DNA from: Nitrososphaerota archaeon
Lineage (GTDB): Archaea > Thermoproteota > Nitrososphaeria > Nitrososphaerales > Nitrosopumilaceae
Assembly: GCA_013288545.1 (NCBI GenBank)
Contig: JABDBR010000006.1
Location: 1,277 to 60,395, forward strand
Length of the DNA stretch: 59,119 bases
Direction: 5' to 3'
Both the position numbers and the translations under genes were made by a program. The notes under the pieces are model-generated. The model ran no database searches, was not told where the DNA came from, and saw only the letters and a list, made by a program, of their open reading frames with translations. Shown here one piece after another: positions 1 through 59,119 of this stretch (its first letter is position 1; each line of letters begins with the position of its first letter).

Positions 1-760
1 GTTTAATTATAATAGAAAAATAATGCCGGTGTTACTAGCTTCCTTGACGATAGGAATCAATTTGATCTTTATTTTACGAAGTAATCTAAAACAATCAAAT
101 GAAGTTCTGATAAAAAATGAAAAGCTGACTGCTATAGGAAATTTATCTGCAAGAATATCTCATGATTTGAGAAATACGCTTACAGTGATCAAAAGCGAAG
201 TCTCTCTAATCTCTTTTCAAGATGTCAAGGATGAAAAAATGAATGCAAGGCTACGACATTTGACACAAGCAATTGATAAAATGGACCATCAGATTGGGGG
301 AGTCTTGGATTTTGTAAGGGAAAGGCCATTGAAAATTGAGAGATTTTCATCAAATGAATTGGTATCTAACACTCTTGAAAATATCTCTGTTCCAGATGGA
401 ATTCAAATTGTAACTCCTATGAAGGATATTTCTATGACTGGAGACTTTGTTCAGCTGGAAATTGTCTTATCCAATATAATTATCAACTCGATACAGGCAA
501 TGGGAGAATCAGGCAAGATCACAATATCTGTAGAGGACAAGCAGGATACATTTGTAATTAGTGTAACAGATACGGGCCCTGGAATACCAGAGAAATACGT
601 GGCCAAAATATTTGAGCCATTGTTTACAACAAAACAACGAGGTACCGGTTTGGGATTGGCCAGTTGTAGGACAATAATAAAAAGCCACGGAGGAGAAATT
701 TGGGTAAAAAATAATCCTACTACATTTACCATTCAGTTGCCTAAAACAAAAGAACTCTGA
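1..760 (+). CDS. Sensor histidine kinase, 5' part cut by the window edge
   Basis: C-terminal part of a two-component sensor kinase. The first ATG in the window is at 23, but the frame is open leftwards to base 2 with no stop, so the real start probably lies outside the window. Counting from that ATG, residues 1-18 are hydrophobic and look like the end of a membrane segment. The phospho-acceptor H box ISHDLRN follows with His47, then the ATPase N box around NIIINSIQAM (151-160), the G1 box DTGPG (183-187) and the G2 box GTGLGL (207-212). It should autophosphorylate on His47 and pass the phosphate to a response regulator, but none is encoded nearby. Its catalytic half resembles the kinase at 7619-8740, which suggests paralogy. 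The input signal cannot be read from this fragment. Confidence 0.88.
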   Translation, partial: FNYNRKIMPVLLASLTIGINLIFILRSNLKQSNEVLIKNEKLTAIGNLSARISHDLRNTLTVIKSEVSLISFQDVKDEKMNARLRHLTQAIDKMDHQIGGVLDFVRERPLKIERFSSNELVSNTLENISVPDGIQIVTPMKDISMTGDFVQLEIVLSNIIINSIQAMGESGKITISVEDKQDTFVISVTDTGPGIPEKYVAKIFEPLFTTKQRGTGLGLASCRTIIKSHGGEIWVKNNPTTFTIQLPKTKEL

Positions 761-928
761 TTCTACGATTAATGGATTTACCAGAAACCCTGCGGAAATA
801 CGAATTCTTTGGTTATGATATGGTGTATACCGACTTGTAGAATTTGAACTGGTTAAACTCTAAAACTGATGTAATTTGTACGTGTAAATCTCTTAAAGAA
901 TTAAATTGCTACATTTTCGCTGTTCTGT

Positions 929-1204
929 ATGGTAAGAACATGTACCAAATGTAAAAAAGAAATACCAGATGGCATTGAACTTGATCCATTTGCTTCTACA
1001 TATCCATGCTGCAACGAATGTTGGGCTGAATGGAAACAGTATAGAGTCATGGTTATGAACGAAATGAAACTAGACATGTCAATGCCAGATCATCGAAAAG
1101 TAGTAAAAAAGTATGAGAAAGTGTTTGTCGGTGTTTTGACTCCTGAAGGAGATGTTGTCAATTTTGCTGATGAGAGTCAGAGAAAACCGGAAAAGCCAAC
1201 TTAG
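929..1204 (+). CDS. Fe(2+)-trafficking (YggX-like) protein with zinc-finger-type cysteines
   Basis: Small 91-residue soluble protein. The middle (about residues 32-67: WAEW, VMNEMKLDM, DHRKVV) matches the pattern of YggX/Fe(2+)-trafficking proteins, where WxxW, LINEKKLN and HRKLL occur in the same order. Those proteins protect Fe-S clusters from oxidation. Unlike textbook YggX, it has two cysteine clusters, CxxC at 5-8 and CCxxC at 27-31, able to bind zinc or iron. A TATA-like stretch (ttaaat) lies about 25 bases before the ATG, consistent with a leaderless transcript. Family assignment is by motif reading and the iron role is inferred. Confidence 0.6.
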   Translation: MVRTCTKCKKEIPDGIELDPFASTYPCCNECWAEWKQYRVMVMNEMKLDMSMPDHRKVVKKYEKVFVGVLTPEGDVVNFADESQRKPEKPT

Positions 1205-1662
1205 GTAAATATCTTATTTTTTGCCATTTCTGGAATTATCATGTAAAGTTTTTTTCTATCTTTATCATCCAACGATTCTAGTATTTTCTTGATGGTTGTA
1301 GAAAGTATGGATTTCTGGTCCGCTGATAATGACATGTAAATTTCAAAAATTCCATCTAGGTTAAAGGCAATTAGCTTTTCTGGATGATGTATGATTTCAT
1401 TTACATAACTTGAAAACATGATTGTTCTTTGTTCTTCAGACAAGTTACATAGAATTTCAAGCCAGGTCTTAAACAAAGTAGAAAATTTGTCAAATGGTAT
1501 TGTGGGCCCTGCTTGTAATGCATTATTTATGATCTCTTTCTTGTCCTCTTGGATCATGGAAAAAAATTCTGATAACCTCTTGTGCAGTATTGGTTTTCTT
1601 AGAAATTCAGGAAGGCCTGCTAAATTTACTATGATATTTCCAGCATGATTTGGAGAAGACAT
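1201..1662 (-). CDS. Conserved hypothetical helical protein
   Basis: 153-residue soluble, mostly helical protein with no motif I recognise. It has no signal peptide, membrane segment or cysteine cluster. The start is supported by an A/T-rich TATA-like box on the minus strand around 1683-1693, about 26 bases upstream of the ATG, as in leaderless archaeal transcripts. Its 3' end overlaps the last 4 bases of the convergent YggX-like gene. It is divergent from purA. It may be a lineage-specific protein, and no function is proposed. Confidence 0.7.
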   Translation of the reverse strand: MSSPNHAGNIIVNLAGLPEFLRKPILHKRLSEFFSMIQEDKKEIINNALQAGPTIPFDKFSTLFKTWLEILCNLSEEQRTIMFSSYVNEIIHHPEKLIAFNLDGIFEIYMSLSADQKSILSTTIKKILESLDDKDRKKLYMIIPEMAKNKIFT

Positions 1663-1743
1663 GTGAATCTAGGCCTTGGATCTCTTCTAAAATCGTATTG
1701 TTAAGATTTGGCTTAAATATATCCGGTTATGCTCTCCATGTGT

Positions 1744-2745
1744 ATGCCTTCTACAGTTATCGTTGGTGGTTTTTATGGTGATGAGGGAAAAGGAAAGATC
1801 GTCTCTTATCTTGCTATGAAAGATAATCCGACAGTAGCAGTTCGAGGTGGAGTGGGACCTAATGCTGGACATACAATTGAACATGAAAATAAAAAATACA
1901 AAGTTAGAATGCTACCAAGTGCTTTTCTGAATCCCCGTACTAGATTGCTCATAGGGCCAGGAGTTGTAGTGAGCCCTGAAGTACTTCTAAAGGAAATAGA
2001 AGAGTTTGGCACTCAAGATAGGTCATTTGTGGATTTTCAATGCGGTATAATAGAAGAGTCACACAGAACAACAGACTCTGCTGGCAGGCTAAAACAATCC
2101 ATAGGTAGTACTGGAACAGGTACAGGGCCTGCTAATGCAGATAGGGCAATGCGTACACTAAAGCTTGCAAGAGATATTGATTCTCTTACTTTGTATCTTG
2201 ATGATATTCCTAATCAAGTAAATTTTGCACTTGACAGAAAAGAAAATGTAATAGTAGAAGGAACACAAGGAACATTTCTTTCATTGTGGCATGGTACATA
2301 CCCATTTGTTACATCAAAAGATGTTACTGCGTCTGCAATATGCGCTGATGTTGGAATTGGACCAAAAAGTGTTGATGAGGTGCTTGTTGTTTTCAAATCT
2401 TTTGTTACTAGGGTTGGAGAAGGTCCTCTAAAGAATGAAATTTCTCCAGAAAAGGCAGTGGCAAAAGGATGGCAAGAAGTGGGAACGGTAACTGGACGCC
2501 AAAGACGCGCAGCTGAATTTGATTTTGATCTTGCAAAAAGATCAATCATGCTAAACAGTGCCACACAGTTAGGAATGACAAAACTTGACGTGGTCTTTCC
2601 TGAATGTGCACACATGCAATCATTTTCAGATTTGAGTTCTCCTGCCAAGTATTTTATTAAAAATATTGAAGATCAACTCAAAGTACCTGTTACACTTATT
2701 GGTACTGGACCTGATGTAAATGACATAATTGACCGAAGACAATAG
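1744..2745 (+). CDS. purA: Adenylosuccinate synthetase
   Basis: Catalyses GTP-dependent condensation of IMP with aspartate to adenylosuccinate, the first committed step to AMP, in the cytoplasm. The P-loop-like GFYGDEGKGK is at the N-terminus and the IMP-site GGVGPNAGHT follows about 25 residues later. The length of 333 residues fits the short archaeal form, against roughly 430 in bacteria. Three in-frame ATGs lie at 1729, 1738 and 1744. I chose 1744 because the TATA-like box cttaaatata at 1712-1721 predicts a transcript starting at about 1742. Starting at 1729 would put the codon too close to the box. No purB is nearby. Confidence 0.95.
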   Translation: MPSTVIVGGFYGDEGKGKIVSYLAMKDNPTVAVRGGVGPNAGHTIEHENKKYKVRMLPSAFLNPRTRLLIGPGVVVSPEVLLKEIEEFGTQDRSFVDFQCGIIEESHRTTDSAGRLKQSIGSTGTGTGPANADRAMRTLKLARDIDSLTLYLDDIPNQVNFALDRKENVIVEGTQGTFLSLWHGTYPFVTSKDVTASAICADVGIGPKSVDEVLVVFKSFVTRVGEGPLKNEISPEKAVAKGWQEVGTVTGRQRRAAEFDFDLAKRSIMLNSATQLGMTKLDVVFPECAHMQSFSDLSSPAKYFIKNIEDQLKVPVTLIGTGPDVNDIIDRRQ

Positions 2746-2788
2746 GAAAAACAGAATCATAAACGACTACTTTTAATGTGGATGGTTT

Positions 2789-3457
2789 TTGAGAAATCCT
2801 ATGGCAAAACTTCCTTTTTACATTGAAGTATCTGACATGACTGAATTTTCAAGAATGGTGTGTGCGTTGGAAAGAGTTCCACGTACTGCATTTTCCTTTG
2901 AACTTGATGGAAAAAACATAATCTCAGTTCAGATGGATCTTCTCAAGGAGAGGTCTGTCAATTACTATGTCCAGACAGACAAAAATGGACACTATCTTTC
3001 GTATGGATTCAAGGCAGGAAAAGAAGACTTTGATGTTGTCAATACTGTCTCAAATCCCATGTATCTTTACTCGCCAATTATACGAGTAAAATCACTTCCT
3101 GAGACACTCAAGCCTGAAACTACATCACCTCCTGAAGTTGTATACCAACCAATTGAGCTTGAGGATCTTACAAGTTTAATCAAACTAAGTTATGGATTTG
3201 AAGAGTCTCCATTTCCACTCTTTGCTTTTCCAGATGGCAATAAATGGAATGTGGGAGTCTTCATGAATTTCAACGAATCAGATGAAACTTCATACTTTTG
3301 TCATATCAAACTTGATTCTGAACCAACAAAACCATTTCTAAGATATTCTAGCAAAGATGGCGCAGAACCATCTTTTGTTAATACGGTAAATGACCATGGG
3401 TACTCATACCTCAAAGTAATAAAACTCAAAGGTAAGCATCCTCTAGTCAAGCTATGA
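2789..3457 (+). CDS. Conserved hypothetical protein
   Basis: 222-residue soluble protein with mixed strand/helix composition and no recognised catalytic motif. Residues 1-90 and 130-222 look like two related halves: each has a hydrophobic helix region followed by strands ending in aromatic-rich stretches (NYYVQTD, ETSYFCHIKLD). This suggests an internal duplication, though the similarity is weak. An alternative start at the ATG of MAKLPFY (2801) would shorten it by four residues. It overlaps pyrF by 4 bases (ATGA), so translation of the two is probably coupled. Function unknown. Confidence 0.75.
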   Translation: MRNPMAKLPFYIEVSDMTEFSRMVCALERVPRTAFSFELDGKNIISVQMDLLKERSVNYYVQTDKNGHYLSYGFKAGKEDFDVVNTVSNPMYLYSPIIRVKSLPETLKPETTSPPEVVYQPIELEDLTSLIKLSYGFEESPFPLFAFPDGNKWNVGVFMNFNESDETSYFCHIKLDSEPTKPFLRYSSKDGAEPSFVNTVNDHGYSYLKVIKLKGKHPLVKL

Positions 3458-4203
3458 GTAGTTTTAGAAATAGAATAAAAGATTCTTCTTCTAGAAGCTC
3501 TGTAATATTAGCAAATGATCTTGATGGCGTAAATCTAGAGTTACTTGAAAAACATACTCTGAAAAACATCAAAATGCTTGGAAACTATCTATGTGCTATT
3601 AAATTTAATTTTCATCTCTTGTTGCCCTTAGGCGAAAAAAGCATCAAAAAAATAAACAAAACTGCACATGATTTTGGACTGCAAACAATCGCTGACATCA
3701 AGCTAAATGACATTGGAAATACTAACATGGTAACTTTGCAAAGGCTCTGGCACAGTGGATTTGATGCTGTAATAGCCAACCCAATAATGGGACCTGAAAA
3801 TTTATCACAGCTTGTAAAAAACGCTCACGATGATAATAGGGGTGTCATAACCTTGGTGCACATGAGCCATCCGGGAGCAAAGATGGGATATGGCCTGAGA
3901 GTACAAGATCCAACTAGTGGAAAAATGTCAAACATTCATGATCTTTTCCTAAAGTGGTCTTATTCGCTCCACGTTGATGGTATTGTTGTTGGTGCAACCG
4001 TTCCAAAACTCATAGAACTATCAAACAAGAAAGCAAAGGGAAGGCTTGAGATCTATTCGCCTGGAGTTGGGACTCAGGGTGGGGATCCAAAAAGTACACT
4101 GGATGCCGGTGCGAACTATTTGATTGTTGGAAGAACCATTCTGAATTCAAAAAATCCTCAACTTGAAGCAAAAAAACTCCAAGAGTTAACCCTCCGATTA
4201 TAG
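3454..4203 (+). CDS. pyrF: Orotidine 5'-phosphate decarboxylase
   Basis: Converts OMP to UMP, the last step of de novo UMP synthesis. The catalytic signature DIKLNDIGNT lies at residues 81-90, with the family's Lys83 and Asp86 in the DxKxxD pattern. An upstream Lys50 in AIKFN fits the first catalytic lysine. The phosphate-binding end, SPGVGTQGGDP and later LIVGRTI, is also present. The length of 249 residues is normal. The start overlaps the upstream hypothetical gene by 4 bases. The 3' end overlaps the convergent Nudix gene by 6 bases. pyrD-pyrK lie far away at 29.5 kb, so the pathway is scattered. Confidence 0.95.
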   Translation: MSSFRNRIKDSSSRSSVILANDLDGVNLELLEKHTLKNIKMLGNYLCAIKFNFHLLLPLGEKSIKKINKTAHDFGLQTIADIKLNDIGNTNMVTLQRLWHSGFDAVIANPIMGPENLSQLVKNAHDDNRGVITLVHMSHPGAKMGYGLRVQDPTSGKMSNIHDLFLKWSYSLHVDGIVVGATVPKLIELSNKKAKGRLEIYSPGVGTQGGDPKSTLDAGANYLIVGRTILNSKNPQLEAKKLQELTLRL

Positions 4204-4602
4204 GTCCTTGACTTTTCTGAATAATTTTTGAGCCGTCTTGTAAGTCAATTTGGCAAGTGCATCATCAAAGCTTAGCCATGTATAGTCTCGATGTTCATGC
4301 GATAAAATAACTTCCTCTGTTTTTGTATTTGATAAAAAGAAGACAACTTCCTTGTGTATTACTTGACCGTCTCGTTGATAATGATATTCTACCTTGTCTT
4401 CAAATCCATCAACAAATGTAATGTCTGTTATTCCAGTCTCTTCTCTTATCTCTCTTAGAACAGTTTGCTTGAAAGTCTCGCCCTCCTCAATATTTCCCTT
4501 GACAAAATCCCAGTGACCTGAAGGGTAGTTCAAAAGCAAGTATAGCTTGCCTTTAGGCGATTGGCGATAAATGACTGAACCTGCAGATCTTTCTTCTAAC
4601 AT
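4198..4602 (-). CDS. Nudix hydrolase (Ap4A-hydrolase-like)
   Basis: 134-residue Nudix hydrolase of the diadenosine-polyphosphate type. The Nudix box Gx5Ex7REUxEExGU is perfect: G36, E42, then REIREETGI from residue 50. An N-terminal SAGSVIYR plus WDFVKGNIE is typical of the Ap4A hydrolase branch (bis(5'-nucleosyl)-tetraphosphatase). It probably cleaves Ap4A or a similar dinucleotide. It lies 29 bases downstream of uppS on the same strand and could be the last gene of the DUF373-uppS-Nudix run. The exact substrate cannot be read from the sequence. Confidence 0.9.
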   Translation of the reverse strand: MLEERSAGSVIYRQSPKGKLYLLLNYPSGHWDFVKGNIEEGETFKQTVLREIREETGITDITFVDGFEDKVEYHYQRDGQVIHKEVVFFLSNTKTEEVILSHEHRDYTWLSFDDALAKLTYKTAQKLFRKVKDL

Positions 4603-4631
4603 TACAAAAGGAGTTCTTATGTCCTGTATTT

Positions 4632-5393
4632 CTATTTTCCAAGCCTGCGGCCTCTTTTTTGAAAAGTCCTAATTGCACGCATTAGATCTATCTTTCTGAA
4701 TTCGGGCCAGTATACATCCATAAAGACAAGCTCACTGTAGGCGCTTTGCCAAAGTAGAAAACCGCTTAATCTCTTTTCACCAGACGTTCTTAATATCATG
4801 TCTGGAGATGATTGCGGTAAATGTGAAGTATAAAGACTGGATTCGATTACTTCCTTGTCAATTTGATTGACATCAAGAGAACCGTCTTTTATTCTAGATC
4901 CAATCTTTTTAATTGCGTCAACAAGCTCATCTTGTCCTCCATACGCTATTGCAATGTTTAGGTAATGATCATCATAATCTTTTGTAACTTCCTCAAGCTT
5001 GTTGAGAATCTCTCTTAGAAAATCTGGTAATAATTCAATACTGCCAATGGCCTTTACCTTCATGCGGTTCTTGTGTATTCTTGGATCGTTGAATAACTTG
5101 TGTAATCGTTCATTTATCAATTCATAAAGATAATCTAATTCGTCGTCTTTTCTATTGAGGTTTTCTGCTGATAGTACATACAGCGTAATTATTTTGATAT
5201 TTAGTTCTTCACACCAATCCAGTAACTTTTCTACAGCATCGGCACCTCTAAAGTGACCATCTATCTTCATAATCAGATTGCGTTTTGCCCATCTCCTATT
5301 CCCATCCAAAATTATGGCAACGTGTTTTGGCATCTCTCCACTTTGAATATCGTTTTCTAATCTTCTAGAGTATAGACTGTATAAACCGCCCAA
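4632..5393 (-). CDS. uppS: Cis-prenyltransferase (undecaprenyl diphosphate synthase family)
   Basis: Makes long-chain cis-polyprenyl diphosphate from isopentenyl diphosphate. In archaea the product becomes the dolichol-type carrier for surface glycosylation. The diagnostic AIILDGNRRWAKR is at residues 26-38, with the catalytic Asp30. The second signature, RTSGEKRLSGF followed by WQSAYSELVF, lies near residue 205. The length of 253 residues is standard. It sits 17 bases after the DUF373 membrane protein gene on the same strand, so the two are probably co-transcribed. Confidence 0.93.
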   Translation of the reverse strand: MGGLYSLYSRRLENDIQSGEMPKHVAIILDGNRRWAKRNLIMKIDGHFRGADAVEKLLDWCEELNIKIITLYVLSAENLNRKDDELDYLYELINERLHKLFNDPRIHKNRMKVKAIGSIELLPDFLREILNKLEEVTKDYDDHYLNIAIAYGGQDELVDAIKKIGSRIKDGSLDVNQIDKEVIESSLYTSHLPQSSPDMILRTSGEKRLSGFLLWQSAYSELVFMDVYWPEFRKIDLMRAIRTFQKRGRRLGK

Positions 5394-5410
5394 GTTGAGA
5401 ACTTTGTCTT

Positions 5411-6556
5411 TTATTCTGATAATACTTCGCCACCCTTCTTCTTTCTGTATTTATGGAAGAGTAAGGATGCTGATATCAGTATTACTGCAAGACCGATTAG
5501 TAACGGCGGGAGGAGAGTAAACGGGCTTTCTCCTTTTATCATAATTGTGGTAAATTGAGAAACAACTGGATATAGTGTAACTAGTACGATGAGTCTTAGA
5601 ATGTCTGTAATTGATCTAATACTTCCCTTGAACCAACTGCTTAGCAATGAACCTCCAAAAATACATCCTATTCCCATCCAAAGGAAAGGTAACATTCCTG
5701 ATACAAAGAGTCCAGTTGTTTGCTGATTCAAAACTAATTTCAAAATACTGTCAGGTTTTGTAGTAATGCCGGGTACTGCTGCACCTATGCCTGCTGTCAA
5801 TGACGCAAGAATCATGACAATTCCTGCTACCAGTGTAAATGTTCGTATAAATCCTCCAGGTGTAGGTTTGTTCCAATTTGTCCATGCTCTATCAATATCA
5901 AAAGCTCTGATTAGAAACGCTCCTCCCAGAATACTAACTAGAACTGCAAATATTTCTCTGGTTAATCCAAGAACGGTAGCTACTCCACCTATTAGCAAAA
6001 GCATTCCTGGAACACCTAAAAAGAACTTTGAATATTTTGAATCAAATGCAATTGTCTTGAGGTATCTTCCCAATACTGCATAAGAATATTCCACGGTCCT
6101 ACTTGCTCGCATGACTACTCTTTTTACAGAAACTATTGGCAAAACATTTTGAATTATTGGTATAACACTTTCATCATCTTCTCCATCAGATACTATCACA
6201 GCTCCATTTGCTGCAAATCTCAATGCAATTGTTTTTACTTGGGAAACTATTTTTTCATCTCCTTGTACACCTTTGTTCTGAGTACCAGAAACTAGGGCAA
6301 CCTCTGCTTGGTATCCCTTGCTTGTCAAATCTTCAAATGTTTTAACAGCTGCAAAAATTGAATTGGAATCTGCATCTTCTGGATCCTCTAACGCAAGCCT
6401 TTGAGCTGCCTCAATGCATGCGTTGCGCCCAACCACTGGAGTGATAACTCCTGCCTTGATCCCTATATCGTCATCTCTGTCAACACAAATCACCAAGAGT
6501 CTACTGGTCTTAGTCTCAGTTGTTCCACTTTGTAGTCCAGCTTCTTTTGTTGACAT
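5411..6556 (-). CDS. DUF373 family membrane protein
   Basis: 381-residue protein of the archaeal DUF373 family. A soluble N-terminal part opens with LLVICVDRDDDIGIKAG and the GRNACIEAAQRLALEDPEDADSN region typical of this family. It is followed from about residue 165 by around six hydrophobic membrane segments, ending in a basic tail. The family's function is unknown. The DxDDD-type motif at the N-terminus may bind metal or nucleotide, which is inference. It is the first gene of a probable operon with uppS and a Nudix hydrolase. The start ATG is followed by a normal N-terminus and the upstream region is AT-rich. Confidence 0.88.
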   Translation of the reverse strand: MSTKEAGLQSGTTETKTSRLLVICVDRDDDIGIKAGVITPVVGRNACIEAAQRLALEDPEDADSNSIFAAVKTFEDLTSKGYQAEVALVSGTQNKGVQGDEKIVSQVKTIALRFAANGAVIVSDGEDDESVIPIIQNVLPIVSVKRVVMRASRTVEYSYAVLGRYLKTIAFDSKYSKFFLGVPGMLLLIGGVATVLGLTREIFAVLVSILGGAFLIRAFDIDRAWTNWNKPTPGGFIRTFTLVAGIVMILASLTAGIGAAVPGITTKPDSILKLVLNQQTTGLFVSGMLPFLWMGIGCIFGGSLLSSWFKGSIRSITDILRLIVLVTLYPVVSQFTTIMIKGESPFTLLPPLLIGLAVILISASLLFHKYRKKKGGEVLSE

Positions 6557-6656
6557 TGTATAGACGAAAATCGCGTTTCCTATTAATTAATGTAGTTTCT
6601 ATCAATTTTTACAAAACCTTCAAGATATCTCACTCTAATCTCACACTTTGGTGATT

Positions 6657-7154
6657 CTATGGACGAGTTTGATTTGATTTTGACATTAAAGAGTCTGACT
6701 CTTGCTTGAGAGAGTCAATCTTTGACATCTCATCACTGATGTCACTAGGAGATGCTCCTCCTTTGATCTTGCTTGCAAGTGATATTGTCTCAGCCAAATA
6801 ATCATTATATTTTTTGAGAGATTCAAAATATGCTCCATAGCTCTGCTTCCATTCTGTAGGTGGATTGCTCTCAATTAGTTCACTTATCAATGAGGTAATC
6901 TGAGATGATGAGATTTGGGCTTGACTTGTAAAATTATCTGGAGATAAGGTCTTGTCTGACAATCCTTTGAGGTTTGACTCTGTATCTGAAATGATGAGTA
7001 AATGTCTCTCTTTTACACTATCTAACTCACTTTTGTAGTCTGAAACAACAACAGAAGAACCATGGTTTTGTGGAAGAAACCATACCACAAAACTTGCTCC
7101 TGAAATGACTGCTAATATTGCAATAGTGATAGCGATGCCTTTCTTGGATGCCAT
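6657..7154 (-). CDS. Membrane-anchored coiled-coil protein of unknown function
   Basis: 165-residue protein with a short basic N-terminus (MASKKG) and one hydrophobic segment (about residues 6-24). A polar, helix-rich outer domain follows and probably forms coiled coil: SLKKYNDYL, DSLKQESDSLMSK. The frame is open to 7280, but I start at 7154. A TATA-like tttaaaag about 20 bases upstream, the MASKK signal-anchor pattern and the odd composition of the upstream 42 codons all favour the internal ATG. Topology suggests the C-terminus faces outside the cell. The function is unknown. Confidence 0.7.
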   Translation of the reverse strand: MASKKGIAITIAILAVISGASFVVWFLPQNHGSSVVVSDYKSELDSVKERHLLIISDTESNLKGLSDKTLSPDNFTSQAQISSSQITSLISELIESNPPTEWKQSYGAYFESLKKYNDYLAETISLASKIKGGASPSDISDEMSKIDSLKQESDSLMSKSNQTRP

Positions 7155-7406
7155 TTGAGTGAGTCTCTTTGAGGCTTTTAAAAGCATAACTACATTCAAC
7201 AATTTGCTTTTTCTCACGCTCAATTTGTTAATTTCATGGTGTTGGATAAGTTCCTCATAAGAAATATCATAAAACTGCATATTTTTATATAAAAACTAGA
7301 TCTATGACCTGAATTAGACCATGTAAAAATTTAACACCCTCTAGTGTATAGTTAAATAATTTTTACAGCGTCTTGCTATATACCACTTCCTTCGTAAGAA
7401 GATGAA

Positions 7407-7550
7407 ATGACTCAAGCATACTGCGTAAAATGCAGAAAAAAAGTCGACATCTCAAATCCAAAGGAAGTTAAGCTAAAGAACGGACGACCTGCGGTAAAGG
7501 GCACATGCCCAAAATGTGGTACTAATGTCTTCCGAATAGGAAAGCCATAA
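7407..7550 (+). CDS. Small zinc-ribbon protein (DUF5679-like)
   Basis: 47-residue protein too short for standard gene calls. It reads MTQAYCVKCRKKVDI at the start and GTCPKCGTNVFRIGKP at the end, with CxxC at 6-9 and CPKC at 34-37. This is a classic four-cysteine zinc ribbon, and the whole pattern matches DUF5679 proteins that are widespread in archaea. It probably binds nucleic acid or a protein partner. An ATG at 7402 runs into a stop after one codon, so 7407 is the start. A T-rich stretch (7558-7580) after the stop may end transcription. Confidence 0.8.
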   Translation: MTQAYCVKCRKKVDISNPKEVKLKNGRPAVKGTCPKCGTNVFRIGKP

Positions 7551-7618
7551 GTACAATTTTCTTCTTTTTCTAAATTTATTAAAAAAACTACAACTGTATT
7601 TGTTTGTCTGAATAAAAT

Positions 7619-8740
7619 TTAGGTAGTTTTGATTGGCTTGAGTTTTGGAAGTGTTATGATAAATGTGGTTCCTTTTCTGATTTGGGTTCTTATCTCAATT
7701 GTACCACCGTGTTTTTCTATGATGCTTTTACAGCTTACCAATCCCAAACCCGTCCCTATCTGTCGGGTTGTAAATAATGGCTCAAACATTTTTTCTATCA
7801 GGTGTTTTGGTATGCCTGGACCTGTATCCTCTACTTCTATTATTGTAGAATCTAATTTATCAATGACTTTTACATGAATACTGCCTTTTTTCTCCATAGC
7901 TTGAACGGCATTTAGTATAAGATTGGAAAAAACAATCTCTATTTTTGATCCATCACATAATATGGCATGGTCTTCTTCTGGAACATTTACTTTTACTTCT
8001 CCCAGATCTATTTTGGATAGTGCTGAATCTAAAATGCTACATAGCGAATGAGTCTCTAGATCTAATGGTTTTGGTAAGACATAGTCAAGAACTTCTTCTA
8101 ATTGATGGGATATTCTGGCAATAGCCCGCTCCATCATTATTATATGATTTTTGTTTTTTTCATTGAGATCAGGGTTTTGTATCTTCATTAGCTCTAGGCT
8201 ATTTCTGATTATTGATATGGGATTTCTAAAGTCATGAGATATTCTTGCAGAGAGATCTCCTATGACATTGAGACTTTTCATCTTGTGTTCTTCGACCTCT
8301 TTTTTTGCATTGTAAATTTCAGTCATATCTCTTATTGCGGTATTGCTTCCCACCAAGGTACCGTCGTTTCCATATAGATTCGCGGCGCTAAGTAAAACTG
8401 GAAATATTGTCTGGTCTTTTCGTTTTAACCATATTTCTCTGCTTGATACAGCTCCTGCCGTTTTCCATGTATGATACGTATCTTGTAACATTCTGAGGCT
8501 GTTTTCTGCTACATGATCAAAAATTGTTTTTCCTATGACCTCTTCTTTTGTATATCCTAGTTTTTCTGCATACGTCTTGTTACAATCTAAAATGATGCCA
8601 TCCAAATTGATTGTTCTATAAAGATCTGGTGAGTTATCGTATAGGTTTCTGTATTTTTCTGCCATCTTTTCATAACGTTCTAACAGAATGTTGAGGTCTT
8701 CTTCTTTGTAATGATATGATTCGTTTTTGTTTTCTATCAC
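7619..8740 (-). CDS. PAS-domain sensor histidine kinase (cytoplasmic)
   Basis: 373-residue soluble kinase. An N-terminal helical stretch (1-40) leads into a PAS domain (about 40-145: LYRTINLDGIILDCNKTYAEKLGY and the usual GKTIFDHV). Then come the H box ARISHDFRNP (His about 167), an N box (NLILNAVQAM), the G1 box DTGPGIP and the G2 box GTGLGLVSC. It has no membrane segment, so it probably senses an internal signal, redox state or a ligand through PAS. The kinase half resembles the gene at the left edge. No response regulator is adjacent. Confidence 0.92.
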   Translation of the reverse strand: MIENKNESYHYKEEDLNILLERYEKMAEKYRNLYDNSPDLYRTINLDGIILDCNKTYAEKLGYTKEEVIGKTIFDHVAENSLRMLQDTYHTWKTAGAVSSREIWLKRKDQTIFPVLLSAANLYGNDGTLVGSNTAIRDMTEIYNAKKEVEEHKMKSLNVIGDLSARISHDFRNPISIIRNSLELMKIQNPDLNEKNKNHIIMMERAIARISHQLEEVLDYVLPKPLDLETHSLCSILDSALSKIDLGEVKVNVPEEDHAILCDGSKIEIVFSNLILNAVQAMEKKGSIHVKVIDKLDSTIIEVEDTGPGIPKHLIEKMFEPLFTTRQIGTGLGLVSCKSIIEKHGGTIEIRTQIRKGTTFIITLPKLKPIKTT

Positions 8741-8852
8741 TTTTTCAGTTTACTCCTAGTCGCTCTCGTTTAATAAATTAAGATGAAAGTCTTATTGGTT
8801 ATGAGGACTTGCTCAGTAACTCTATATTTTTTAATTATTATGATCTGACTTT

Positions 8853-9086
8853 CTAATTTACCAATGTTTCTAACAAAGAATATGCCAATTCATTTTTTAG
8901 CATCTGTATCTGTATTGTATCTCTGAATGTGCTGTCTAATTTTCTCAATTTTAGATACAGTCTAAAAGTCTGCATATGATCCAAACTTGCCTTGTCTGGC
9001 ATCATACCTATTGGATTTAGATTCTTTCCAATAAATTGCCACATTTCTTCAAGTGATGATATGTTTTGGTTTTCTATGATTGACAT
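8853..9086 (-). CDS. Small hypothetical protein
   Basis: 77-residue helical soluble protein that I do not recognise. It follows the 108-residue gene after only 4 bases on the same strand, and a third small gene precedes them, so the three (8853-9604) probably form one operon. It is rich in Leu and Met and has no cysteine, membrane segment or signal peptide. Its context next to a PAS kinase might suggest signalling, but nothing in the sequence shows it. Confidence 0.6.
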   Translation of the reverse strand: MSIIENQNISSLEEMWQFIGKNLNPIGMMPDKASLDHMQTFRLYLKLRKLDSTFRDTIQIQMLKNELAYSLLETLVN

Positions 9087-9090
9087 GTTT

Positions 9091-9417
9091 TCAACTCAAT
9101 ATCGTTATGCCTGTTATCCTTTTGACATCCTCACTACTCATTTTGTTTGCAGACAAGAATATGGCAAGTTTTGTGGCATCCTGACCACCCTCTGATATCT
9201 TCAAGAGGTTTATGGTACCGAGTTCCTCTACAATTCTGGTATCATTTGAGACGACCTTTCTGGACTCTTCTATATCTGCATGACCATTGGATTTTCTCTC
9301 AAGCAAAGATTCAATCTCAGAAAGATCAATGTTTTTCAATTGATTTTCCAAATCTGCTGTGTCAGTAAATTCGATCATTAGTTCACCAATAGACATGTTT
9401 ATCCTTATTTTGACCAT
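9091..9417 (-). CDS. Small hypothetical protein
   Basis: 108-residue soluble protein that I do not recognise. The N-terminal 35 residues alternate strand-like residues (KIRINMSIGELMIEF) before a helical stretch rich in charged residues. The C-terminal part (LAIFLSANKMSSEDVKRITGI) looks like a helix-turn-helix-like helical pair, which is only a guess. It is the middle gene of a three-gene minus-strand run, with 25 bases before it and 4 bases after it to its neighbours. Confidence 0.62.
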   Translation of the reverse strand: MVKIRINMSIGELMIEFTDTADLENQLKNIDLSEIESLLERKSNGHADIEESRKVVSNDTRIVEELGTINLLKISEGGQDATKLAIFLSANKMSSEDVKRITGITILS

Positions 9418-9442
9418 GATCTGACAGAATTATTTTCTCGCA

Positions 9443-9604
9443 TCAGGACGACCGCCTGGTTTTCTGGTGCTTGGCAATAATTGAATTTAGAAATGTACTA
9501 TTATCAAGTGTAGGATCCACTTTTTTTGCTTCTCTTATGGCCTTCACAAACTTCTGGAACGCCTCAGTTTTTACTGTGATTGTTTTGTATTCTTTTCGTG
9601 GCAT
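9443..9604 (-). CDS. Small basic protein, possibly ribbon-helix-helix type
   Basis: 53 residues starting at MPRKEYKTITV. The pattern, a short basic strand (KTITVKTEAF) followed by two helices (QKFVKAIREAKK, NSTFLNSIIAKH), looks like a ribbon-helix-helix DNA-binding fold, though the call is tentative. The frame is open from 9625, but the ATG at 9604 gives the more natural N-terminus, and a weak TATA-like acttatcc lies about 26 bases upstream. It would be the first gene of the operon with the two hypothetical genes at 8853-9417, and could be its regulator. Confidence 0.5.
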   Translation of the reverse strand: MPRKEYKTITVKTEAFQKFVKAIREAKKVDPTLDNSTFLNSIIAKHQKTRRSS

Positions 9605-9710
9605 TAATTTATCTGTCCGGGACATATGGATAAGTTCTTGGTATGCATTTTACGGTAAAAAATGACCTAGTTACCAATATGAAGGAATTTTATACTAACG
9701 ATCCCCTTAA

Positions 9711-10055
9711 ATGGGGAATGTACGGTACTATATTGTGGCTCTCAATGAACTCCACAAAAGCTTGTTTCTTGAGGAATGCTCACGGCTAACCGTGCTTGTA
9801 TTTGACTGCCTACAAAAACTAGAAAAAAACCCAACTGATCTGGATGTGATAGAAAGAATGGTTAATGCTGCTGATGTAATCAGAGGGGGTGCGAAATTTC
9901 TTCAAGATGTGGATCTTGAGATGAACGCTAAAATGCTGATTGAATTATTTAAAGGGGTACAAGACGTGCGATCTAGACAAATGGGATTTGAAATGATGTC
10001 AAGCCGTTTTAGAATGCTGGCAAGCAAAAGTCATTCCAAGTCTTATCTCAACTAG
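9711..10055 (+). CDS. Hypothetical helical protein
   Basis: 114-residue, almost fully helical protein. Residues 45-85 (VNAADVIRGGAKFLQDVDLEMNAKML in three pieces) loosely recall a phosphotransfer (HPt) helix bundle, but the expected His is absent, so I do not call it HPt. The TATA-like tttatac at about 9689-9695 lies some 20 bases before the ATG at 9711, which supports a leaderless start there. It is divergent from the small-gene operon at 8853-9604. Function unknown. Confidence 0.65.
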   Translation: MGNVRYYIVALNELHKSLFLEECSRLTVLVFDCLQKLEKNPTDLDVIERMVNAADVIRGGAKFLQDVDLEMNAKMLIELFKGVQDVRSRQMGFEMMSSRFRMLASKSHSKSYLN

Positions 10056-10251
10056 ATTCCAGACCTGGAAACTAAAAAGACGGGTACTAGTTAATGCAAA
10101 AATTTGTAAAAAATATGTTATATTTGCAATAAAAAAAATAGAATTATTAATTTTGAAAGAGACCTTCATACATAATTGTACGTTACACTCAACAAAACAG
10201 GCAAATTTATCATGTAAATCAATATAGGTGGCGATTCTCATACTGAAATAG

Positions 10252-10674
10252 TTGACAAAAGCCGAATATGAAAAATTACTAAAGAACATTCAGGATAAAG
10301 TGTCTCAAACCAAGACTGGTTCTACCTCAAGATTTGAGCTTCCTAAAGTGGATATCATGTGGCAAGGAAATAGAACATTTTTCAGAAACTTTTCAGAATT
10401 TCCAAAAATACTAAGAAGAGATCCCGAAAAACTTCTTCAATATCTCTCAAAGGAGTTTGCAACTCCTGCACAATTTGGAGGCGACAAAGCAGTATTTGTA
10501 GGTAAAAAAGATCCTCATGAATTTTCAGCTCTTTTGAATAGATACCTTAAGGAGTATGTGGAATGTCCTACATGCAAAAGCCCAGATACTAGAGTAGAAA
10601 AAGAAAATAGAGTGACACTTCTCAAATGTGAAGCATGTGGAGCTAGATCTCCGCTAAAGGGTCAATATGCGTAA
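10252..10674 (+). CDS. Translation initiation factor aIF2 subunit beta
   Basis: 140-residue beta subunit of archaeal initiation factor 2, which with alpha and gamma brings initiator tRNA to the ribosome. The N-terminal helix, the central SRFELPKVDIMWQGNRTFF core and the C-terminal zinc ribbon (CPTC...CEAC at about 117-136) are all present. The start is a TTG at 10252, with M-T-K-A-E-Y as the expected N-terminus. It heads a compact plus-strand run: DUF424 begins right after its stop, followed by aIF1A, RIO1, KH and topoisomerase VI genes. Confidence 0.93.
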   Translation: MTKAEYEKLLKNIQDKVSQTKTGSTSRFELPKVDIMWQGNRTFFRNFSEFPKILRRDPEKLLQYLSKEFATPAQFGGDKAVFVGKKDPHEFSALLNRYLKEYVECPTCKSPDTRVEKENRVTLLKCEACGARSPLKGQYA

Positions 10675-10971
10675 ATGAATTTTGCCGTTAAGCAAGTGAA
10701 TCAGCAGCGCAATAGGATGCTGAATATATGCGACGCTGAATTGGTTGGCAAAACTGTTAGGCAGTCTGATCTAGAGATAAAAATCACTGAGAGTTACTAT
10801 GGAGACCGTATAGTGGATGAAAAAGAGGCAGAATCTCTTCTACGAACCTCTTCGATAATCAACATGGCTGGTAAGCGAACAATTGATCTTTCAATAAAAA
10901 TAGGATTAGGATCTGCAAAAGGTGTGAAAGAAATTGGGGGAATTCCTTTTCTTATAGTTTTCAAATTTTGA
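10675..10971 (+). CDS. DUF424 family protein
   Basis: 98-residue protein matching the archaeal DUF424 pattern: NICDAELVGKTVRQSDLEIKI, then ESYYGDRIVDEKEAESLL, then IGGIPFLIVFKF. The family is small, of unknown role, and commonly found near translation genes. Here it begins immediately at the base after the aIF2-beta stop codon, so it is almost certainly co-translated with it. The genetic linkage suggests a role around translation initiation or RNA processing, which remains inference. Confidence 0.88.
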   Translation: MNFAVKQVNQQRNRMLNICDAELVGKTVRQSDLEIKITESYYGDRIVDEKEAESLLRTSSIINMAGKRTIDLSIKIGLGSAKGVKEIGGIPFLIVFKF

Positions 10972-11018
10972 AAATACAACGATTATATACGTACTGAACA
11001 CATTGTTGTCTGAGAATT

Positions 11019-11330
11019 TTGGGTAAGCGAAAAGTACTAAACGAAAGTGAATTGAAGGAAATGCAGTTGCCTGGAGAAGGCGAAATGTTAGGACGAGTTG
11101 TAAAACTTTTGGGTAGTGATCACATACTTGTAAGATGTACGGATGACAAGACCAGAATGGGCAGGATTAGAGGGAAACTAAAAAGAAAAATCTGGATAAG
11201 GGATAACGATGTTGTAACAATAGCTCCTTGGGATTTCAGATCAGAAGATCGTGGAGACATTACTTGGAGATATACACTCTCACAAGTTGAGATGTTAAAA
11301 CAAAAGGGACTATTACCGCAAGATTTCTAA
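11019..11330 (+). CDS. Translation initiation factor aIF1A
   Basis: 103-residue OB-fold factor that binds the ribosomal A site during initiation. The OB core is intact: EGEMLGRVVKLLGSDHILVRC, then RIRGKLKRKIWIRDNDVV. The start is the TTG at 11019 (MGKRKV). The basic N-terminus and the C-terminal helical tail (WRYTLSQVEMLKQKG) are family-typical. It lies in the aIF2-beta/DUF424/aIF1A/RIO1 run, with 47 bases separating it from DUF424. Confidence 0.95.
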   Translation: MGKRKVLNESELKEMQLPGEGEMLGRVVKLLGSDHILVRCTDDKTRMGRIRGKLKRKIWIRDNDVVTIAPWDFRSEDRGDITWRYTLSQVEMLKQKGLLPQDF

Positions 11331-11390
11331 CAGCAATCAATTTTACAAGGTTCGTATTACAAACTATATTGTCATTAGGAGCAAACTAAA

Positions 11391-12326
11391 GTGAATGAAA
11401 ATTCTATAGATGAATCCAAAGATGAGGTCACAGAAGAAAATGATCTGGATTTATCCGAAATAACTGATGAATCCGAAGATTTCACCACTGACGAATCCGA
11501 AGATTCCATCGCAGACGACTCTGAAGATTCCACAACTGAAGAATCTGATCTGGGGCTCCGAGAAAATTTGGCAAAAAAAATGAACATTGTACTTGCAGGA
11601 AAAGCAAGGGGACGAAAAACCGCGAAAGATGTATTTGATAAAGACAAAGTGCTCGAGGCAGTATTTGACAAGTCAACTGTAATGATCCTCTCACGGTTCA
11701 TAAATAATGGCATTATTTCATATGTAAATGGCGCAATAGGTGCAGGAAAAGAATCTCAAATGTATTGGGCAGTTGATCCTTCTGGTCAAGACCTTGCAGT
11801 AAAAATTTATCTTGTCACTACATCAAACTTTAAGAAAAGATATCCTTACCTTATCGGAGATCCAAGATTCACGCGAATAAAAAGGGGCACTAGATCTCTT
11901 GTAGAGTTGTGGGCAAAAAAAGAATTTCGTAATTTGAGCAAGTCTTTTAACTTTGAAATTCCATGTCCAGAACCAATAACCGTGGTAAAAAATATTCTAA
12001 TAATGAAATTCGTGGGAGTTAATGGTGTTCCATCACCTACATTGGTTGAATCTGAAGTAGATTACACCGATTATGAAAAGACAATAGAAATCATCTCAGA
12101 TCTATATCAAAAAGCAGAACTTGTTCATGCGGATCTTTCAGAATATAATATTTTCAAGACAGAAAATGGGCCGGTAGTTTTTGATTTTGGCTCTGCGGTA
12201 GATATAAGGCATCCTAAAACAAAAGAATTTCTTGAAAGAGATATTAGTAATATTACTAGATTCTTTGTTAAGAGAGGACTAACAGTGGACAATCCAATTG
12301 ATGTGTTTAAGAGGGTGACAAAATGA
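11391..12326 (+). CDS. rio1: RIO1-type serine/threonine protein kinase with acidic N-terminal extension
   Basis: 311-residue RIO kinase, an ATPase/kinase acting in late small-subunit ribosome maturation. The P-loop equivalent GAGKESQMYWAV, the catalytic VHADLSEYN and the metal-binding VFDFGSAV motifs are present. It starts with GTG at 11391. The first 52 or so residues are unusual: a low-complexity stretch of Asp/Glu/Ser/Thr built from repeated DESED-type units before the kinase. Its stop overlaps the KH gene by 4 bases (ATGA), and the KH protein is the expected functional partner in 18S/16S maturation. Confidence 0.93.
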   Translation: MNENSIDESKDEVTEENDLDLSEITDESEDFTTDESEDSIADDSEDSTTEESDLGLRENLAKKMNIVLAGKARGRKTAKDVFDKDKVLEAVFDKSTVMILSRFINNGIISYVNGAIGAGKESQMYWAVDPSGQDLAVKIYLVTTSNFKKRYPYLIGDPRFTRIKRGTRSLVELWAKKEFRNLSKSFNFEIPCPEPITVVKNILIMKFVGVNGVPSPTLVESEVDYTDYEKTIEIISDLYQKAELVHADLSEYNIFKTENGPVVFDFGSAVDIRHPKTKEFLERDISNITRFFVKRGLTVDNPIDVFKRVTK

Positions 12327-12895
12327 TCTTTGAAAAAATTATACTAATTCCAGTTGATCGTGTTGGAGTGTTAATTGGTAAATCTGGAAAGATAAAAGCC
12401 AAAATAGAAAAAATTTGCTCCGTCTCATTGTCAATTGACGGTCAAACAGGCGAGACAGTCATAAGGGGAGTGGGTGACGTTGAAAATATAATGCCATTTA
12501 AAGCTGAAGAAATTGTGATGGCTATAGGTCGTGGATTCTCTGCAGAGAATGCAATGCGTCTTGTCCAAGAAGAGACTTCGTTACATATTATGGATTTACG
12601 CCAATTTGTTGGAAGGTCTCCTGCTCAGATTGAGAGAATAAAGAGCCGAATAATAGGGGAAAGTGGTCGTGTTAGAAAAAATATTGAGGATCTAAGCGGT
12701 GCCAAAGTATCTGTTTATGGTAGAACTGTTTCTATCATTGGAGATGGGACACAGCTAAAGTCTGCTATAAACGCAATAACATCTATTTCAAGTGGTAGTA
12801 CTCATGGGAAGGTCTACAACGATCTTCAAGAATCAAGAAGAAGACAAAAGTTAGAAAAACTCCAACTCTGGGAGGGTGGAAATATACTTGAGTAA
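12323..12895 (+). CDS. KH-domain RNA-binding protein (archaeal Pno1/Dim2 type)
   Basis: 190-residue protein with two KH domains. The first has GVLIGKSGKIKAKIE (residues 12-26), a canonical GxxG loop; the second has RIIGESGRVRKNIE. This is the archaeal relative of Pno1/Dim2, which binds the 3' end of the small rRNA. It overlaps the RIO1 gene by 4 bases at its start and topoisomerase VI subunit B by 20 bases at its end. The RIO1-KH pairing is common in archaea and supports the ribosome-biogenesis role. Confidence 0.93.
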   Translation: MIFEKIILIPVDRVGVLIGKSGKIKAKIEKICSVSLSIDGQTGETVIRGVGDVENIMPFKAEEIVMAIGRGFSAENAMRLVQEETSLHIMDLRQFVGRSPAQIERIKSRIIGESGRVRKNIEDLSGAKVSVYGRTVSIIGDGTQLKSAINAITSISSGSTHGKVYNDLQESRRRQKLEKLQLWEGGNILE

Positions 12896-14720
12896 AGAAG
12901 TCTTCAGCCAGATATCTCCAAGTGAGTTCTTTTATAGAAATAGAGACCTTGCAGGATTTAGTAATCCAACCAGATCACTTTACACCTCGGTCAGAGAATT
13001 TGTAGAAAATGCACTTGATGCATGTGATCAAAAGAAAATGCTTCCCGACATTCATCTTTCAATAAAGGCAGTTGATCCTGAAAAGGCAGATCCAAAACAT
13101 TACATCCTAACTGTAAAAGATAATGGTCCTGGAATTGATCCTGAACATATTCCACTTGCTTTTGGTACTGTTCTTTATGGCTCCAAATTTGGTCTCAAAC
13201 AAGCCAGAGGAATGTTTGGTCTTGGTGCTACCATGGCCATACTGTATGGCCAAATCACTACAAACAAACCAGTTACTGTAAAGAGTTGTTCAGATGGTAA
13301 AACAATTGATGAATTTGTAATGCTACTTGACATTCAGAAAAATAAACCAGTCATACAAAAACATACAACAAAGGAAGGATCAAAGACCGGTCTTGCAGTA
13401 AGTATTGTTCTTGAAGGAGATTATTCAAAGGCAGGATCAAAAATCAGAGATTATGTGTATCAGACTTCATTGATCACACCTTATGCATCAATAACATTTG
13501 AAGATCCAAGTGGAGAAAAATTCCATTATGCAAGAATTGTAAAAGACATGCCACGTCCGCCAACCGTCATCAAACCTCACCCACATGGTATTGATGTTGA
13601 AACTATTCGAAGAATGATAACTGATACACATTATCAGATTCCAACTATAGACAACAAGATGATTGATAAGGTCAAAAAAGAATTGAGCTTGAAAAAAAAT
13701 CTCTCTCCAAAAGAGATTCTAGAGCGTGCACAAAAGCGTTGGTCTGACATATCAAGACCGGTAAGAACAGTGGTCTCAGTCATGTCATTTCTAAATATTG
13801 ATTTTGAGGGACTCAAAAAAATCCGAATCGATGATATTGACATTGCAAATAAAACTATCACATATTGGGACTTTGGTGAATCCACGACTCATGCAGTGGA
13901 ATTGGATCCAGAGAGCCCATATTACAAGCAGCTTGCAAGTACTGTTCAAGGAGATACGCTTCTTACATTTCTTACAAAAAGATTCCAAAGGGTTGGACCT
14001 ACTACGGCAGAAAAATTCTGTGAATTTGCCAAATTCAAGCCAGACAAAAGAATAGGCAGCATGACAAATGAGGAACTAGTAAAACTAGCCGACGGGCTTC
14101 AAAAATTTGAGGAATTTCTTGCACCCGATCCCAGCTGTTTGGCGCCCTTGGGAGAAGAACCACTCTCAAAAGGAATAATGAAGTTTTTCAATCCCGAGTT
14201 TGCGGCTGTATGGCAACGTAATGCATCAGCATATTCGGGATTTCCGTTTGTTGTTGAAATGGGAATTGCTTATGGGGGAGATATTCCTCCAAATGGACTC
14301 AAGGTTTACCGTTTTGCAAATCGTATACCGCTTTTGTATGATGAAGGAAGTGATGTTGTACTCAAAATAGTTAACGAAACTGAATGGAGTAGATACAAAA
14401 TAAAAGGAGATCCTCCACTTGTCATAGTGTCCCATATCTGTTCCACGAGAATTCCGTACAAAACAGTTGGAAAAGAAAATGTGGCAGATAGGCCTGAACT
14501 TGAAAGAGAACTAAAGAACGCATTACAATATTTGGCAAGAAAATTGGCCGTTCACATGTCACGACAAGGTGCAGCTGACATGGCAAAAAAGAGGGCAAAT
14601 CTTTATTCAAAATATGTACCGCTCATTGCACAATTTGCTACTGAACTTGCTGGCAAGAAAAAAGAACCAAATTATAACCAACTAATAAGGATGGGAAGTG
14701 AGATTGAAGAACAAGTCTAA
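12876..14720 (+). CDS. top6B: DNA topoisomerase VI subunit B
   Basis: 614-residue ATPase subunit of type IIB topoisomerase, which relaxes supercoils and decatenates DNA. The GHKL ATP site is complete: N box REFVENALDACD, G1 DNGPGI, G2 GMFGLGA. The helix-two-turn-helix (about residues 280-300) and transducer domain follow. The start codon may be the ATG at 12876 or the in-frame TTG at 12888 (LSKEVF); both overlap the KH gene. It overlaps subunit A by 23 bases. Its use in place of gyrase is typical for archaea. Confidence 0.96.
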   Translation: MEIYLSKEVFSQISPSEFFYRNRDLAGFSNPTRSLYTSVREFVENALDACDQKKMLPDIHLSIKAVDPEKADPKHYILTVKDNGPGIDPEHIPLAFGTVLYGSKFGLKQARGMFGLGATMAILYGQITTNKPVTVKSCSDGKTIDEFVMLLDIQKNKPVIQKHTTKEGSKTGLAVSIVLEGDYSKAGSKIRDYVYQTSLITPYASITFEDPSGEKFHYARIVKDMPRPPTVIKPHPHGIDVETIRRMITDTHYQIPTIDNKMIDKVKKELSLKKNLSPKEILERAQKRWSDISRPVRTVVSVMSFLNIDFEGLKKIRIDDIDIANKTITYWDFGESTTHAVELDPESPYYKQLASTVQGDTLLTFLTKRFQRVGPTTAEKFCEFAKFKPDKRIGSMTNEELVKLADGLQKFEEFLAPDPSCLAPLGEEPLSKGIMKFFNPEFAAVWQRNASAYSGFPFVVEMGIAYGGDIPPNGLKVYRFANRIPLLYDEGSDVVLKIVNETEWSRYKIKGDPPLVIVSHICSTRIPYKTVGKENVADRPELERELKNALQYLARKLAVHMSRQGAADMAKKRANLYSKYVPLIAQFATELAGKKKEPNYNQLIRMGSEIEEQV

Positions 14721-15801
14721 TGCAAAGACAGCCGAGACAAGAAAGAAAAGATTACTGTCATTGCTAGAGCAGCAGGGTATTAACATCTATGATCACCTTG
14801 ACAAAGGAAAATTTCCACAGTTTGTAATCCCTAGCAGGTCCGTAAGCAACATAGTTTATGATAAAAAAATACGACAATACATCTTGGGCAGTGCAAGTGC
14901 TGTCCGAAGTTCAAGAAACATGTCACAATTGCGTTCTTATACACAGCTTGCATGGCTTGCTTTTTTTGTAAACAGGCTTGTACGTGAAGGAAAATCATCT
15001 ACATTAAGAGACATTTATTATTCATCCCAAGCATTTAGCATAGATTTTGAGGATCAGCCAGAGTCTGACAATATTATAGTAGATCTAGAAGCAGTGCTTA
15101 CAAGTCCCCGTGAAGAATTTCACATATTTCCTGAAGAAAGAAGCAGTGTCTTTGGCGACCTGACAATCGAGTATACTGTTCCAGGATATGAAGGAAAGAG
15201 AATGAATTTGTCAGATCATCCTGATGGATATTTGATAGGCCCAAGTTTGAGTAGTGCAGAACTTGTTGATACTAGTGCAGAACTTGTCATTGCCATCGAA
15301 AAGGGTGGTCTTTTTACAAGATTTGTTGAAGAAAAAGTACATAAAAAATTCAAAGCCATAATTGTTGATACTGCAGGCCAAGCTCCTAGATCAACAAGAA
15401 ATCTTTTGAGAAGACTAAATTCTGAAATGGGGTTACCTGTTGTTATATTAGCAGACGGTGATGTGTATGGTGAACATATTGCAATGGTCATAAAATCTGG
15501 CTCTGCAAACGCTGCTCACTTGAGGGAACTGACTGTGCCTGATGCAAAGTGGTTGGGTGTTTGGGCAACCGATATTGAAAAATACAAACTCCCGACAATC
15601 CCAATGACAGAATCTGACATAAAGAGAATCTATGACCTTCAAAAAGATCCTAGATACCAGGAAGGAAACTGGAAAAAGCAACTCGAAGTCTTTCTCAAAT
15701 TAAAGAGAAAAGCAGAACTTGAAGCATTCTCAAAGTATGGTCTTACTAATATTACAGACAAGTATCTTCCAGCAAAGCTAGAAGAATCAAAGAGTTTCTA
15801 A
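14698..15801 (+). CDS. top6A: DNA topoisomerase VI subunit A
   Basis: 367-residue DNA-cleaving subunit, Spo11-related. The catalytic-tyrosine region TLRDIYYSS is at about residue 102-110. The Toprim residues are seen in VIAIEKGGLF (Glu) and ILADGDVYGE (DxD). The start is GTG at 14698, with an alternative TTG at 14704. It overlaps top6B by 23 bases, so translation is coupled. The 3' end overlaps the convergent Hsp20-like gene by 15 bases. Confidence 0.96.
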   Translation: MRLKNKSNAKTAETRKKRLLSLLEQQGINIYDHLDKGKFPQFVIPSRSVSNIVYDKKIRQYILGSASAVRSSRNMSQLRSYTQLAWLAFFVNRLVREGKSSTLRDIYYSSQAFSIDFEDQPESDNIIVDLEAVLTSPREEFHIFPEERSSVFGDLTIEYTVPGYEGKRMNLSDHPDGYLIGPSLSSAELVDTSAELVIAIEKGGLFTRFVEEKVHKKFKAIIVDTAGQAPRSTRNLLRRLNSEMGLPVVILADGDVYGEHIAMVIKSGSANAAHLRELTVPDAKWLGVWATDIEKYKLPTIPMTESDIKRIYDLQKDPRYQEGNWKKQLEVFLKLKRKAELEAFSKYGLTNITDKYLPAKLEESKSF

Positions 15802-16260
15802 TTTTTTAATTTTTAAGGTAAGAACACCGTTTCTATACTTGAAATCATGAATTCCCATGTCTGGTGTTGTCTCGATTGGAACCTCTTTTGAAAAGTGTGC
15901 TGAACCTCGTACGTATAAAATTCCATCAATCAATCTTACCGTGACTTGGTCTTCTGGACCTGGCACCTCTGCTACAAATATTATCTCTTTTTCTCCCTTT
16001 ATGAGGTCATAGACCCAGTTCTTGGTATCTGCCTCTTTTGGCGTATATTGTGGAGTGCTACTCTCTACGGTCATTTTCTTTAGTACCTTGACCCAATAGA
16101 TCATAATCACGGCAGCTATTCCAATCAGTATGAAACTGACGTATCCTTGTGAAGATCTTAGTGAGAGCATGTATACCACACCAAGAAATAGCAAGACCAT
16201 TAAGGGAATTATAAAATCAAGTGATTTGTCATTAGAGTATCTGCTTTTGTAGCTTGCCAA
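15787..16260 (-). CDS. Membrane-anchored alpha-crystallin-like (Hsp20/CS-fold) protein
   Basis: 157-residue protein with a basic N-terminus, two membrane segments (about residues 15-33 and 38-57) and a soluble C-terminal domain (80-157). The domain reads EIIFVAEVPGPEDQVTV, GILYVRG and the closing GVLTLKIKKL, which is the strand order and end motif of the alpha-crystallin/Hsp20 domain. Ordinary Hsp20 is soluble, so this would place a chaperone-like or scaffold domain at the cytoplasmic face of the membrane. The gene is convergent with top6A, overlapping by 15 bases. The role is inferred from fold only. Confidence 0.75.
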   Translation of the reverse strand: MASYKSRYSNDKSLDFIIPLMVLLFLGVVYMLSLRSSQGYVSFILIGIAAVIMIYWVKVLKKMTVESSTPQYTPKEADTKNWVYDLIKGEKEIIFVAEVPGPEDQVTVRLIDGILYVRGSAHFSKEVPIETTPDMGIHDFKYRNGVLTLKIKKLETL

Positions 16261-16367
16261 AGATATTCTGTATGATTTAACTATGCTCCAAATATAAACA
16301 CTCGTAGAATTTTGACCAAAATTTCATGTATCTTTATTTCATAATTGTATGCTGGAATTACTGTGGC

Positions 16368-16925
16368 TTAGGTGGTTTCCCATCTTTTGAACAAGTTGTG
16401 TTCGATTCCAAATTGATCCAAGCACTTTCCTACAACGTGATTTACAAGGTCATCAATATTCTTGGGTCTGTTGTAAAAACCTGGCATGGCAGGTAATATG
16501 ACAACTCCAATTCTAGAAAGCTTGAGCATATTTTCAAGATGTATACTAGTAAGTGGGGTCTCTCTTGGAGCAAGGATCAGTTTGCGAGATTCTTTCATTG
16601 TAACTCCAGCTGCTCGAGCCACCAAGGTCTCTTCATAACCATTGGCAATGCTTGAAAGTGTCTTCATGGTGCAAGGAATCACTATCATGCCATCTGTTTT
16701 GTGTGTTCCACTTGAAACACTTGCAGCCATGTTTGAATCATCTGAGTAGTGGTCTGCCAGTGATTTTACATATTTTAAATCATAATCAGTTTCTAGTGTC
16801 AAGCATTTCTTTGCCCATTCTGTCATGATTAGATGGACATCAACTTTGCATTGCTTGAGAACCTCCAACATTCTTACACCGTATAAAATTCCTGAACTTC
16901 CAGTTAATCCTATAATTAATCTCAT
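16368..16925 (-). CDS. ubiX: Flavin prenyltransferase (UbiX/Pad1 family)
   Basis: 185-residue enzyme that attaches a prenyl group to FMN to make the prenylated flavin used by UbiD-type decarboxylases. The N-terminal IIGLTGSSGILYGVRML and the later VSSGTHKTDGMIVIPCTMKTLSSIANG are characteristic. ILAPRETPL and the closing VILPAMPGFY are also present. I start at 16925 because a TATA-like box (16944-16954) lies about 25 bases upstream. The ATG at 16940 would be too close to that box. No ubiD is seen in the window. Confidence 0.93.
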   Translation of the reverse strand: MRLIIGLTGSSGILYGVRMLEVLKQCKVDVHLIMTEWAKKCLTLETDYDLKYVKSLADHYSDDSNMAASVSSGTHKTDGMIVIPCTMKTLSSIANGYEETLVARAAGVTMKESRKLILAPRETPLTSIHLENMLKLSRIGVVILPAMPGFYNRPKNIDDLVNHVVGKCLDQFGIEHNLFKRWETT

Positions 16926-17006
16926 GAGAAGATTGACCATGTTCCATATTTAATTTCAGCTGTGATTTTGGCATGTTTATTTATGGCACTATGAGTCTCA
17001 ATATTT

Positions 17007-17375
17007 GTGAGCGTCAATATTGATTCAGTTGAAGAAAATATTATTTCAGAACTGAAACTATCCCCTATTCAATCCAAAGTTTATGTCTTGGTCGTAAAAA
17101 CAGGCAAAATGTCTGCGCAAGATATAGCAAAGAGTCTTGGCATATCTGAAGATGAGGCACATCAAGCAGCAACAAGTCTGATCCAAAATGGCGGATTTAT
17201 CGATATAACAAAAACAGAGTTTGAGTCCATGCATCCGAGATTTGCTGTTGTCAATATGTACAGAAGAATGTGTGATCGGGAAAACATTCCATTTAAGAAG
17301 AATCTTTTGGTAGATAACATTTCAATTATTTTAGAAAAACCATATGATGATGCAAGAACTAAATATAACCAATAA
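17007..17375 (+). CDS. TrmB-like winged-helix transcriptional regulator
   Basis: 122-residue protein with a winged-helix domain: LKLSPIQSKVYVLVVKTGKMSAQDIAKSLGIS (in pieces) followed by EAHQAATSLIQNGGFIDI, the layout of TrmB/ArsR-type archaeal regulators. It lacks a clear ligand domain and is short. It starts with GTG at 17007. The gene ends 13 bases before the next gene, which has a strong ribosome binding site. The targets are unknown; self-regulation and regulation of the following two genes are likely guesses. Confidence 0.75.
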   Translation: MSVNIDSVEENIISELKLSPIQSKVYVLVVKTGKMSAQDIAKSLGISEDEAHQAATSLIQNGGFIDITKTEFESMHPRFAVVNMYRRMCDRENIPFKKNLLVDNISIILEKPYDDARTKYNQ

Positions 17376-17380
17376 TGGAG

Positions 17381-17387
17381 GAGGAAA
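17381..17387 (+). promoter_or_regulatory. Strong Shine-Dalgarno site for the gene at 17389
   Basis: The stretch GGAGGAGGAAAC directly before the ATG at 17389 contains a repeated GGAGG. This is an unusually strong ribosome binding site for this window, where many genes look leaderless. It decides the start, since an in-frame ATG lies 45 bases upstream at 17344 inside the preceding gene. Confidence 0.7.
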
Positions 17388-17388
17388 C

Positions 17389-17790
17389 ATGTCTCTAGAT
17401 GAAGAGTCTTCTTGTAATCATGAAATAGTATACTTTGGAGTCACAAATCTAAACTATGAAAGAAGAACTATAGGTTCAGTTGATACATGGAGATGTGTCA
17501 AGTGCAAGAAAATTTTCTGTGAAGAAAAACAACTTGGAATCGAGAGCATAGTAGATTATGTTGGAATGCCAAAAATATCTCCAGATCAAAAATGGGCTGT
17601 ACTGTTATGTAATCTTAAAAAACACAAGGATAAATGGAAACTAGTAAAGATAAAACAAGATGATGAAATTCAACATGAATGCGTTGATGAAAAAGTAATA
17701 AAACTCAGGGTGAAAGACTTTAAGATAGAAGATGATAAACACTGGAACTTTCTTATCGAAACCTCCATTAACAAAGCAGTAGAGATCTAA
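17389..17790 (+). CDS. Hypothetical protein with four cysteines
   Basis: 133-residue soluble protein with start at 17389, set by the GGAGG site. It has CNHE near the N-terminus, a CVKCKKIFC cluster at about residues 40-48, and a Cys/His pair (HECVDEKV) in the second half. The CxxC plus Cys/His pattern suggests metal binding. No family is recognised. It follows the TrmB-like regulator by 13 bases and precedes a small conserved protein by 7 bases, so the three form one operon. Confidence 0.65.
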   Translation: MSLDEESSCNHEIVYFGVTNLNYERRTIGSVDTWRCVKCKKIFCEEKQLGIESIVDYVGMPKISPDQKWAVLLCNLKKHKDKWKLVKIKQDDEIQHECVDEKVIKLRVKDFKIEDDKHWNFLIETSINKAVEI

Positions 17791-17797
17791 ATCTTAG

Positions 17798-18082
17798 ATG
17801 GACATTCAAGTTCATATCAATAATGTTCGTGGTAGCCAAATAGCTGCAAAGATAACTGGCACTTTTACTATTGATACTCATCCATTCAAGTTTACTGCAA
17901 TAGCTTTTGGCAGAATCGGTGGCCATAACATAGGTGCCAAGATATCAAAAACTGTTGAAAAAAGTCTTGTAAAACTTGGTTATGATGTAGACGAAGTGAT
18001 AAACGAACTGCAACAAAGGCTTGTTCGTGGTGATATCACTCTCCCAGAGGGACTCACAAAAGACTCTTTTGCAGACGGCTAG
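17798..18082 (+). CDS. Small conserved hypothetical protein
   Basis: 94-residue protein. The N-terminal half has alternating strand-like residues ([18 protein letters not shown]), with a glycine-rich turn ([12 protein letters not shown]) at about 47-58. A helical second half ([21 protein letters not shown]) follows. It is not recognised and has no membrane segment or signal peptide. It is the last gene of the regulator-zinc-protein run and converges on mtnP with a 4-base overlap. Confidence 0.62.
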
Positions 18083-18873
18083 AACTGTGCTTCTTCAAAT
18101 GCCTTGTGACATGAGCAACCACGTTGTTGTGGTATGGAATCAAAAAGCAATGAAAGTATGTTCTTTGTGGTTCCTACGTTTTTAGATAAAGTTTCTAGAA
18201 CTTCCTTTGCAGTAACAGGCTTGTCTGCCCATACATCATAATCTGTTACTGTTGAAATTGATACATAGCACATCTGGGCTTCTCTTGCAAGTTGACATTC
18301 TGGAACTAGTGTCATTCCTATAATGTCTGCACCTATGACATTTTTGTAGAACTTTGACTCGGCTCTTGTTGAAAATCTTGGTCCTTCAATGCAGATGTAT
18401 GTGGCATCTTTGTGAATGTGCAAATTCATTTTCTTTGTTACATCCAAGACAACATTTTGAAGCTCAGGGCAAAATGGATCTGCTACTGATATGTGGATGA
18501 CCTTGCTGTCTTCATAAAGTGTATACTTTCTTGATTTTGTAAAATCTATGAATTGGGATGGAAGTACTACATCTCCTGGTTTTAGTTCCTCCTTTAAGCT
18601 TCCAACTGCTGATGGTGCAATAATTCTTTTAATTCCCATCTCTTTGAATGCCCAAATATTTGCTCTAAAGTTTATCATGTGGGGTGGAATTGTGTGTTTT
18701 TTACCATGCCTTGGCATGAATGCAACTTTTCTTCCCTTGTACATGCCAACTGTTATGGAATCTGAAGTTTTGCCAAATGGAGTATCAATAGTAATCTCTT
18801 TGCTTTCTGTGAGAAGACCTGAATCATATATTCCAGTTCCGCCAAAAATGCCTATCTCTGCTTGTTCTGTCAA
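18079..18873 (-). CDS. mtnP: S-methyl-5'-thioadenosine phosphorylase
   Basis: 264-residue phosphorylase that splits methylthioadenosine into adenine and methylthioribose-1-phosphate. Signature residues include [12 protein letters not shown] at the N-terminus, [14 protein letters not shown], and [20 protein letters not shown] near residue 185. Its start overlaps the stop of apt by 4 bases. Its product, adenine, is the substrate of apt, so this is a two-gene salvage operon for polyamine by-products and SAM turnover. The family also contains purine nucleoside phosphorylases, but the sequence reads as the MTA type. Confidence 0.95.
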
Positions 18874-19382
18874 TATTTCACCAATGAATTGTATTTGTAA
18901 CCCTTGATTTCCTTTGATCCTTTCAGATCAGTTAATTCTACTATGAAAGCAAAACCTGATACCTTGCCGCCTATTTTTTCTACTAATTTTGCTGCAGCCT
19001 TGGCAGTACCTCCAGTTGCAAGCAAGTCATCGCAGATGTATACTTTCTGACCTTTCTTTATTGCATCAACTTGGATCTCCATTGTTGCAGTACCATATTC
19101 GATACTGTATGATACTTTGTGAGTAGGACCTGGTAATTTTCCTTGCTTTCTAATCATGATCATTCCCTTGTTGTATTTGAGGGCTAGCGCACAAGCTAGG
19201 GGGAAACCTCTTGACTCTATTCCTGCAAAAATGTCTACATCATTTGGATGAATTATCTTTGTGAACTCATCGATGACAAGTGATAATGCTGCTGGGTCTC
19301 TTAAGAGTGGACTAATATCTCTGAATAGAATTCCTTTTTTTGGAAAGTCTGGTATCTCAGATATCTTGTCTTTTAAGTTCAC
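18870..19382 (-). CDS. apt: Adenine phosphoribosyltransferase
   Basis: 170-residue enzyme that turns adenine and PRPP into AMP. The PRPP-binding signature [16 protein letters not shown] is near residue 115-130, and [13 protein letters not shown] and [11 protein letters not shown] (adenine/loop region) are family-typical. It is upstream of mtnP with a 4-base overlap and probably co-transcribed. The upstream gap of 48 bases toward the surface-protein gene contains a possible TATA box on the minus strand. Confidence 0.94.
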
Positions 19383-19430
19383 GAATCGTTCTCAAGTAGT
19401 GGATATAAAAAATATTACTAATTGGATTTT

Positions 19431-21608
19431 TTATTGAATTGTTATACTAATTACTGCTTTTCCTGTGATTGAAGATGCTTGAACTGTATACATGCCAGGA
19501 TTGACATTGCGTGGAACCTGCCAGTCTGTTACATAGTCGCCTCTATTTGTAGCTGAAGTTGGTAAGGTATCGATAATAGTACTGTTACTATTGATAGTGA
19601 TCTTCACTGATGCGGTAATACCTGCATCAGATCCCGCGATTCCTACAATATCTCCACGTGTGTATATGCCTGAGGGTCTATCAAGATGAACCGTAATTGC
19701 CTGCTTGGATGATTTTACAATTATTGGTACAGATACATGATTGACTCCGCTAGTTCCATCAAGTTTCCATGTTCCTGGAACTGCAACAGATGGTATGCTA
19801 AAATCAAATGAAGAAAAGTGACCCGTCTTGTCTGAGAATGTCTGTATTGATTTTACTATCTGGCCATTTGGATCAGTCAAGGAAATTTGAAGAAGACTGT
19901 TTGCATTAGCAGTTCCAATAATTATGATATTGTCTCCTGGTAGGTATGAGTCCTTTACTGTGTTAAGTAAGATTAATCCACTGCTTGTTGAAAGTCCCAC
20001 TGCAAATGACTTTTCGACTTTTTCTTCTGCATGGGAGACTACGGCAGAATAAATTCCTGGTGTATAGGATGTCAAATTAAAGGAGTATGATGCTTGTCCA
20101 TCTGATCCCAAATTGATAATATCTGCAAACTTTTGTTTGTCTGATGGATCTACTATGATGAGGTTGATAGTTGAGGATGAGGGGCCTGTGACACTAACAA
20201 CAGGCTTGTCTGTATTTTGATAACTGAGTTTGTCTAATGTTGCTGTTATGGGTGGAGATGGATCTTCACCTACTCCAAAGAAGACAACTACAAGATCATT
20301 GCCTTGTGTTATGTCTGCTGCATAGGTTCCTTTTATGGCAGAATCCTCTATCTTGTATGACATGGAAACTGTACCGTTAGATGTCACATTTGCATCCTTT
20401 GCATAGATCTGGTGATTGGTGGGGTCCATGAGAACAAAGTGTACAAGCTGATTTGAAATTGAAGAACCATTTATGGAAACTGTTTGTCCAGGTTCATATC
20501 TTATTGCACTTGGTACGACTGAAATATTGTGAGTAGTAACAATACTGTATTGTTTGGTTACCTGAATTTTTCCATCTGAAGCTGTAACTGTATACTTGCC
20601 AAAGTCTCTATCAATTGGTACTACATCACTCGTTGAATACTTTCCATCACTGTCTGCTTGTACTGTAGAAGTTGTTATTGGATTTCCTTTTGAATCAAGA
20701 AGGGTCAGAGTTATGGTGCTTTCAGGAGTAGCTAAACCCGAAATTACTTTTGTCTCTCCTCTGTGGTATATGGGATCAACATTTAGTGTAAGTGGGACAT
20801 ATTGCTGGGTGCTCATGTGGCCTTTCTGTGGTAACTTGATGTTTGTTGAAAATGTCTTTTGGTTACCTTGTTGGTCTTTTAGAACAAAGTCAACACTTCC
20901 TGATTGCTCTGATTCTGGTAAGAGTACAGTTGTGACAAAATTTCCTTTGTCATTGGATGAAAATGAGTCTATCTTGTCGTTGCCTACATACAAATCAAGA
21001 TTAGCTAATGCTGAAAAACTTAGGCCAACTATACGAATATGAGAACCTGGTGTTGGAGTTGAGGGAATTATTCTAAATGATGATGTATCAAGTATGCCTC
21101 GTTGTGTTGGATATGTTTGAGTGCTACCATCCCCTTGTGGTGGTTTGTTACCTGGATTATCACTGTTGGGTGGTGATGTTTGGTTATCTGATTGTTGAAC
21201 TCCAATCTCGCCTGTTTCTCTGTCTACATTATTTGCATCTGATGTCTTCCAAGTAAAAGTTGGTGCTTGCTGATCTGTTTTTATTTCAAAAGATATTGTA
21301 TTTCCAGGCTTTAGTGGATTTGTTGTACTAAACGCAAGTGTAGTCGAAGTCTTTATGCCTTGCCAGCCATTTTCACTTTTGAATGATTTGAAAGTTCCTC
21401 CTCCGTTTATCTGTAAAGTAAATGAGATTATGTCCGCAGTATTACTTGCACTATTGCTAACTGAAATCACCGTTGCACCTCCTGTATTTGTAGAAGTTAC
21501 AGTTACAAATTGTGGAGCTGCATAAGCTGGGTGTATAGTATATGCTGTAAATATGCTACCGACAATTATTGCAAGAATAATGACTGATTTTAATAACACG
21601 TTGCTCAT
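19431..21608 (-). CDS. Secreted multi-domain Ig-like surface protein
   Basis: 725-residue exported protein. A clear Sec signal (about residues 9-30, hydrophobic then AYA-A) is followed by a cellulose-binding-like domain and a Gly/Pro/Ser/Thr linker (140-170). Five to six tandem Ig-like units of 80-100 residues follow, recognisable by repeated phrases such as YTVTASDGK, GTYAADITQGN, GIYSAVVSH and GTWKLDG. It lacks a C-terminal membrane anchor and the PEFG sorting tag, so how it stays at the surface is unclear. It is plausibly an extracellular adhesion or S-layer-associated protein. It stands alone on the minus strand. Confidence 0.85.
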   Translation of the reverse strand: MSNVLLKSVIILAIIVGSIFTAYTIHPAYAAPQFVTVTSTNTGGATVISVSNSASNTADIISFTLQINGGGTFKSFKSENGWQGIKTSTTLAFSTTNPLKPGNTISFEIKTDQQAPTFTWKTSDANNVDRETGEIGVQQSDNQTSPPNSDNPGNKPPQGDGSTQTYPTQRGILDTSSFRIIPSTPTPGSHIRIVGLSFSALANLDLYVGNDKIDSFSSNDKGNFVTTVLLPESEQSGSVDFVLKDQQGNQKTFSTNIKLPQKGHMSTQQYVPLTLNVDPIYHRGETKVISGLATPESTITLTLLDSKGNPITTSTVQADSDGKYSTSDVVPIDRDFGKYTVTASDGKIQVTKQYSIVTTHNISVVPSAIRYEPGQTVSINGSSISNQLVHFVLMDPTNHQIYAKDANVTSNGTVSMSYKIEDSAIKGTYAADITQGNDLVVVFFGVGEDPSPPITATLDKLSYQNTDKPVVSVTGPSSSTINLIIVDPSDKQKFADIINLGSDGQASYSFNLTSYTPGIYSAVVSHAEEKVEKSFAVGLSTSSGLILLNTVKDSYLPGDNIIIIGTANANSLLQISLTDPNGQIVKSIQTFSDKTGHFSSFDFSIPSVAVPGTWKLDGTSGVNHVSVPIIVKSSKQAITVHLDRPSGIYTRGDIVGIAGSDAGITASVKITINSNSTIIDTLPTSATNRGDYVTDWQVPRNVNPGMYTVQASSITGKAVISITIQ

Positions 21609-21716
21609 CCACTCCCAAACCTTTCTCTCAATTAAATCTTAATAAGAAATTCTATTTTATTATCTTGTACTCTAGTACAATTTATGAGTAAAGTACAAAT
21701 GCTGATATTTTTTGTC

Positions 21717-23798
21717 TCATCTATTGCTGGTTGCAGATGACTGGATTCCTAGATTTTGATTCTGTCTTATCCTCTCAGCAATCAATCGGTATAGTGACCT
21801 GAACTGGTCCTTTGTCTTGTCTGATAAAAAGTCTGTCTCACCTAACACTATTTTTTCACAAATGTATCTGCAAATGTCCTCTCTGTCAAATTTTTCCCAG
21901 CCTAAATGTTGATTCTCTTTCCAAATCTCATTTAGGTTGTCTATTATGCTCTTTTTGCCCTTGCTTGACACTTGGTCTTTTGTGAGTGTTACATATCCTT
22001 CTTTTCTTAACCTGACCTCATAAGTCTGGTTTACTGCATAAAGATAATCATCTTCCATCAAAAGGTCTTCGATGAACAGTTTGGGCTGTCCTGCTAATTC
22101 AAAGAAGACCATCTGTACAGACTTGAATTCGTTAGACTGGAGCGATGTGGCAATTTTTCTTGATTCCTCGGTGTTGTCCAGTAAGATAAAAGTGTCATAC
22201 CCGTGATTTTTATAAAATATTGCAAGTGACATGACTGAATTCTTGTTGTATGCTGCAACTATGTTAAGTGGATTCATGGAAAGGTTTGGATCTTTTAGGA
22301 ATCTGTCAAATGCATTAAGATACATGCAATCAGACATGGTTTCGACTATTATTACGGGTCTTGAGTTAAAACCAATCTGCTTATCCACTATGGATTCTAC
22401 AAGGCCTCTTGATAGACCATATAATATTGGAATAAGAGTTTGATCATCTGCATTCCAGTAATCATAATAGATCTTACTTAGGTGTCTTCTCTTATCGAGT
22501 TCCACTACTAGCAAGTTTCCTTGTGTATAATCAAATATCATAAACGGTGAGTGGGTTGCGTACAGTATCTGATTGGAACCTGCCAGACCTTTTAGCAGAT
22601 CTGAAATTCCTCTTTGCTGTGCAGGATGTAGGTTTCTTGCAGGCTCGTCAAGTAACAATATTGCTTCCTTTAGTTCTGCTTTTTGTGTTTCAGCTGCAAA
22701 GTTTACAATAAATGAAAAAGTCCACTTGAACCCCTCTGCTCTTCTGTTGAGTAATCCTGTATTTGTAACAGTACCGTCTCTGTGTACATCTGATATTACT
22801 ACACTCAAAACATTTCCTGGATTCCATCTTAATTCAACATGGATGGGGTCTCCCTTCCATGCAGGATTGAGTCTCTCACTGAGTCTTCTGCTAGAAGTGT
22901 GTAATAGTTTTATCAATCTTGATGGGCTGTTTTGAGCATCTTCAAGTTTCTGTGCGTCAAGCTCTGCTAAATAAAATAAGTTGTTTACAGTCTCTGCCTT
23001 GTCAAACTCTTCGACATACTCTAATCCCTTTGCTCTGATTCCTTTTGTCTCTCTGATAAATTCCTCCAGATCAATGTTTCCAAGTATTTTCTTATAGTCT
23101 GAAAAGTACACAAATCTAGGATGTAGCTTGTCCTCGATGAAATTGTCTAGAGCAGAACGTTCGTTTGTTCCTATTAGCATGTTGTCAAATATGCTTTCTA
23201 GATCTTGGTAGATGTCTTTCCATTCTGAAATTATCTGTGGTTCTTGTGATGCAATCAGGTAGATGTTGTTGTTAAATTCGGCCATCATGTCCATGAAGAC
23301 TTCGCGAGTTCGTGGTGGAGGGGCACTTAGAAACTTGGTATCCACCCTAATTCGTATGGGGTTTGGCATGGCTTCAACAAAAGACTTGATCCTGTCTACA
23401 AAGTTTTCCCAAGAGTTGAGTCTCTTGCTTGCCTCGCCGCTAATTTTTACATCGCCAAAATCATATTGTACTCTGGGATGCTTGTTTGTCCTGTAGATTA
23501 TCATCTTTCTTATGTCTTGAAGATTTGGAAACTTTTCTCGAATTAGTGCAGTCTCTTTCTCACTTAGCACAAACTCTCCCTCAGCTAATCTTACCTCTGA
23601 CTTTAGCTCTTCTGTCATTTCGTCACACAAGTCCAAGTCAGAAAGTTTTGTATCCTTGTTAAGCAATGTTAGAGCTTCCAAAATTGTGGTCTTGCCACTT
23701 TCGTTTCTTCCTACAAATGCTGCAAGATCTCCAACTTTGATTTCGCCAGAATCATGAATGCAACGATAACCTTGAACTCTAAACTTTCTAAGTCGCAT
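21717..23798 (-). CDS. OLD/RecF-like AAA ATPase with a C-terminal Toprim-like region
   Basis: 693-residue protein. The N-terminus opens with LRKFRVQGYRCIHD, then the Walker A FVGRNESGKTT at residues 28-38. The ABC-type C-terminal half of the ATPase has the Walker B LLLDEPARNLHP and the switch ATHSPFMI. The C-terminal 220 residues (from RPVIIVETMSD) look like a Toprim domain, as in OLD nucleases. The expected DxD reads LLDNTEE, so a metal-binding residue may be altered. It could be a DNA-repair ATPase or a defence OLD protein; it has no GajB/UvrD-like partner gene. Function uncertain. Confidence 0.75.
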   Translation of the reverse strand: MRLRKFRVQGYRCIHDSGEIKVGDLAAFVGRNESGKTTILEALTLLNKDTKLSDLDLCDEMTEELKSEVRLAEGEFVLSEKETALIREKFPNLQDIRKMIIYRTNKHPRVQYDFGDVKISGEASKRLNSWENFVDRIKSFVEAMPNPIRIRVDTKFLSAPPPRTREVFMDMMAEFNNNIYLIASQEPQIISEWKDIYQDLESIFDNMLIGTNERSALDNFIEDKLHPRFVYFSDYKKILGNIDLEEFIRETKGIRAKGLEYVEEFDKAETVNNLFYLAELDAQKLEDAQNSPSRLIKLLHTSSRRLSERLNPAWKGDPIHVELRWNPGNVLSVVISDVHRDGTVTNTGLLNRRAEGFKWTFSFIVNFAAETQKAELKEAILLLDEPARNLHPAQQRGISDLLKGLAGSNQILYATHSPFMIFDYTQGNLLVVELDKRRHLSKIYYDYWNADDQTLIPILYGLSRGLVESIVDKQIGFNSRPVIIVETMSDCMYLNAFDRFLKDPNLSMNPLNIVAAYNKNSVMSLAIFYKNHGYDTFILLDNTEESRKIATSLQSNEFKSVQMVFFELAGQPKLFIEDLLMEDDYLYAVNQTYEVRLRKEGYVTLTKDQVSSKGKKSIIDNLNEIWKENQHLGWEKFDREDICRYICEKIVLGETDFLSDKTKDQFRSLYRLIAERIRQNQNLGIQSSATSNR

Positions 23799-23903
23799 CT
23801 AGCGGCTATTGGCTTGGCTGTGATTTAACTTATTCGTCAAATTTGTTACTTGGAACTTTTTCGACCAAATAGATATATGGGAACTAGAGCGGTTATACTA
23901 TAA

Positions 23904-24386
23904 TTGGCAGTAAAAAAAATTGCTTATCTTGTTTTTGTCTTTCCTGTTATTGTGTCACTGATTTTTGGCGGGTATGTACTGTCTGATGTTTTAGGACAAC
24001 CTGGTAGACAATTAAACATGTGGCAATACAAATCTGTATCAAATATTGGACAACAAGAGGGGGATAAACAAATCAGGTTGTTGAACCTTGTTAGCAATTA
24101 TACGGTATCAACTCCGTTGAACTTTGGCGTAATGGTGAACAATACTTCGTTTGACTGTGGTGATTTGTATATGACAATATATGATCCAAATACATCTCCT
24201 GTACAAGTAGTTGTCCAGCATGCGTACTTTACACAGTGTTTTGCACAAACTAACTCTAATTTACCAATCCAAGATACATTTTCAGCTGCGATTGACAAAC
24301 CAGGAATATACCAGATTGTGGCAGAAATGAAGGACAAGACTGGTCAAAATAGTATTCATGTAGCGGCCAACTTTAGGGTACAATAA
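23904..24386 (+). CDS. Secreted or membrane-anchored hypothetical protein
   Basis: 160-residue protein with a TTG start. The basic N-terminus MAVKKIAYLV leads into one hydrophobic segment (about residues 6-26), then a beta-rich outer domain. That domain has the phrases FGVMVNNTSFDCGDLYMTIYDP and CFAQTNSNLPIQDTF, and ends in IAEMKDKT-type strands. The two cysteines could form a disulfide outside the cell. I see no cleavage tag or named family. It lies between two divergent blocks and is preceded by a possible TATA box before position 23904. Confidence 0.65.
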   Translation: MAVKKIAYLVFVFPVIVSLIFGGYVLSDVLGQPGRQLNMWQYKSVSNIGQQEGDKQIRLLNLVSNYTVSTPLNFGVMVNNTSFDCGDLYMTIYDPNTSPVQVVVQHAYFTQCFAQTNSNLPIQDTFSAAIDKPGIYQIVAEMKDKTGQNSIHVAANFRVQ

Positions 24387-24462
24387 GAAAATTATATGTT
24401 ATTATATTCCACGAGTGTTTGTAATAACGAGGAGTAGCGTGTTCTATTTATTGTGATTAATT

Positions 24463-25050
24463 ATGGCTAAAAAAGAAAAAAAATCAACCAAAAAAGCTGA
24501 AGAGAAAAAGGAAGTAACCAAGGCAGAAAAGAAGAAGGAATCTCCCAAGATTGTCAAGAAAACAGAATCTGACAAGCTTGACAAGAAAAAGCCTAAGGAT
24601 GGCAAGAAAAAGGATGCTGAACTCTCAGAAGAAGAACTCGAAGCAATTGATGAAAAGGAGATAGAAAACTTCCAGATCGAAGGACTGGACATGGAAAAAT
24701 TGAAGACAACTGTTTTGGGCTTGGTGGCAAAACGTGGTGACAATGGAATGTTCCAAAGTGAACTTTGGAAGAAACTCAAACTCTCAAGCAGAGATGGTTC
24801 AAGACTTGCACTAAAACTTGAAAGACAACATCTTGTGAAAAGAGAAAAAATTCTTGAAAATGGACGTTGGACTTACAAGTTAAAGATTGCACATGTACCG
24901 GTAACTACCCAGTCCATAGAATCTGCTCCTTGTTTGATATGTCCTGTAGAATCCAAGTGTACACTTGAAGGAGAGATTAGCCCAAGGACTTGTCCTTTGA
25001 TTGAACAATGGGTCTTGACTGAACTTACTACAAAGAAGGCAAAGAAATGA
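24463..25050 (+). CDS. RPC34-like winged-helix protein with Fe-S-type cysteines
   Basis: 195-residue protein. A lysine/glutamate-rich N-terminal tail (1-60) is followed by a winged-helix domain (about 75-135: ELWKKLKLSSRDGSRLALKLERQHLV in pieces). The C-terminal cluster reads CLICPVESKC, then EISPRTCPLIEQW. The C-terminal piece closely follows the pattern of the RNA polymerase III subunit RPC34/RPC39, which carries a 4Fe-4S cluster bound by these cysteines. An archaeal RPC34 orthologue is known in Crenarchaeota and Thaumarchaeota. The role would be polymerase or transcription-factor assistance. It overlaps rlmE by 4 bases. Confidence 0.85.
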   Translation: MAKKEKKSTKKAEEKKEVTKAEKKKESPKIVKKTESDKLDKKKPKDGKKKDAELSEEELEAIDEKEIENFQIEGLDMEKLKTTVLGLVAKRGDNGMFQSELWKKLKLSSRDGSRLALKLERQHLVKREKILENGRWTYKLKIAHVPVTTQSIESAPCLICPVESKCTLEGEISPRTCPLIEQWVLTELTTKKAKK

Positions 25051-25643
25051 AATTAATCGATGCAAGGCGTGACTTGTATAGAAGATTAGCACACAAGGAA
25101 GGATATCGAAGCAGAGCTGCATACAAACTAAAAGAACTAAACACATCTTATCGAATAATAGGTCCTGGATTTTTTGTCTTGGATCTTGGTTGTTCTCCTG
25201 GTGGATGGAGCCAGGTTGCACATGAACTTTCAGGAAACAAGGGACAAGTTATGGGAATTGACAAAGCATTTGTTGAAGAAATTCCTGAGGTTCATTTCAT
25301 TAGGGGAGACATTGAGGATGAATCTGTTGTAGAACAAATTTTTGATTATTTTGGAGGCAAGGTAAATGCTGTAATCTGTGATCTCTCACCAACAGTTACT
25401 GGAATGTGGGATGTAGATCACTCTAGACAAATTTCGCTAAATTATGCAGCAAGTAAGATAATGGATCAGGTGTTGGCAAAAAAAGGCAACGCACTCTTCA
25501 AGGTCTTTGATGGTCAATATTCAATTGAATTTCGAGACTATATCAGAAAAAAATTTGCCAAGGTACAATTAAGAAAACCCCAAGCAAGCAGAAAATCAAG
25601 TAGTGAATTATACTATATCTGCTTGGGATATCTTGGAAATTAA
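25047..25643 (+). CDS. rlmE: 23S rRNA (uridine-2'-O-)methyltransferase (RlmE/FtsJ family)
   Basis: 198-residue SAM-dependent methyltransferase that methylates a uridine ribose in the large-subunit rRNA. The K-D-K-E tetrad can be read: Lys in RSRAAYKLKEL, Asp in ICDLSPTVTGMWD, Lys in NALFKVFDGQ and Glu in SSSELYYICLGY. The SAM-binding DLGCSPGGWSQ at about residues 49-59 is intact. Its ATG overlaps the RPC34-like gene by 4 bases. The 3' end overlaps the convergent trm1 by 4 bases. Confidence 0.94.
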   Translation: MKLIDARRDLYRRLAHKEGYRSRAAYKLKELNTSYRIIGPGFFVLDLGCSPGGWSQVAHELSGNKGQVMGIDKAFVEEIPEVHFIRGDIEDESVVEQIFDYFGGKVNAVICDLSPTVTGMWDVDHSRQISLNYAASKIMDQVLAKKGNALFKVFDGQYSIEFRDYIRKKFAKVQLRKPQASRKSSSELYYICLGYLGN

Positions 25644-26770
25644 ACTAGAGATAAAATTTCACTGATAGTGGCATCAGTCTTGAATCCTGTGGGGTTCATG
25701 CTTGTTTTTGTGGCCCTGTGTCCTATTCCTTTGATCTTTTCTATTATATTTGCTAGAGATGGTGGTGCCGACTGTTTTCTATGTGCAATCTCATCCAGAG
25801 TAAAATAAGCCGGAGGCATTTCTGTTTCTGCCTGACATTTTTCCAAGAATGTTGCACAAGACTTGTCAACTGTCAAGTTCTTTTCTTCAGATATCATGGA
25901 ATCAACAAAATTTTTGTCATGCATGCTCTCTGTCCAGAGTGGCCCTGCAAGTTTTGCCTTTGAACTGCAAATGTTGCATGTATGTTCTACTTCATGCACA
26001 ACTTTTCTGTTTCCGCAATTATCGCAATGTAAAATATAACCCATGCACTCTTTGGTGTTTGTTCTAACGAGTATCTTGGCATATGCCTTGTAGTAATGCA
26101 TGCTGTGCTGGACAAATAGAGGCACTATCATGATGTCTAGTCTACCTGCAACCATATTCATGCATCCAAGAATCAATCGTAGTGCAATTTCATTACCATA
26201 TGTTGTTTTAACAGGAGTTCCGTAATACTTGCGCTGACATGCTTCTGGAAATATTCCGTGCAAAACAGTCATGTCAGTGGCTGTCACTGACAAGAGTCCG
26301 CCATGAAAAGTAGCCCTTATTGCACAATCAAGATAACGAGAGGGTGAACCAAATGGATCTACATCTACAATTGCACCCCGTCCATCTCTTGTTGAATGAA
26401 GACTCAGAAACCTGCAGGCCTCGTTTTCAGAAAACTCGCAATTTGTAACTTGATTTAACTTGGCAATACTTTTTCCAATGTCAAGAGCTTGAGGATTGAC
26501 ATCGTTTACAACAACTTTTTCTATTGAGCTAATTTCATTTGCAACCCTTATGCTTCTTGCACCTATTCCTGCAAGCGAATCCAAAAAAATCTTTGGCCCT
26601 TTAAAGTTTTTAACAAATGCAGAATATGCTATTATGGAAAAATCCCTGCTAACTCTAGCCCTTGGATTGAAAAAAGCTGGTTCTTTTGGAGGAACTTTTT
26701 CTGATAATGATTCCTTTGGCACTAGAAGCCTTGTGCTTCCCTCCACTATCTCTGCAAGTTCAGACTCCAA
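25640..26770 (-). CDS. trm1: tRNA (guanine26-N2)-dimethyltransferase
   Basis: 376-residue Trm1 enzyme that dimethylates G26 in many tRNAs. The N-terminal VFFNPRARVSRD-type motif appears as AFFNPRARVSRDFSI. The SAM site is in LDSLAGIGARSIRVA, and the catalytic VDVDPFGSPSRYLD is at about residue 140. C-terminal zinc-type cysteines (CDNCG...CNICSS) match the archaeal form. It is divergent from rnhB, with 52 bases between them, which must hold both promoters. Confidence 0.95.
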   Translation of the reverse strand: MESELAEIVEGSTRLLVPKESLSEKVPPKEPAFFNPRARVSRDFSIIAYSAFVKNFKGPKIFLDSLAGIGARSIRVANEISSIEKVVVNDVNPQALDIGKSIAKLNQVTNCEFSENEACRFLSLHSTRDGRGAIVDVDPFGSPSRYLDCAIRATFHGGLLSVTATDMTVLHGIFPEACQRKYYGTPVKTTYGNEIALRLILGCMNMVAGRLDIMIVPLFVQHSMHYYKAYAKILVRTNTKECMGYILHCDNCGNRKVVHEVEHTCNICSSKAKLAGPLWTESMHDKNFVDSMISEEKNLTVDKSCATFLEKCQAETEMPPAYFTLDEIAHRKQSAPPSLANIIEKIKGIGHRATKTSMNPTGFKTDATISEILSLV

Positions 26771-26822
26771 TGGATTTTCTTGTCTAAAATGATTTAATAC
26801 ATCTAACGCAAGAACAACTCAA

Positions 26823-27446
26823 ATGCTAGTCTGCGGAGTAGATGACGCAGGTAGGGGTTCAGTCCTCGGTCCACTTGTTATAGCTGGAATTTCTATTGAA
26901 AAAAGTAAGATAAAACAACTTGTCAAGATTGGTGTAAAAGATTCAAAACAACTCAGCCCTCAATCAAGAGAAAAATTGTATAAACAAATTTTGTCCATTG
27001 TGGATGGGTACCATGTAGCAAAGATCTCTCCACGAATAATAGACAAGAGCGTCAGCAAAAATCTGTTAAACCAACTTGAGGCAAACTATATGGCCAAAGT
27101 GATAAAAAAACTGGAGGCTGGCTCTTCATATGTTGACTCGTGTGATGTAAATCCAAAGCGATTTGGTCTGTATATCTCAAATATTGCCAAGACTGGAAAA
27201 ATCATCTCTAGTCATCATGCTGATAGGAAATATCCCGTAGTCTCTGCTGCTTCTATTATTGCCAAAGTAAGCAGAGATAGGGAAATAGAAAAACTGCGAA
27301 AAAACTATGATTTGGGAAGTGGATATCCATCTGATTCTAAAACTATGGGATTTATCAAAAATTGGATATCTCAAAATGAAGGCGTGCCAGTATTTGTCAG
27401 AAAGAGCTGGAAACCAGTTAAAATTTTGCTGAATATATCATCCTAG
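26823..27446 (+). CDS. rnhB: Ribonuclease HII
   Basis: 207-residue RNase HII that removes ribonucleotides and RNA from RNA-DNA hybrids. The N-terminal motif reads CGVDDAGRGSVLGP, so the usual DEAGRGP is DDAGRGS. The second catalytic residue is Asp rather than Glu, and the proline is serine. Other family residues are present: DSKQLSP, SYVDSCDV (third acidic residue) and SAASIIAKVSRDREI. The length is normal. The 3' end overlaps the convergent fibrillarin gene by 9 bases. Confidence 0.92.
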   Translation: MLVCGVDDAGRGSVLGPLVIAGISIEKSKIKQLVKIGVKDSKQLSPQSREKLYKQILSIVDGYHVAKISPRIIDKSVSKNLLNQLEANYMAKVIKKLEAGSSYVDSCDVNPKRFGLYISNIAKTGKIISSHHADRKYPVVSAASIIAKVSRDREIEKLRKNYDLGSGYPSDSKTMGFIKNWISQNEGVPVFVRKSWKPVKILLNISS

Positions 27447-28112
27447 ATATTTTGCTATAACCATGCCGTGGTCACCCTCGTATGGTTCTAGGTTTATCTC
27501 TTGGACTATCTCAAAATTGGCAGATAATTTTTTGACTTCTGAGCGCATTACCTGTGATGGCTCTCTTGTGACATCAATGCTTCTTGTTTTTATCACTAAC
27601 ATGATGTATCCATCTTTTTTCAAATATGTCTTGCAATTTAATATGGCAATCTCTGTCTGGTCTGGCTGGGCAATGTCTACGTATACGACATCAACAGGAC
27701 CATACACTGAAAAATATTCCTTGGGGCTTCGGGCGTCTTGTAATATTGGAACAATGTTTGATCTAAACGAAGCTACTCTTTCTAAAAAGTCTCTTGCAAC
27801 TCTGCTAGAGTGTTCTACTGCAAAAACAATCCCATTTGGACCTACGATATCTGATACATGACTTGCAGTTGTCCCAGTGGATACGCCAAGATAGAGAACT
27901 TTAGATTTTCTGACAATTGGCAAAATCTCAAGGCCATTCATTATTGCAGCGCCAAGTTTGCTGCGGTAAGGATCCCACGCCCTAAATTCCTCATCATCTA
28001 TCTTGACTAATTTTTCTCTGTAAACTTGATTTCCAGGTACGAGATTTATGGTTGCAAGTCTCTTTTCCCCTTCAATTTTTACCCAAAAAATATTATCTTC
28101 TTCGTTTTCCAA
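27438..28112 (-). CDS. flpA: Fibrillarin-like rRNA 2'-O-methyltransferase
   Basis: 224 residues from the TTG at 28112 (MENEEDNIFWVKIEG). It is the methyltransferase of archaeal C/D box RNPs, acting with NOP5 and L7Ae on rRNA and tRNA. The SAM site VLYLGVSTGTTASHVSDI and the catalytic DVVYVDIAQPDQTEI are visible. The frame is open to 28229, but the extra 39 residues are Glu/Arg-rich and coincide with the Gly/Arg repeat coding of the overlapping nop5 gene, so I treat them as a shadow. With the TTG, the overlap with nop5 is only 20 bases and the length equals the family norm of about 225. Confidence 0.85.
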   Translation of the reverse strand: MENEEDNIFWVKIEGEKRLATINLVPGNQVYREKLVKIDDEEFRAWDPYRSKLGAAIMNGLEILPIVRKSKVLYLGVSTGTTASHVSDIVGPNGIVFAVEHSSRVARDFLERVASFRSNIVPILQDARSPKEYFSVYGPVDVVYVDIAQPDQTEIAILNCKTYLKKDGYIMLVIKTRSIDVTREPSQVMRSEVKKLSANFEIVQEINLEPYEGDHGMVIAKYLG

Positions 28113-29391
28113 ACTTCTTTCTCTTGCTCTTTTGCCAGTCGTTTCTCTTCTCTCCGCCTCCTCCTCTTCCTCCTCCACCACCGTATCTTCTCTCTCCGCC
28201 TCCTCCAAACCTTCTGTCTCTTTGTTCATCAGTTCTGCGTGGCTGGAAAGCTGGCCTCTCAGGCTGGTCCTTGTACTTTACTCCTATCTCGGTAACTCGT
28301 ATGTTGAGTTTCTCAAGCAATGTATCATTTCTTCCCGCTCCAAAGACATCCACTCTTGCACCAATTGCAGCTTTTGCAGCTATTGCTCTTGCAATTTTGC
28401 CTCTCTGCCATCGTGGGGCGGCATGAACTAGTTGATGTTGAAATAGTAAACCGTGTTTTGGTGGCTGTGCACCAGTCTTGAGTGCTCTAAACAATGCCTT
28501 TTCAGCACCAAGAACTTGAATTGTACTTGCAGGCATTGATGCAAGTCTCTTTAGACTTCCTGCCTTGGCAAGAATTCTTGCTCCTACTGCAGTACCAAGT
28601 ATAACCGAAATGTTTGGTGCAATTGCCTGCATCTGTGATTCAATGTGTTTTTCTAATGATTGTCTTAGCTCAAAAAGTTCCAAAATCTGTTTTGCGATGC
28701 TTTGAACTATGACAAGATTCTCATCTGAGATTTGTCCACCCCTGCTCTTCTTTTGTAACAAGGACAACATCTCGGCTTTCTCCTCTGGAAAGCCTGCATC
28801 AAGGTATATGTTCTGGGTAAAACCATCTCGTCTTCCAGCCATTACAATTTTTGAATATCCGTTAATTGTATCAATTAGATTGTCAAGCTCTGGAAAGTGT
28901 AATCCGTACCATTCTCTTACTCTGGAACTTAGCAAGTTGATCATCTTGTCAGTTTCATCTAGTGAATTAATTGCCTGAATTATGTGTAAATCTGGACTTT
29001 CGGAAATCTCTGTTACTCTTGATGATGAAAGGCTGAGTGCAAAGTCTCGCAACTTTCCTCTGGCATCTCCTTCGTTTGTGGCAAAACCAGAATCTACAAG
29101 GACACGCAATTTTGAGGACTGGATTGTTTCAATGTTTTTCTCTTCCATGATATCTGACTCTATGGATCTTTTTCTAAGAAGTTTCAACAAGGAAGAATCG
29201 TTTACAGTAACAACACTTCCAAGATTGGCAAGAAACTGTTCTAGTTCATTGAGGCTGGCCTGTTCTTTTTTTACCTCTACATACTGTATTGCGGGATTTG
29301 AAAATGGAAATGATTTCACACATTTGTTATCGTCAAAAACTGCAATACCTAACTCTGTTAAAATGACAGAATGCATAGAGTGCATTTCCAT
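28093..29391 (-). CDS. nop5: C/D box RNP scaffold protein NOP5 with Gly/Arg-rich tail
   Basis: 432-residue NOP5 (Nop56/58 family). The coiled-coil middle and the NOP domain are clear: GARILAKAGSLKRLASMPAS, GAEKALFRALKT, then PPKHGLLFQHQLV. It bridges guide RNA/L7Ae and fibrillarin. The last 50 or so residues are a low-complexity tail with RFGGGGERRYGGGGG-type repeats and a very basic end (KRKKFGKRRR). Standard archaeal NOP5 ends near the NOP domain. The stop overlaps the fibrillarin start by 20 bases, so the two are coupled. Confidence 0.93.
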   Translation of the reverse strand: MEMHSMHSVILTELGIAVFDDNKCVKSFPFSNPAIQYVEVKKEQASLNELEQFLANLGSVVTVNDSSLLKLLRKRSIESDIMEEKNIETIQSSKLRVLVDSGFATNEGDARGKLRDFALSLSSSRVTEISESPDLHIIQAINSLDETDKMINLLSSRVREWYGLHFPELDNLIDTINGYSKIVMAGRRDGFTQNIYLDAGFPEEKAEMLSLLQKKSRGGQISDENLVIVQSIAKQILELFELRQSLEKHIESQMQAIAPNISVILGTAVGARILAKAGSLKRLASMPASTIQVLGAEKALFRALKTGAQPPKHGLLFQHQLVHAAPRWQRGKIARAIAAKAAIGARVDVFGAGRNDTLLEKLNIRVTEIGVKYKDQPERPAFQPRRTDEQRDRRFGGGGERRYGGGGGRGGGGEKRNDWQKSKRKKFGKRRR

Positions 29392-29468
29392 GGCTTACTA
29401 AAAAATGTAACATTATAGATCTAGAACTGCATCAAACGTTATAAGACAACTATTTTTTATTATTAGAA

Positions 29469-30377
29469 GTGAGTCCTGACATTTCAACTCGTGTGGGCCC
29501 AATTGAACTTGAGAGACCCACAATGCTTGCGTCTGGTATTCTTGGTATATCACTTGATGTTTTTGGCCGTCTATATAAAGAAGGAGCGGGCGCGCTTGTT
29601 ACAAAATCACTTAGCAAGGAACCTTGGGATGGATATCCAAACCCTACCATAATTGGACTAAAAAATGGATATCTAAATGCTGTTGGACTCTCAAACCCTG
29701 GGGCTCCATATTTTGCAAAACTGCTTGCACCCAATCAAACTATTCCAATAATTGTAAGTCTTGTTGGCTCTATTCCTGAGGACTTTATATTTATGATAAA
29801 ACAATTTGAAAACGTAAAGATCCTAGGATACGAACTTAATCTGTCATGTCCTCATGTTGAAAAAGTTGGACTAGAGGTAGGTGACGATCCTGAACTTGTC
29901 CACACAATAATAAAATCTGTAAAAAAAGAATCAAAGGTGCCAGTGCTTGCAAAAGTTGGCCTTGGCTCTTCTGACTATTTGAAAACTGTACAAACTGCTT
30001 GTGAAAGCGGCATTGATGGTATAACTGCAATAAACACACTACGAGCCATGGCAATTGATGTTGAAACTGCAAGGCCGATTTTGAGTCACAAGATTGGTGG
30101 ATTATCTGGATCTCCAATAAAACCGGTTGCGGTAAGATGTGTCTATGAAATTTCCTCAAAGTTTGACATTCCTATTATTGGCTGCGGTGGAATATCAATC
30201 TGGGAAGATGCAGTAGAATTTTTACTTGCTGGAGCAAGTGCTGTGCAGATTGGAAGTGCTGTTGGAGAAAAATGGACCGGAGTCTTCTCTGAGATAAATA
30301 ATGGAATATCAAAATATATGGAAAAAAAGAATTATGGAAAAATAAGTGAGATGGTTGGAATTGCAAAAAAGTTTTGA
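29469..30377 (+). CDS. pyrD: Dihydroorotate dehydrogenase, class 1B catalytic subunit
   Basis: 302-residue FMN enzyme that oxidises dihydroorotate to orotate. Family phrases include LGYELNLSCPHVEKVG, with the catalytic cysteine of class 1, and TAINTLRAMAIDVE. It also has GGLSGSPIKPVAVRCVYEI and the phosphate-binding GCGGISIWEDAVEFLLAGASAVQIGSA (in parts). The partner pyrK directly follows and overlaps by 32 bases, so this is the two-subunit PyrD-PyrK form that uses NAD or another acceptor. The start is GTG at 29469. Confidence 0.94.
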   Translation: MSPDISTRVGPIELERPTMLASGILGISLDVFGRLYKEGAGALVTKSLSKEPWDGYPNPTIIGLKNGYLNAVGLSNPGAPYFAKLLAPNQTIPIIVSLVGSIPEDFIFMIKQFENVKILGYELNLSCPHVEKVGLEVGDDPELVHTIIKSVKKESKVPVLAKVGLGSSDYLKTVQTACESGIDGITAINTLRAMAIDVETARPILSHKIGGLSGSPIKPVAVRCVYEISSKFDIPIIGCGGISIWEDAVEFLLAGASAVQIGSAVGEKWTGVFSEINNGISKYMEKKNYGKISEMVGIAKKF

Positions 30378-31173
30378 CACTCCAAAAATTGTAACAATAG
30401 AAAAAGTTGTTGATGAGACACCAACTGTTCGTACTATATTTTTCTCTGATGATGTAATGTCAAAGGTTCTTCCAGGACAATTTGCAATGGTGTGGATACC
30501 TGGAATAAATGAAATACCGATGAGTGTAATGATATCACAAGAAAATGGAAAGGCTGCATTTACAGTAAGAAAACATGGACTTGCCACAACTGAACTATTT
30601 TCCAAAAAAGTTGGAGACCAAATAGGTATTCGTGGACCCTATGGAAATTCGTTTACAATCAAGCAAGGAAATCTATTACTTGTGGGTGGAGGAACAGGGC
30701 TTGTTCCTCTAGTACGGCTGGTGACATTTCTCAAGAAAAGCGATAATGTTACCATAGTCATGGGGGCAAAGACAAAGTCTGAGGTCTTTTTTGAAGGTCT
30801 TGCAAACAAACTACTAGAGGGAACAAAACACAAAGTGATTATTGCAACAGAAGATGGAAGCTATGGCGAAAAGGGCCTTGTCACAGATGTCATGGAAAAT
30901 CTAGTCCGAGAAAATAAATTTGATGCAGTCTATACCTGTGGTCCTGAAAAAATGATGCACAAAGTTGTACAAATTGCATCTGGGAACAAGATCCATGTTG
31001 AGGCAAGCATTGAAAGAATGATGAAATGCGGAATTGGAATCTGTGGAAGCTGTTGCTTTGGTGATGTGATGGCATGCAAGGATGGTACTGTCTTTGACGG
31101 TCCAACTCTTCTTGCAAACAAAGAGTTTGGATACACTCATAGAAACAAATCAGGCATACTTGATAATTATTAG
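30346..31173 (+). CDS. pyrK: Dihydroorotate dehydrogenase electron-transfer subunit
   Basis: 275-residue FAD and [2Fe-2S] subunit that passes electrons from PyrD to an acceptor. The FAD-binding part has FGMVW-like VLPGQFAMVWIPG, and IGIRGPYGNSFTI. The NAD(P)-binding region has LLVGGGTGLVPL. The cysteine cluster is CGIGICGSCC...C at about residues 227-247. The start is not settled: GTG at 30346 is in frame, but TTG at 30355 or 30361 is also possible; the long overlap with pyrD favours a later one. It forms a complex with PyrD. Confidence 0.92.
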   Translation: MRWLELQKSFDTPKIVTIEKVVDETPTVRTIFFSDDVMSKVLPGQFAMVWIPGINEIPMSVMISQENGKAAFTVRKHGLATTELFSKKVGDQIGIRGPYGNSFTIKQGNLLLVGGGTGLVPLVRLVTFLKKSDNVTIVMGAKTKSEVFFEGLANKLLEGTKHKVIIATEDGSYGEKGLVTDVMENLVRENKFDAVYTCGPEKMMHKVVQIASGNKIHVEASIERMMKCGIGICGSCCFGDVMACKDGTVFDGPTLLANKEFGYTHRNKSGILDNY

Positions 31174-31228
31174 ATAATGGAAACTCCGGAAAACTTAAAA
31201 TGCTATAAAAATCCATCCAAATTGAAAA

Positions 31229-32947
31229 TTGGCCAAGATAGTACTAACTGCAGACCGAACTTTGATGTCCCCCTATCGTGGAATATCACTTGCAACCTTC
31301 TTTGGTTGTGCTCCTGCAGTAGATCCACATAGACCAAAAAACAGTTTCTGGTACTATATCCTAAAAGACCAAGTTACTCCAAAGGTTCTCTTTGACTTTA
31401 TCTGCAATCCTATAGGACACAAAAACGGTATTGCAAGCTATGCTCCATATGGATTAAGAAAAGTAGAGGCCGCACTTTTACGAGATGGATACAAGAGAAA
31501 TGAAGTTGTAGTGGCACATCCTGATCATGTGGACAAGTTCATTGGTCCTGAAACTGAAGTAGTTGGAACTTATGAAATGGATCCTCTTGGAATGGGTCCT
31601 GTAACTATGACATTTACTTATGGTAGAAAACAGACATCATATGATGAATTTTACAATCGCGATTTACACATGAAGATTAATGCTGCAAAAAAGAAAAACG
31701 GAAGTCATGCTAAAGTTATTGCAGGAGCTTCTGGAACTTGGCAGTACAACTATGATCCAAAGAAGATCCAAGAATATGGACTGTATGCAGTCTTGGAAGG
31801 AGAACTTGGTGGAATTGCACCAGAGATAGACGGACATGCTGGAGAATTCTTTAACAAACTAATTGCTGGAGACTTTGAAAACATGAATCCATTTGTCAAG
31901 AGTGATTTCAAAGTTGAAGTTAAAGAATTTGGAAAAGATGCAGAAAAATTCCATGGAAGATTCATCCACTATTGGGATGAGCCAAGTGTTGATGACATAC
32001 CAAACATCGTAGAACCAAGCATGCACGGAATGGTAGAGGTCATGAGAGGCTGTGGAAGAGGTTGCAAGTTTTGCGATGTTACACTACGACCATTAAGATA
32101 CTATTCACCTGAAAAAGTAAAACAAGAGATTGAAGTAAACATCAAGAAAGGAGGACAACGAAACGCATGGCTACACAGTGATGATATCTTTGTCTACGGC
32201 CTTGACCCAAGAAAGACCAAGAACATGGCTCCAAACAGAGAGGCATTAGAGGAGCTCTTCAAGGCAGTCATGTCCTGTGGAATCGAGCACACAAACCCAA
32301 CTCACGGTACTTTGGCTGGTGCAATTGCTGATGAAAAACTATTGCCAAGCCTTTCAAAGATAATCAAATCCGGTCCTAACAACAAGACTGGAGTACAATG
32401 TGGATTTGAGACAGGAAGCCTAAGACTAATTGGAAAATATGCAGACAGAAAACTTGCTCCATACAAGCCAGAGGAATGGCATTGGGTTGTAAAAGAAGGA
32501 GTAAAGACACTAAACGAAAATCACTGGATTCCAGCATTTACATTAATCATGGGCCTTGACAATGCAGAAACAGAAGAAGACGGATGGGATACAATACGCC
32601 TCATCAATGAGCTAGAACTAGAACAGCCAGAATCCCAGTTTACAGTAACACCACTAACATTTGTCCCAATTGGATTGCTTGAAAAATCTGAATTCTTTGA
32701 TATTGGAAATGAATTGACTGCACCGCAACTTGGTGTCATGTACAAGACATGGCAGCACAACTTCAAGTATGGTATCCAGAAATTCATGGATAAAACAGGA
32801 AGCAACAATACCTTGAAGAAAAAGGCATTCACAGGTCTTGCAAGAGCACTAGGTGGTGTTCCATTGACTGCAATGGAAAAATATGCAAGAAGAAAGGGTC
32901 CAGAACACGAGCGAGTAATTGAGACCATCAAGACAAAATACTGGTAA
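31229..32947 (+). CDS. B12-type radical SAM protein of unknown reaction
   Basis: 572-residue protein. The N-terminal third (1-230) has no iron-sulfur motif but resembles the B12-binding-type domain that precedes many radical SAM cores. The radical SAM cluster reads CGRGCKFC (Cx3Cx2C) at about residues 274-281. It is followed by a GGQRNAWLHSDD strand-helix region and a C-terminal part (QFTVTPLTFVPIG and so on) common to this archaeal group. The start is TTG at 31229. S30e follows 49 bases downstream. The substrate is unknown, and I would not name a pathway. Confidence 0.85.
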   Translation: MAKIVLTADRTLMSPYRGISLATFFGCAPAVDPHRPKNSFWYYILKDQVTPKVLFDFICNPIGHKNGIASYAPYGLRKVEAALLRDGYKRNEVVVAHPDHVDKFIGPETEVVGTYEMDPLGMGPVTMTFTYGRKQTSYDEFYNRDLHMKINAAKKKNGSHAKVIAGASGTWQYNYDPKKIQEYGLYAVLEGELGGIAPEIDGHAGEFFNKLIAGDFENMNPFVKSDFKVEVKEFGKDAEKFHGRFIHYWDEPSVDDIPNIVEPSMHGMVEVMRGCGRGCKFCDVTLRPLRYYSPEKVKQEIEVNIKKGGQRNAWLHSDDIFVYGLDPRKTKNMAPNREALEELFKAVMSCGIEHTNPTHGTLAGAIADEKLLPSLSKIIKSGPNNKTGVQCGFETGSLRLIGKYADRKLAPYKPEEWHWVVKEGVKTLNENHWIPAFTLIMGLDNAETEEDGWDTIRLINELELEQPESQFTVTPLTFVPIGLLEKSEFFDIGNELTAPQLGVMYKTWQHNFKYGIQKFMDKTGSNNTLKKKAFTGLARALGGVPLTAMEKYARRKGPEHERVIETIKTKYW

Positions 32948-32996
32948 GTTTTTTCCCAAACCAAATACATAAATTGAATTAAAGGAGAGTTTATTC

Positions 32997-33176
32997 GTGC
33001 CAACTCACGGATCGCTTACTAAAGCAGGAAAAGTAAGAGGACAAACTCCAAAGGTTCCATCAAGAGAAAGACATGGAACTATATCCATTACACGAAACAA
33101 AGACAATTTCAGAAAAAGATTCATCCTAAAAAGAGTCCCAGGGCAAAACAAACCAGGCCAACGAAAAAGAAGATAA
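32997..33176 (+). CDS. 30S ribosomal protein S30e
   Basis: 59-residue basic protein below the usual ORF length limit. It reads MPTHGSLTKAGKVRGQTPKV at the start and ends NKPGQRKRR, which is the S30e pattern (GSLTKAGKVR, then the PG Q KRR end). The start is the GTG at 32997, with an aaaggagag Shine-Dalgarno-like sequence about 5-12 bases upstream. It lies 49 bases after the radical SAM gene on the same strand. Confidence 0.9.
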   Translation: MPTHGSLTKAGKVRGQTPKVPSRERHGTISITRNKDNFRKRFILKRVPGQNKPGQRKRR

Positions 33177-33308
33177 ATTTTAAAAATTATACGTCAAATA
33201 TAATTACGACTTTTTGTTGTATGTTGATTTTACAACTAGTTTGATCTGACCTGCTGTCAAAAATTATCTACCTTGATACTTTAATCTGAAAATTGGTACG
33301 ATTCTATC

Positions 33309-33557
33309 TTGACGCTAAGACCTACTGTCTTGTCTAATAGAACGATTGCCCTTGAAGTATTGGGGTTTGCTCTGCTGTGCTTTGTCATGTTTTCAGGCTA
33401 TGCCTCGGTTAAATCTGCACTAATTTTGGGAAATACTCTTCTAGTCCTTCCTACTGGTGGATTGTTTATTGCCCTTGCTGTATTTGGATACAAGATCACT
33501 GATTTTCTGTTCAAAGGGCATTTGGTTACATCGTTGATAAGTAAAATAAAAAAATAA
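33309..33557 (+). CDS. Small two-helix membrane protein
   Basis: 82-residue hydrophobic protein starting with TTG at 33309. Two membrane segments are visible: LGFALLCFVMFSGYASV (about 17-34) and LLVLPTGGLFIALAVFGY (about 44-61), with a basic C-terminal tail. It is unrecognised. It lies between S30e and a 387-base region that carries predicted hairpins. The start is uncertain; the region before it has a weak TATA-like ctttaat. Confidence 0.5.
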   Translation: MTLRPTVLSNRTIALEVLGFALLCFVMFSGYASVKSALILGNTLLVLPTGGLFIALAVFGYKITDFLFKGHLVTSLISKIKK

Positions 33558-33944
33558 TCAGATTCTAGCGGTTGCCCTTTGGGTGTTTGGCCCAAAGAAC
33601 AATCCCGCCAGTATAGAATCTGCAGTATCTCTTATGATACCTGTATTGAAAAGAATGTGTTCGTTCATTTTGAACTGGCAAATGTGCTAAATCGATACAA
33701 AACCTGGTAAGATTCTCTGTTCTAAAATAAAATTGAAACCGTGGATATTAGGGACTTGTGTCATAGTGATGGTGTGATCGTACACTGGAAGACACATCCA
33801 CGGTTCCACCAATAATTGGTCTTTTGCTGTATAAAAGACTCGATTAACTATGTTAATGGAATGATGATGATTGTAGAATGAAAAGTATTTTGGCATCACA
33901 ATTCTTTTTAATCGTATAAAATCCCGTACAATGGGATAAGGGAA
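33558..33944. other. Gene-poor stretch with several predicted hairpins
   Basis: No gene is supported here. By eye the stretch holds: a nested stem made of CAGATTCTA/TAGAATCTG (33560-33568 with 33614-33622), then GCGG/CCGC, enclosing a perfect hairpin CTTTGGG/CCCAAAG (33577-33597); a GTATC/GATAC hairpin around 33625-33640; and a long stem ACCGTGGAT/ATCCACGGT enclosing GTGTC/GACAC (about 33737-33805). The palindrome ACCAATAATTGGT lies at about 33807-33819, followed by TTTT. A small ORF on the minus strand (33687-33899) crosses it, but its translation resembles no family. Confidence 0.5.
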
Positions 33945-34229
33945 ATGAGGGATAGTGAAAAACTAATTGGAAATGCCGTTGGCGTAATTATAGAAAAGGT
34001 ACTAATGGAATTTGGTGTCAGTAATCATAGCAAAATAGCAGAAATACTTGGTACTTACCACATGACATTTTCAGATTGTTATGGAAAACCTGATGTTCTA
34101 AACTCTGCATTAAAACAAGTATTTGATGGTGAATACCTACATCCTATAAGCAAAATCAAAAATGAACTAACGGGTCTTGAGGAAGACCACAAGATAGAGA
34201 AATTCATTGAATTAATCAGTGAAGCGTAG
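33945..34229 (+). CDS. Small protein of a thaumarchaeal family (NitrOD5-like)
   Basis: 94-residue soluble helical protein. The middle, MTFSDCYGKPDVLNSALKQVFD, resembles the C-terminal part of the short thaumarchaeal proteins grouped as the NitrOD5 output domain, which in other genes is attached to receiver domains. Here it stands alone, without a receiver. TATA-like gtataaaat (33914-33922) precedes the ATG by about 25 bases, and the hairpin ATCCC/GGGAT lies in the short leader. The family call is by pattern and uncertain. Confidence 0.55.
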   Translation: MRDSEKLIGNAVGVIIEKVLMEFGVSNHSKIAEILGTYHMTFSDCYGKPDVLNSALKQVFDGEYLHPISKIKNELTGLEEDHKIEKFIELISEA

Positions 34230-34298
34230 AAGAATCTTAATTTTCATTAACTGAAGATAACAGTTCCTTAATTAACTTGGTTTCAATACCTGATTTCT

Positions 34299-34433
34299 AT
34301 GGATGCTTCTCATGTCAGTCCATCAATTTTAATGGGGATAGTTGCAGCGACTGTTATTATTGGCGTAATGCTTTGTTTCTTTGCCTACCAATCTAGTAAA
34401 AACAAAAAGAAGAAGAAAACTCGACGTTCATAA
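34299..34433 (+). CDS. Single-helix small membrane protein
   Basis: 44-residue protein too short for standard gene calls. It begins MDASHVSPSILMG, has one membrane segment (about residues 11-30) and a strongly basic tail of KKKKKTRRS. This Lys/Arg-rich C-terminus suggests the tail is in the cytoplasm. The stop codon (34431-34433) is next to the boundary of the transposase remnant, which begins within a few bases. No family is recognised. Confidence 0.55.
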   Translation: MDASHVSPSILMGIVAATVIIGVMLCFFAYQSSKNKKKKKTRRS

Positions 34434-34687
34434 ATTTCTATCAACTGATGGGTGATCACAATAACAAGATGGAGAGATACAATGGAGAGTTTAGAGACAG
34501 AGAGAAGGTAGCTAGAGGCTTGAAGAAGGAAGATTCACCCTTGATTAATGGTTATCAGATTTATCATAACTATGTTAGACCGCACATGGCACTTGACGGT
34601 AAGACACCGTCAGAAGCTTGTGGAATTATAATTGAAGGAGATAACAAATGGATGACTTTAATTCAGAATGCAAATAAACCCACCTAA
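34433..34687 (+). pseudogene. Transposase C-terminal remnant (DDE type)
   Basis: The reading frame from about 34433, and clearly from the ATG at 34448, encodes GDHNNKMERYNGEFRDREKV, then YHNYVRPHMALDGKTPSEAC and a short end. This is the C-terminal third of DDE-type transposases seen in thaumarchaeal insertion sequences, with the third catalytic acidic residue in the NGEFRD region. The N-terminal two thirds, including the first two Asp residues, are missing. No flanking terminal inverted repeats are visible near the 5' boundary, so it is a dead fragment. The stop is at 34685-34687. Confidence 0.75.
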
Positions 34688-34695
34688 GAATCAAA

Positions 34696-35022
34696 TTGGA
34701 ACTGTTTACACATACTCACGCATATGATGTATTTGCCATTCTCTTGCAGATGGTTGGTTTTATTTGTATGATAAAACTTTATGATAAAAAACCTAAAATG
34801 AAAAATGTACAAAATTGGATAGACAAGTACAAACATCGATACCCTGAAAAATTTAAACCTGAAATTTACATGGAATTAGAACAACAAAATATTTTTGATA
34901 CAGAAAAGCATTTCTATATAGTTGATAAAAGATTCAAAAGTAGTTGGGAGTTTAGACGTAAATTTTCTTTAGTTATGATCAGTTTTGGGCTTTTTCTACA
35001 AATCATGCCGTTTTTATTTTAA
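34696..35022 (+). CDS. Hypothetical membrane protein
   Basis: 108-residue protein with TTG start at 34696. It has an N-terminal membrane segment (AILLQMVGFICMIKL, about 14-28), a charged middle with PEKFKPEIYMELEQQN, and a C-terminal hydrophobic helix (LVMISFGLFLQIMPFLF). The frame is open upstream into the transposase fragment, so the gene may have lost its original 5' end when that element arrived. It is not recognised. Confidence 0.5.
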   Translation: MELFTHTHAYDVFAILLQMVGFICMIKLYDKKPKMKNVQNWIDKYKHRYPEKFKPEIYMELEQQNIFDTEKHFYIVDKRFKSSWEFRRKFSLVMISFGLFLQIMPFLF

Positions 35023-35102
35023 TAATCAATGTCACGACAAAAAACAGGTTAAACTAGTCCCACAGTTTGTACCGAACCTTGCATATTTAGATCGAACCTA
35101 AT

Positions 35103-35450
35103 TCATTTTTTAATTTTTGAAATGATGGAAATCATCCAAATTATGTAAACAAATCCCAGAGCAGACATAGTTTCATACATGTAAATGAACATGAAGTGAA
35201 AAACGTTAGTGCTTGTAAAATCTGGAAATATTGAACTATCGGCAATAACAAAAATTGCAGATAGTGAAAAAGGTGCACACATTATCAATACAATGGAATA
35301 AAGAGTATACCCAAATTCATGTCCGAAAATCTTGTATATCATATTTTTACGCATATCTTCAAATTTGAATGCAGAACCGATTGTGAGTAGGATAAACACT
35401 CCTGCAATTGCTGTTGCATCTACTTGCAAGTATGTATTTTGATCAATCAT
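35103..35450 (-). CDS. Hypothetical three-helix membrane protein
   Basis: 115-residue hydrophobic protein. The segments are AIAGVFILLTIGSAF (about 13-27), LYSIVLIMCAPFSLSAIFVIA (about 51-71) and FHFMFIYMYETMSALGFVYIIWMISI (in pieces, about 84-110). It is not recognised. It runs towards the transposase remnant and is divergent from radA, with 160 bases between them. Confidence 0.55.
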   Translation of the reverse strand: MIDQNTYLQVDATAIAGVFILLTIGSAFKFEDMRKNMIYKIFGHEFGYTLYSIVLIMCAPFSLSAIFVIADSSIFPDFTSTNVFHFMFIYMYETMSALGFVYIIWMISIISKIKK

Positions 35451-35591
35451 CTAATGAGATCCTAACCTTGTAAGTTATATCGATACCTGTTATGATTTTG
35501 GAGATGAGCCGACAGTTTACAGGGAGAAAAAGTCAACTAATGTGCTGTCAAGTTGACAGAATCTTGACGCAGTAAGTTTATTAGGTACTGG

Positions 35592-35608
35592 TACCGTAAC
35601 ATACGGTA
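35592..35608. promoter_or_regulatory. 17-bp palindrome at the radA start
   Basis: TACCGTA ACA TACGGTA is a perfect 7-base inverted repeat around a 3-base centre, ending two bases before the radA ATG. It is preceded by GGTACTGGTACC, a direct repeat of the same core. The TATA-like gtttatta at about 35577-35584 sets transcription start close to 35606, so the palindrome covers the start site. It looks like an operator for a repressor. Confidence 0.6.
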
Positions 35609-35610
35609 AG

Positions 35611-36609
35611 ATGGACGATTTAAGATTAGAAAATCTAGATGGGGTAGGCCCAGTAACTTCCAAGAAGCTAAGTGATGCAGGAATCCATAACATAATGGAT
35701 CTTGTAATAAGAGGACCAGTGGACATATCAGAAATTACTGGTATGGATCTTGATGCTGCAGTAAATCTTGTAAACAAAGCAAGACAGCAACTGATTGACA
35801 ATGGCCAAATTGCTAAAGAATTTGTCACAGCAACTGAGATCTATAAAAGAAGACAAGATATTGGAAAGATCACAACTGGAACCAATGCCCTTGATACTTT
35901 ATTTGATGGCGGAATAGAGACACAAGCAGTAACCGAAGTTTATGGTGAATTTGGTGCTGGCAAGACACAACTTTGTCACACATTATGTGTAACTGTTCAA
36001 AAACCAAAAGAAGAAGGCGGATTGGATGGCGGCGTCTTGTATATTGATACCGAACACACATTCAGACCTGAAAGAATTGTTTCAATTGCTAAAGCAAAAG
36101 GTCTTGATCCGGAAAAAGTTCTTGACAGAATCATAGTAGCAAGAGCATACAATAGTGCTCACCAGGAATTAATCTTACAAGAAGCAGGTCCTGTAATTGA
36201 AGAAAGTAAAATAAAATTACTTGTTGTAGATTCTGCAGTAGGACTGTTTAGAGCAGAATTCCTTGGCAGAGGCACTCTCTCTGTAAGACAACAGAGATTG
36301 AACAAATTCATGCACTTGCTTTCAAGAACTGCTGAAACCTACAATATTGCAGCAATAGCAACAAACCAAGTCCAGTCATCGCCTGACCAATTCTTTGGTG
36401 ACCCAACAAGACCTGTTGGAGGAAACGTTGTGGCACACGCCTCGACATATCGTGTATACCTCAAGAAATCAGGCAAGAAACGAATTGCCAGAATGGTTGA
36501 CAGCCCACATCATCCAGAACAAGAGGTTCTGTACACACTAACTGAAGGTGGTGTTGCAGATCCAGAGGATGAGACAAAGAAGAAAAAGAAAGAAGACGCT
36601 GAAGAATAG
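35611..36609 (+). CDS. radA: DNA repair and recombination protein RadA
   Basis: 332-residue RecA/Rad51-family recombinase that pairs homologous DNA strands. The N-terminal helix-hairpin-helix reads LENLDGVGPVTSKKLSDAGI. The Walker A GEFGAGKTQ is at about residues 109-117 and the Walker B LLVVDSAVGLF about 90 residues later. The L2-type and C-terminal signatures SSPDQFFGDPTRPVGG are present. The acidic/basic end KKKKKEDAEE is short. A palindrome overlaps the start, and a strong terminator hairpin follows the stop. Confidence 0.97.
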   Translation: MDDLRLENLDGVGPVTSKKLSDAGIHNIMDLVIRGPVDISEITGMDLDAAVNLVNKARQQLIDNGQIAKEFVTATEIYKRRQDIGKITTGTNALDTLFDGGIETQAVTEVYGEFGAGKTQLCHTLCVTVQKPKEEGGLDGGVLYIDTEHTFRPERIVSIAKAKGLDPEKVLDRIIVARAYNSAHQELILQEAGPVIEESKIKLLVVDSAVGLFRAEFLGRGTLSVRQQRLNKFMHLLSRTAETYNIAAIATNQVQSSPDQFFGDPTRPVGGNVVAHASTYRVYLKKSGKKRIARMVDSPHHPEQEVLYTLTEGGVADPEDETKKKKKEDAEE

Positions 36610-36626
36610 GTCTGTCATCCTGTCCC

Positions 36627-36667
36627 CGGAATGGAAGTGCAGCCTTCCATTCCGTACTAATTTTTTC
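36627..36667 (+). terminator. Hairpin plus T-tract after radA
   Basis: CGGAATGGAAG (36627-36637) pairs with CTTCCATTCCG (36644-36654), a perfect 11-bp stem with a 6-base loop. A T-run (tttttt, from 36661) follows within 7 bases. This is an intrinsic-terminator-like structure between radA and L21e. Archaeal termination mainly needs the T-run, so the hairpin may also serve RNA stability. Confidence 0.65.
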
Positions 36668-36718
36668 CTTTATATCCAGTAAGTGTTAAATTATGGTCAT
36701 CTCAAGTCTTAACGATTA

Positions 36719-37021
36719 ATGACTACTAAGAAACCAAAGGGTCGTTCACATGGCTTTATGCACAAGTCACGATCAGTCATGACTAAGGACAAGGTCAGAG
36801 GCGTCTCTTTTCTGCTAAGAGAATATGCCGTAGGAGACAAAGTTTTGGTAATCATAGATCCTTCACAGCACAAGGCATTGCCACACCGAAGATATCATGG
36901 AAAAGTGGGAACAGTGACAGAAGCTGGTCGTAGAACGGTAAAACTGATAGTTAAGCTTGGTAACAGGCCAAAAACCTTAATCACTAGATTAGATCATATC
37001 AAACCATTTGGTGTTGTATAG
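36719..37021 (+). CDS. 50S ribosomal protein L21e
   Basis: 100-residue basic ribosomal protein of the large subunit. GRSHGFMHKSRSVMTKDKVRG at the start is split by family-typical spacing, and HRRYHGKVGTVTEA follows, the L21e core. It heads a run with rpo4 (beginning right after its stop), DUF655, ksgA and hemK. A TATA-like tttatatcc lies about 50 bases upstream; the leader between them is T-rich. Confidence 0.93.
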   Translation: MTTKKPKGRSHGFMHKSRSVMTKDKVRGVSFLLREYAVGDKVLVIIDPSQHKALPHRRYHGKVGTVTEAGRRTVKLIVKLGNRPKTLITRLDHIKPFGVV

Positions 37022-37348
37022 ATGGAAGAAGTAAAGAAGAAACAGGGTATTTCAATTCCAGAGGTAAAAGAGATTATGGAAAAAGTTGACACTGAATCAA
37101 TGGACCAAATTCAAAGATGGACATATGATTATGTTACAAAGTTTTCAAAAATTGATGCAAAGGCTGCAAAGAAACTCAAACAGCAACTAGTAAAAGAATG
37201 TGGCATACTAGAAGAAGAAGCAGTAGAAATTGTAAATAATCTCCCAAGTACTGAAGCTGAATTGCGAGCATTTACTTTTGGCTGGAAGAAACTAATTCTT
37301 GCTGAGACACTCGACAAGATGCTAAAGATAATCAAGGAGAACTCTTAA
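37022..37348 (+). CDS. DNA-directed RNA polymerase subunit Rpo4 (Rpb4/RpoF)
   Basis: 108-residue helical subunit that with Rpo7 forms the polymerase stalk. The family pattern is clear: VKEIMEKV, RWTYDYVTKFSKID, ECGILEEEAVEIVNNLPSTEAELRAF (in parts), and a C-terminal helix. It begins one base after the L21e stop and precedes DUF655 by 20 bases. The neighbour set L21e-rpo4-DUF655-ksgA-hemK is a conserved archaeal arrangement. Confidence 0.92.
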   Translation: MEEVKKKQGISIPEVKEIMEKVDTESMDQIQRWTYDYVTKFSKIDAKAAKKLKQQLVKECGILEEEAVEIVNNLPSTEAELRAFTFGWKKLILAETLDKMLKIIKENS

Positions 37349-37368
37349 GTTTTAGGAGTCCGGTTTTC

Positions 37369-37929
37369 TTGGAACACACTCAAACTAGAAAGTATGAGGA
37401 ATACGCATACGTATTAGATTTTGTTACAAGAGGCAAGTCGACTACAGTACGGGGCAGAGATGGAATAATTGTTACAGCTATTGGAGAAGAAAGACTTACC
37501 ATACTTGAATTATTAGCATTACCAAATTCTACCTTTGAGATAGGAGAGCGAGTTTACATTGGTAAAGAAGGCAGAACAAAAATTCTTTCAGTTCTTGGCA
37601 GGCTAGAGCATGATCAAATATCTTCTTCTGCCCAGAGTGAACTAAATGCAGTGGTAGAAAAAATTGTCATGCAAAACGAAAAAAGATTCATTGATTATCT
37701 TAACAACGCACAACCACTCACTCCAAGGATACATGCACTTGAGCTAATACCAGGAATTGGAAAAACCTACATGAAGACAATGCTAGAAGAAAGGGAAAAG
37801 AAACAGTTCACAGACTTTAAGGACTTGCAAGAAAGAGTCGGACTAAAAGAGCCAGCAAAACAGATTGCAAAGAGAATCATCGAAGAGATAACAGGAGAAA
37901 CAAGGATGAGTCTCTTTGTTAGAAAATGA
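37369..37929 (+). CDS. DUF655 family protein
   Basis: 186-residue archaeal DUF655 protein. The N-terminal part is a KOW/OB-like beta region (EYAYVLDFVTRGKST, VIGEERLTILELLALP), then HhH-like ALELIPGIGKTYMKTMLEERE near residue 125 and a basic C-terminal part. The family has an RNA/DNA-binding look but no assigned reaction. It sits between rpo4 and ksgA, overlapping ksgA by 4 bases, so it probably acts in ribosome or transcription biology. Confidence 0.9.
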   Translation: MEHTQTRKYEEYAYVLDFVTRGKSTTVRGRDGIIVTAIGEERLTILELLALPNSTFEIGERVYIGKEGRTKILSVLGRLEHDQISSSAQSELNAVVEKIVMQNEKRFIDYLNNAQPLTPRIHALELIPGIGKTYMKTMLEEREKKQFTDFKDLQERVGLKEPAKQIAKRIIEEITGETRMSLFVRK

Positions 37930-38630
37930 TCAAGCGCAGGTTACTTGGACAGCACTTTTTAGCATCAGAATCAATTGCAAAATCAATAGTTGATTCTGCC
38001 CATATAGAAAAAGACGACATTGTTCTTGAGATAGGAACAGGCCATGGCATCCTAACACCGCTTCTCTGCAAGAATGCAAAACAGGTTATTTCAGTTGAAA
38101 AAGACCCTGTGCTATACTCACAGGCATTAGATGCTTTTTCCCACCTGCCAAACTTAATCTTGGAAAAAGGTGATGCTTTCAAGAAAGATCTCGAGTTTAC
38201 AGTGCTTGTCTCAAACCTTCCATATTCTGAGAGCCGTACTGCAATAGAGTGGCTTGTACAAAGAAAGTTCAAGTGTGCTGTTGTGATGGTCCAAAAGGAA
38301 TTTGCCCAAAAACTTGCCAAAAAAGATGGCAAAGAGAGAAGGGCCATATCTGTTATTGCAAGCTATTGTCTTGACATTGAAAGTATTCTTGATGTGAAAA
38401 AAACAAATTTTAGACCTCCTCCAAAAGTTGATTCAGTTGTAGTATCAATTACCCAAAAGCATGTACTCTCAGGCCAAATTATAGACACTGTGAACAAACT
38501 GTTTTCATTTAAAAGAAAGACCATACGACACATTGGAAAAAAAATGGGAATAGAGATTGATTCAGATAAGAGACTCGAAGAGATGCCTGATGGAGATATA
38601 ATAGACATTGCAAAAAGAATCACAAAGTGA
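37926..38630 (+). CDS. ksgA: 16S rRNA dimethyladenosine transferase
   Basis: 234-residue SAM-dependent enzyme that dimethylates two adenines near the 3' end of 16S rRNA. LGQHFLASESIAKSIVDSA and VLEIGTGHGILTPLL form the SAM site. The catalytic NLPYSESRTAIEWL at about residue 98 is present. It is shorter than the bacterial form (about 270), but the archaeal length is similar. It overlaps DUF655 by 4 bases and hemK by 23 bases. Confidence 0.95.
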   Translation: MIKRRLLGQHFLASESIAKSIVDSAHIEKDDIVLEIGTGHGILTPLLCKNAKQVISVEKDPVLYSQALDAFSHLPNLILEKGDAFKKDLEFTVLVSNLPYSESRTAIEWLVQRKFKCAVVMVQKEFAQKLAKKDGKERRAISVIASYCLDIESILDVKKTNFRPPPKVDSVVVSITQKHVLSGQIIDTVNKLFSFKRKTIRHIGKKMGIEIDSDKRLEEMPDGDIIDIAKRITK

Positions 38631-39141
38631 TTATTATGTGCCAGCAGAAGACTCGTTCTTTCTTGCAGATTTTCTAGAAAATAAACAAGGCAAGTCTGTA
38701 CTTGACATAGGAACTGGTTCTGGAATCATTGCAAAAATACTATCCAAGAATTTTCCACTTGTTGTTGCAACAGACATAAACATTTCTGCCCTGAGAAAAG
38801 CGCATGAAACTGTAGACAATTGTATTTGTTGTAATGCTGCAGATGCATTACGGTATAGTTTTGATCTGATTGTATGCAACTTGCCATACTTGCCGTCTGA
38901 TGAGCTACTTGATCCTGCAGTGGATGGATTGCATGATGGAGTAGATATTCCAAGCATGATAATAAAATCTGCCAGTAATCTAATTGAAAAAAATGGCAAG
39001 CTGATATTTCTTACCTCCTCTCTTGCAGATTATGATATCCTCATACAGCTATGCCAGTCTATTGGATTTGATACAAACATTGCAGCAAAAAAGAAATTAT
39101 TCTACGAAGAGCTGATGATTATAGAATGTACAAAGAACTGA
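38608..39141 (+). CDS. HemK-type methyltransferase (protein glutamine N5 family)
   Basis: 177-residue SAM-dependent methyltransferase of the HemK/Mtq2 type, which in archaea methylates release factor aRF1 or similar targets. The N-terminal YYVPAEDSFFLADFL and SAM motif VLDIGTGSGIIAKIL are typical. The catalytic motif reads NLPYLPSDE, with Leu rather than the NPPY usual in this family. The start is TTG at 38608, inside ksgA. It may also modify another protein; the substrate is inferred. Confidence 0.85.
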   Translation: MQKESQSDYYVPAEDSFFLADFLENKQGKSVLDIGTGSGIIAKILSKNFPLVVATDINISALRKAHETVDNCICCNAADALRYSFDLIVCNLPYLPSDELLDPAVDGLHDGVDIPSMIIKSASNLIEKNGKLIFLTSSLADYDILIQLCQSIGFDTNIAAKKKLFYEELMIIECTKN

Positions 39142-39203
39142 CATGAATCCTAATATGATTTTCTCACAAAAAGTGCATCTGGTTTATCTGTCCAGGTGAA
39201 TAA

Positions 39204-40094
39204 TTGGTATTGTTGAGATTTTCACATCTTGTGTGTATTGTTGTTATTACAATTTGTTGTTTGATATCATCTCAAAACGTACAGGCATATGATACTCAAG
39301 TGACCATAGTAAATGGAACTGAAAACCACTGTAGGCCTAATCTCTCATGCTATAATCCATTTCAGGTAAATGTCTCTGTTGGAGATACTGTCACCTGGAT
39401 AAACCAAGACAATCGAACCCACACTGTGACCACTGGAACGTCAAACTATGGCCCTCAGGGCATATTTGACAGCGGAGTCATCATGCCTGGCAAGTCATTT
39501 ACCCAGTTCTTTGGTACTGTTGGCAAGTACAGCTATTATGACAAAACAGACATGTGGCCATCTGGATTGGTTGTTGTATCAAAAGGATTCTCACATGCAG
39601 AACTCTCTTGGGTTCCTAATTCACTCCAAGTTGAAAAACAAAACTATACCTCAAATGGCATTGTCATAACAAAGCAGATTCAAAATACAGGAAACGCTGA
39701 TGCTGTTTCTATAATATTTACATTAAAAATAAAAAACCAAACCTCGCTTTTTTACAACAATCTAATTAAATTAGATATTCCTGCAAAGCAGATTGTTCCT
39801 GTAACATTTGTGTGGGCAAATGCACCTAGTGGACAATACCAATTATTCTTTGATGCAAATTCTGCCAACAATGCAGGTGACATGAATGCAAATGATGACA
39901 GATCGCTTGATCTAATATCTATCCCACCACCTTCTACTCCTGTACAAAATGAACCTGTTCCAATCATACACCAAAACTTTACAATATCTGACAACACTGC
40001 AAGCGTTCCAGAATTTGGTGCTGCATCATGTCTTGCTTTGATGGTATCACTAGTATCTATTGTAGTCTTGTCCAAGTCTGGTCTAAAGTTGTAA
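39204..40094 (+). CDS. PEFG-tagged surface protein with degenerate cupredoxin domain
   Basis: 296-residue secreted protein with TTG start. Signal peptide about 1-28 (CIVVITICCLISSQNVQA). Residues 31-125 form a plastocyanin-like domain with VGDTVTWINQDNRTHTVT (His73). The copper cluster Cys/His/Met near the end is replaced: the stretch reads SYYDKTDMWPSGLVVV, with Asp at the Cys and second-His positions. A CARDB-like domain follows (about 140-235). The C-terminus has VPEFG, a hydrophobic helix and a short basic end, a PEFG-type sorting signal. It should be exported and anchored by archaeosortase. Copper binding is doubtful. Confidence 0.85.
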   Translation: MVLLRFSHLVCIVVITICCLISSQNVQAYDTQVTIVNGTENHCRPNLSCYNPFQVNVSVGDTVTWINQDNRTHTVTTGTSNYGPQGIFDSGVIMPGKSFTQFFGTVGKYSYYDKTDMWPSGLVVVSKGFSHAELSWVPNSLQVEKQNYTSNGIVITKQIQNTGNADAVSIIFTLKIKNQTSLFYNNLIKLDIPAKQIVPVTFVWANAPSGQYQLFFDANSANNAGDMNANDDRSLDLISIPPPSTPVQNEPVPIIHQNFTISDNTASVPEFGAASCLALMVSLVSIVVLSKSGLKL

Positions 40095-40095
40095 A

Positions 40096-41193
40096 TTATT
40101 TTCGTAACTTTTGTTTTGCAATCTCTATTATTGCTTCTGTCATCTGTGTAGTAGTTGCACTGCCGCCAATGTCAAATGTAACATACTTGCCTTCATTGAT
40201 TACTTGATCCGTGGCAGCAAATATTGCATCCTTGATGTGGGTCTCTCCTAGATATTCCACCATCCATGCTCCTGATAAAATTGCAGCAGTTGGATTTACC
40301 TTGTTTAATCCCTTAAACGACGGTGCACTGCCGTGAGCAGCTTCGAACATGGCAAATCTGTCTCCCATGTTTGCTGAATAGACCAATCCAATGGACCCAA
40401 TTATGCCAGAGGCCAATTCTGATATTATATCCATGAATAGATTGGTGCTTACCAAAACTGTGCCATTGAACTGCTCTGGTTTTATGACAAGTTGCTGTGT
40501 CATGTTGTCTATGTAGAGTTCTTCAACAGATATTCCAGGATTTGCCTTTACAGCCTTTTCTACTTCTTCCCAGAAAATTCCATCAGTAACTTTGAGAATG
40601 TTTCTTTTTGTTATTGCAACCATTTTGCTCATGTGATATTTTTTTGCCCATGATATTGCAGAATTGATAAAACGACTGCTTCCCTGCCTTGTAATCTTTC
40701 TAATTGCAATTGCAGCATCATCTGATACCTTGAATTCAATTCCAGTATAGAGCCCCTCAGTTGCCTCTCTAAAGCACACAAAGTCAAGTGTCTTGTCCGG
40801 AGTTATCCTCTTGTATGTCTTGATTGGCCTGATGTTTGCATAAAGATCAAATTTTTGTCGTAGAGTGACTGCAACACTTCTTGGAGAATTTGGTTTTGGA
40901 ATTGTAGTTGTAGGACCCTTGAATCCTGCATCTGAATTTTCCAATATCTTCATTGTTGCATCTGGAATGTATGTTTCACCACCGTGTTTTTCCCATTGCT
41001 CAGAGCCTGCTTCGCATAAAACCAATTCAGTTTGAGTATTACATGCTTTCAATACTTGTAACATTGCATCTACAATTTCTGGACCGATGCCATCGCCCCT
41101 GATTATTGCAGCCTTTTTTCCCAAATCAGGCGGGATTGTAGTATCAGTATATTTAACTCTAACTAGAAAATTATTTGAAATTTTATTGTACAA
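40096..41193 (-). CDS. Isocitrate dehydrogenase family protein
   Basis: 365-residue beta-decarboxylating dehydrogenase. KAAIIRGDGIGPEIVDAML gives the nucleotide-binding start, and the substrate region PNSPRSVAVTLRQKFDLY has Ser at the place that isocitrate dehydrogenases use. That points to isocitrate rather than isopropylmalate, which carries a different signature. The metal site GSIGLVYSANMGDRFAMFEAAHGSAP is complete. The start is the TTG at 41193; no other start exists in the first 40 codons. The likely role is the oxidative arm of the incomplete TCA cycle for 2-oxoglutarate. The NAD or NADP preference is not determined. Confidence 0.88.
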   Translation of the reverse strand: MYNKISNNFLVRVKYTDTTIPPDLGKKAAIIRGDGIGPEIVDAMLQVLKACNTQTELVLCEAGSEQWEKHGGETYIPDATMKILENSDAGFKGPTTTIPKPNSPRSVAVTLRQKFDLYANIRPIKTYKRITPDKTLDFVCFREATEGLYTGIEFKVSDDAAIAIRKITRQGSSRFINSAISWAKKYHMSKMVAITKRNILKVTDGIFWEEVEKAVKANPGISVEELYIDNMTQQLVIKPEQFNGTVLVSTNLFMDIISELASGIIGSIGLVYSANMGDRFAMFEAAHGSAPSFKGLNKVNPTAAILSGAWMVEYLGETHIKDAIFAATDQVINEGKYVTFDIGGSATTTQMTEAIIEIAKQKLRK

Positions 41194-41231
41194 TGCTAAA
41201 GCTTAAACCTGCATTTATCAGATATTTTGTT

Positions 41232-41978
41232 ATGAGAATAGTACAGATTTCAGACATTCATGTAGGTGCTCAATTCAAGGAAGAAACATTTGATTTGGCT
41301 GTTGAAGAAATTAATCAATTAAAACCGTCAGTTATTGTTGCTACAGGTGATCTCACAAATGAAGGACTACTCAAAGAATATGAAAAATGCAAGGCCAAGT
41401 TTTCCCAGTTTGAGACAGAAAAAATACTTGCAATCAGTGGGAATCATGATTATAGAAATACCGGATACCTTCTTTTCAAAAAGTATTTTCCTTTTGACTC
41501 TGTAAATGAACTTGATGAAGATACTGTACTTGTAACACTTGGTACTGCAAGACCTGATAGAGATGAAGGCGAGATAGGTTACAGACAAAATCTATGGCTT
41601 GAAAGAACCATGAAAAAATATGAAAATAAAACCAAGATACTTGCAATGCATCATCACCTGATTGGTGTTCCCGATACTGGAACTGATAGGGTAACTGTAA
41701 TAGATTCTGGAGATGCATTGCGTACTGCACTTGCAAGCAAGATTGACCTAGTCATATGTGGCCACAAGCACAGGCCATGGTTTTGGAACTTTGGAAATCT
41801 ATCTATTGCAAATGCTGGAACTGTATCATCTGAAAGAATGAGGGGACTCTTTGATAATACATACAATATCATAACAATTGAGAAAGGCAAGATCCAAGTG
41901 GACCTGAAAATTGTAGGTGGAGAGAAAATTCATCTCAAGGATCTTGTGGAAAACTACAAACGTTTTGGCGAAGAGTAG
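41232..41978 (+). CDS. Metallophosphoesterase
   Basis: 248-residue calcineurin-like phosphoesterase, starting at the ATG of MRIVQISDIHVGAQF (41232). Metal-binding motifs in order are DIH (near residue 7), GDLTNEG, GNHDYR, MHHHL and GHKHRP. The di-metal centre suggests hydrolysis of a phosphodiester or phosphomonoester. The frame is open upstream to 41175, but that segment overlaps the divergent dehydrogenase and lacks a promoter, whereas gcttaaac at about 41206-41213 fits the ATG at 41232. The substrate is unknown. Confidence 0.88.
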   Translation: MRIVQISDIHVGAQFKEETFDLAVEEINQLKPSVIVATGDLTNEGLLKEYEKCKAKFSQFETEKILAISGNHDYRNTGYLLFKKYFPFDSVNELDEDTVLVTLGTARPDRDEGEIGYRQNLWLERTMKKYENKTKILAMHHHLIGVPDTGTDRVTVIDSGDALRTALASKIDLVICGHKHRPWFWNFGNLSIANAGTVSSERMRGLFDNTYNIITIEKGKIQVDLKIVGGEKIHLKDLVENYKRFGEE

Positions 41979-42006
41979 GAAAATTCATTCCCGTTCTGGT
42001 TCCAAA

Positions 42007-42027
42007 GTTATAATAACAGTTTAAAAT
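42007..42027 (+). promoter_or_regulatory. TATA region of tRNA-Ser
   Basis: The stretch ttataataacagtttaaaat contains two TATA-like boxes ending about 15 bases before the mature tRNA start at 42042. It is the only A/T-rich tract in the short spacer after the phosphoesterase gene. Confidence 0.5.
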
Positions 42028-42041
42028 TCAGCAACATCTAT

Positions 42042-42125
42042 GCGGGGGTCGCCTAGCCTGGTAGGGCGTGGGATTGCTAATCCCATGTCCGTAAGGACCC
42101 GTGGGTTCGAATCCCACTCCCCGCG
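42042..42125 (+). tRNA. tRNA-Ser (anticodon GCU)
   Basis: The acceptor stem GCGGGGG pairs with TCCCCGC (42118-42124, one G-U pair), followed by a discriminator G at 42125. The D arm is GCCTAGCCTGGTAGGGC. The anticodon stem TGGGA/TCCCA encloses the loop TTGCTAA, giving anticodon GCT at 42076-42078 (GCU in RNA, reading AGC and AGU codons). A variable arm (TGTCCGTAAGGACC region) makes it class II, as expected for tRNA-Ser. The T arm is GTGGGTTCGAATCCCAC (42101-42117). CCA is not encoded. Confidence 0.95.
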
Positions 42126-42227
42126 CTTTTACCTGTGATAATGCTGAACAAAATTTTGAATCTAGGCGTATCTGTATTTTTTTGGAACATACAACCCTTC
42201 ATACCTTTTTAGCAATTAATCTAAGTC

Positions 42228-42422
42228 ATGGCCAAAGTATCAATTGAAGAAATGAAAAAGGTAATAGAAAGTCATGTACATGAGAGAAAAACTCTAGAAC
42301 AACCTAATCTCTCAGAAGACACTATCTCAGAAATATATGATCGAATTATGGCGGGAGACAAAAATAGGGATACAGAAACGATCCGACGCTTGCATGAATT
42401 TATTGAAAAAAGAAGAGTATGA
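42228..42422 (+). CDS. Small hypothetical protein
   Basis: 64-residue charged helical protein with no cysteine, membrane segment or signal peptide. It is mostly Lys/Glu/Ile-rich (MAKVSIEEMKKVIESHVHERK) and ends in an Arg/Lys stretch (EKRRV). It stands alone about 100 bases after the tRNA. It is not recognised. A start at the ATG at 42228 has a TATA-like box (cctttttagc) about 25 bases upstream, which is weak. Confidence 0.5.
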   Translation: MAKVSIEEMKKVIESHVHERKTLEQPNLSEDTISEIYDRIMAGDKNRDTETIRRLHEFIEKRRV

Positions 42423-42599
42423 ATTCATAGAAAACCTACTGGTAAAACCGCTCTTTATCTAAAATGAGTCTAAAAACAGGTTACACCTCCATTTTACTCG
42501 ATTCTGCTCATATGGTATTTCAAAATGGTCGTACACCCCACAACACGCTTTTTGCGATCTACGCTTAAACTTAATAAACCGAATTTCAGAATTGATGCA

Positions 42600-42761
42600 A
42601 TGGTAAGGCGAAAATCAGTAAAACCACGATCAAGCGGTCCAAAAAACGTTACAACCGGCCTTTGTCCTAAATGCGGTACAATCGGAAAAATTTTGATTAT
42701 AGGATTGATTGGAAGTGAGAAAGGAAAATGCCAATCATGTAACGGTGAATTCACACTATAG
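42600..42761 (+). CDS. Small zinc-ribbon protein
   Basis: 53-residue protein starting MVRRKSVKPRSSGPK. It has CPKC and a later CQSC, a four-cysteine ribbon like those in ribosome- or transcription-associated small archaeal proteins. The frame is open to 42525, but the ATG at 42600 with cttaataaa about 25 bases upstream is a better start, consistent with a leaderless transcript. A basic N-terminus suggests nucleic acid binding. Confidence 0.7.
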   Translation: MVRRKSVKPRSSGPKNVTTGLCPKCGTIGKILIIGLIGSEKGKCQSCNGEFTL

Positions 42762-42832
42762 AAAATACTGACAAAACCCTCAACAAAATAAACCATAAAT
42801 TTTTAAGATCATATCTAGTGAAGATAAAACAT

Positions 42833-43003
42833 ATGGCAAGCGAAGATGAATCTATTTATGAAAGAGTAGCTAGACTTGAAGATGAAGTTGCCAGCTTGAG
42901 ACATGAAATAGATGTCCTCAAGGGAACAATGCGAAACAAGATTGTAAGATACGAACACAAACTAATCAAGAAAGGAAAAGACGTACAATCAATTATTGAC
43001 TAG
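42833..43003 (+). CDS. Small coiled-coil protein
   Basis: 56-residue protein from the ATG at 42833 (MASEDESIYERVARLEDEVASL). The heptad-like spacing of Leu/Val (RLEDEVASLRHEIDVLKGT) suggests a coiled coil that dimerises. A GTG five codons upstream (42818) is an alternative. It lies between the small ribbon gene and the convergent transglutaminase-like gene, overlapping the latter by 11 bases. No family is recognised; a protein-protein adapter or small chromatin role is a guess. Confidence 0.6.
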   Translation: MASEDESIYERVARLEDEVASLRHEIDVLKGTMRNKIVRYEHKLIKKGKDVQSIID

Positions 43004-43814
43004 ATTTCTCTTTGATACTTTTTATCATTTCCAAGATGTCATCAACATCATCTGCTTCAGGTGCCATCTCTAGATACTTGTTAAGAGATACTAACGCTAG
43101 ATCATTTTGAAGCAATCTTGTCTGGATGATTCCTTTGTCTCTGATCTCTTCTGGCGAGTTTGTGTCAAGGCCTAGCACCATGTTTATGCAATGCATTGCT
43201 TTTTCATAACTAAAAGACTCTGTGTAAGAACTCTTTAGATTTCTTAAAATTCTTATCAGCATTTTTTCTGGCTCTATGTCATTTAGATATTCTGGCTCAA
43301 ACTCTACCCCCTCTCCATATGTTGCATCAAGTATATCTTGGAGATCTTCGATGTCTAACAGACTACCTCTGTTAAAGGGATCTAAAATAAGCTCCTCTGA
43401 ATATTTTACAAGAAAATGACCTGGGAATCCAACTGGACGGAGCTCAAGACCTATGGCTCGTGCAACTTCGATGTAAATGATTGATAATGTAATTGGTATG
43501 CCACTGCGTTTATCCATTACAACATTTAGAAAGTTGTTTCTTGGATTGTAATAATCATCACTGTCTCCCTGAAACTCTAGGATGTCAAACATGTACTCAT
43601 TTAACATGGAAACAAGGTAGATCGGATTTTTAACATCAGAGACATGATCACGTAATCCTTGATCAAACGATCTTAGTTTCTGGACATATTCTGTAATGTC
43701 TAACTTGGGAAATTCTAGTATCTGAGCCAGTTTTAGACATTTTTCAACCAATGTGTATTGTGGGTTTTTTGCATAAGATACCCACTCTACTGCAAATGGA
43801 TCAAATTCACTCAT
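42993..43814 (-). CDS. SirB1-type transglutaminase-like protein
   Basis: 273-residue protein resembling the SirB1/transglutaminase-like family. The N-terminal region has NNFLNVVMDKRSGIPITLSIIYIEVARAIGL (in parts). Then comes PVGFPGHFLVKY, the catalytic-type His of the family, and a C-terminal helical part with a TPR-like motif (ETALRNLDRYL-like ALVSLNKYLEMAPEA). A catalytic Cys is not obvious before the His, so activity is open. The 5' end overlaps the adjacent 395-residue gene by 4 bases, showing co-transcription. Confidence 0.72.
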   Translation of the reverse strand: MSEFDPFAVEWVSYAKNPQYTLVEKCLKLAQILEFPKLDITEYVQKLRSFDQGLRDHVSDVKNPIYLVSMLNEYMFDILEFQGDSDDYYNPRNNFLNVVMDKRSGIPITLSIIYIEVARAIGLELRPVGFPGHFLVKYSEELILDPFNRGSLLDIEDLQDILDATYGEGVEFEPEYLNDIEPEKMLIRILRNLKSSYTESFSYEKAMHCINMVLGLDTNSPEEIRDKGIIQTRLLQNDLALVSLNKYLEMAPEADDVDDILEMIKSIKEKSSQ

Positions 43815-44998
43815 TTTCGATTTAGATAACTTTCAGGATTTTTAAGTTCACGAGTTGTGGGAGGGTTTGCAATTAGAGTTTTGTATGTATTTTGGCCTAA
43901 TTTTGCAAAGACGTATTCTGTAAAGTCTGTTCCCATACTCTTTCTGACTTGATATGATGAGATGTCGCTGTTTGCAAATGTAACTAGATAATTCTTGAAA
44001 TCTTGATCTTCTCTTAGAATGTTTTTTACCGCAAACTCTGCCATTCCTTCCATTACTGTAAACGCAGCATGGTGTGCCTGTATTGGTTTTAACCATCGCT
44101 GGTAGATGTCAAGGAGTTGCGGAATCATTTCTAAAATTTTAGGATCCACTGTTACTTTGGTAAATGTCATCACATCTGGACCAAGAACTTGAACTATGAA
44201 ATTGTCTGGATTTAATATAAAAAACAGATTTGCTCTCTTTGCAATTGGATACTCATCTGGAACTTCTGGCAACTGCAGATAGTTGTAAAGATTCTTTGTT
44301 GCAGTATCATCAAGGCCCAGGATTATTCTGGCAAGCTCTTCGTTTATTGCATTTACCTCCGATACTGCACTTTTGTTTATGTTGTACAGATTGTTCTGTA
44401 TCGAGTGCATTTGCTCCTCCAATATAGTCATCTTCAAGGCTCCGATGTACCCAGAATTTACCTGATCAAATCTTGATTCGTAGGGCTCTCCTTGTTTGTA
44501 TAGTATTATCTGTGGATAACTGGATAAAATGAACTTGTTTAGGTATATTGCAGACTCGTAAAAATCACCATACGTAGTGGATATCTGTGAGATGTACCCC
44601 TTTGCATAGGTCGAATAAACTAGATATCTAAAAGTCTGTTTTTCTGCAAGTTCTGATATTTTTTGAACATCTTCATGTGCAATTGCAGTAAAAAGTTCGT
44701 CTACAAACACTGCAGATTCCTTTGTAGGGTATACCTTGCGTCCCTTTAGTTGCTTAAACTCTACAAGTTCTGGAAAATCAACTCTTGTCTGTGAAACTGG
44801 AATTCCGGTAAACTCTGTTATCTTTTTTGACATGTCTGAAAATAATCTGTTGCAGATTGACTCGATATCTTCAAATTTTATCTTTGAAGCAAATGCCTGC
44901 TCCGCTTTTGACTTTGAACTCATTATCTCTTTTTCTTCATTTAATTCGACTGAGAGCTGATCCAAAAGAGCATATGCAAATTCTTCAAACTCTGTCAT
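43811..44998 (-). CDS. Conserved hypothetical protein, partner of the transglutaminase-like gene
   Basis: 395-residue soluble helical protein. It has no known motif, but the stretch LEEQMHSIQNNLY (residues about 182-194) and AHHAAFTVMEGMAEF (about 310-324) carry paired His/Glu residues at spacing that could bind metal. They do not form the HExxH of zinc proteases. It is directly upstream of the SirB1-type gene with a 4-base overlap, so the two act together. No function is proposed. Confidence 0.65.
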   Translation of the reverse strand: MTEFEEFAYALLDQLSVELNEEKEIMSSKSKAEQAFASKIKFEDIESICNRLFSDMSKKITEFTGIPVSQTRVDFPELVEFKQLKGRKVYPTKESAVFVDELFTAIAHEDVQKISELAEKQTFRYLVYSTYAKGYISQISTTYGDFYESAIYLNKFILSSYPQIILYKQGEPYESRFDQVNSGYIGALKMTILEEQMHSIQNNLYNINKSAVSEVNAINEELARIILGLDDTATKNLYNYLQLPEVPDEYPIAKRANLFFILNPDNFIVQVLGPDVMTFTKVTVDPKILEMIPQLLDIYQRWLKPIQAHHAAFTVMEGMAEFAVKNILREDQDFKNYLVTFANSDISSYQVRKSMGTDFTEYVFAKLGQNTYKTLIANPPTTRELKNPESYLNRK

Positions 44999-45103
44999 TA
45001 TGGGGTTTGATTAGACCTGCCAATTTAACATTAACTTTGGATCTACCTGCATGTTTTGGGTTGCACTTGGTTTGCTAAAATCTACCTTGTAATAATGACT
45101 AGT

Positions 45104-45484
45104 CTATTTTGATCCAGTCATGTTCATGTTTGTATGACTTGACATCATTGTTGAATTTGAATGGTTTTGGGTCATCATCATTTGATTTGCATACCATGAT
45201 TTTACTAGTGAATTTACAACTATCTGATGCATGATGATACTTCCGTATAGTGCGCCAGTGGCTTTACCAGGACCTTGTCGTTGTGATGCTAGCACTGCTG
45301 ATGACCATTTGGCATTTTCTCCAGGCTGGCAGACATGGTTGCCACAAACTCTGCTTGGATCCAAGCTTGCTGTAGTGCGACTAAAGTCTCCTGTAGCTCT
45401 GGTCAAAGCACTAGCCTCTTGTGTTATTGTCATGGATAAAACAATAGAAAACAGGGCTGCAAAAACTAGAATCTTTTTAGACAT
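45104..45484 (-). CDS. Secreted Met/Asn-rich small protein
   Basis: 126 residues from the ATG at 45484: MSKKILVFAALFSIVLSM is a Sec signal with the end SALTRATG near residue 27-34. The secreted part has CGNHVCQPGEN, giving two cysteines, and then a Met/His/Asn-rich end (MMMTQNHSNSTMMSSHTNMN). The Met/His end could bind copper, which would fit an ammonia oxidiser, but this is inference. The frame is open to 45568, but the first ATG with a natural signal peptide is at 45484. It is not recognised. Confidence 0.65.
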   Translation of the reverse strand: MSKKILVFAALFSIVLSMTITQEASALTRATGDFSRTTASLDPSRVCGNHVCQPGENAKWSSAVLASQRQGPGKATGALYGSIIMHQIVVNSLVKSWYANQMMMTQNHSNSTMMSSHTNMNMTGSK

Positions 45485-45808
45485 TTTGAATATTTGCAGA
45501 GTCTGAGAATAAAAGGTATTCGCCTTTTTATGAAAAAAGGGTATACCGGGGGTGGGTTTGTCGGCCATATTTTGAAACCCAATGAATAAAATTCAACTAA
45601 TACCATGTATTCATACTAATTTTTAACGCTTTTCTTTAAACAAAGTTGAACTCAAAACGAAATGCGGTTGCCGGTTTGCAGTTCCGAACGGGTCCAAGTC
45701 CATCCAAAAATCAAGTTTTTAGTGGATGTTTCCAATTTTATAATTCAAAATAGTAAAAGGATTCATTAATAATCAGTAAAAATATGAACAAAATTTATTA
45801 TCTTCAAT
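45485..45808. other. Intergenic stretch at the core/island boundary
   Basis: About 320 bases without a convincing gene, apart from the unlikely upstream extension of the secreted-protein frame. The stretch is A/T rich, with a short GC-rich patch at about 45662-45705 (tgcggttgccggtttgcagttccgaacggg). That patch has a T-arm-like look but does not fold as a tRNA end. I see no direct repeat matching the tRNA-Ser 3' end, so no attachment site can be claimed. Confidence 0.5.
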
Positions 45809-45931
45809 ATGTATTGCATTGTATTGGACAATGTATCAGAGATGATAATAGCAGGATTCATTGGTACTACTGGTGCGAATCTTTTAACTTTGTTCTTGTC
45901 AAATGCCATAGAAAATAAAAAAAATTACTAA
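45809..45931 (+). CDS. Possible 40-residue membrane peptide
   Basis: A short frame from the ATG at 45809 gives MYCIVLDNVSEMIIAGFIGT, one hydrophobic segment (about residues 13-31) and a basic tail ENKKNY. It could be a small membrane or toxin-like peptide. A codon-by-codon check is positive only in lacking stops. It lies 29 bases upstream of the next gene on the same strand. Confidence is low. Confidence 0.3.
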   Translation: MYCIVLDNVSEMIIAGFIGTTGANLLTLFLSNAIENKKNY

Positions 45932-45960
45932 AAGTATAAAGATCTTATCTAGATTTAGGC

Positions 45961-46314
45961 ATGAAACCCTACACAAGAAAATTAACAGGAGGTCTGTATA
46001 ATGGATGGGGTTATTTTACAGTCCCTAAAAAAATAATTAGTTACATAGTAAGTAAAGATAGATGGGTAGCTTGTTGGCTTGACAAAAATTATAATTTAGT
46101 CCTTTCAAGAGAACCAAGTCCAAACGACATCAATGGAATATTCTTGTGGAAACGATACTACTATGCCAGCAGTGGTTCAATACAATATCGTATACCCGTG
46201 GACGTGTTTACGGCATGGACGGCTCAATACCCAGAAAGTGACTTTAAATATGTAAAAATAGTAGTTTTACAAAATAATAATTTACAAATCACTCTGCTAA
46301 AAACCCCAAATTGA
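45961..46314 (+). CDS. Hypothetical protein at the island start
   Basis: 117-residue soluble protein with many aromatic residues (NGWGYFTVPKKIISYIV, LWKRYYYASSGSIQYRIP). Alternating beta-strand-like stretches suggest a small beta barrel. There is no cysteine cluster, membrane segment or signal peptide. It is not recognised. It is the first gene of the accessory region, and the codon use looks more A/T-rich than upstream genes. Confidence 0.55.
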   Translation: MKPYTRKLTGGLYNGWGYFTVPKKIISYIVSKDRWVACWLDKNYNLVLSREPSPNDINGIFLWKRYYYASSGSIQYRIPVDVFTAWTAQYPESDFKYVKIVVLQNNNLQITLLKTPN

Positions 46315-46338
46315 TATAACTACATACTTCAACCGAAA

Positions 46339-46363
46339 AAGCTTTAAAGCTTATTAAAATAAG
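46339..46363. promoter_or_regulatory. Overlapping palindromes before the methyltransferase gene
   Basis: AAGCTTTAAAGCTT (46339-46352) is a perfect 14-base palindrome. It shares its last bases with CTTATTAAAATAAG (46350-46363), another perfect palindrome. Together they cover the TATA region (tttaaa, about 26 bases before the TTG at 46372), so they could be a repressor operator or a methyltransferase-binding site. Confidence 0.5.
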
Positions 46364-46371
46364 TAACTGTA

Positions 46372-47742
46372 TTGGTAGACAAACAATTCGTCTTAAATGA
46401 CATAATTTGTACTGATAGCAAAAAGCTAAGTGATCATGTAAAACCTGAAAGCGTAGCTTTGACCATAACCTCTCCACCGTATAGAAATGCAATAGATTAT
46501 TCTAGACATGTGAAAAATATTGCACGCAATGAACAGGCTCATTTTAGAGGTGAACTTGAACTAAAGACGAAGGCATATCTTGATGAAATGGAACAGATCT
46601 TTTCCGAGGTTCATAAGGTCACCATTAAAGGCGGCTTTTGTTGCATAATTATAGGTGATGAAATAGATAATGGGAAATTGATTCCACTTTCTAGCCTCTT
46701 AATTTCGAGACTGGTGAAAGAAGAAAATTCTGAAGATGGTTGGCATCTGAGAGATATGATTATTTGGAATAAGGTTACCGCTGGTAGAAATGGTGCAGGT
46801 AACCGATTTGGAATATTCATACAACATCCTATTCCCACTTATTACCGAAGCAACATAATGCACGAATACATCATAGTATTACAAAAAGGCACTCAAAAGA
46901 GGGAATTAGACAGAACTCTTGCTGATAGATTACCTCTTAATCGTGCAATGAAACGTCAGGTCTCTCTTTCAATCTGGGATATTACACCTGTCCCTCCACG
47001 AGTTGTTAAACATCCAGCTGTATTTCCAGAACAAATACCTTGGAGACTTATCAATCTGTATTCACTTCCAGGTGATACCATTCTTGATCCTATGAATGGA
47101 AGTGGACAAACAACCAAAATTGCAAAACAACTTGGACGTAATTACATTGGTATAGACAAAAGAAAAGAATACGTTGCACTAGCCAAGCAGAGACTAAGTT
47201 CACCATTCATGCTTTCTAATTTCATGGTTCCAATCTATATGCCCATAGAATGGTCATCACATGAAGAATCTGGTAAGAAAGACGACGCAGCATTAGATAT
47301 TTCTAATATTCCTAAAGGTTACGAACTTGTATTTCAGAGCAAGTCTTCAAAAGAAGTACTTGGTGTTCGGGGAACCTATCTGTACTACAAAAATAATGAT
47401 GGTGATTATCTATGTTATATTATAGCTAGAAGTGAAAACCCCACCAGAATAAAACTTGGTAAACTCTCGAATCCAAAATCACCGCTACAAATTGTTCTAA
47501 ATCAAATTCCAAATAAGCCATTTCATAAGGCTGATCTAAATGAATCATTACCGCCGAGATTGGTTGAAAATAGACAACCAATCAAAGCAGTAATTGATGT
47601 GTTAGAGTATGAAGGATTTCTAAGGAAAACTGGTAAAAAAACTGGATCTGCAGAAGAATATGAAAAAGTTATTCCTAAAAAATCTGCAGAAATGATAAAG
47701 AGATCTAAAATATTATCAGTAGAAAAAATTATAAAAAAATGA
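46372..47742 (+). CDS. Beta-class DNA methyltransferase (TSPPY type)
   Basis: 456-residue DNA amino-methyltransferase, starting with TTG at 46372. The catalytic motif TSPPY is at residues 33-37 and precedes the SAM motif DPMNGSGQTT at about 239-248. This order (motif IV before I) is the beta class, whose S-P-P-Y members are mainly N4-cytosine and some N6-adenine methylases. A middle region (IWDITPVPPRVVKHPAVFPEQIPWRLINLYS, in parts) fits. The C-terminal 170 residues, with KSSKEVLGVRGTYLYYKN and a possible winged helix (AVIDVLEYEGFLRKTGK), may bind the target or regulate. No restriction endonuclease is next to it. The target sequence cannot be read. Confidence 0.88.
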   Translation: MVDKQFVLNDIICTDSKKLSDHVKPESVALTITSPPYRNAIDYSRHVKNIARNEQAHFRGELELKTKAYLDEMEQIFSEVHKVTIKGGFCCIIIGDEIDNGKLIPLSSLLISRLVKEENSEDGWHLRDMIIWNKVTAGRNGAGNRFGIFIQHPIPTYYRSNIMHEYIIVLQKGTQKRELDRTLADRLPLNRAMKRQVSLSIWDITPVPPRVVKHPAVFPEQIPWRLINLYSLPGDTILDPMNGSGQTTKIAKQLGRNYIGIDKRKEYVALAKQRLSSPFMLSNFMVPIYMPIEWSSHEESGKKDDAALDISNIPKGYELVFQSKSSKEVLGVRGTYLYYKNNDGDYLCYIIARSENPTRIKLGKLSNPKSPLQIVLNQIPNKPFHKADLNESLPPRLVENRQPIKAVIDVLEYEGFLRKTGKKTGSAEEYEKVIPKKSAEMIKRSKILSVEKIIKK

Positions 47743-47775
47743 AACTGTTGAAATATTGTTATCAACCTATGTATC

Positions 47776-48369
47776 ATGAATGATCTTAATCTTATTATTC
47801 TACAACCTCCGTCAGATAGATCTAAACAGTTCCAAAACTATTGTATGGATAATAATTACTCAAAGGAAGAATTTACTTCATATTTAGAATTTCTTAAATA
47901 TATTCTTGCCAAATTATTTCATCTTGCCAAAAATGATAGTTTATGTTGTTTGCTTTTCCCAAAGACTCTAACCTCCAATGATAAACTAACTTATGCTCAC
48001 ATAGTTTCTGCAGGTACTTCTAGTTATACATGGGGATTAAATGATGAAATAATCTTAATGAATGAACAAAAGAAATCATTGGGAAAAATAGCCATATTGA
48101 AAAAAAATGATTTGGTAGAAACTATTAGCAGGGCGGAAAGACTCACACACATATCCATTCCACAAGAGGAAAAAGAATTCATATTTGAATCTGTATGGGT
48201 CATTGATTCTCTCAAGGGAGATCTAATGGATGAAAAAGTTGTTAGATGGTTGATACTTTCTTACTCTAATCCTATGGGAGAAATTCATGATCCATTTCCA
48301 GAGTTCACTAATTCCAAGAAAATTTGTTTGACGCTGGGTAGAATTTTTTTAGAATCTATCAATACATGA
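47776..48369 (+). CDS. Likely catalytically dead methyltransferase relative
   Basis: 197-residue protein. Read against the neighbour, its parts line up in order: LNLIILQPPSDRSK at residues 4-17, where the active enzyme has TSPPY but here has PPS; then YLEFLKYILAKLFHLAKNDSLCCLLFP, the helix and strand after motif IV. VWVIDSL, then LILSYSNPMGEIHDPFPEF near 155-173, correspond to the region before and at the SAM motif, but the glycine-rich DPxxGSG is replaced by DPFPEF. Both key motifs are therefore damaged while the scaffold looks kept. It probably cannot methylate and may act as a partner or regulator. It follows the methylase by 33 bases on the same strand. Confidence 0.6.
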   Translation: MNDLNLIILQPPSDRSKQFQNYCMDNNYSKEEFTSYLEFLKYILAKLFHLAKNDSLCCLLFPKTLTSNDKLTYAHIVSAGTSSYTWGLNDEIILMNEQKKSLGKIAILKKNDLVETISRAERLTHISIPQEEKEFIFESVWVIDSLKGDLMDEKVVRWLILSYSNPMGEIHDPFPEFTNSKKICLTLGRIFLESINT

Positions 48370-48587
48370 TCATTCCTTGTTATGGCAAAATGTATTGACC
48401 GCCATAGTAGAAAGTTTGACTATATTCAGGGGAAAATTACAAGATAATTCATACTATCATCAAAAAAGTAATTTTACATTAGATCTGTTATTGCAAAAAC
48501 CTTATTTCCAGTTTCTTTAATGGTTGCTCACAACTCTGGCATTCTAGATACAGTTATCACTAAGAATATCCCACAAACCATGAAATA

Positions 48588-49721
48588 TTGATGAATACTC
48601 TTTTTCTAAAGTTCAGGATTAGTCTAGAAAATCATAACATAGATTTTAGCCCCAAAGGTCCACTCACCCATAGATGGATGCCAAATGGTGAATCGGATTC
48701 TATTAATTTGAATGTGGGAAATTCTGATTATAATCTACAAGCTTGGTTTGAACGACATGGCGTTGTAAGTGGTGGTATGATTGAATTTGATTATAAAGAA
48801 AAGAAAGTTGATCCAACTATCATTCCAAGACAAGGAATTTTAGAAATTGGTCCTTTGTATTGTTTGTTAGAAATTAAAGATGTCTCAGATGATGAATTAA
48901 ATGCCGTTAGAGACAATAAAATTGGAGATCCTAATTATATGACTCTTGGTAAGAGAGTAATCGGTGTAATACAACCTCCAATTTCAAACTTCTTGAGAAT
49001 ATTAAGAATACAATATGGACAATATTGGTTACGAGAATTATTTCCTTTTGATTCGAGATTTCATTCTCTAGGAAGTTATTGTGGAAGTCTTAGATTACTA
49101 TGGAGTATAGATAAGACAAACTGGTCAGAGTTTACACCTGATCAACAGGTTATACGTATGACAAGCAACATCATACGAGATCATGCTAGTTTTAGTAATT
49201 ATATTAATGAAGAAGACTGGAATGAAATAAAATCGAAAATAAAAGCAGAATATTCTCCTTCTTATGTAATGATATTGCTAATACAATCTTGGGAACACTA
49301 TGATCAGAAAAATACAAAATATGCAATTTTAGACGGTGTTACCGCATTAGAGTTAGCAATAGATGAATTACTTCGGAGTGCACTTGGAAAAATGAATATT
49401 CAGTTTACAAAGATTGATGATTTCAATACTACCCAGAGTTTGCCTGTCAAAACAATGTTAGTCACAGCATTAAAAGGAAATATCAAATCTGAAGAAATTA
49501 CTGATACCCTAGAAACGATCAAAATTAGAAATGACATAGTCCATGAAGGAAAAAACCCTCCTGATGACGCTGGTAACAGACTAAGAGGATTGATAAACAC
49601 AGTATCAAAGATGATGGAAAATAGAGAATTTAGATTTCCCAAAGCGAATCGTGGTAATGCAATACAGGATGTTGCAGAATGGGAAAAACTAAAAGCAGAA
49701 TATCTCGCATCAAAAAAATGA
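48588..49721 (+). CDS. HEPN-domain protein, putative ribonuclease
   Basis: 377-residue soluble protein. Near the C-terminus, RNDIVH (residues about 313-318) matches the HEPN motif Rx4-6H, set after a helical stretch with ALELAIDELL. HEPN proteins are often RNases that cut RNA in antiviral and toxin systems. The N-terminal 200 residues are beta-rich and unrecognised (WFERHGVVSGGMIEFDYKEK). It overlaps the next gene by 4 bases (ATGA), so the HEPN protein and a membrane protein are made together. The RNase call is by motif only. Confidence 0.7.
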   Translation: MMNTLFLKFRISLENHNIDFSPKGPLTHRWMPNGESDSINLNVGNSDYNLQAWFERHGVVSGGMIEFDYKEKKVDPTIIPRQGILEIGPLYCLLEIKDVSDDELNAVRDNKIGDPNYMTLGKRVIGVIQPPISNFLRILRIQYGQYWLRELFPFDSRFHSLGSYCGSLRLLWSIDKTNWSEFTPDQQVIRMTSNIIRDHASFSNYINEEDWNEIKSKIKAEYSPSYVMILLIQSWEHYDQKNTKYAILDGVTALELAIDELLRSALGKMNIQFTKIDDFNTTQSLPVKTMLVTALKGNIKSEEITDTLETIKIRNDIVHEGKNPPDDAGNRLRGLINTVSKMMENREFRFPKANRGNAIQDVAEWEKLKAEYLASKK

Positions 49722-50317
49722 CAATAAATAAACAAGATAAATTTGGGATTATTTTTACAATTTGTCTTGTTGGATTCATAATCGTCATAATTCAGATGTT
49801 ATCATCAACAGTTCCAAATAGTGAACGCATTATCATAATTGTAATATGTGGAGGAGTTCTTTCTATAGCAGCATTTTTTTCCTATCGAAAAAAACCGTCT
49901 AATCATACCTTTGTTCTGACTAATACTTCATACATGATATTTTTTATAATTGGAATTGTTCTTGGATTACTTGTACGTGCTAGCATAGATGCTGCATATG
50001 GAATAGATTATCAAAAAGCTGAGCCTACTTCAATTTATTATGGAATATCATTGATTTTTGGTGGTTACTATGGATTTTATTTTTTTAATGCAATGTCAAT
50101 GGTGGTATCTTTAATACGGATTCCTTTTATTAGAACGAGACTTCGTGGTGACACGCGATGGATTCCTAGTGTTGAAGGAGTAACATTTGGTTTTGCAGTA
50201 ATGACTTTTTACGAATTATTTTCAAAAGGGATTCCTAAATTATGGTTTATTTTTTCTTCTTGTAGTTTTCAAGCAATTCCTTTAATGCATCAAGTGTTGG
50301 GATCTTTCCTGTTCTAG
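49718..50317 (+). CDS. Multi-pass membrane protein, partner of the HEPN protein
   Basis: 199 residues from the ATG at 49718, which overlaps the HEPN stop (ATGA). About five hydrophobic segments are visible: IIFTICLVGFIIVIIQM, IIIIVICGGVLSIAAFF, MIFFIIGIVLGLLVRA, and two more near YGISLIFGGYYGFYFF and FGFAVMTFYELF. The frame is open upstream to 49679, but that start gives a charged odd N-terminus. A HEPN-plus-membrane pair recalls effector systems that attack the membrane or are controlled there, which is inference. Confidence 0.68.
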   Translation: MTINKQDKFGIIFTICLVGFIIVIIQMLSSTVPNSERIIIIVICGGVLSIAAFFSYRKKPSNHTFVLTNTSYMIFFIIGIVLGLLVRASIDAAYGIDYQKAEPTSIYYGISLIFGGYYGFYFFNAMSMVVSLIRIPFIRTRLRGDTRWIPSVEGVTFGFAVMTFYELFSKGIPKLWFIFSSCSFQAIPLMHQVLGSFLF

Positions 50318-50486
50318 CCTGAAATTTGTCTTTTCAGATGCTCTTATTTTAAAAAAATTAGTCAGTGTTTATTAATTTTAGTGGTTTATAATATATTAAT
50401 ACAGTTGTTTAATATTAAATTAATTGTTTAATAGTGTTTAGTATAAAATACAGTTAAATATGGGTATTTAGTAACAATATACTAGT
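50318..50486. repeat. AT-rich upstream region with repeated TGTTTADTA
   Basis: About 170 bases, over 80 percent A/T by eye. TGTTTANTA-like copies occur at 50366, 50406, 50425 and 50435 (TGTTTATTA, TGTTTAATA twice, TGTTTAGTA). The last two are 10 bases apart. They lie just before the gene at 50487, whose N-terminus looks like a DNA-binding domain, so they could be its operators. Low-complexity A/T content makes chance matches possible. Confidence 0.5.
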
Positions 50487-51509
50487 ATGATAATCATGAT
50501 GAAAATTACACCTGATATGTACAAGTCTGCAATGGAATTAGTGAATCTTGGCAAATACAGTTCGTTAGAACATTTTACAGAATTAGCTTTTCGAAATCAA
50601 CTGATATTAGAAAATGATACTCAAGAAAGTTCAATTCATGTTTTGGATAATGCCAAATTAACTACTCATAATGAATCATCTACCGGATATTTACCACGAA
50701 CAATTAACCCAATTCCATTGAGTAAAGAGCGTCGTGAAAAACCCCTGTGGGGTCTTATCAATAGATTTGCTCCTGGTAAGCTTGTTTTACGAATGTTGGC
50801 TAGTGGGTTAGAATCTTCAACAACTGAATGGATTAACTATAAAGAATTTGCAGCTGGTGTAGTTGAACGTGCAATAAGTATGAGAAATCAAATAGAGAAA
50901 CATTACAAAAATTCACAAATTGTTCGAGGTGAGGGCCTCCAAATTGGTTTTCCTCAAAAAGATGAAAATAGTCGTCAACGATTCGCTGACATATACATTG
51001 GAAGACTCAGATCAGACGGTAGAATAGATGGTTTTCTAGGAAGTTTAGAACTAGGAGTAATAAGAAAAGCATCTGATGGAAGTTTGCAGATTGGAATAAC
51101 AGAAGCTGGTCTAAAGTTAGCTAATCTGAAATCTCCCTTATTAGATGAATTTTTTACAGTAGAACATCCGATTGCATTTTCTAAAAATGAAATTCGCTTT
51201 CTTATGAATCACGTGAAAAAAATAAGACCTGGAGAATATCAGTTTCTTGATTATCTTTTTACTTCAGTCAAGAGTGGTATGAATACTCCACAAGAGATTG
51301 GTAACCAAGTTGCAGATTATGTTAAAAAAAATAAATGGACAAATTCTCATGGGGGAAATATTTCAGAAGCAGAATTGAATACAATGAAGGTTGGAGGAAT
51401 GGCAAGACTCGTGGAGATGAGGCTAATAAGAATTGAAAAGGATGGTATACATACAAAATATCAAGCTAGTTCAGAACTTGATAATTTGGAGGGTTTGTTA
51501 AATGAATGA
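50487..51509 (+). CDS. DNA-binding-type protein coupled to the GHKL ATPase
   Basis: 340-residue protein. The N-terminal 45 residues (MMKITPDMYKSAMELVNLGKYSSLEHFTELAF, in parts) follow the ribbon-helix-helix pattern of antitoxin-type DNA-binding proteins. The middle and C-terminal parts contain winged-helix-like stretches (LGVIRKASDGSLQIGITEAGLKLA, then MARLVEMRLIRIEKDGIH). It overlaps the ATPase gene by 8 bases and probably forms a complex with or regulates it. The domain calls are motif-level guesses and no family is recognised. Confidence 0.6.
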   Translation: MIIMMKITPDMYKSAMELVNLGKYSSLEHFTELAFRNQLILENDTQESSIHVLDNAKLTTHNESSTGYLPRTINPIPLSKERREKPLWGLINRFAPGKLVLRMLASGLESSTTEWINYKEFAAGVVERAISMRNQIEKHYKNSQIVRGEGLQIGFPQKDENSRQRFADIYIGRLRSDGRIDGFLGSLELGVIRKASDGSLQIGITEAGLKLANLKSPLLDEFFTVEHPIAFSKNEIRFLMNHVKKIRPGEYQFLDYLFTSVKSGMNTPQEIGNQVADYVKKNKWTNSHGGNISEAELNTMKVGGMARLVEMRLIRIEKDGIHTKYQASSELDNLEGLLNE

Positions 51510-53775
51510 ACAAGAAATTCTAATTAAATTTCTGGAAGCAAAAACAAGCTTGGATATTGAAGCATTAGTCCAAGGAATAAGAGAAGAATTTGGGGATAGA
51601 ATAAAGACAAAACCAATTGGTCATGATAATAATAGGGGACAAATTGAAGTTGGAACTGATCCTGGAAAAAGTATTGTTGAAAGAATAACAAATGGAATTG
51701 ATGCTGTTTTGGAATTAGAACATAACAGGCATCATGGAATTCCTACATGTTCTAACCCTCGTGAAGCTGCATCATCATGGTTGGGTGTTCCTAAAAAGGG
51801 GCTACATGTACTTAGTATTGCGAAGAGGCAAGAACTGGCAAAGGATATCGTTGTGACAGTAGAAAATGGCGATGGTAAACATCATAGAACCGTATCAATC
51901 AAAGATTTAGGATTAGGCATTACTGCTGATAAAATATCTTCAACTATTCTTAGTCTTGGTGAAAGTAATAAACTGCAAAAATTGTATCTTGCAGGTGCAT
52001 TTGGTCAAGGTGGCTCAAGTACATTTGCTAATTGTAAATATTCTTTCATTTGTAGTAGATTTAATTCAGAGTCTCCTCAGAACAATAAAGTTAGTTTTAC
52101 TATAGTGTTTTTTGAAGATCTTCCCGCAGACCAATATAAGCATGGTCATTATGTTTACCTGACCTTAGATAACCGACTCTTCGAAGCAGATGTTCCATTA
52201 GAAATTTTTAACGAAGGTACACTTGTACGACATTATGCTTATGATTTAACCAATTATGGAGCTTCTTTTGGTCCTGCGAGTATGTATGGATTATTGCAAC
52301 GTGTTTTATTTGATCCAGTAGTTCCAATATATCTTGAAGACAAAGTACATGATTTTAGAAGGGTCATCAAGGGAGTTAGAAATGCTCTTAATGGAGCAAT
52401 TGATGAACCCGAGGAAAGAGGTCCAGCAATACGTCATAGCCTTCCATTATTTTATGTTCCAATAGGGGAATTTGGAAATATCGGAATTGAGTATTGGGTT
52501 CTAGAAGAAGTAAAAGGACCCAAACCTATAATGGCTTTTGTTGATAACAAACGTCCTATACTTTTGACTGTAAATGGTCAAACACATGGAGAATGGTCTG
52601 ATAACATCATTAGAAATCAACTCGAAATTCCGTTTCTAAGAAATAGAATCATAATTCATTTAGATTGTAATGAGATTTCTCCTATTGGTAAGCGGAATTT
52701 ATTTAGCTCAGGAAGGGAAGATACCAGAAAAGGTGAGGTCAGCAAATTAGTAGAGCAGGAACTTATCAAGGCACTTGATGCAGATGATGAATTAAAAATC
52801 ATTAATGAAGAAGTTAAAAATCTTACTCTGACTAAGGGAGATGATGAAACAGAAAAGATCATCAGAGGTGAGATCGCTAAAGTTCTAAAGATTCATGGAT
52901 ATTCTACTACAAGTATTTCTACCGCAGGTGAAATAGGTCAATCTACTTCAGTATCTGATGAAATTTTACTTCCTATCGGTAAATCTCATCATAACAAAAT
53001 TTCAAAGAAGATCAATATTCAAGATCCACCTACATTTGTCAATATACTTGCTAACTCGCCTATTGAGTTTTATCCGGAACAAAGAAGATATGTTAGAATT
53101 GAAACTGATGCACCCACATCTTATCATAATTCTGAAGATTTTACAAAAAGTAAAGTTAACATCATTTTAAGCGGATCAGACATTAAGTTAGCAGGAAGTA
53201 CTTCTTTGAAGGAAGGTAGAATGAGAATTATCCTAGACTGTATGAAAACATCATCTATTGGTTCTATTGGTGATTTTATTATTGAAATATCTAGACCTGG
53301 AATGATTTCTATATCTAATAAAATTTCTTATAAAATAGTTCAAAGACCCGAATCTTCTCCAAGTAAAAAGAGTGTTTCAATACCAAAAATGAAATTTGAA
53401 CCAGTAAATGGCCCAGACGATCCTAATTGGGAGTTGCAAGAATGGCCATCAGGTATTACGATGGTGGCATCATCTTCAGAACTTAGTACTGAGCTTATTT
53501 TGTATTATTCTACTGTTTTCCCTCCTTATGCAAACGCAAAAAGACAATTTGAAAAATCTAACCCGGTACTTGCTACATCATTCGATACAAGATATAGGAT
53601 CTGGTTAGCAGTTCATTCTCTTTTGTTAGATGAAGACAAAAAGAAATCTGAAAACCCAACAGGATTCGAACAATGGGAGCAAATTGAAAGATGTAGATTA
53701 GCAACTATTGCCTCTATGATTGCAGATAAGGAGGTTCGTCTTTCAATGAAGGAATCAGTTCAAGAAATAGAATAA
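51502..53775 (+). CDS. GHKL (MutL/Hsp90/MORC-like) ATPase
   Basis: 757-residue ATPase. The N box reads VERITNGIDAVLE (Glu60, Asn64, Asp67), the G1 box DLGLGIT (residues 135-141) and the G2 box GAFGQGGSST (165-174). These are the GHKL fold motifs shared by MutL, Hsp90, gyrase B and MORC. The middle has a conserved-looking RNLFSSGREDTRKGEVSKL, and the C-terminal 250 residues are beta-rich, then helical (IWLAVHSLLLDEDKKK). MORC- and MutL-like ATPases have been described near prokaryotic restriction-modification genes. Here a methylase is 4 kb upstream. The start overlaps the partner gene by 8 bases. Confidence 0.82.
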   Translation: MNEQEILIKFLEAKTSLDIEALVQGIREEFGDRIKTKPIGHDNNRGQIEVGTDPGKSIVERITNGIDAVLELEHNRHHGIPTCSNPREAASSWLGVPKKGLHVLSIAKRQELAKDIVVTVENGDGKHHRTVSIKDLGLGITADKISSTILSLGESNKLQKLYLAGAFGQGGSSTFANCKYSFICSRFNSESPQNNKVSFTIVFFEDLPADQYKHGHYVYLTLDNRLFEADVPLEIFNEGTLVRHYAYDLTNYGASFGPASMYGLLQRVLFDPVVPIYLEDKVHDFRRVIKGVRNALNGAIDEPEERGPAIRHSLPLFYVPIGEFGNIGIEYWVLEEVKGPKPIMAFVDNKRPILLTVNGQTHGEWSDNIIRNQLEIPFLRNRIIIHLDCNEISPIGKRNLFSSGREDTRKGEVSKLVEQELIKALDADDELKIINEEVKNLTLTKGDDETEKIIRGEIAKVLKIHGYSTTSISTAGEIGQSTSVSDEILLPIGKSHHNKISKKINIQDPPTFVNILANSPIEFYPEQRRYVRIETDAPTSYHNSEDFTKSKVNIILSGSDIKLAGSTSLKEGRMRIILDCMKTSSIGSIGDFIIEISRPGMISISNKISYKIVQRPESSPSKKSVSIPKMKFEPVNGPDDPNWELQEWPSGITMVASSSELSTELILYYSTVFPPYANAKRQFEKSNPVLATSFDTRYRIWLAVHSLLLDEDKKKSENPTGFEQWEQIERCRLATIASMIADKEVRLSMKESVQEIE

Positions 53776-54014
53776 ATCTGAAAAATATATGATTAAAATT
53801 CATTTCTTCTTTTTCTTCAAAAATTCAAACAATATGGTAAATGACTAGATTTGAAATATGTACACAAAATCAAAATATTTTACTGAAGACAGTTAAATTT
53901 TAGAATGTTATGTAGATACGGTTCACGTAATTGCAAGTCTTCAAACTATCGTTGAAAACAAAAATATTCCTGACTCTAACTCACATTGGAAACAGGTCTA
54001 ACTGGATCAATCTC
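53776..54014. other. Intergenic spacer of the island
   Basis: About 240 A/T-rich bases with no gene. It has T-rich runs (ttcttctttttcttc) shortly after the ATPase stop that could end transcription, and no clear repeat or palindrome beyond short A/T matches. It separates the ATPase cassette from the minus-strand regulator gene. Confidence 0.5.
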
Positions 54015-54371
54015 TCATTTGGTTCTTTTTTTCAGTAGTGCAAGTTCCGGTAGTGCAAGGGCAAAATGAATGTGAATACAATCATCTGCCTCATCCTGGC
54101 TGCAAAACATTTTGCTATTTTTAAGATAAACCTCTGCCAGCTTCCCTGTCTTGTGATCTCTGAGTACCAATGTTTCCCCAACACTGATTTTTTCAATATA
54201 TGGTGCATAGTTTTTTAAAAAATTATCTTTTTCTACATTCAACAAAAGAGTTTCATTGACATAATCTACAAGTGTTAATCCCTTTTCCTTTGCTTTGTTC
54301 TTTACTTTTTGATATGTTGCTTCTTCTATGGCAACGGTTGGATTACGTTTTTGTTTGTCTCTCATTGACAT
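54015..54371 (-). CDS. Ribbon-helix-helix-like transcriptional regulator
   Basis: 118 residues from the ATG at 54371. The N-terminus (RNPTVAIEEATYQKVKNKAKEKG, in parts, then LTLVDYVNETLLL) has a strand and two helices as in CopG/ribbon-helix-helix proteins. The C-terminal half has KISVGETLVLRDHKTGK and a Cys/His-rich end (CSQDEADDCIHIHF), perhaps for metal sensing. The frame is open to 54425 but the extra start crosses one of two 17-bp palindromes. It is divergent from the TFB-like operon; the palindromes between them are probable operators for this protein. Confidence 0.65.
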   Translation of the reverse strand: MSMRDKQKRNPTVAIEEATYQKVKNKAKEKGLTLVDYVNETLLLNVEKDNFLKNYAPYIEKISVGETLVLRDHKTGKLAEVYLKNSKMFCSQDEADDCIHIHFALALPELALLKKRTK

Positions 54372-54410
54372 GTCTTTGATATGGTATAATATTACTAGAA
54401 TATATGTTTT

Positions 54411-54427
54411 ACATGTTAATAACATGT
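54411..54427. promoter_or_regulatory. Palindromic operator 1
   Basis: ACATGTTA A TAACATGT is a perfect 17-base palindrome with 8-base arms. It lies about 40 bases upstream of the regulator start at 54371, in its promoter region, and is matched by a second copy 59 bases to the right. Confidence 0.75.
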
Positions 54428-54469
54428 AGATTAAGAGTTGTTAACGAGTAAACTTTATTATTACGTATT

Positions 54470-54486
54470 ACATGTTAAAAACATGT
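54470..54486. promoter_or_regulatory. Palindromic operator 2
   Basis: ACATGTT AAA AACATGT repeats the same arms (7-base arms around AAA). Its centre is 59 bases from that of operator 1. It lies about 130 bases before the TFB-like operon start at 54616, in the shared divergent promoter region. Confidence 0.72.
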
Positions 54487-54615
54487 TATTTACAAGTTTA
54501 CAATTTGACTTTAGAAAATCCCACAAGAATGTTCAAAAGTACATGATCTCAGTAAATCAATCAATTTGTAGCTGTGTGCTAGATCTAAAGTCAAATCCTT
54601 TGGAGGGTCTGTAGA

Positions 54616-55437
54616 TTGAGTCAAAGACAGGATCTCTCAAGTTACAATATGATGAACAACAAATGTCCAAGATGTAACAAACTCAGTTTATGCGTCATGG
54701 ATAATGAGATTTGTTGCAGCAAATGTGGAATTGTACTTGGACCTGATTATCAATTACAAGAGACCACTTCAAGCTCCAAACTAAACCTGTACCAGATTGC
54801 TGAAGTGGGATGTAAAAAGGTGAATCTTGAATTTGCAAGGCATATTCATGAAAACAAGTCTGATGTATCCCAGATATCAAATGTATGTGTAAAACTAGAT
54901 CTTCCAATCTATGCTGCACAAGACATTAACATTGTATATCAAAAACTCTCAAAACACAAGCAACAAGAAAAAAAGACATACTCTGATTCAATTAAACAAT
55001 ATGAAATTGATGATAAAGACACTTCTGAATTAAAAAGGAACAGGCCAAAAGGGTGTACCAAAGCACACATTGTAGCATTTGCAGTGCATTTATCCTGTAG
55101 AAAGTATGGCCTCCCAAGATCTGATGCACAAATAATTGAAGCAATCAAAATGAATTTTGGAATGAAACGCACGTTTACTATTTTAAAGACGTATTCATTG
55201 AACCGAGTTACTGCTGAAAGCCTTGGAATTGTATGCGATTATGATAAGAGCAATTATTACATGAGAATTCTTCTCAGTAAAATCCGTTCCAAAATAGGAG
55301 ATGGGCCTCTTTTTAATAAAATACAGCGACAGGCCATTGAGAATTTAACCAACATTACTGACACGCGAGAAAATACCAGAGCACAACGAGCCCTAGACCT
55401 TGCATTAGAGGGAGCGAAATTAAATGTTCAAGTATGA
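54616..55437 (+). CDS. TFB-like transcription factor, divergent
   Basis: 273-residue protein with a TFIIB-type zinc ribbon: C17, C20, C34 and C37 (CPRC...CSKCG). The rest resembles the two cyclin-like repeats only weakly. The second is the better one, with KGCTKAHIVAFAVHLSCRKYGLPRSDAQI. It may be a promoter-specific TFB variant. The start is TTG at 54616, ten bases after a strong ggagg site (54602-54606). An in-frame ATG at 54649 is the alternative. It overlaps the next gene by 14 bases. Confidence 0.72.
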   Translation: MSQRQDLSSYNMMNNKCPRCNKLSLCVMDNEICCSKCGIVLGPDYQLQETTSSSKLNLYQIAEVGCKKVNLEFARHIHENKSDVSQISNVCVKLDLPIYAAQDINIVYQKLSKHKQQEKKTYSDSIKQYEIDDKDTSELKRNRPKGCTKAHIVAFAVHLSCRKYGLPRSDAQIIEAIKMNFGMKRTFTILKTYSLNRVTAESLGIVCDYDKSNYYMRILLSKIRSKIGDGPLFNKIQRQAIENLTNITDTRENTRAQRALDLALEGAKLNVQV

Positions 55438-56449
55438 AGAAGCAATAGCAGACATTTCAAAACTAAAACCATGTCCTGTCAAGGTTACACTACATACTGA
55501 AAAGATGCTAAAGGACCTTACAGGCATAGTAAAAACAAATCCCGAACAAATTGAACCAATCGTAGTTGCAATTCTTGGCTCTGAACAATACATCCTAAAT
55601 GGTGATCTTCGTGTAAAGGCCTTTGAAAATGCAGGAAAAGATTCCATAAAATCATGGTGTATCAATGTCAAGACAATCTCAGATGTTGTAAGACTTCATA
55701 TCGAACTGAATACCCATGGTTCCATCAATCCAATCAAGATGGCTGAAGCTGTACGTTATCTTGAAAAACATAACGTGATACCATTAATTGATAAAAGATA
55801 TCTGGAACTTGCCAAGAAAACTTTGTACCCTAAAGTGCGCCAGGAATGGGAAGATTTCATCATTACAGCATGTCAAAAGCATCCAAATGTAGATCTCCCT
55901 ATTCATATCATAGAAAAAATTGCCGATTTCTCAACTGAAAAAGAACAACTAACTGCAACAACTGTCATTTTAGATACAGTACGGACTTTAAAGCCCAACA
56001 GATTTGTCTTTCCTGCTCCCCCTGCACTTGAGGTGATACTTTCATCTCTTACGCAAAGACAATCTGAAAAAGAGATAATCGTATTTGAGCCTCCTGAATC
56101 TGAAAAGAAAGACTGGAAAAAACCAAACATGAAGGAAGCAGAAAATCTAATCCGGGGTTCATCACATAACAGTCTTGTACGTTGTAAATGTGGCAGAGAC
56201 CTGCTTTTGGATACAAAAACTCACAGAGTTTCAAATGTCAATTTTGATCAAGAGAACCAGTGCATAAAGCTTGTAGATGGAGATGGCCAGGCAGCATATG
56301 TGGTGCCACCAACAGTCATCGAGTTTTTAAAAGTTGAAGACGGGCAATCACTTCGAATTGTTACCATAAATGGATCAAGAGAACTTGAAAAGTTTGCAAA
56401 GAGTCTAAAATCAAGTTCATTTAGAATGGTTGTAGTCACTTGTAATTGA
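55424..56449 (+). CDS. ParB-like domain protein
   Basis: 341-residue protein. Residues 40-75 (QIEPIVVAILGSEQYILNGDLRVKAFENAG, in parts) have the layout of ParB/sulfiredoxin-type domains, which carry QPLVV, then an IxGxRRxxA-like motif; here it is NGDLRVKAF. A helical HTH-like section follows (PIKMAEAVRYLEKHNV). The C-terminal part includes a lone CKCG and a beta-rich end. It could partition DNA, bind DNA or hydrolyse a nucleotide. It overlaps TFB-like upstream by 14 bases and the next gene by 4 bases. Confidence 0.65.
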   Translation: MFKYEEAIADISKLKPCPVKVTLHTEKMLKDLTGIVKTNPEQIEPIVVAILGSEQYILNGDLRVKAFENAGKDSIKSWCINVKTISDVVRLHIELNTHGSINPIKMAEAVRYLEKHNVIPLIDKRYLELAKKTLYPKVRQEWEDFIITACQKHPNVDLPIHIIEKIADFSTEKEQLTATTVILDTVRTLKPNRFVFPAPPALEVILSSLTQRQSEKEIIVFEPPESEKKDWKKPNMKEAENLIRGSSHNSLVRCKCGRDLLLDTKTHRVSNVNFDQENQCIKLVDGDGQAAYVVPPTVIEFLKVEDGQSLRIVTINGSRELEKFAKSLKSSSFRMVVVTCN

Positions 56450-57051
56450 TTCCAAAAATCCGGAGAAAACTCTGGCCACATGTTTACGGGAACAAAAAAC
56501 TATTTTCTAAATCCAAAGCATCAGAAATAATTAACTCGCTTTATCCTGACAAGAAAAAACTATTTTCTATTCTAGTAAAAGAATATGGTATTACCATCCA
56601 ATCAACACTAACTAGATTCAAGCATCAAGGACTTGTGATTCAAGATCCAGATGGCTCATACCATCTAACCAGTTTTGGTATCTGGTTTTCAATCTCAAAC
56701 CAACTTGGTATGACATTTTTGGAACTCTGCGCGCTGGCATGTGCATGCTGCGTACAAGAAAGATTAGAGTCTCATGGCAGGGAAGGATTTTACATGTTGC
56801 CAAGTTTTGAGGAAATCTTCAAAAAATATTATTCAAAATCACGGTTAGAAAGAGTGTTTGCTAATCTTAGAAAAAATGGATTTGGTTTTAGGGTTACAAA
56901 AAAGAGTTTGAGAATCTATCACAAAATACACGAGAAACTAATGCTACAATATGGCAAGCAATTTCGATCCCTGGAAAAATGGCTTGATGAAATCCAGGAA
57001 AAAGAATCTGATCTAGTTTCGGCAGCACTTGATGAATTGTCTCTTACCTAA
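56446..57051 (+). CDS. Winged-helix-like hypothetical protein
   Basis: 201-residue soluble protein, starting with TTG at 56446, whose stop/start overlap with the ParB-like gene is 4 bases. The N-terminal half has KEYGITIQSTLTRFKHQGLVIQDPDGSYHLTSFGIW (in parts), a helix-turn-wing layout. The second half is helical with YYSKSRLERVFANLRKNGFGF. It has a cluster of cysteines (ALACACC) of unknown purpose. It is probably a DNA-binding partner of the TFB- and ParB-like proteins. Confidence 0.6.
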   Translation: MIPKIRRKLWPHVYGNKKLFSKSKASEIINSLYPDKKKLFSILVKEYGITIQSTLTRFKHQGLVIQDPDGSYHLTSFGIWFSISNQLGMTFLELCALACACCVQERLESHGREGFYMLPSFEEIFKKYYSKSRLERVFANLRKNGFGFRVTKKSLRIYHKIHEKLMLQYGKQFRSLEKWLDEIQEKESDLVSAALDELSLT

Positions 57052-57161
57052 ATAAAATATAATATACGAGTAAAGATTCATGTTCATAAAACTATTTACA
57101 ATGCAATTGGGTTGCAATTACACTGACCATATCTCAAAACATGAAGAATATGATATTATTT

Positions 57162-58643
57162 TTAGATTGTCGATTTGTCATAATATTTTTTATTAATTAT
57201 TTCTAAAACTGAAGGATCAGAACATAAATAACAATCAGGCATCTTACCTCGTTGAATCCAACTATATTCTGTAGGATAGGCTAAAACTGAAGTTTGCCAT
57301 GCACCGGGAATTGAATTAACATTCCAAAGTTCTCGTGATAATTCAATAAAACCACACAATCCGGCAAATCCGCTTGCAAACACTAATGGAATATCGACCT
57401 CAGTGGTTGCTGCGGACATTTTAATTTTTCCTGTGGCACATTGAAAACCGCGAAATGTTCTCAAGGGTTTTCCCACAATAAACTGAATCTCTTGTGGAAT
57501 TCGTTGTACGATTATAGCCGCATCCTCTTGTGTAAGAGCAGCTCCAGAATCCAGAAGTTCGCGAATTCGAGATGGTGGAAGACCAGTTTCTTGAAAAATT
57601 ACCCCTACTTCATCTAAGAGTACACTTTTGTCATATGGATAACTACAAAAAATACATGGCCAGTTTTTATCAAAACCGGATCGTGATACCCCGAAATGTT
57701 CTTGCGATGTCCACATGTTCACTAAGCGATAAGGAAGTTTGAGACCGAGTTGTCTCCTACCCTCAATTGAATCTAAACCCGCAACTACAATTTTCACTCG
57801 ATAATCATTTCTATTCTCTGAAAAATAATCATTCATGTTTTTCTGGTAATCAAATACCGTCAAACCACCATGTTTTTTTTGCAAACGTGCAGCAGTTTGA
57901 GATGACTTGTGAGAACCTACATCATCCTTACACATACCAACATATCTTTGTGCATTGGAAATATCATAACTGTCATGATCAATAAGATGTAGATTGCCTG
58001 TAACTTTGTATGGCCAACGTTCAAGGATCCATAATAATCCATGTGTCACTGCTCCTATTCCAAAAAAATGGACATCGTCGAAGTGTAAATCTAAGTCCAC
58101 TGGTGGTAAATCCTTTGTGCCATACCACGCGGACAGTTCAAAATCCGGAGGCAAGAATTTACATGCAAGACAATCGCTGAACAATGTTTTGAAAATTTCT
58201 GTGGATGCAATTGCTGCCACTAACATTGGTCCTACAGGGTTTCTATTATCATCGATAAATGATTTCTGTCCTACAAATGCTTTCCATCCAGATCCGCCAA
58301 TTTTTAATCCTGTTTTAGTACCATTCGGAAGATCAGAACCGATACTTACCACGTAATCATAAGGTGGGTTCCATGTTTCATTTATGGTAGCTTGAACGTT
58401 TCCTGATTTAGTTGAGTTAATGGCTGAAGTAAGAAATGGTTTTGCAAAAGGTCCTATTGCATCAATATTTTTCCAGAGACGCCCAACAAATTCACCTAAT
58501 GCTTCTGCAATAAGATAACCTGAGAAACCAGAATTTTTATCTTCACTCCATATTCCTATGCGATATGATCTTAACCTTGATTCCACTTCGTTACCAGTAA
58601 GTGCCTTAATTGCATCGCAGTTCTTTCTCTCTGCATCACTCAT
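57162..58643 (-). CDS. E1-like ubiquitin-activating protein (ThiF/MoeB superfamily)
   Basis: 493-residue protein. Residues 191-233 give the E1 Rossmann pattern: FFGIGAVTHG (Gly195, Gly197), then LIDHDSYDISNAQR with the Asp pair 222/224, Asn230 and Arg233. Lys246, Asp291 and Arg296 fit the adenylation site. Zinc-type CxxC pairs are at 330/333 and 471/474. An N-terminal domain (IGGSGWKAFVGQ, NPVGPMLVAAIASTEIFK) resembles the extra region of E1-like ThiF proteins found in bacterial JAB/E1 operons. A catalytic Cys cannot be fixed. The stop of the JAB gene overlaps its start by 4 bases. Confidence 0.82.
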   Translation of the reverse strand: MSDAERKNCDAIKALTGNEVESRLRSYRIGIWSEDKNSGFSGYLIAEALGEFVGRLWKNIDAIGPFAKPFLTSAINSTKSGNVQATINETWNPPYDYVVSIGSDLPNGTKTGLKIGGSGWKAFVGQKSFIDDNRNPVGPMLVAAIASTEIFKTLFSDCLACKFLPPDFELSAWYGTKDLPPVDLDLHFDDVHFFGIGAVTHGLLWILERWPYKVTGNLHLIDHDSYDISNAQRYVGMCKDDVGSHKSSQTAARLQKKHGGLTVFDYQKNMNDYFSENRNDYRVKIVVAGLDSIEGRRQLGLKLPYRLVNMWTSQEHFGVSRSGFDKNWPCIFCSYPYDKSVLLDEVGVIFQETGLPPSRIRELLDSGAALTQEDAAIIVQRIPQEIQFIVGKPLRTFRGFQCATGKIKMSAATTEVDIPLVFASGFAGLCGFIELSRELWNVNSIPGAWQTSVLAYPTEYSWIQRGKMPDCYLCSDPSVLEIINKKYYDKSTI

Positions 58644-59110
58644 ACTATTATCAGCCGTTTTTTAGTTTCGTCACTGGTCCATAACCTCCAATCGTTTGTT
58701 TCACGTTCATAGATATTTACACCAGAAAATCCATTCAATTTGTCTTTGTTGTAACTTGGCACAATCATGCTTAGAGCACCAACATGATTAACTACCTCCC
58801 ATTTTCTATCCAGTAAAGACATTTCCACATTCTTTGAGGGATGCGTGTGAATTTGCACAACACTACGTTCTCCTTTTTCATAATTATCAAACACAATTCG
58901 ACTTAATTCATTTCCATCTATGTGTACATAAGCACCAAAATTAAAACCAGCATCTTGTTTTGGAGAAACACATCTGGAAATCCTGAAAATATTGTCTGGC
59001 ATATTTATTGGAGCTGTCCATAAAACAAATACCTCAGCATTTTTGCTAGAAAGGATAGTGGAAGTCTCGTCAAGGATTTTTTTTGGGATTTGCCATGTTG
59101 GTTGATTCAA
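58640..59110 (-). CDS. JAB/MPN (JAMM) metalloprotease-like protein, possibly cut by the window edge
   Basis: 156 residues from the TTG at 59110. The JAMM motif reads HTHP...S..D: His88, His90, Ser98 and Asp101 (HxHx7SxxD). An upstream Glu26 fits the catalytic Glu. Such proteins cleave ubiquitin-like tags or process their C-termini. Next to the E1-like gene (4-base overlap), this looks like the deconjugation half of a ubiquitin-like system. The frame stays open to base 59119, so the true start may lie outside. E2 or ubiquitin-like genes would be expected beyond the right edge. Confidence 0.78.
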   Translation of the reverse strand: MNQPTWQIPKKILDETSTILSSKNAEVFVLWTAPINMPDNIFRISRCVSPKQDAGFNFGAYVHIDGNELSRIVFDNYEKGERSVVQIHTHPSKNVEMSLLDRKWEVVNHVGALSMIVPSYNKDKLNGFSGVNIYERETNDWRLWTSDETKKRLIIV

Positions 59111-59119
59111 ACTGCTTGT

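Follow-up and report, generated by a model that had tools for sequence, protein, structure and literature searches.

Pairs of an active and a dead methyltransferase are a hallmark of the eukaryotic m6A and 6mA writers. In the genome studied here, an archaeon of the Nitrosopumilaceae, a stretch of 59,119 nucleotides (the whole stretch analysed, hereafter the window) holds the gene of an intact beta-class DNA methyltransferase directly followed by a shorter gene, the product of which was described in the initial annotation as a relative of its neighbour that has lost the active site. This raises the question whether the shorter gene codes for a partner of the intact enzyme, as gene order and spacing had been taken to suggest, or rather for a decaying remnant, a regulator or an enzyme that is still active in spite of unusual motifs.

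Results

Gene pair and motif loss

The upstream gene (46372..47742, forward strand, TTG start) codes for P0001, an intact beta-class DNA methyltransferase of 456 aa. Its catalytic domain (residues about 1-280), which carries TSPPY and DPMNGSG, accounts for the match with Pfam N6_N4_Mtase (E=2.9e-37, residues 28-273), and is followed by a C-terminal domain of ~165 residues (about 290-456) with no family name; PADLOC MTase_II matched P0001 at E=1.3e-63. The downstream gene (47776..48369, forward strand, ATG start) codes for P0002, a degenerate beta-class methyltransferase of 197 aa, predicted to be non-catalytic. It begins 33 bases 3' of the end of the P0001 gene (gap 47743..47775, forward strand, taken from the sequence), exactly the spacing reported earlier. 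Both genes lie in the same frame with two TGA stops between them, P0001's own and one more, and reading TGA as W gives one open translation through both. The corresponding pair in genome G019 (L064:3471-5516) also shares one frame, with a single TGA between the genes. A readthrough fusion of P0001 and P0002 may be conceivable from this arrangement; the shared frame at the two loci is probably a coincidence, as one in three is expected.

Active beta-class enzymes have (D/N/S)PP(Y/F/W) as motif IV and, as SAM motifs, motif I DPFxGxG together with an acidic motif II. In alignment A6, P0002 keeps the layout of P0001 that the initial annotation had recognised, with VWVID under IWDIT, LSYSNP under LYSLPG and LGRIFL under LGRNYI, and the two replacements proposed there, PPY to PPS and DPxxGSG to DPFPEF, were confirmed: LQPPS stands under TSPPY and DPFPEF under DPMNGS (DPFPEFT under DPMNGSG). 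Ahead of the motif IV strand P0002 has no more than a few residues, its middle is shorter by about 20-30 residues and its chain ends after strand beta-2, which also costs it the motif II and motif III regions. P0002 would accordingly be a pseudo-methyltransferase that retains the beta-class core and has lost those residues of motifs IV and I by which the target base and SAM are held.

Homology and predicted fold of P0002

Against Pfam, P0002 matched PF01555 with E=0.006 and 17 bits, the gathering cut-off of 26.7 bits not being reached; at E<=1 this was the only family returned, and MT-A70 gave no match. PADLOC MTase_II matched at E=1e-5. A family profile of its three relatives introduced below (P0003, P0004 and P0006), from which P0002 itself was left out, scored P0002 at 45.2 bits, and none of 1,000 controls (the reversed sequence plus 999 shuffles) exceeded 6.7. 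Over the 233 stop-to-stop frames of the window the same profile placed P0001 first (102.7 bits), P0002 second (45.3 bits) and the third frame at 6.6 bits (E=0.053). With a profile of 27 intact relatives P0002 obtained 19.3 bits and the best control 3.4, P0002 thus being closer to the degenerate profile (45 bits) than to the intact one (19 bits). In BLAST searches with P0002 the best match was P0003 (42.4 bits), followed by P0004 (35.4), an intact enzyme (34.7) and P0006 (33.9).

The AlphaFold model of P0002 reached a pLDDT of 78.1 and a pTM of 0.79 from 12 aligned rows, among them intact relatives, which help the fold. In the PDB, Foldseek found 2zig (TTHA0409) as its best match (E=1.7e-9); the top matches were TTHA0409, RsrI, M.BceJIV, CcrM, M1.HpyAVI, MboIIA and PvuII (E 1.7e-9 to 6.8e-6), and chains of MTA1-MTA9 and METTL3-METTL14 stood lower down among the 50 matches listed. 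Phage and giant-virus DNA methyltransferases matched the model in a search of viral structures. Left-out profile, AlphaFold and Foldseek agree on a methylase relative with the beta-class fold, as had been claimed, and by the left-out profile P0002 is firmly identified as a degenerate beta-class (N6_N4_Mtase) DNA methyltransferase.

Two other origins of the gene were discarded. A chance ORF was rejected on the profile with its controls and on the six-frame codon score given below, and a truncated duplicate of P0001 was rejected since P0002 fits the degenerate profile better and the tree sets the four degenerate proteins apart from P0001, the latter argument being unsure for its long branches.

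Relatives and recurrence of the pair

The search for the same kind of pair in other archaea that had been proposed led to three further genomes, G174, G019 and G151, all of the window's family. Their degenerate proteins are P0003 (262 aa; L062:5001-5789, G174), P0004 (220 aa; L064:4854-5516, G019) and P0006 (246 aa; L063:2414-3154, G151), with Pfam N6_N4_Mtase matching P0003 at 1.8e-21 and P0004 at 8e-20. Each of the four degenerate genes has an intact neighbour of the same methyltransferase family near it (4/4), at a distance of 33 bases in the window, 6 bases in G019, about 0.9 kb in G151 and 1.8 kb in G174. In G151 and G174 the intact methyltransferase comes first and the degenerate gene last, with a gene for the C-terminal domain between them on the opposite strand; in G174 transposase-like ORFs lie there as well.

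Motif IV is altered in all four members: the SPPY columns of A6 read QPPS in P0002, VLPS in P0003, NLSY in P0004 and KPPY in P0006, and [DNST]PP[YFW] occurs in none of them. TSPPY was present in 19/19 intact enzymes (19 neighbourhoods in 18 genomes, one enzyme being cut by a contig end), and one relative in the wider 'core' clade (G213) has TSTPY. Motif I varies, with DPFPEF in P0002, DPFAGHC in P0003, DPFAGHG in P0004 and DPFSGNG in P0006, and the acidic motif II residue is found in P0006 only, being lost in P0003, while P0002 and P0004 stop before it. Loss of the SAM site is therefore graded across the family. Orthologues with PPY and DPxxGSG had been named as evidence against an inactive relative; one of the three, P0006, goes halfway with KPPY and DPFSGNG and may by its motifs be active, and the other two do not.

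At E<=1e-20 a profile search detected the degenerate family in 4 of 250 genomes of the Nitrosopumilaceae, the window's included. A draw of 400 genomes from the class (E<=1e-20) returned the window's genome, G151 and G019, and one of 398 genomes from the phylum (E<=1e-22) the window's genome and G151, neither adding a new member. In these searches the four, which are the profile's own rows, score at least 250 bits, and the other rows listed have at most 89 bits, those read being intact methyltransferases. Because strict cut-offs might hide very degenerate members, 18 neighbourhoods of intact enzymes were also searched at E<=0.01 (six of them on contigs under 13 kb, and the enzymes of G021 and G132 at a contig edge). 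Again there were no new members. A degenerate partner is present in 4 of 19 neighbourhoods, the window included and some of them cut by contig ends; the neighbourhoods covered in full, at least, show that the intact enzyme often occurs alone and does not generally need a partner. The second gene of a tandem in G239 (DLPYG) was considered as a family member and judged to be of a different, probably active type.

A viral or plasmid origin of P0002 was also considered and rejected, as no relative was found in viral contigs (four stretches, none confirmed) or in PLSDB plasmids (no match). The profile of alignment A2 confirmed none of 22 stretches in viral contigs; P0002 alone gave 61 stretches in genome contigs and P0001 alone one in viral contigs, none confirmed. 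P0006 matches 284 phage records, all below 60% identity, the 15 matches listed being mostly annotated as DNA methyltransferases.

Adjacent genes

In G174, G151 and G180 the domain that forms the C-terminus of P0001 has its own gene, read from the opposite strand (L062:3356-4003; L063:1638-2294; L012:613-1293): an unnamed domain that occurs naturally both split and fused. A nuclease-like gene of about 222 aa adjoins P0001 relatives in G174, G132, G180 and G093 (L062:5770-6441; L010:1607-2275; L012:2353-3012; L145:7009-7677); the ORF in G174 (223 aa) starts inside the end of the P0003 gene. A possible PD-(D/E)XK pattern was seen by eye (FFEE ... DYQRYYNWDLK), and the protein is a candidate for the restriction endonuclease there. 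None of the tested copies had a family in Pfam, PADLOC, NCBIfam or PHROGs, and in the PDB they reached only E 0.18-0.95. A search of the window's genome, the assembly of which is 85% complete, gave no match to this gene at E<=1.

Downstream of P0002 the genes at 48588-49721, 50487-51509 and 51502-53775 (the last on the forward strand) had no convincing family in Pfam, NCBIfam or PADLOC. The last codes for a protein of 757 aa with GHKL-ATPase-like motifs by eye (ERITNGIDA, DLGLG, GAFGQGG) and no PDB relative at E<=0.1; it could, by these motifs, belong to a defence module as a paraMORC-like component, and GHKL domains are described near restriction-modification genes (PMC8011034). A tRNA-Ser (GCT) at 42042-42126, some 3.8 kb before the ORFs from 45961 on, most of which are unnamed, possibly marks the edge of an integrated island.

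Elsewhere in the genus, 35 of the 36 other genomes have a P0001-like match at E<=1e-40, those read being 'core' enzymes with TSPPYHNA. The window's genome (assembly 85% complete) showed, besides P0001, no more than one partial match to PF01555, on C1, and P0001 might take over the role of the core enzyme there. In G174 (C2, L009:2394-3770) a DpdB/DndB-like protein (PADLOC 1.6e-19, 1.4e-4) lies 80 bases behind another close relative of P0001, so that the P0001 clade occurs with different defence modules.

Phylogeny, selection and decay

In a tree of 36 rows, hand-picked from the loci, the four degenerate proteins cluster (86/83) outside the intact clades, and a single origin appeared in 92% of 200 bootstrap trees, a grouping that long branches make unsure. 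P0002 has the longest branch (6.77 changes per site), P0004 one of 2.57. P0003 branches as the sister of P0006, and the intact neighbours of both belong to one starred group of seven; P0001 falls into a separate clade with the C-terminal domain, distinct from the 'core' enzymes.

The branch of P0002 fits the rival reading that it is a decaying remnant of the second methyltransferase in a two-methyltransferase restriction system, a copy on the way to being lost, while other members of its family may still work. It is also the shortest member (197 aa vs 220-262), with both ends trimmed and motif I destroyed, and its codon-usage score of 0.054, although the top of its six frames, lies below all 19 reference genes (0.074-0.179), on which, and not on P0002, the score was trained. 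A tandem pair with both motifs kept does occur in the family (G006: SPPY and DPPY). The window's genome yielded no copy of the nuclease-like gene that accompanies some relatives, so the system from which P0002 came may have been lost.

For the family, however, decay is no explanation, since the two relatives P0003 and P0006, at 47% identity (their intact neighbours in G174 and G151 share 88%), have a dN/dS of 0.24. The C-terminal-domain gene gave 0.16 and the intact enzymes 0.077, all by our own Nei-Gojobori script; dS was 1.83 for the degenerate pair and 1.68 for the C-terminal-domain gene, both values being near saturation, and 1.05 for the intact enzymes. Neutral simulations to 47% identity from P0003 and from P0006 left 0/200 sequences free of stops in each set, and all three relatives with altered motif IV are, like P0002, intact ORFs.

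For P0002 itself selection is only indirectly supported. Against P0003 its dN/dS is 0.56 at near-saturated dS. Its 197 codons are open, though neutral drift to 28% identity brings about 13 stops (0/60 stop-free in each of two runs), and its fold is predicted with confidence. Its profile score was reached by 3/200 neutral stop-free simulations at 28% identity with one profile and by 0/200 with another, by 80/200 and 0/200 neutral sequences at 35% and by 195/200 and 28/200 at 45%; the score thus stands above neutral expectation at 28% but not at 45% identity, and the answer depends on the divergence assumed. Taken together, we regard decay of P0002 as an unlikely explanation, though the first to be weighed against a functional partner.

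Discussion

The computations on P0002 and its family show homology, a predicted methyltransferase fold, lost motifs, repeated occurrence next to one methyltransferase family and selection on two relatives, and the presence of such pairs in three related archaea points to the inactive protein as a helper subunit. Our preferred reading, to which we give a probability of about one half, is that P0001 and P0002 together form a DNA methyltransferase, with P0002 as its non-catalytic subunit. From these data we infer that P0002 is inactive, forms a heterodimer with P0001 and has a role in DNA binding. P0001 would do the methylation chemistry, and P0002 would replace one of the two subunits of a beta-class dimer, stabilising the complex and/or helping to grip DNA, by convergence in the manner of METTL14 or MTA9. 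Folding both proteins as one chain gave a pLDDT of 49.1 and a pTM of 0.45, from a poor alignment of 6 rows, and has no bearing on pairing in either direction.

Rather improbable is the alternative that the P0002 family consists of DNA-binding regulators which lost catalysis and control the expression or activity of a restriction module. In G174 the degenerate gene and the nuclease-like ORF share up to 20 bases and may be translated together, and as precedents the methyltransferases M.EcoRII (PMC12707154) and M.SsoII (PMC6100179) are described as transcriptional repressors as well. Length and alignment, however, leave no room for an extra DNA-binding domain in any of the four, and the nuclease-like gene was found neither in the window's genome nor near the copy in G019, where the contig ends 222 bases on. 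That the family members are still-active methyltransferases with an unusual motif IV is very hard to maintain, for, although P0006 keeps PPY, DPFSGNG and the acidic motif II residue, and DLPY and TSTPY occur in the unrelated tandem methyltransferase of G239 and the core relative of G213, P0002 with QPPS, DPFPEF and nothing after beta-2 has no recognisable SAM or base motif, and the acidic residue is lost in P0003 and lies beyond the end of P0004.

If the paired reading is true, the P0002 ORF may, although below the Pfam cut-off, be needed for methylation in these archaea, which is of concern to annotators. A wider reading, tentative and somewhat short of even odds, is that Nitrosopumilaceae possess obligate heterodimeric beta-class DNA methyltransferases, a prokaryotic and DNA-directed parallel to METTL3-METTL14 and MTA1-MTA9 with an origin of its own. 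DNA grip or strand choice would in this case come from the dead paralogue, which evolves fast. Several stages of active-site loss would then be represented, from KPPY with an intact SAM motif over VLPS and NLSY to QPPS without a SAM motif. The four members with their differing loss of the active site would form a natural series, on which it can be asked whether dead subunits arise from the second active subunit of a dimer.

Comparison with known systems

With the beta-class DNA methyltransferases TTHA0409, RsrI, CcrM, M.BceJIV, M1.HpyAVI, MboIIA and PvuII, P0002 shares the fold and the motif order, but these enzymes keep motifs IV and I and are longer, and P0002 is without the two motifs. M.AquI and other split or two-subunit m5C enzymes present a different case. 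The Mod subunits of EcoP15I, a type III restriction-modification enzyme, are identical, and so both are competent. The likeness of EcoP15I Mod2 to the pair proposed here lies in the division of labour, as one Mod subunit is described as reading the DNA while the target adenine enters the other, which methylates it (PMC4490356); a helicase-like Res gene, as in the EcoP15I system, was not recognised at the window locus.

Within the lineage of the window, the Nitrosopumilales, persistent m4C methyltransferases of group HG11 with the target AGCT are described (PMC10609329). The TSPPY 'core' enzymes of the genomes compared are putative members of HG11, and P0001 differs from them in belonging to the separate clade with the C-terminal domain. 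In the portions retrieved, an inactive partner of these enzymes is not mentioned in the archaeal restriction-modification survey (PMC10609329), nor is an active/dead beta-class pair in a 2026 review of prokaryotic DNA methyltransferases (PMC13076061). Within the retrieved text of the open-access PMC literature, no prokaryotic active/inactive beta-class pair was found.

The closest likeness is to METTL3-METTL14 and MTA1-MTA9, which also join an active and a degenerate methyltransferase. METTL14 is described as non-catalytic, with EPPL in place of DPPW, and as contributing complex integrity and RNA binding, and MTA9 as having a structural role (PMC5023411; PMC9174199). As in METTL14, PP is kept and the first residue and the aromatic one are lost (DPPW to EPPL there, SPPY to QPPS here). 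At the genomic level the resemblance extends to the linkage of active and degenerate genes in 4/4 cases and to the dN/dS of 0.24 for one pair of relatives. In contrast, the eukaryotic pairs act on RNA or ApT targets and belong to the MT-A70 family, whereas the archaeal proteins belong to PF01555, and the complexes of METTL14 and MTA9 are solved, whereas that of P0001 and P0002 is a proposed one. An active/dead methyltransferase pair is of a known kind, and the beta-class DNA methyltransferases of archaea are a new setting for it.
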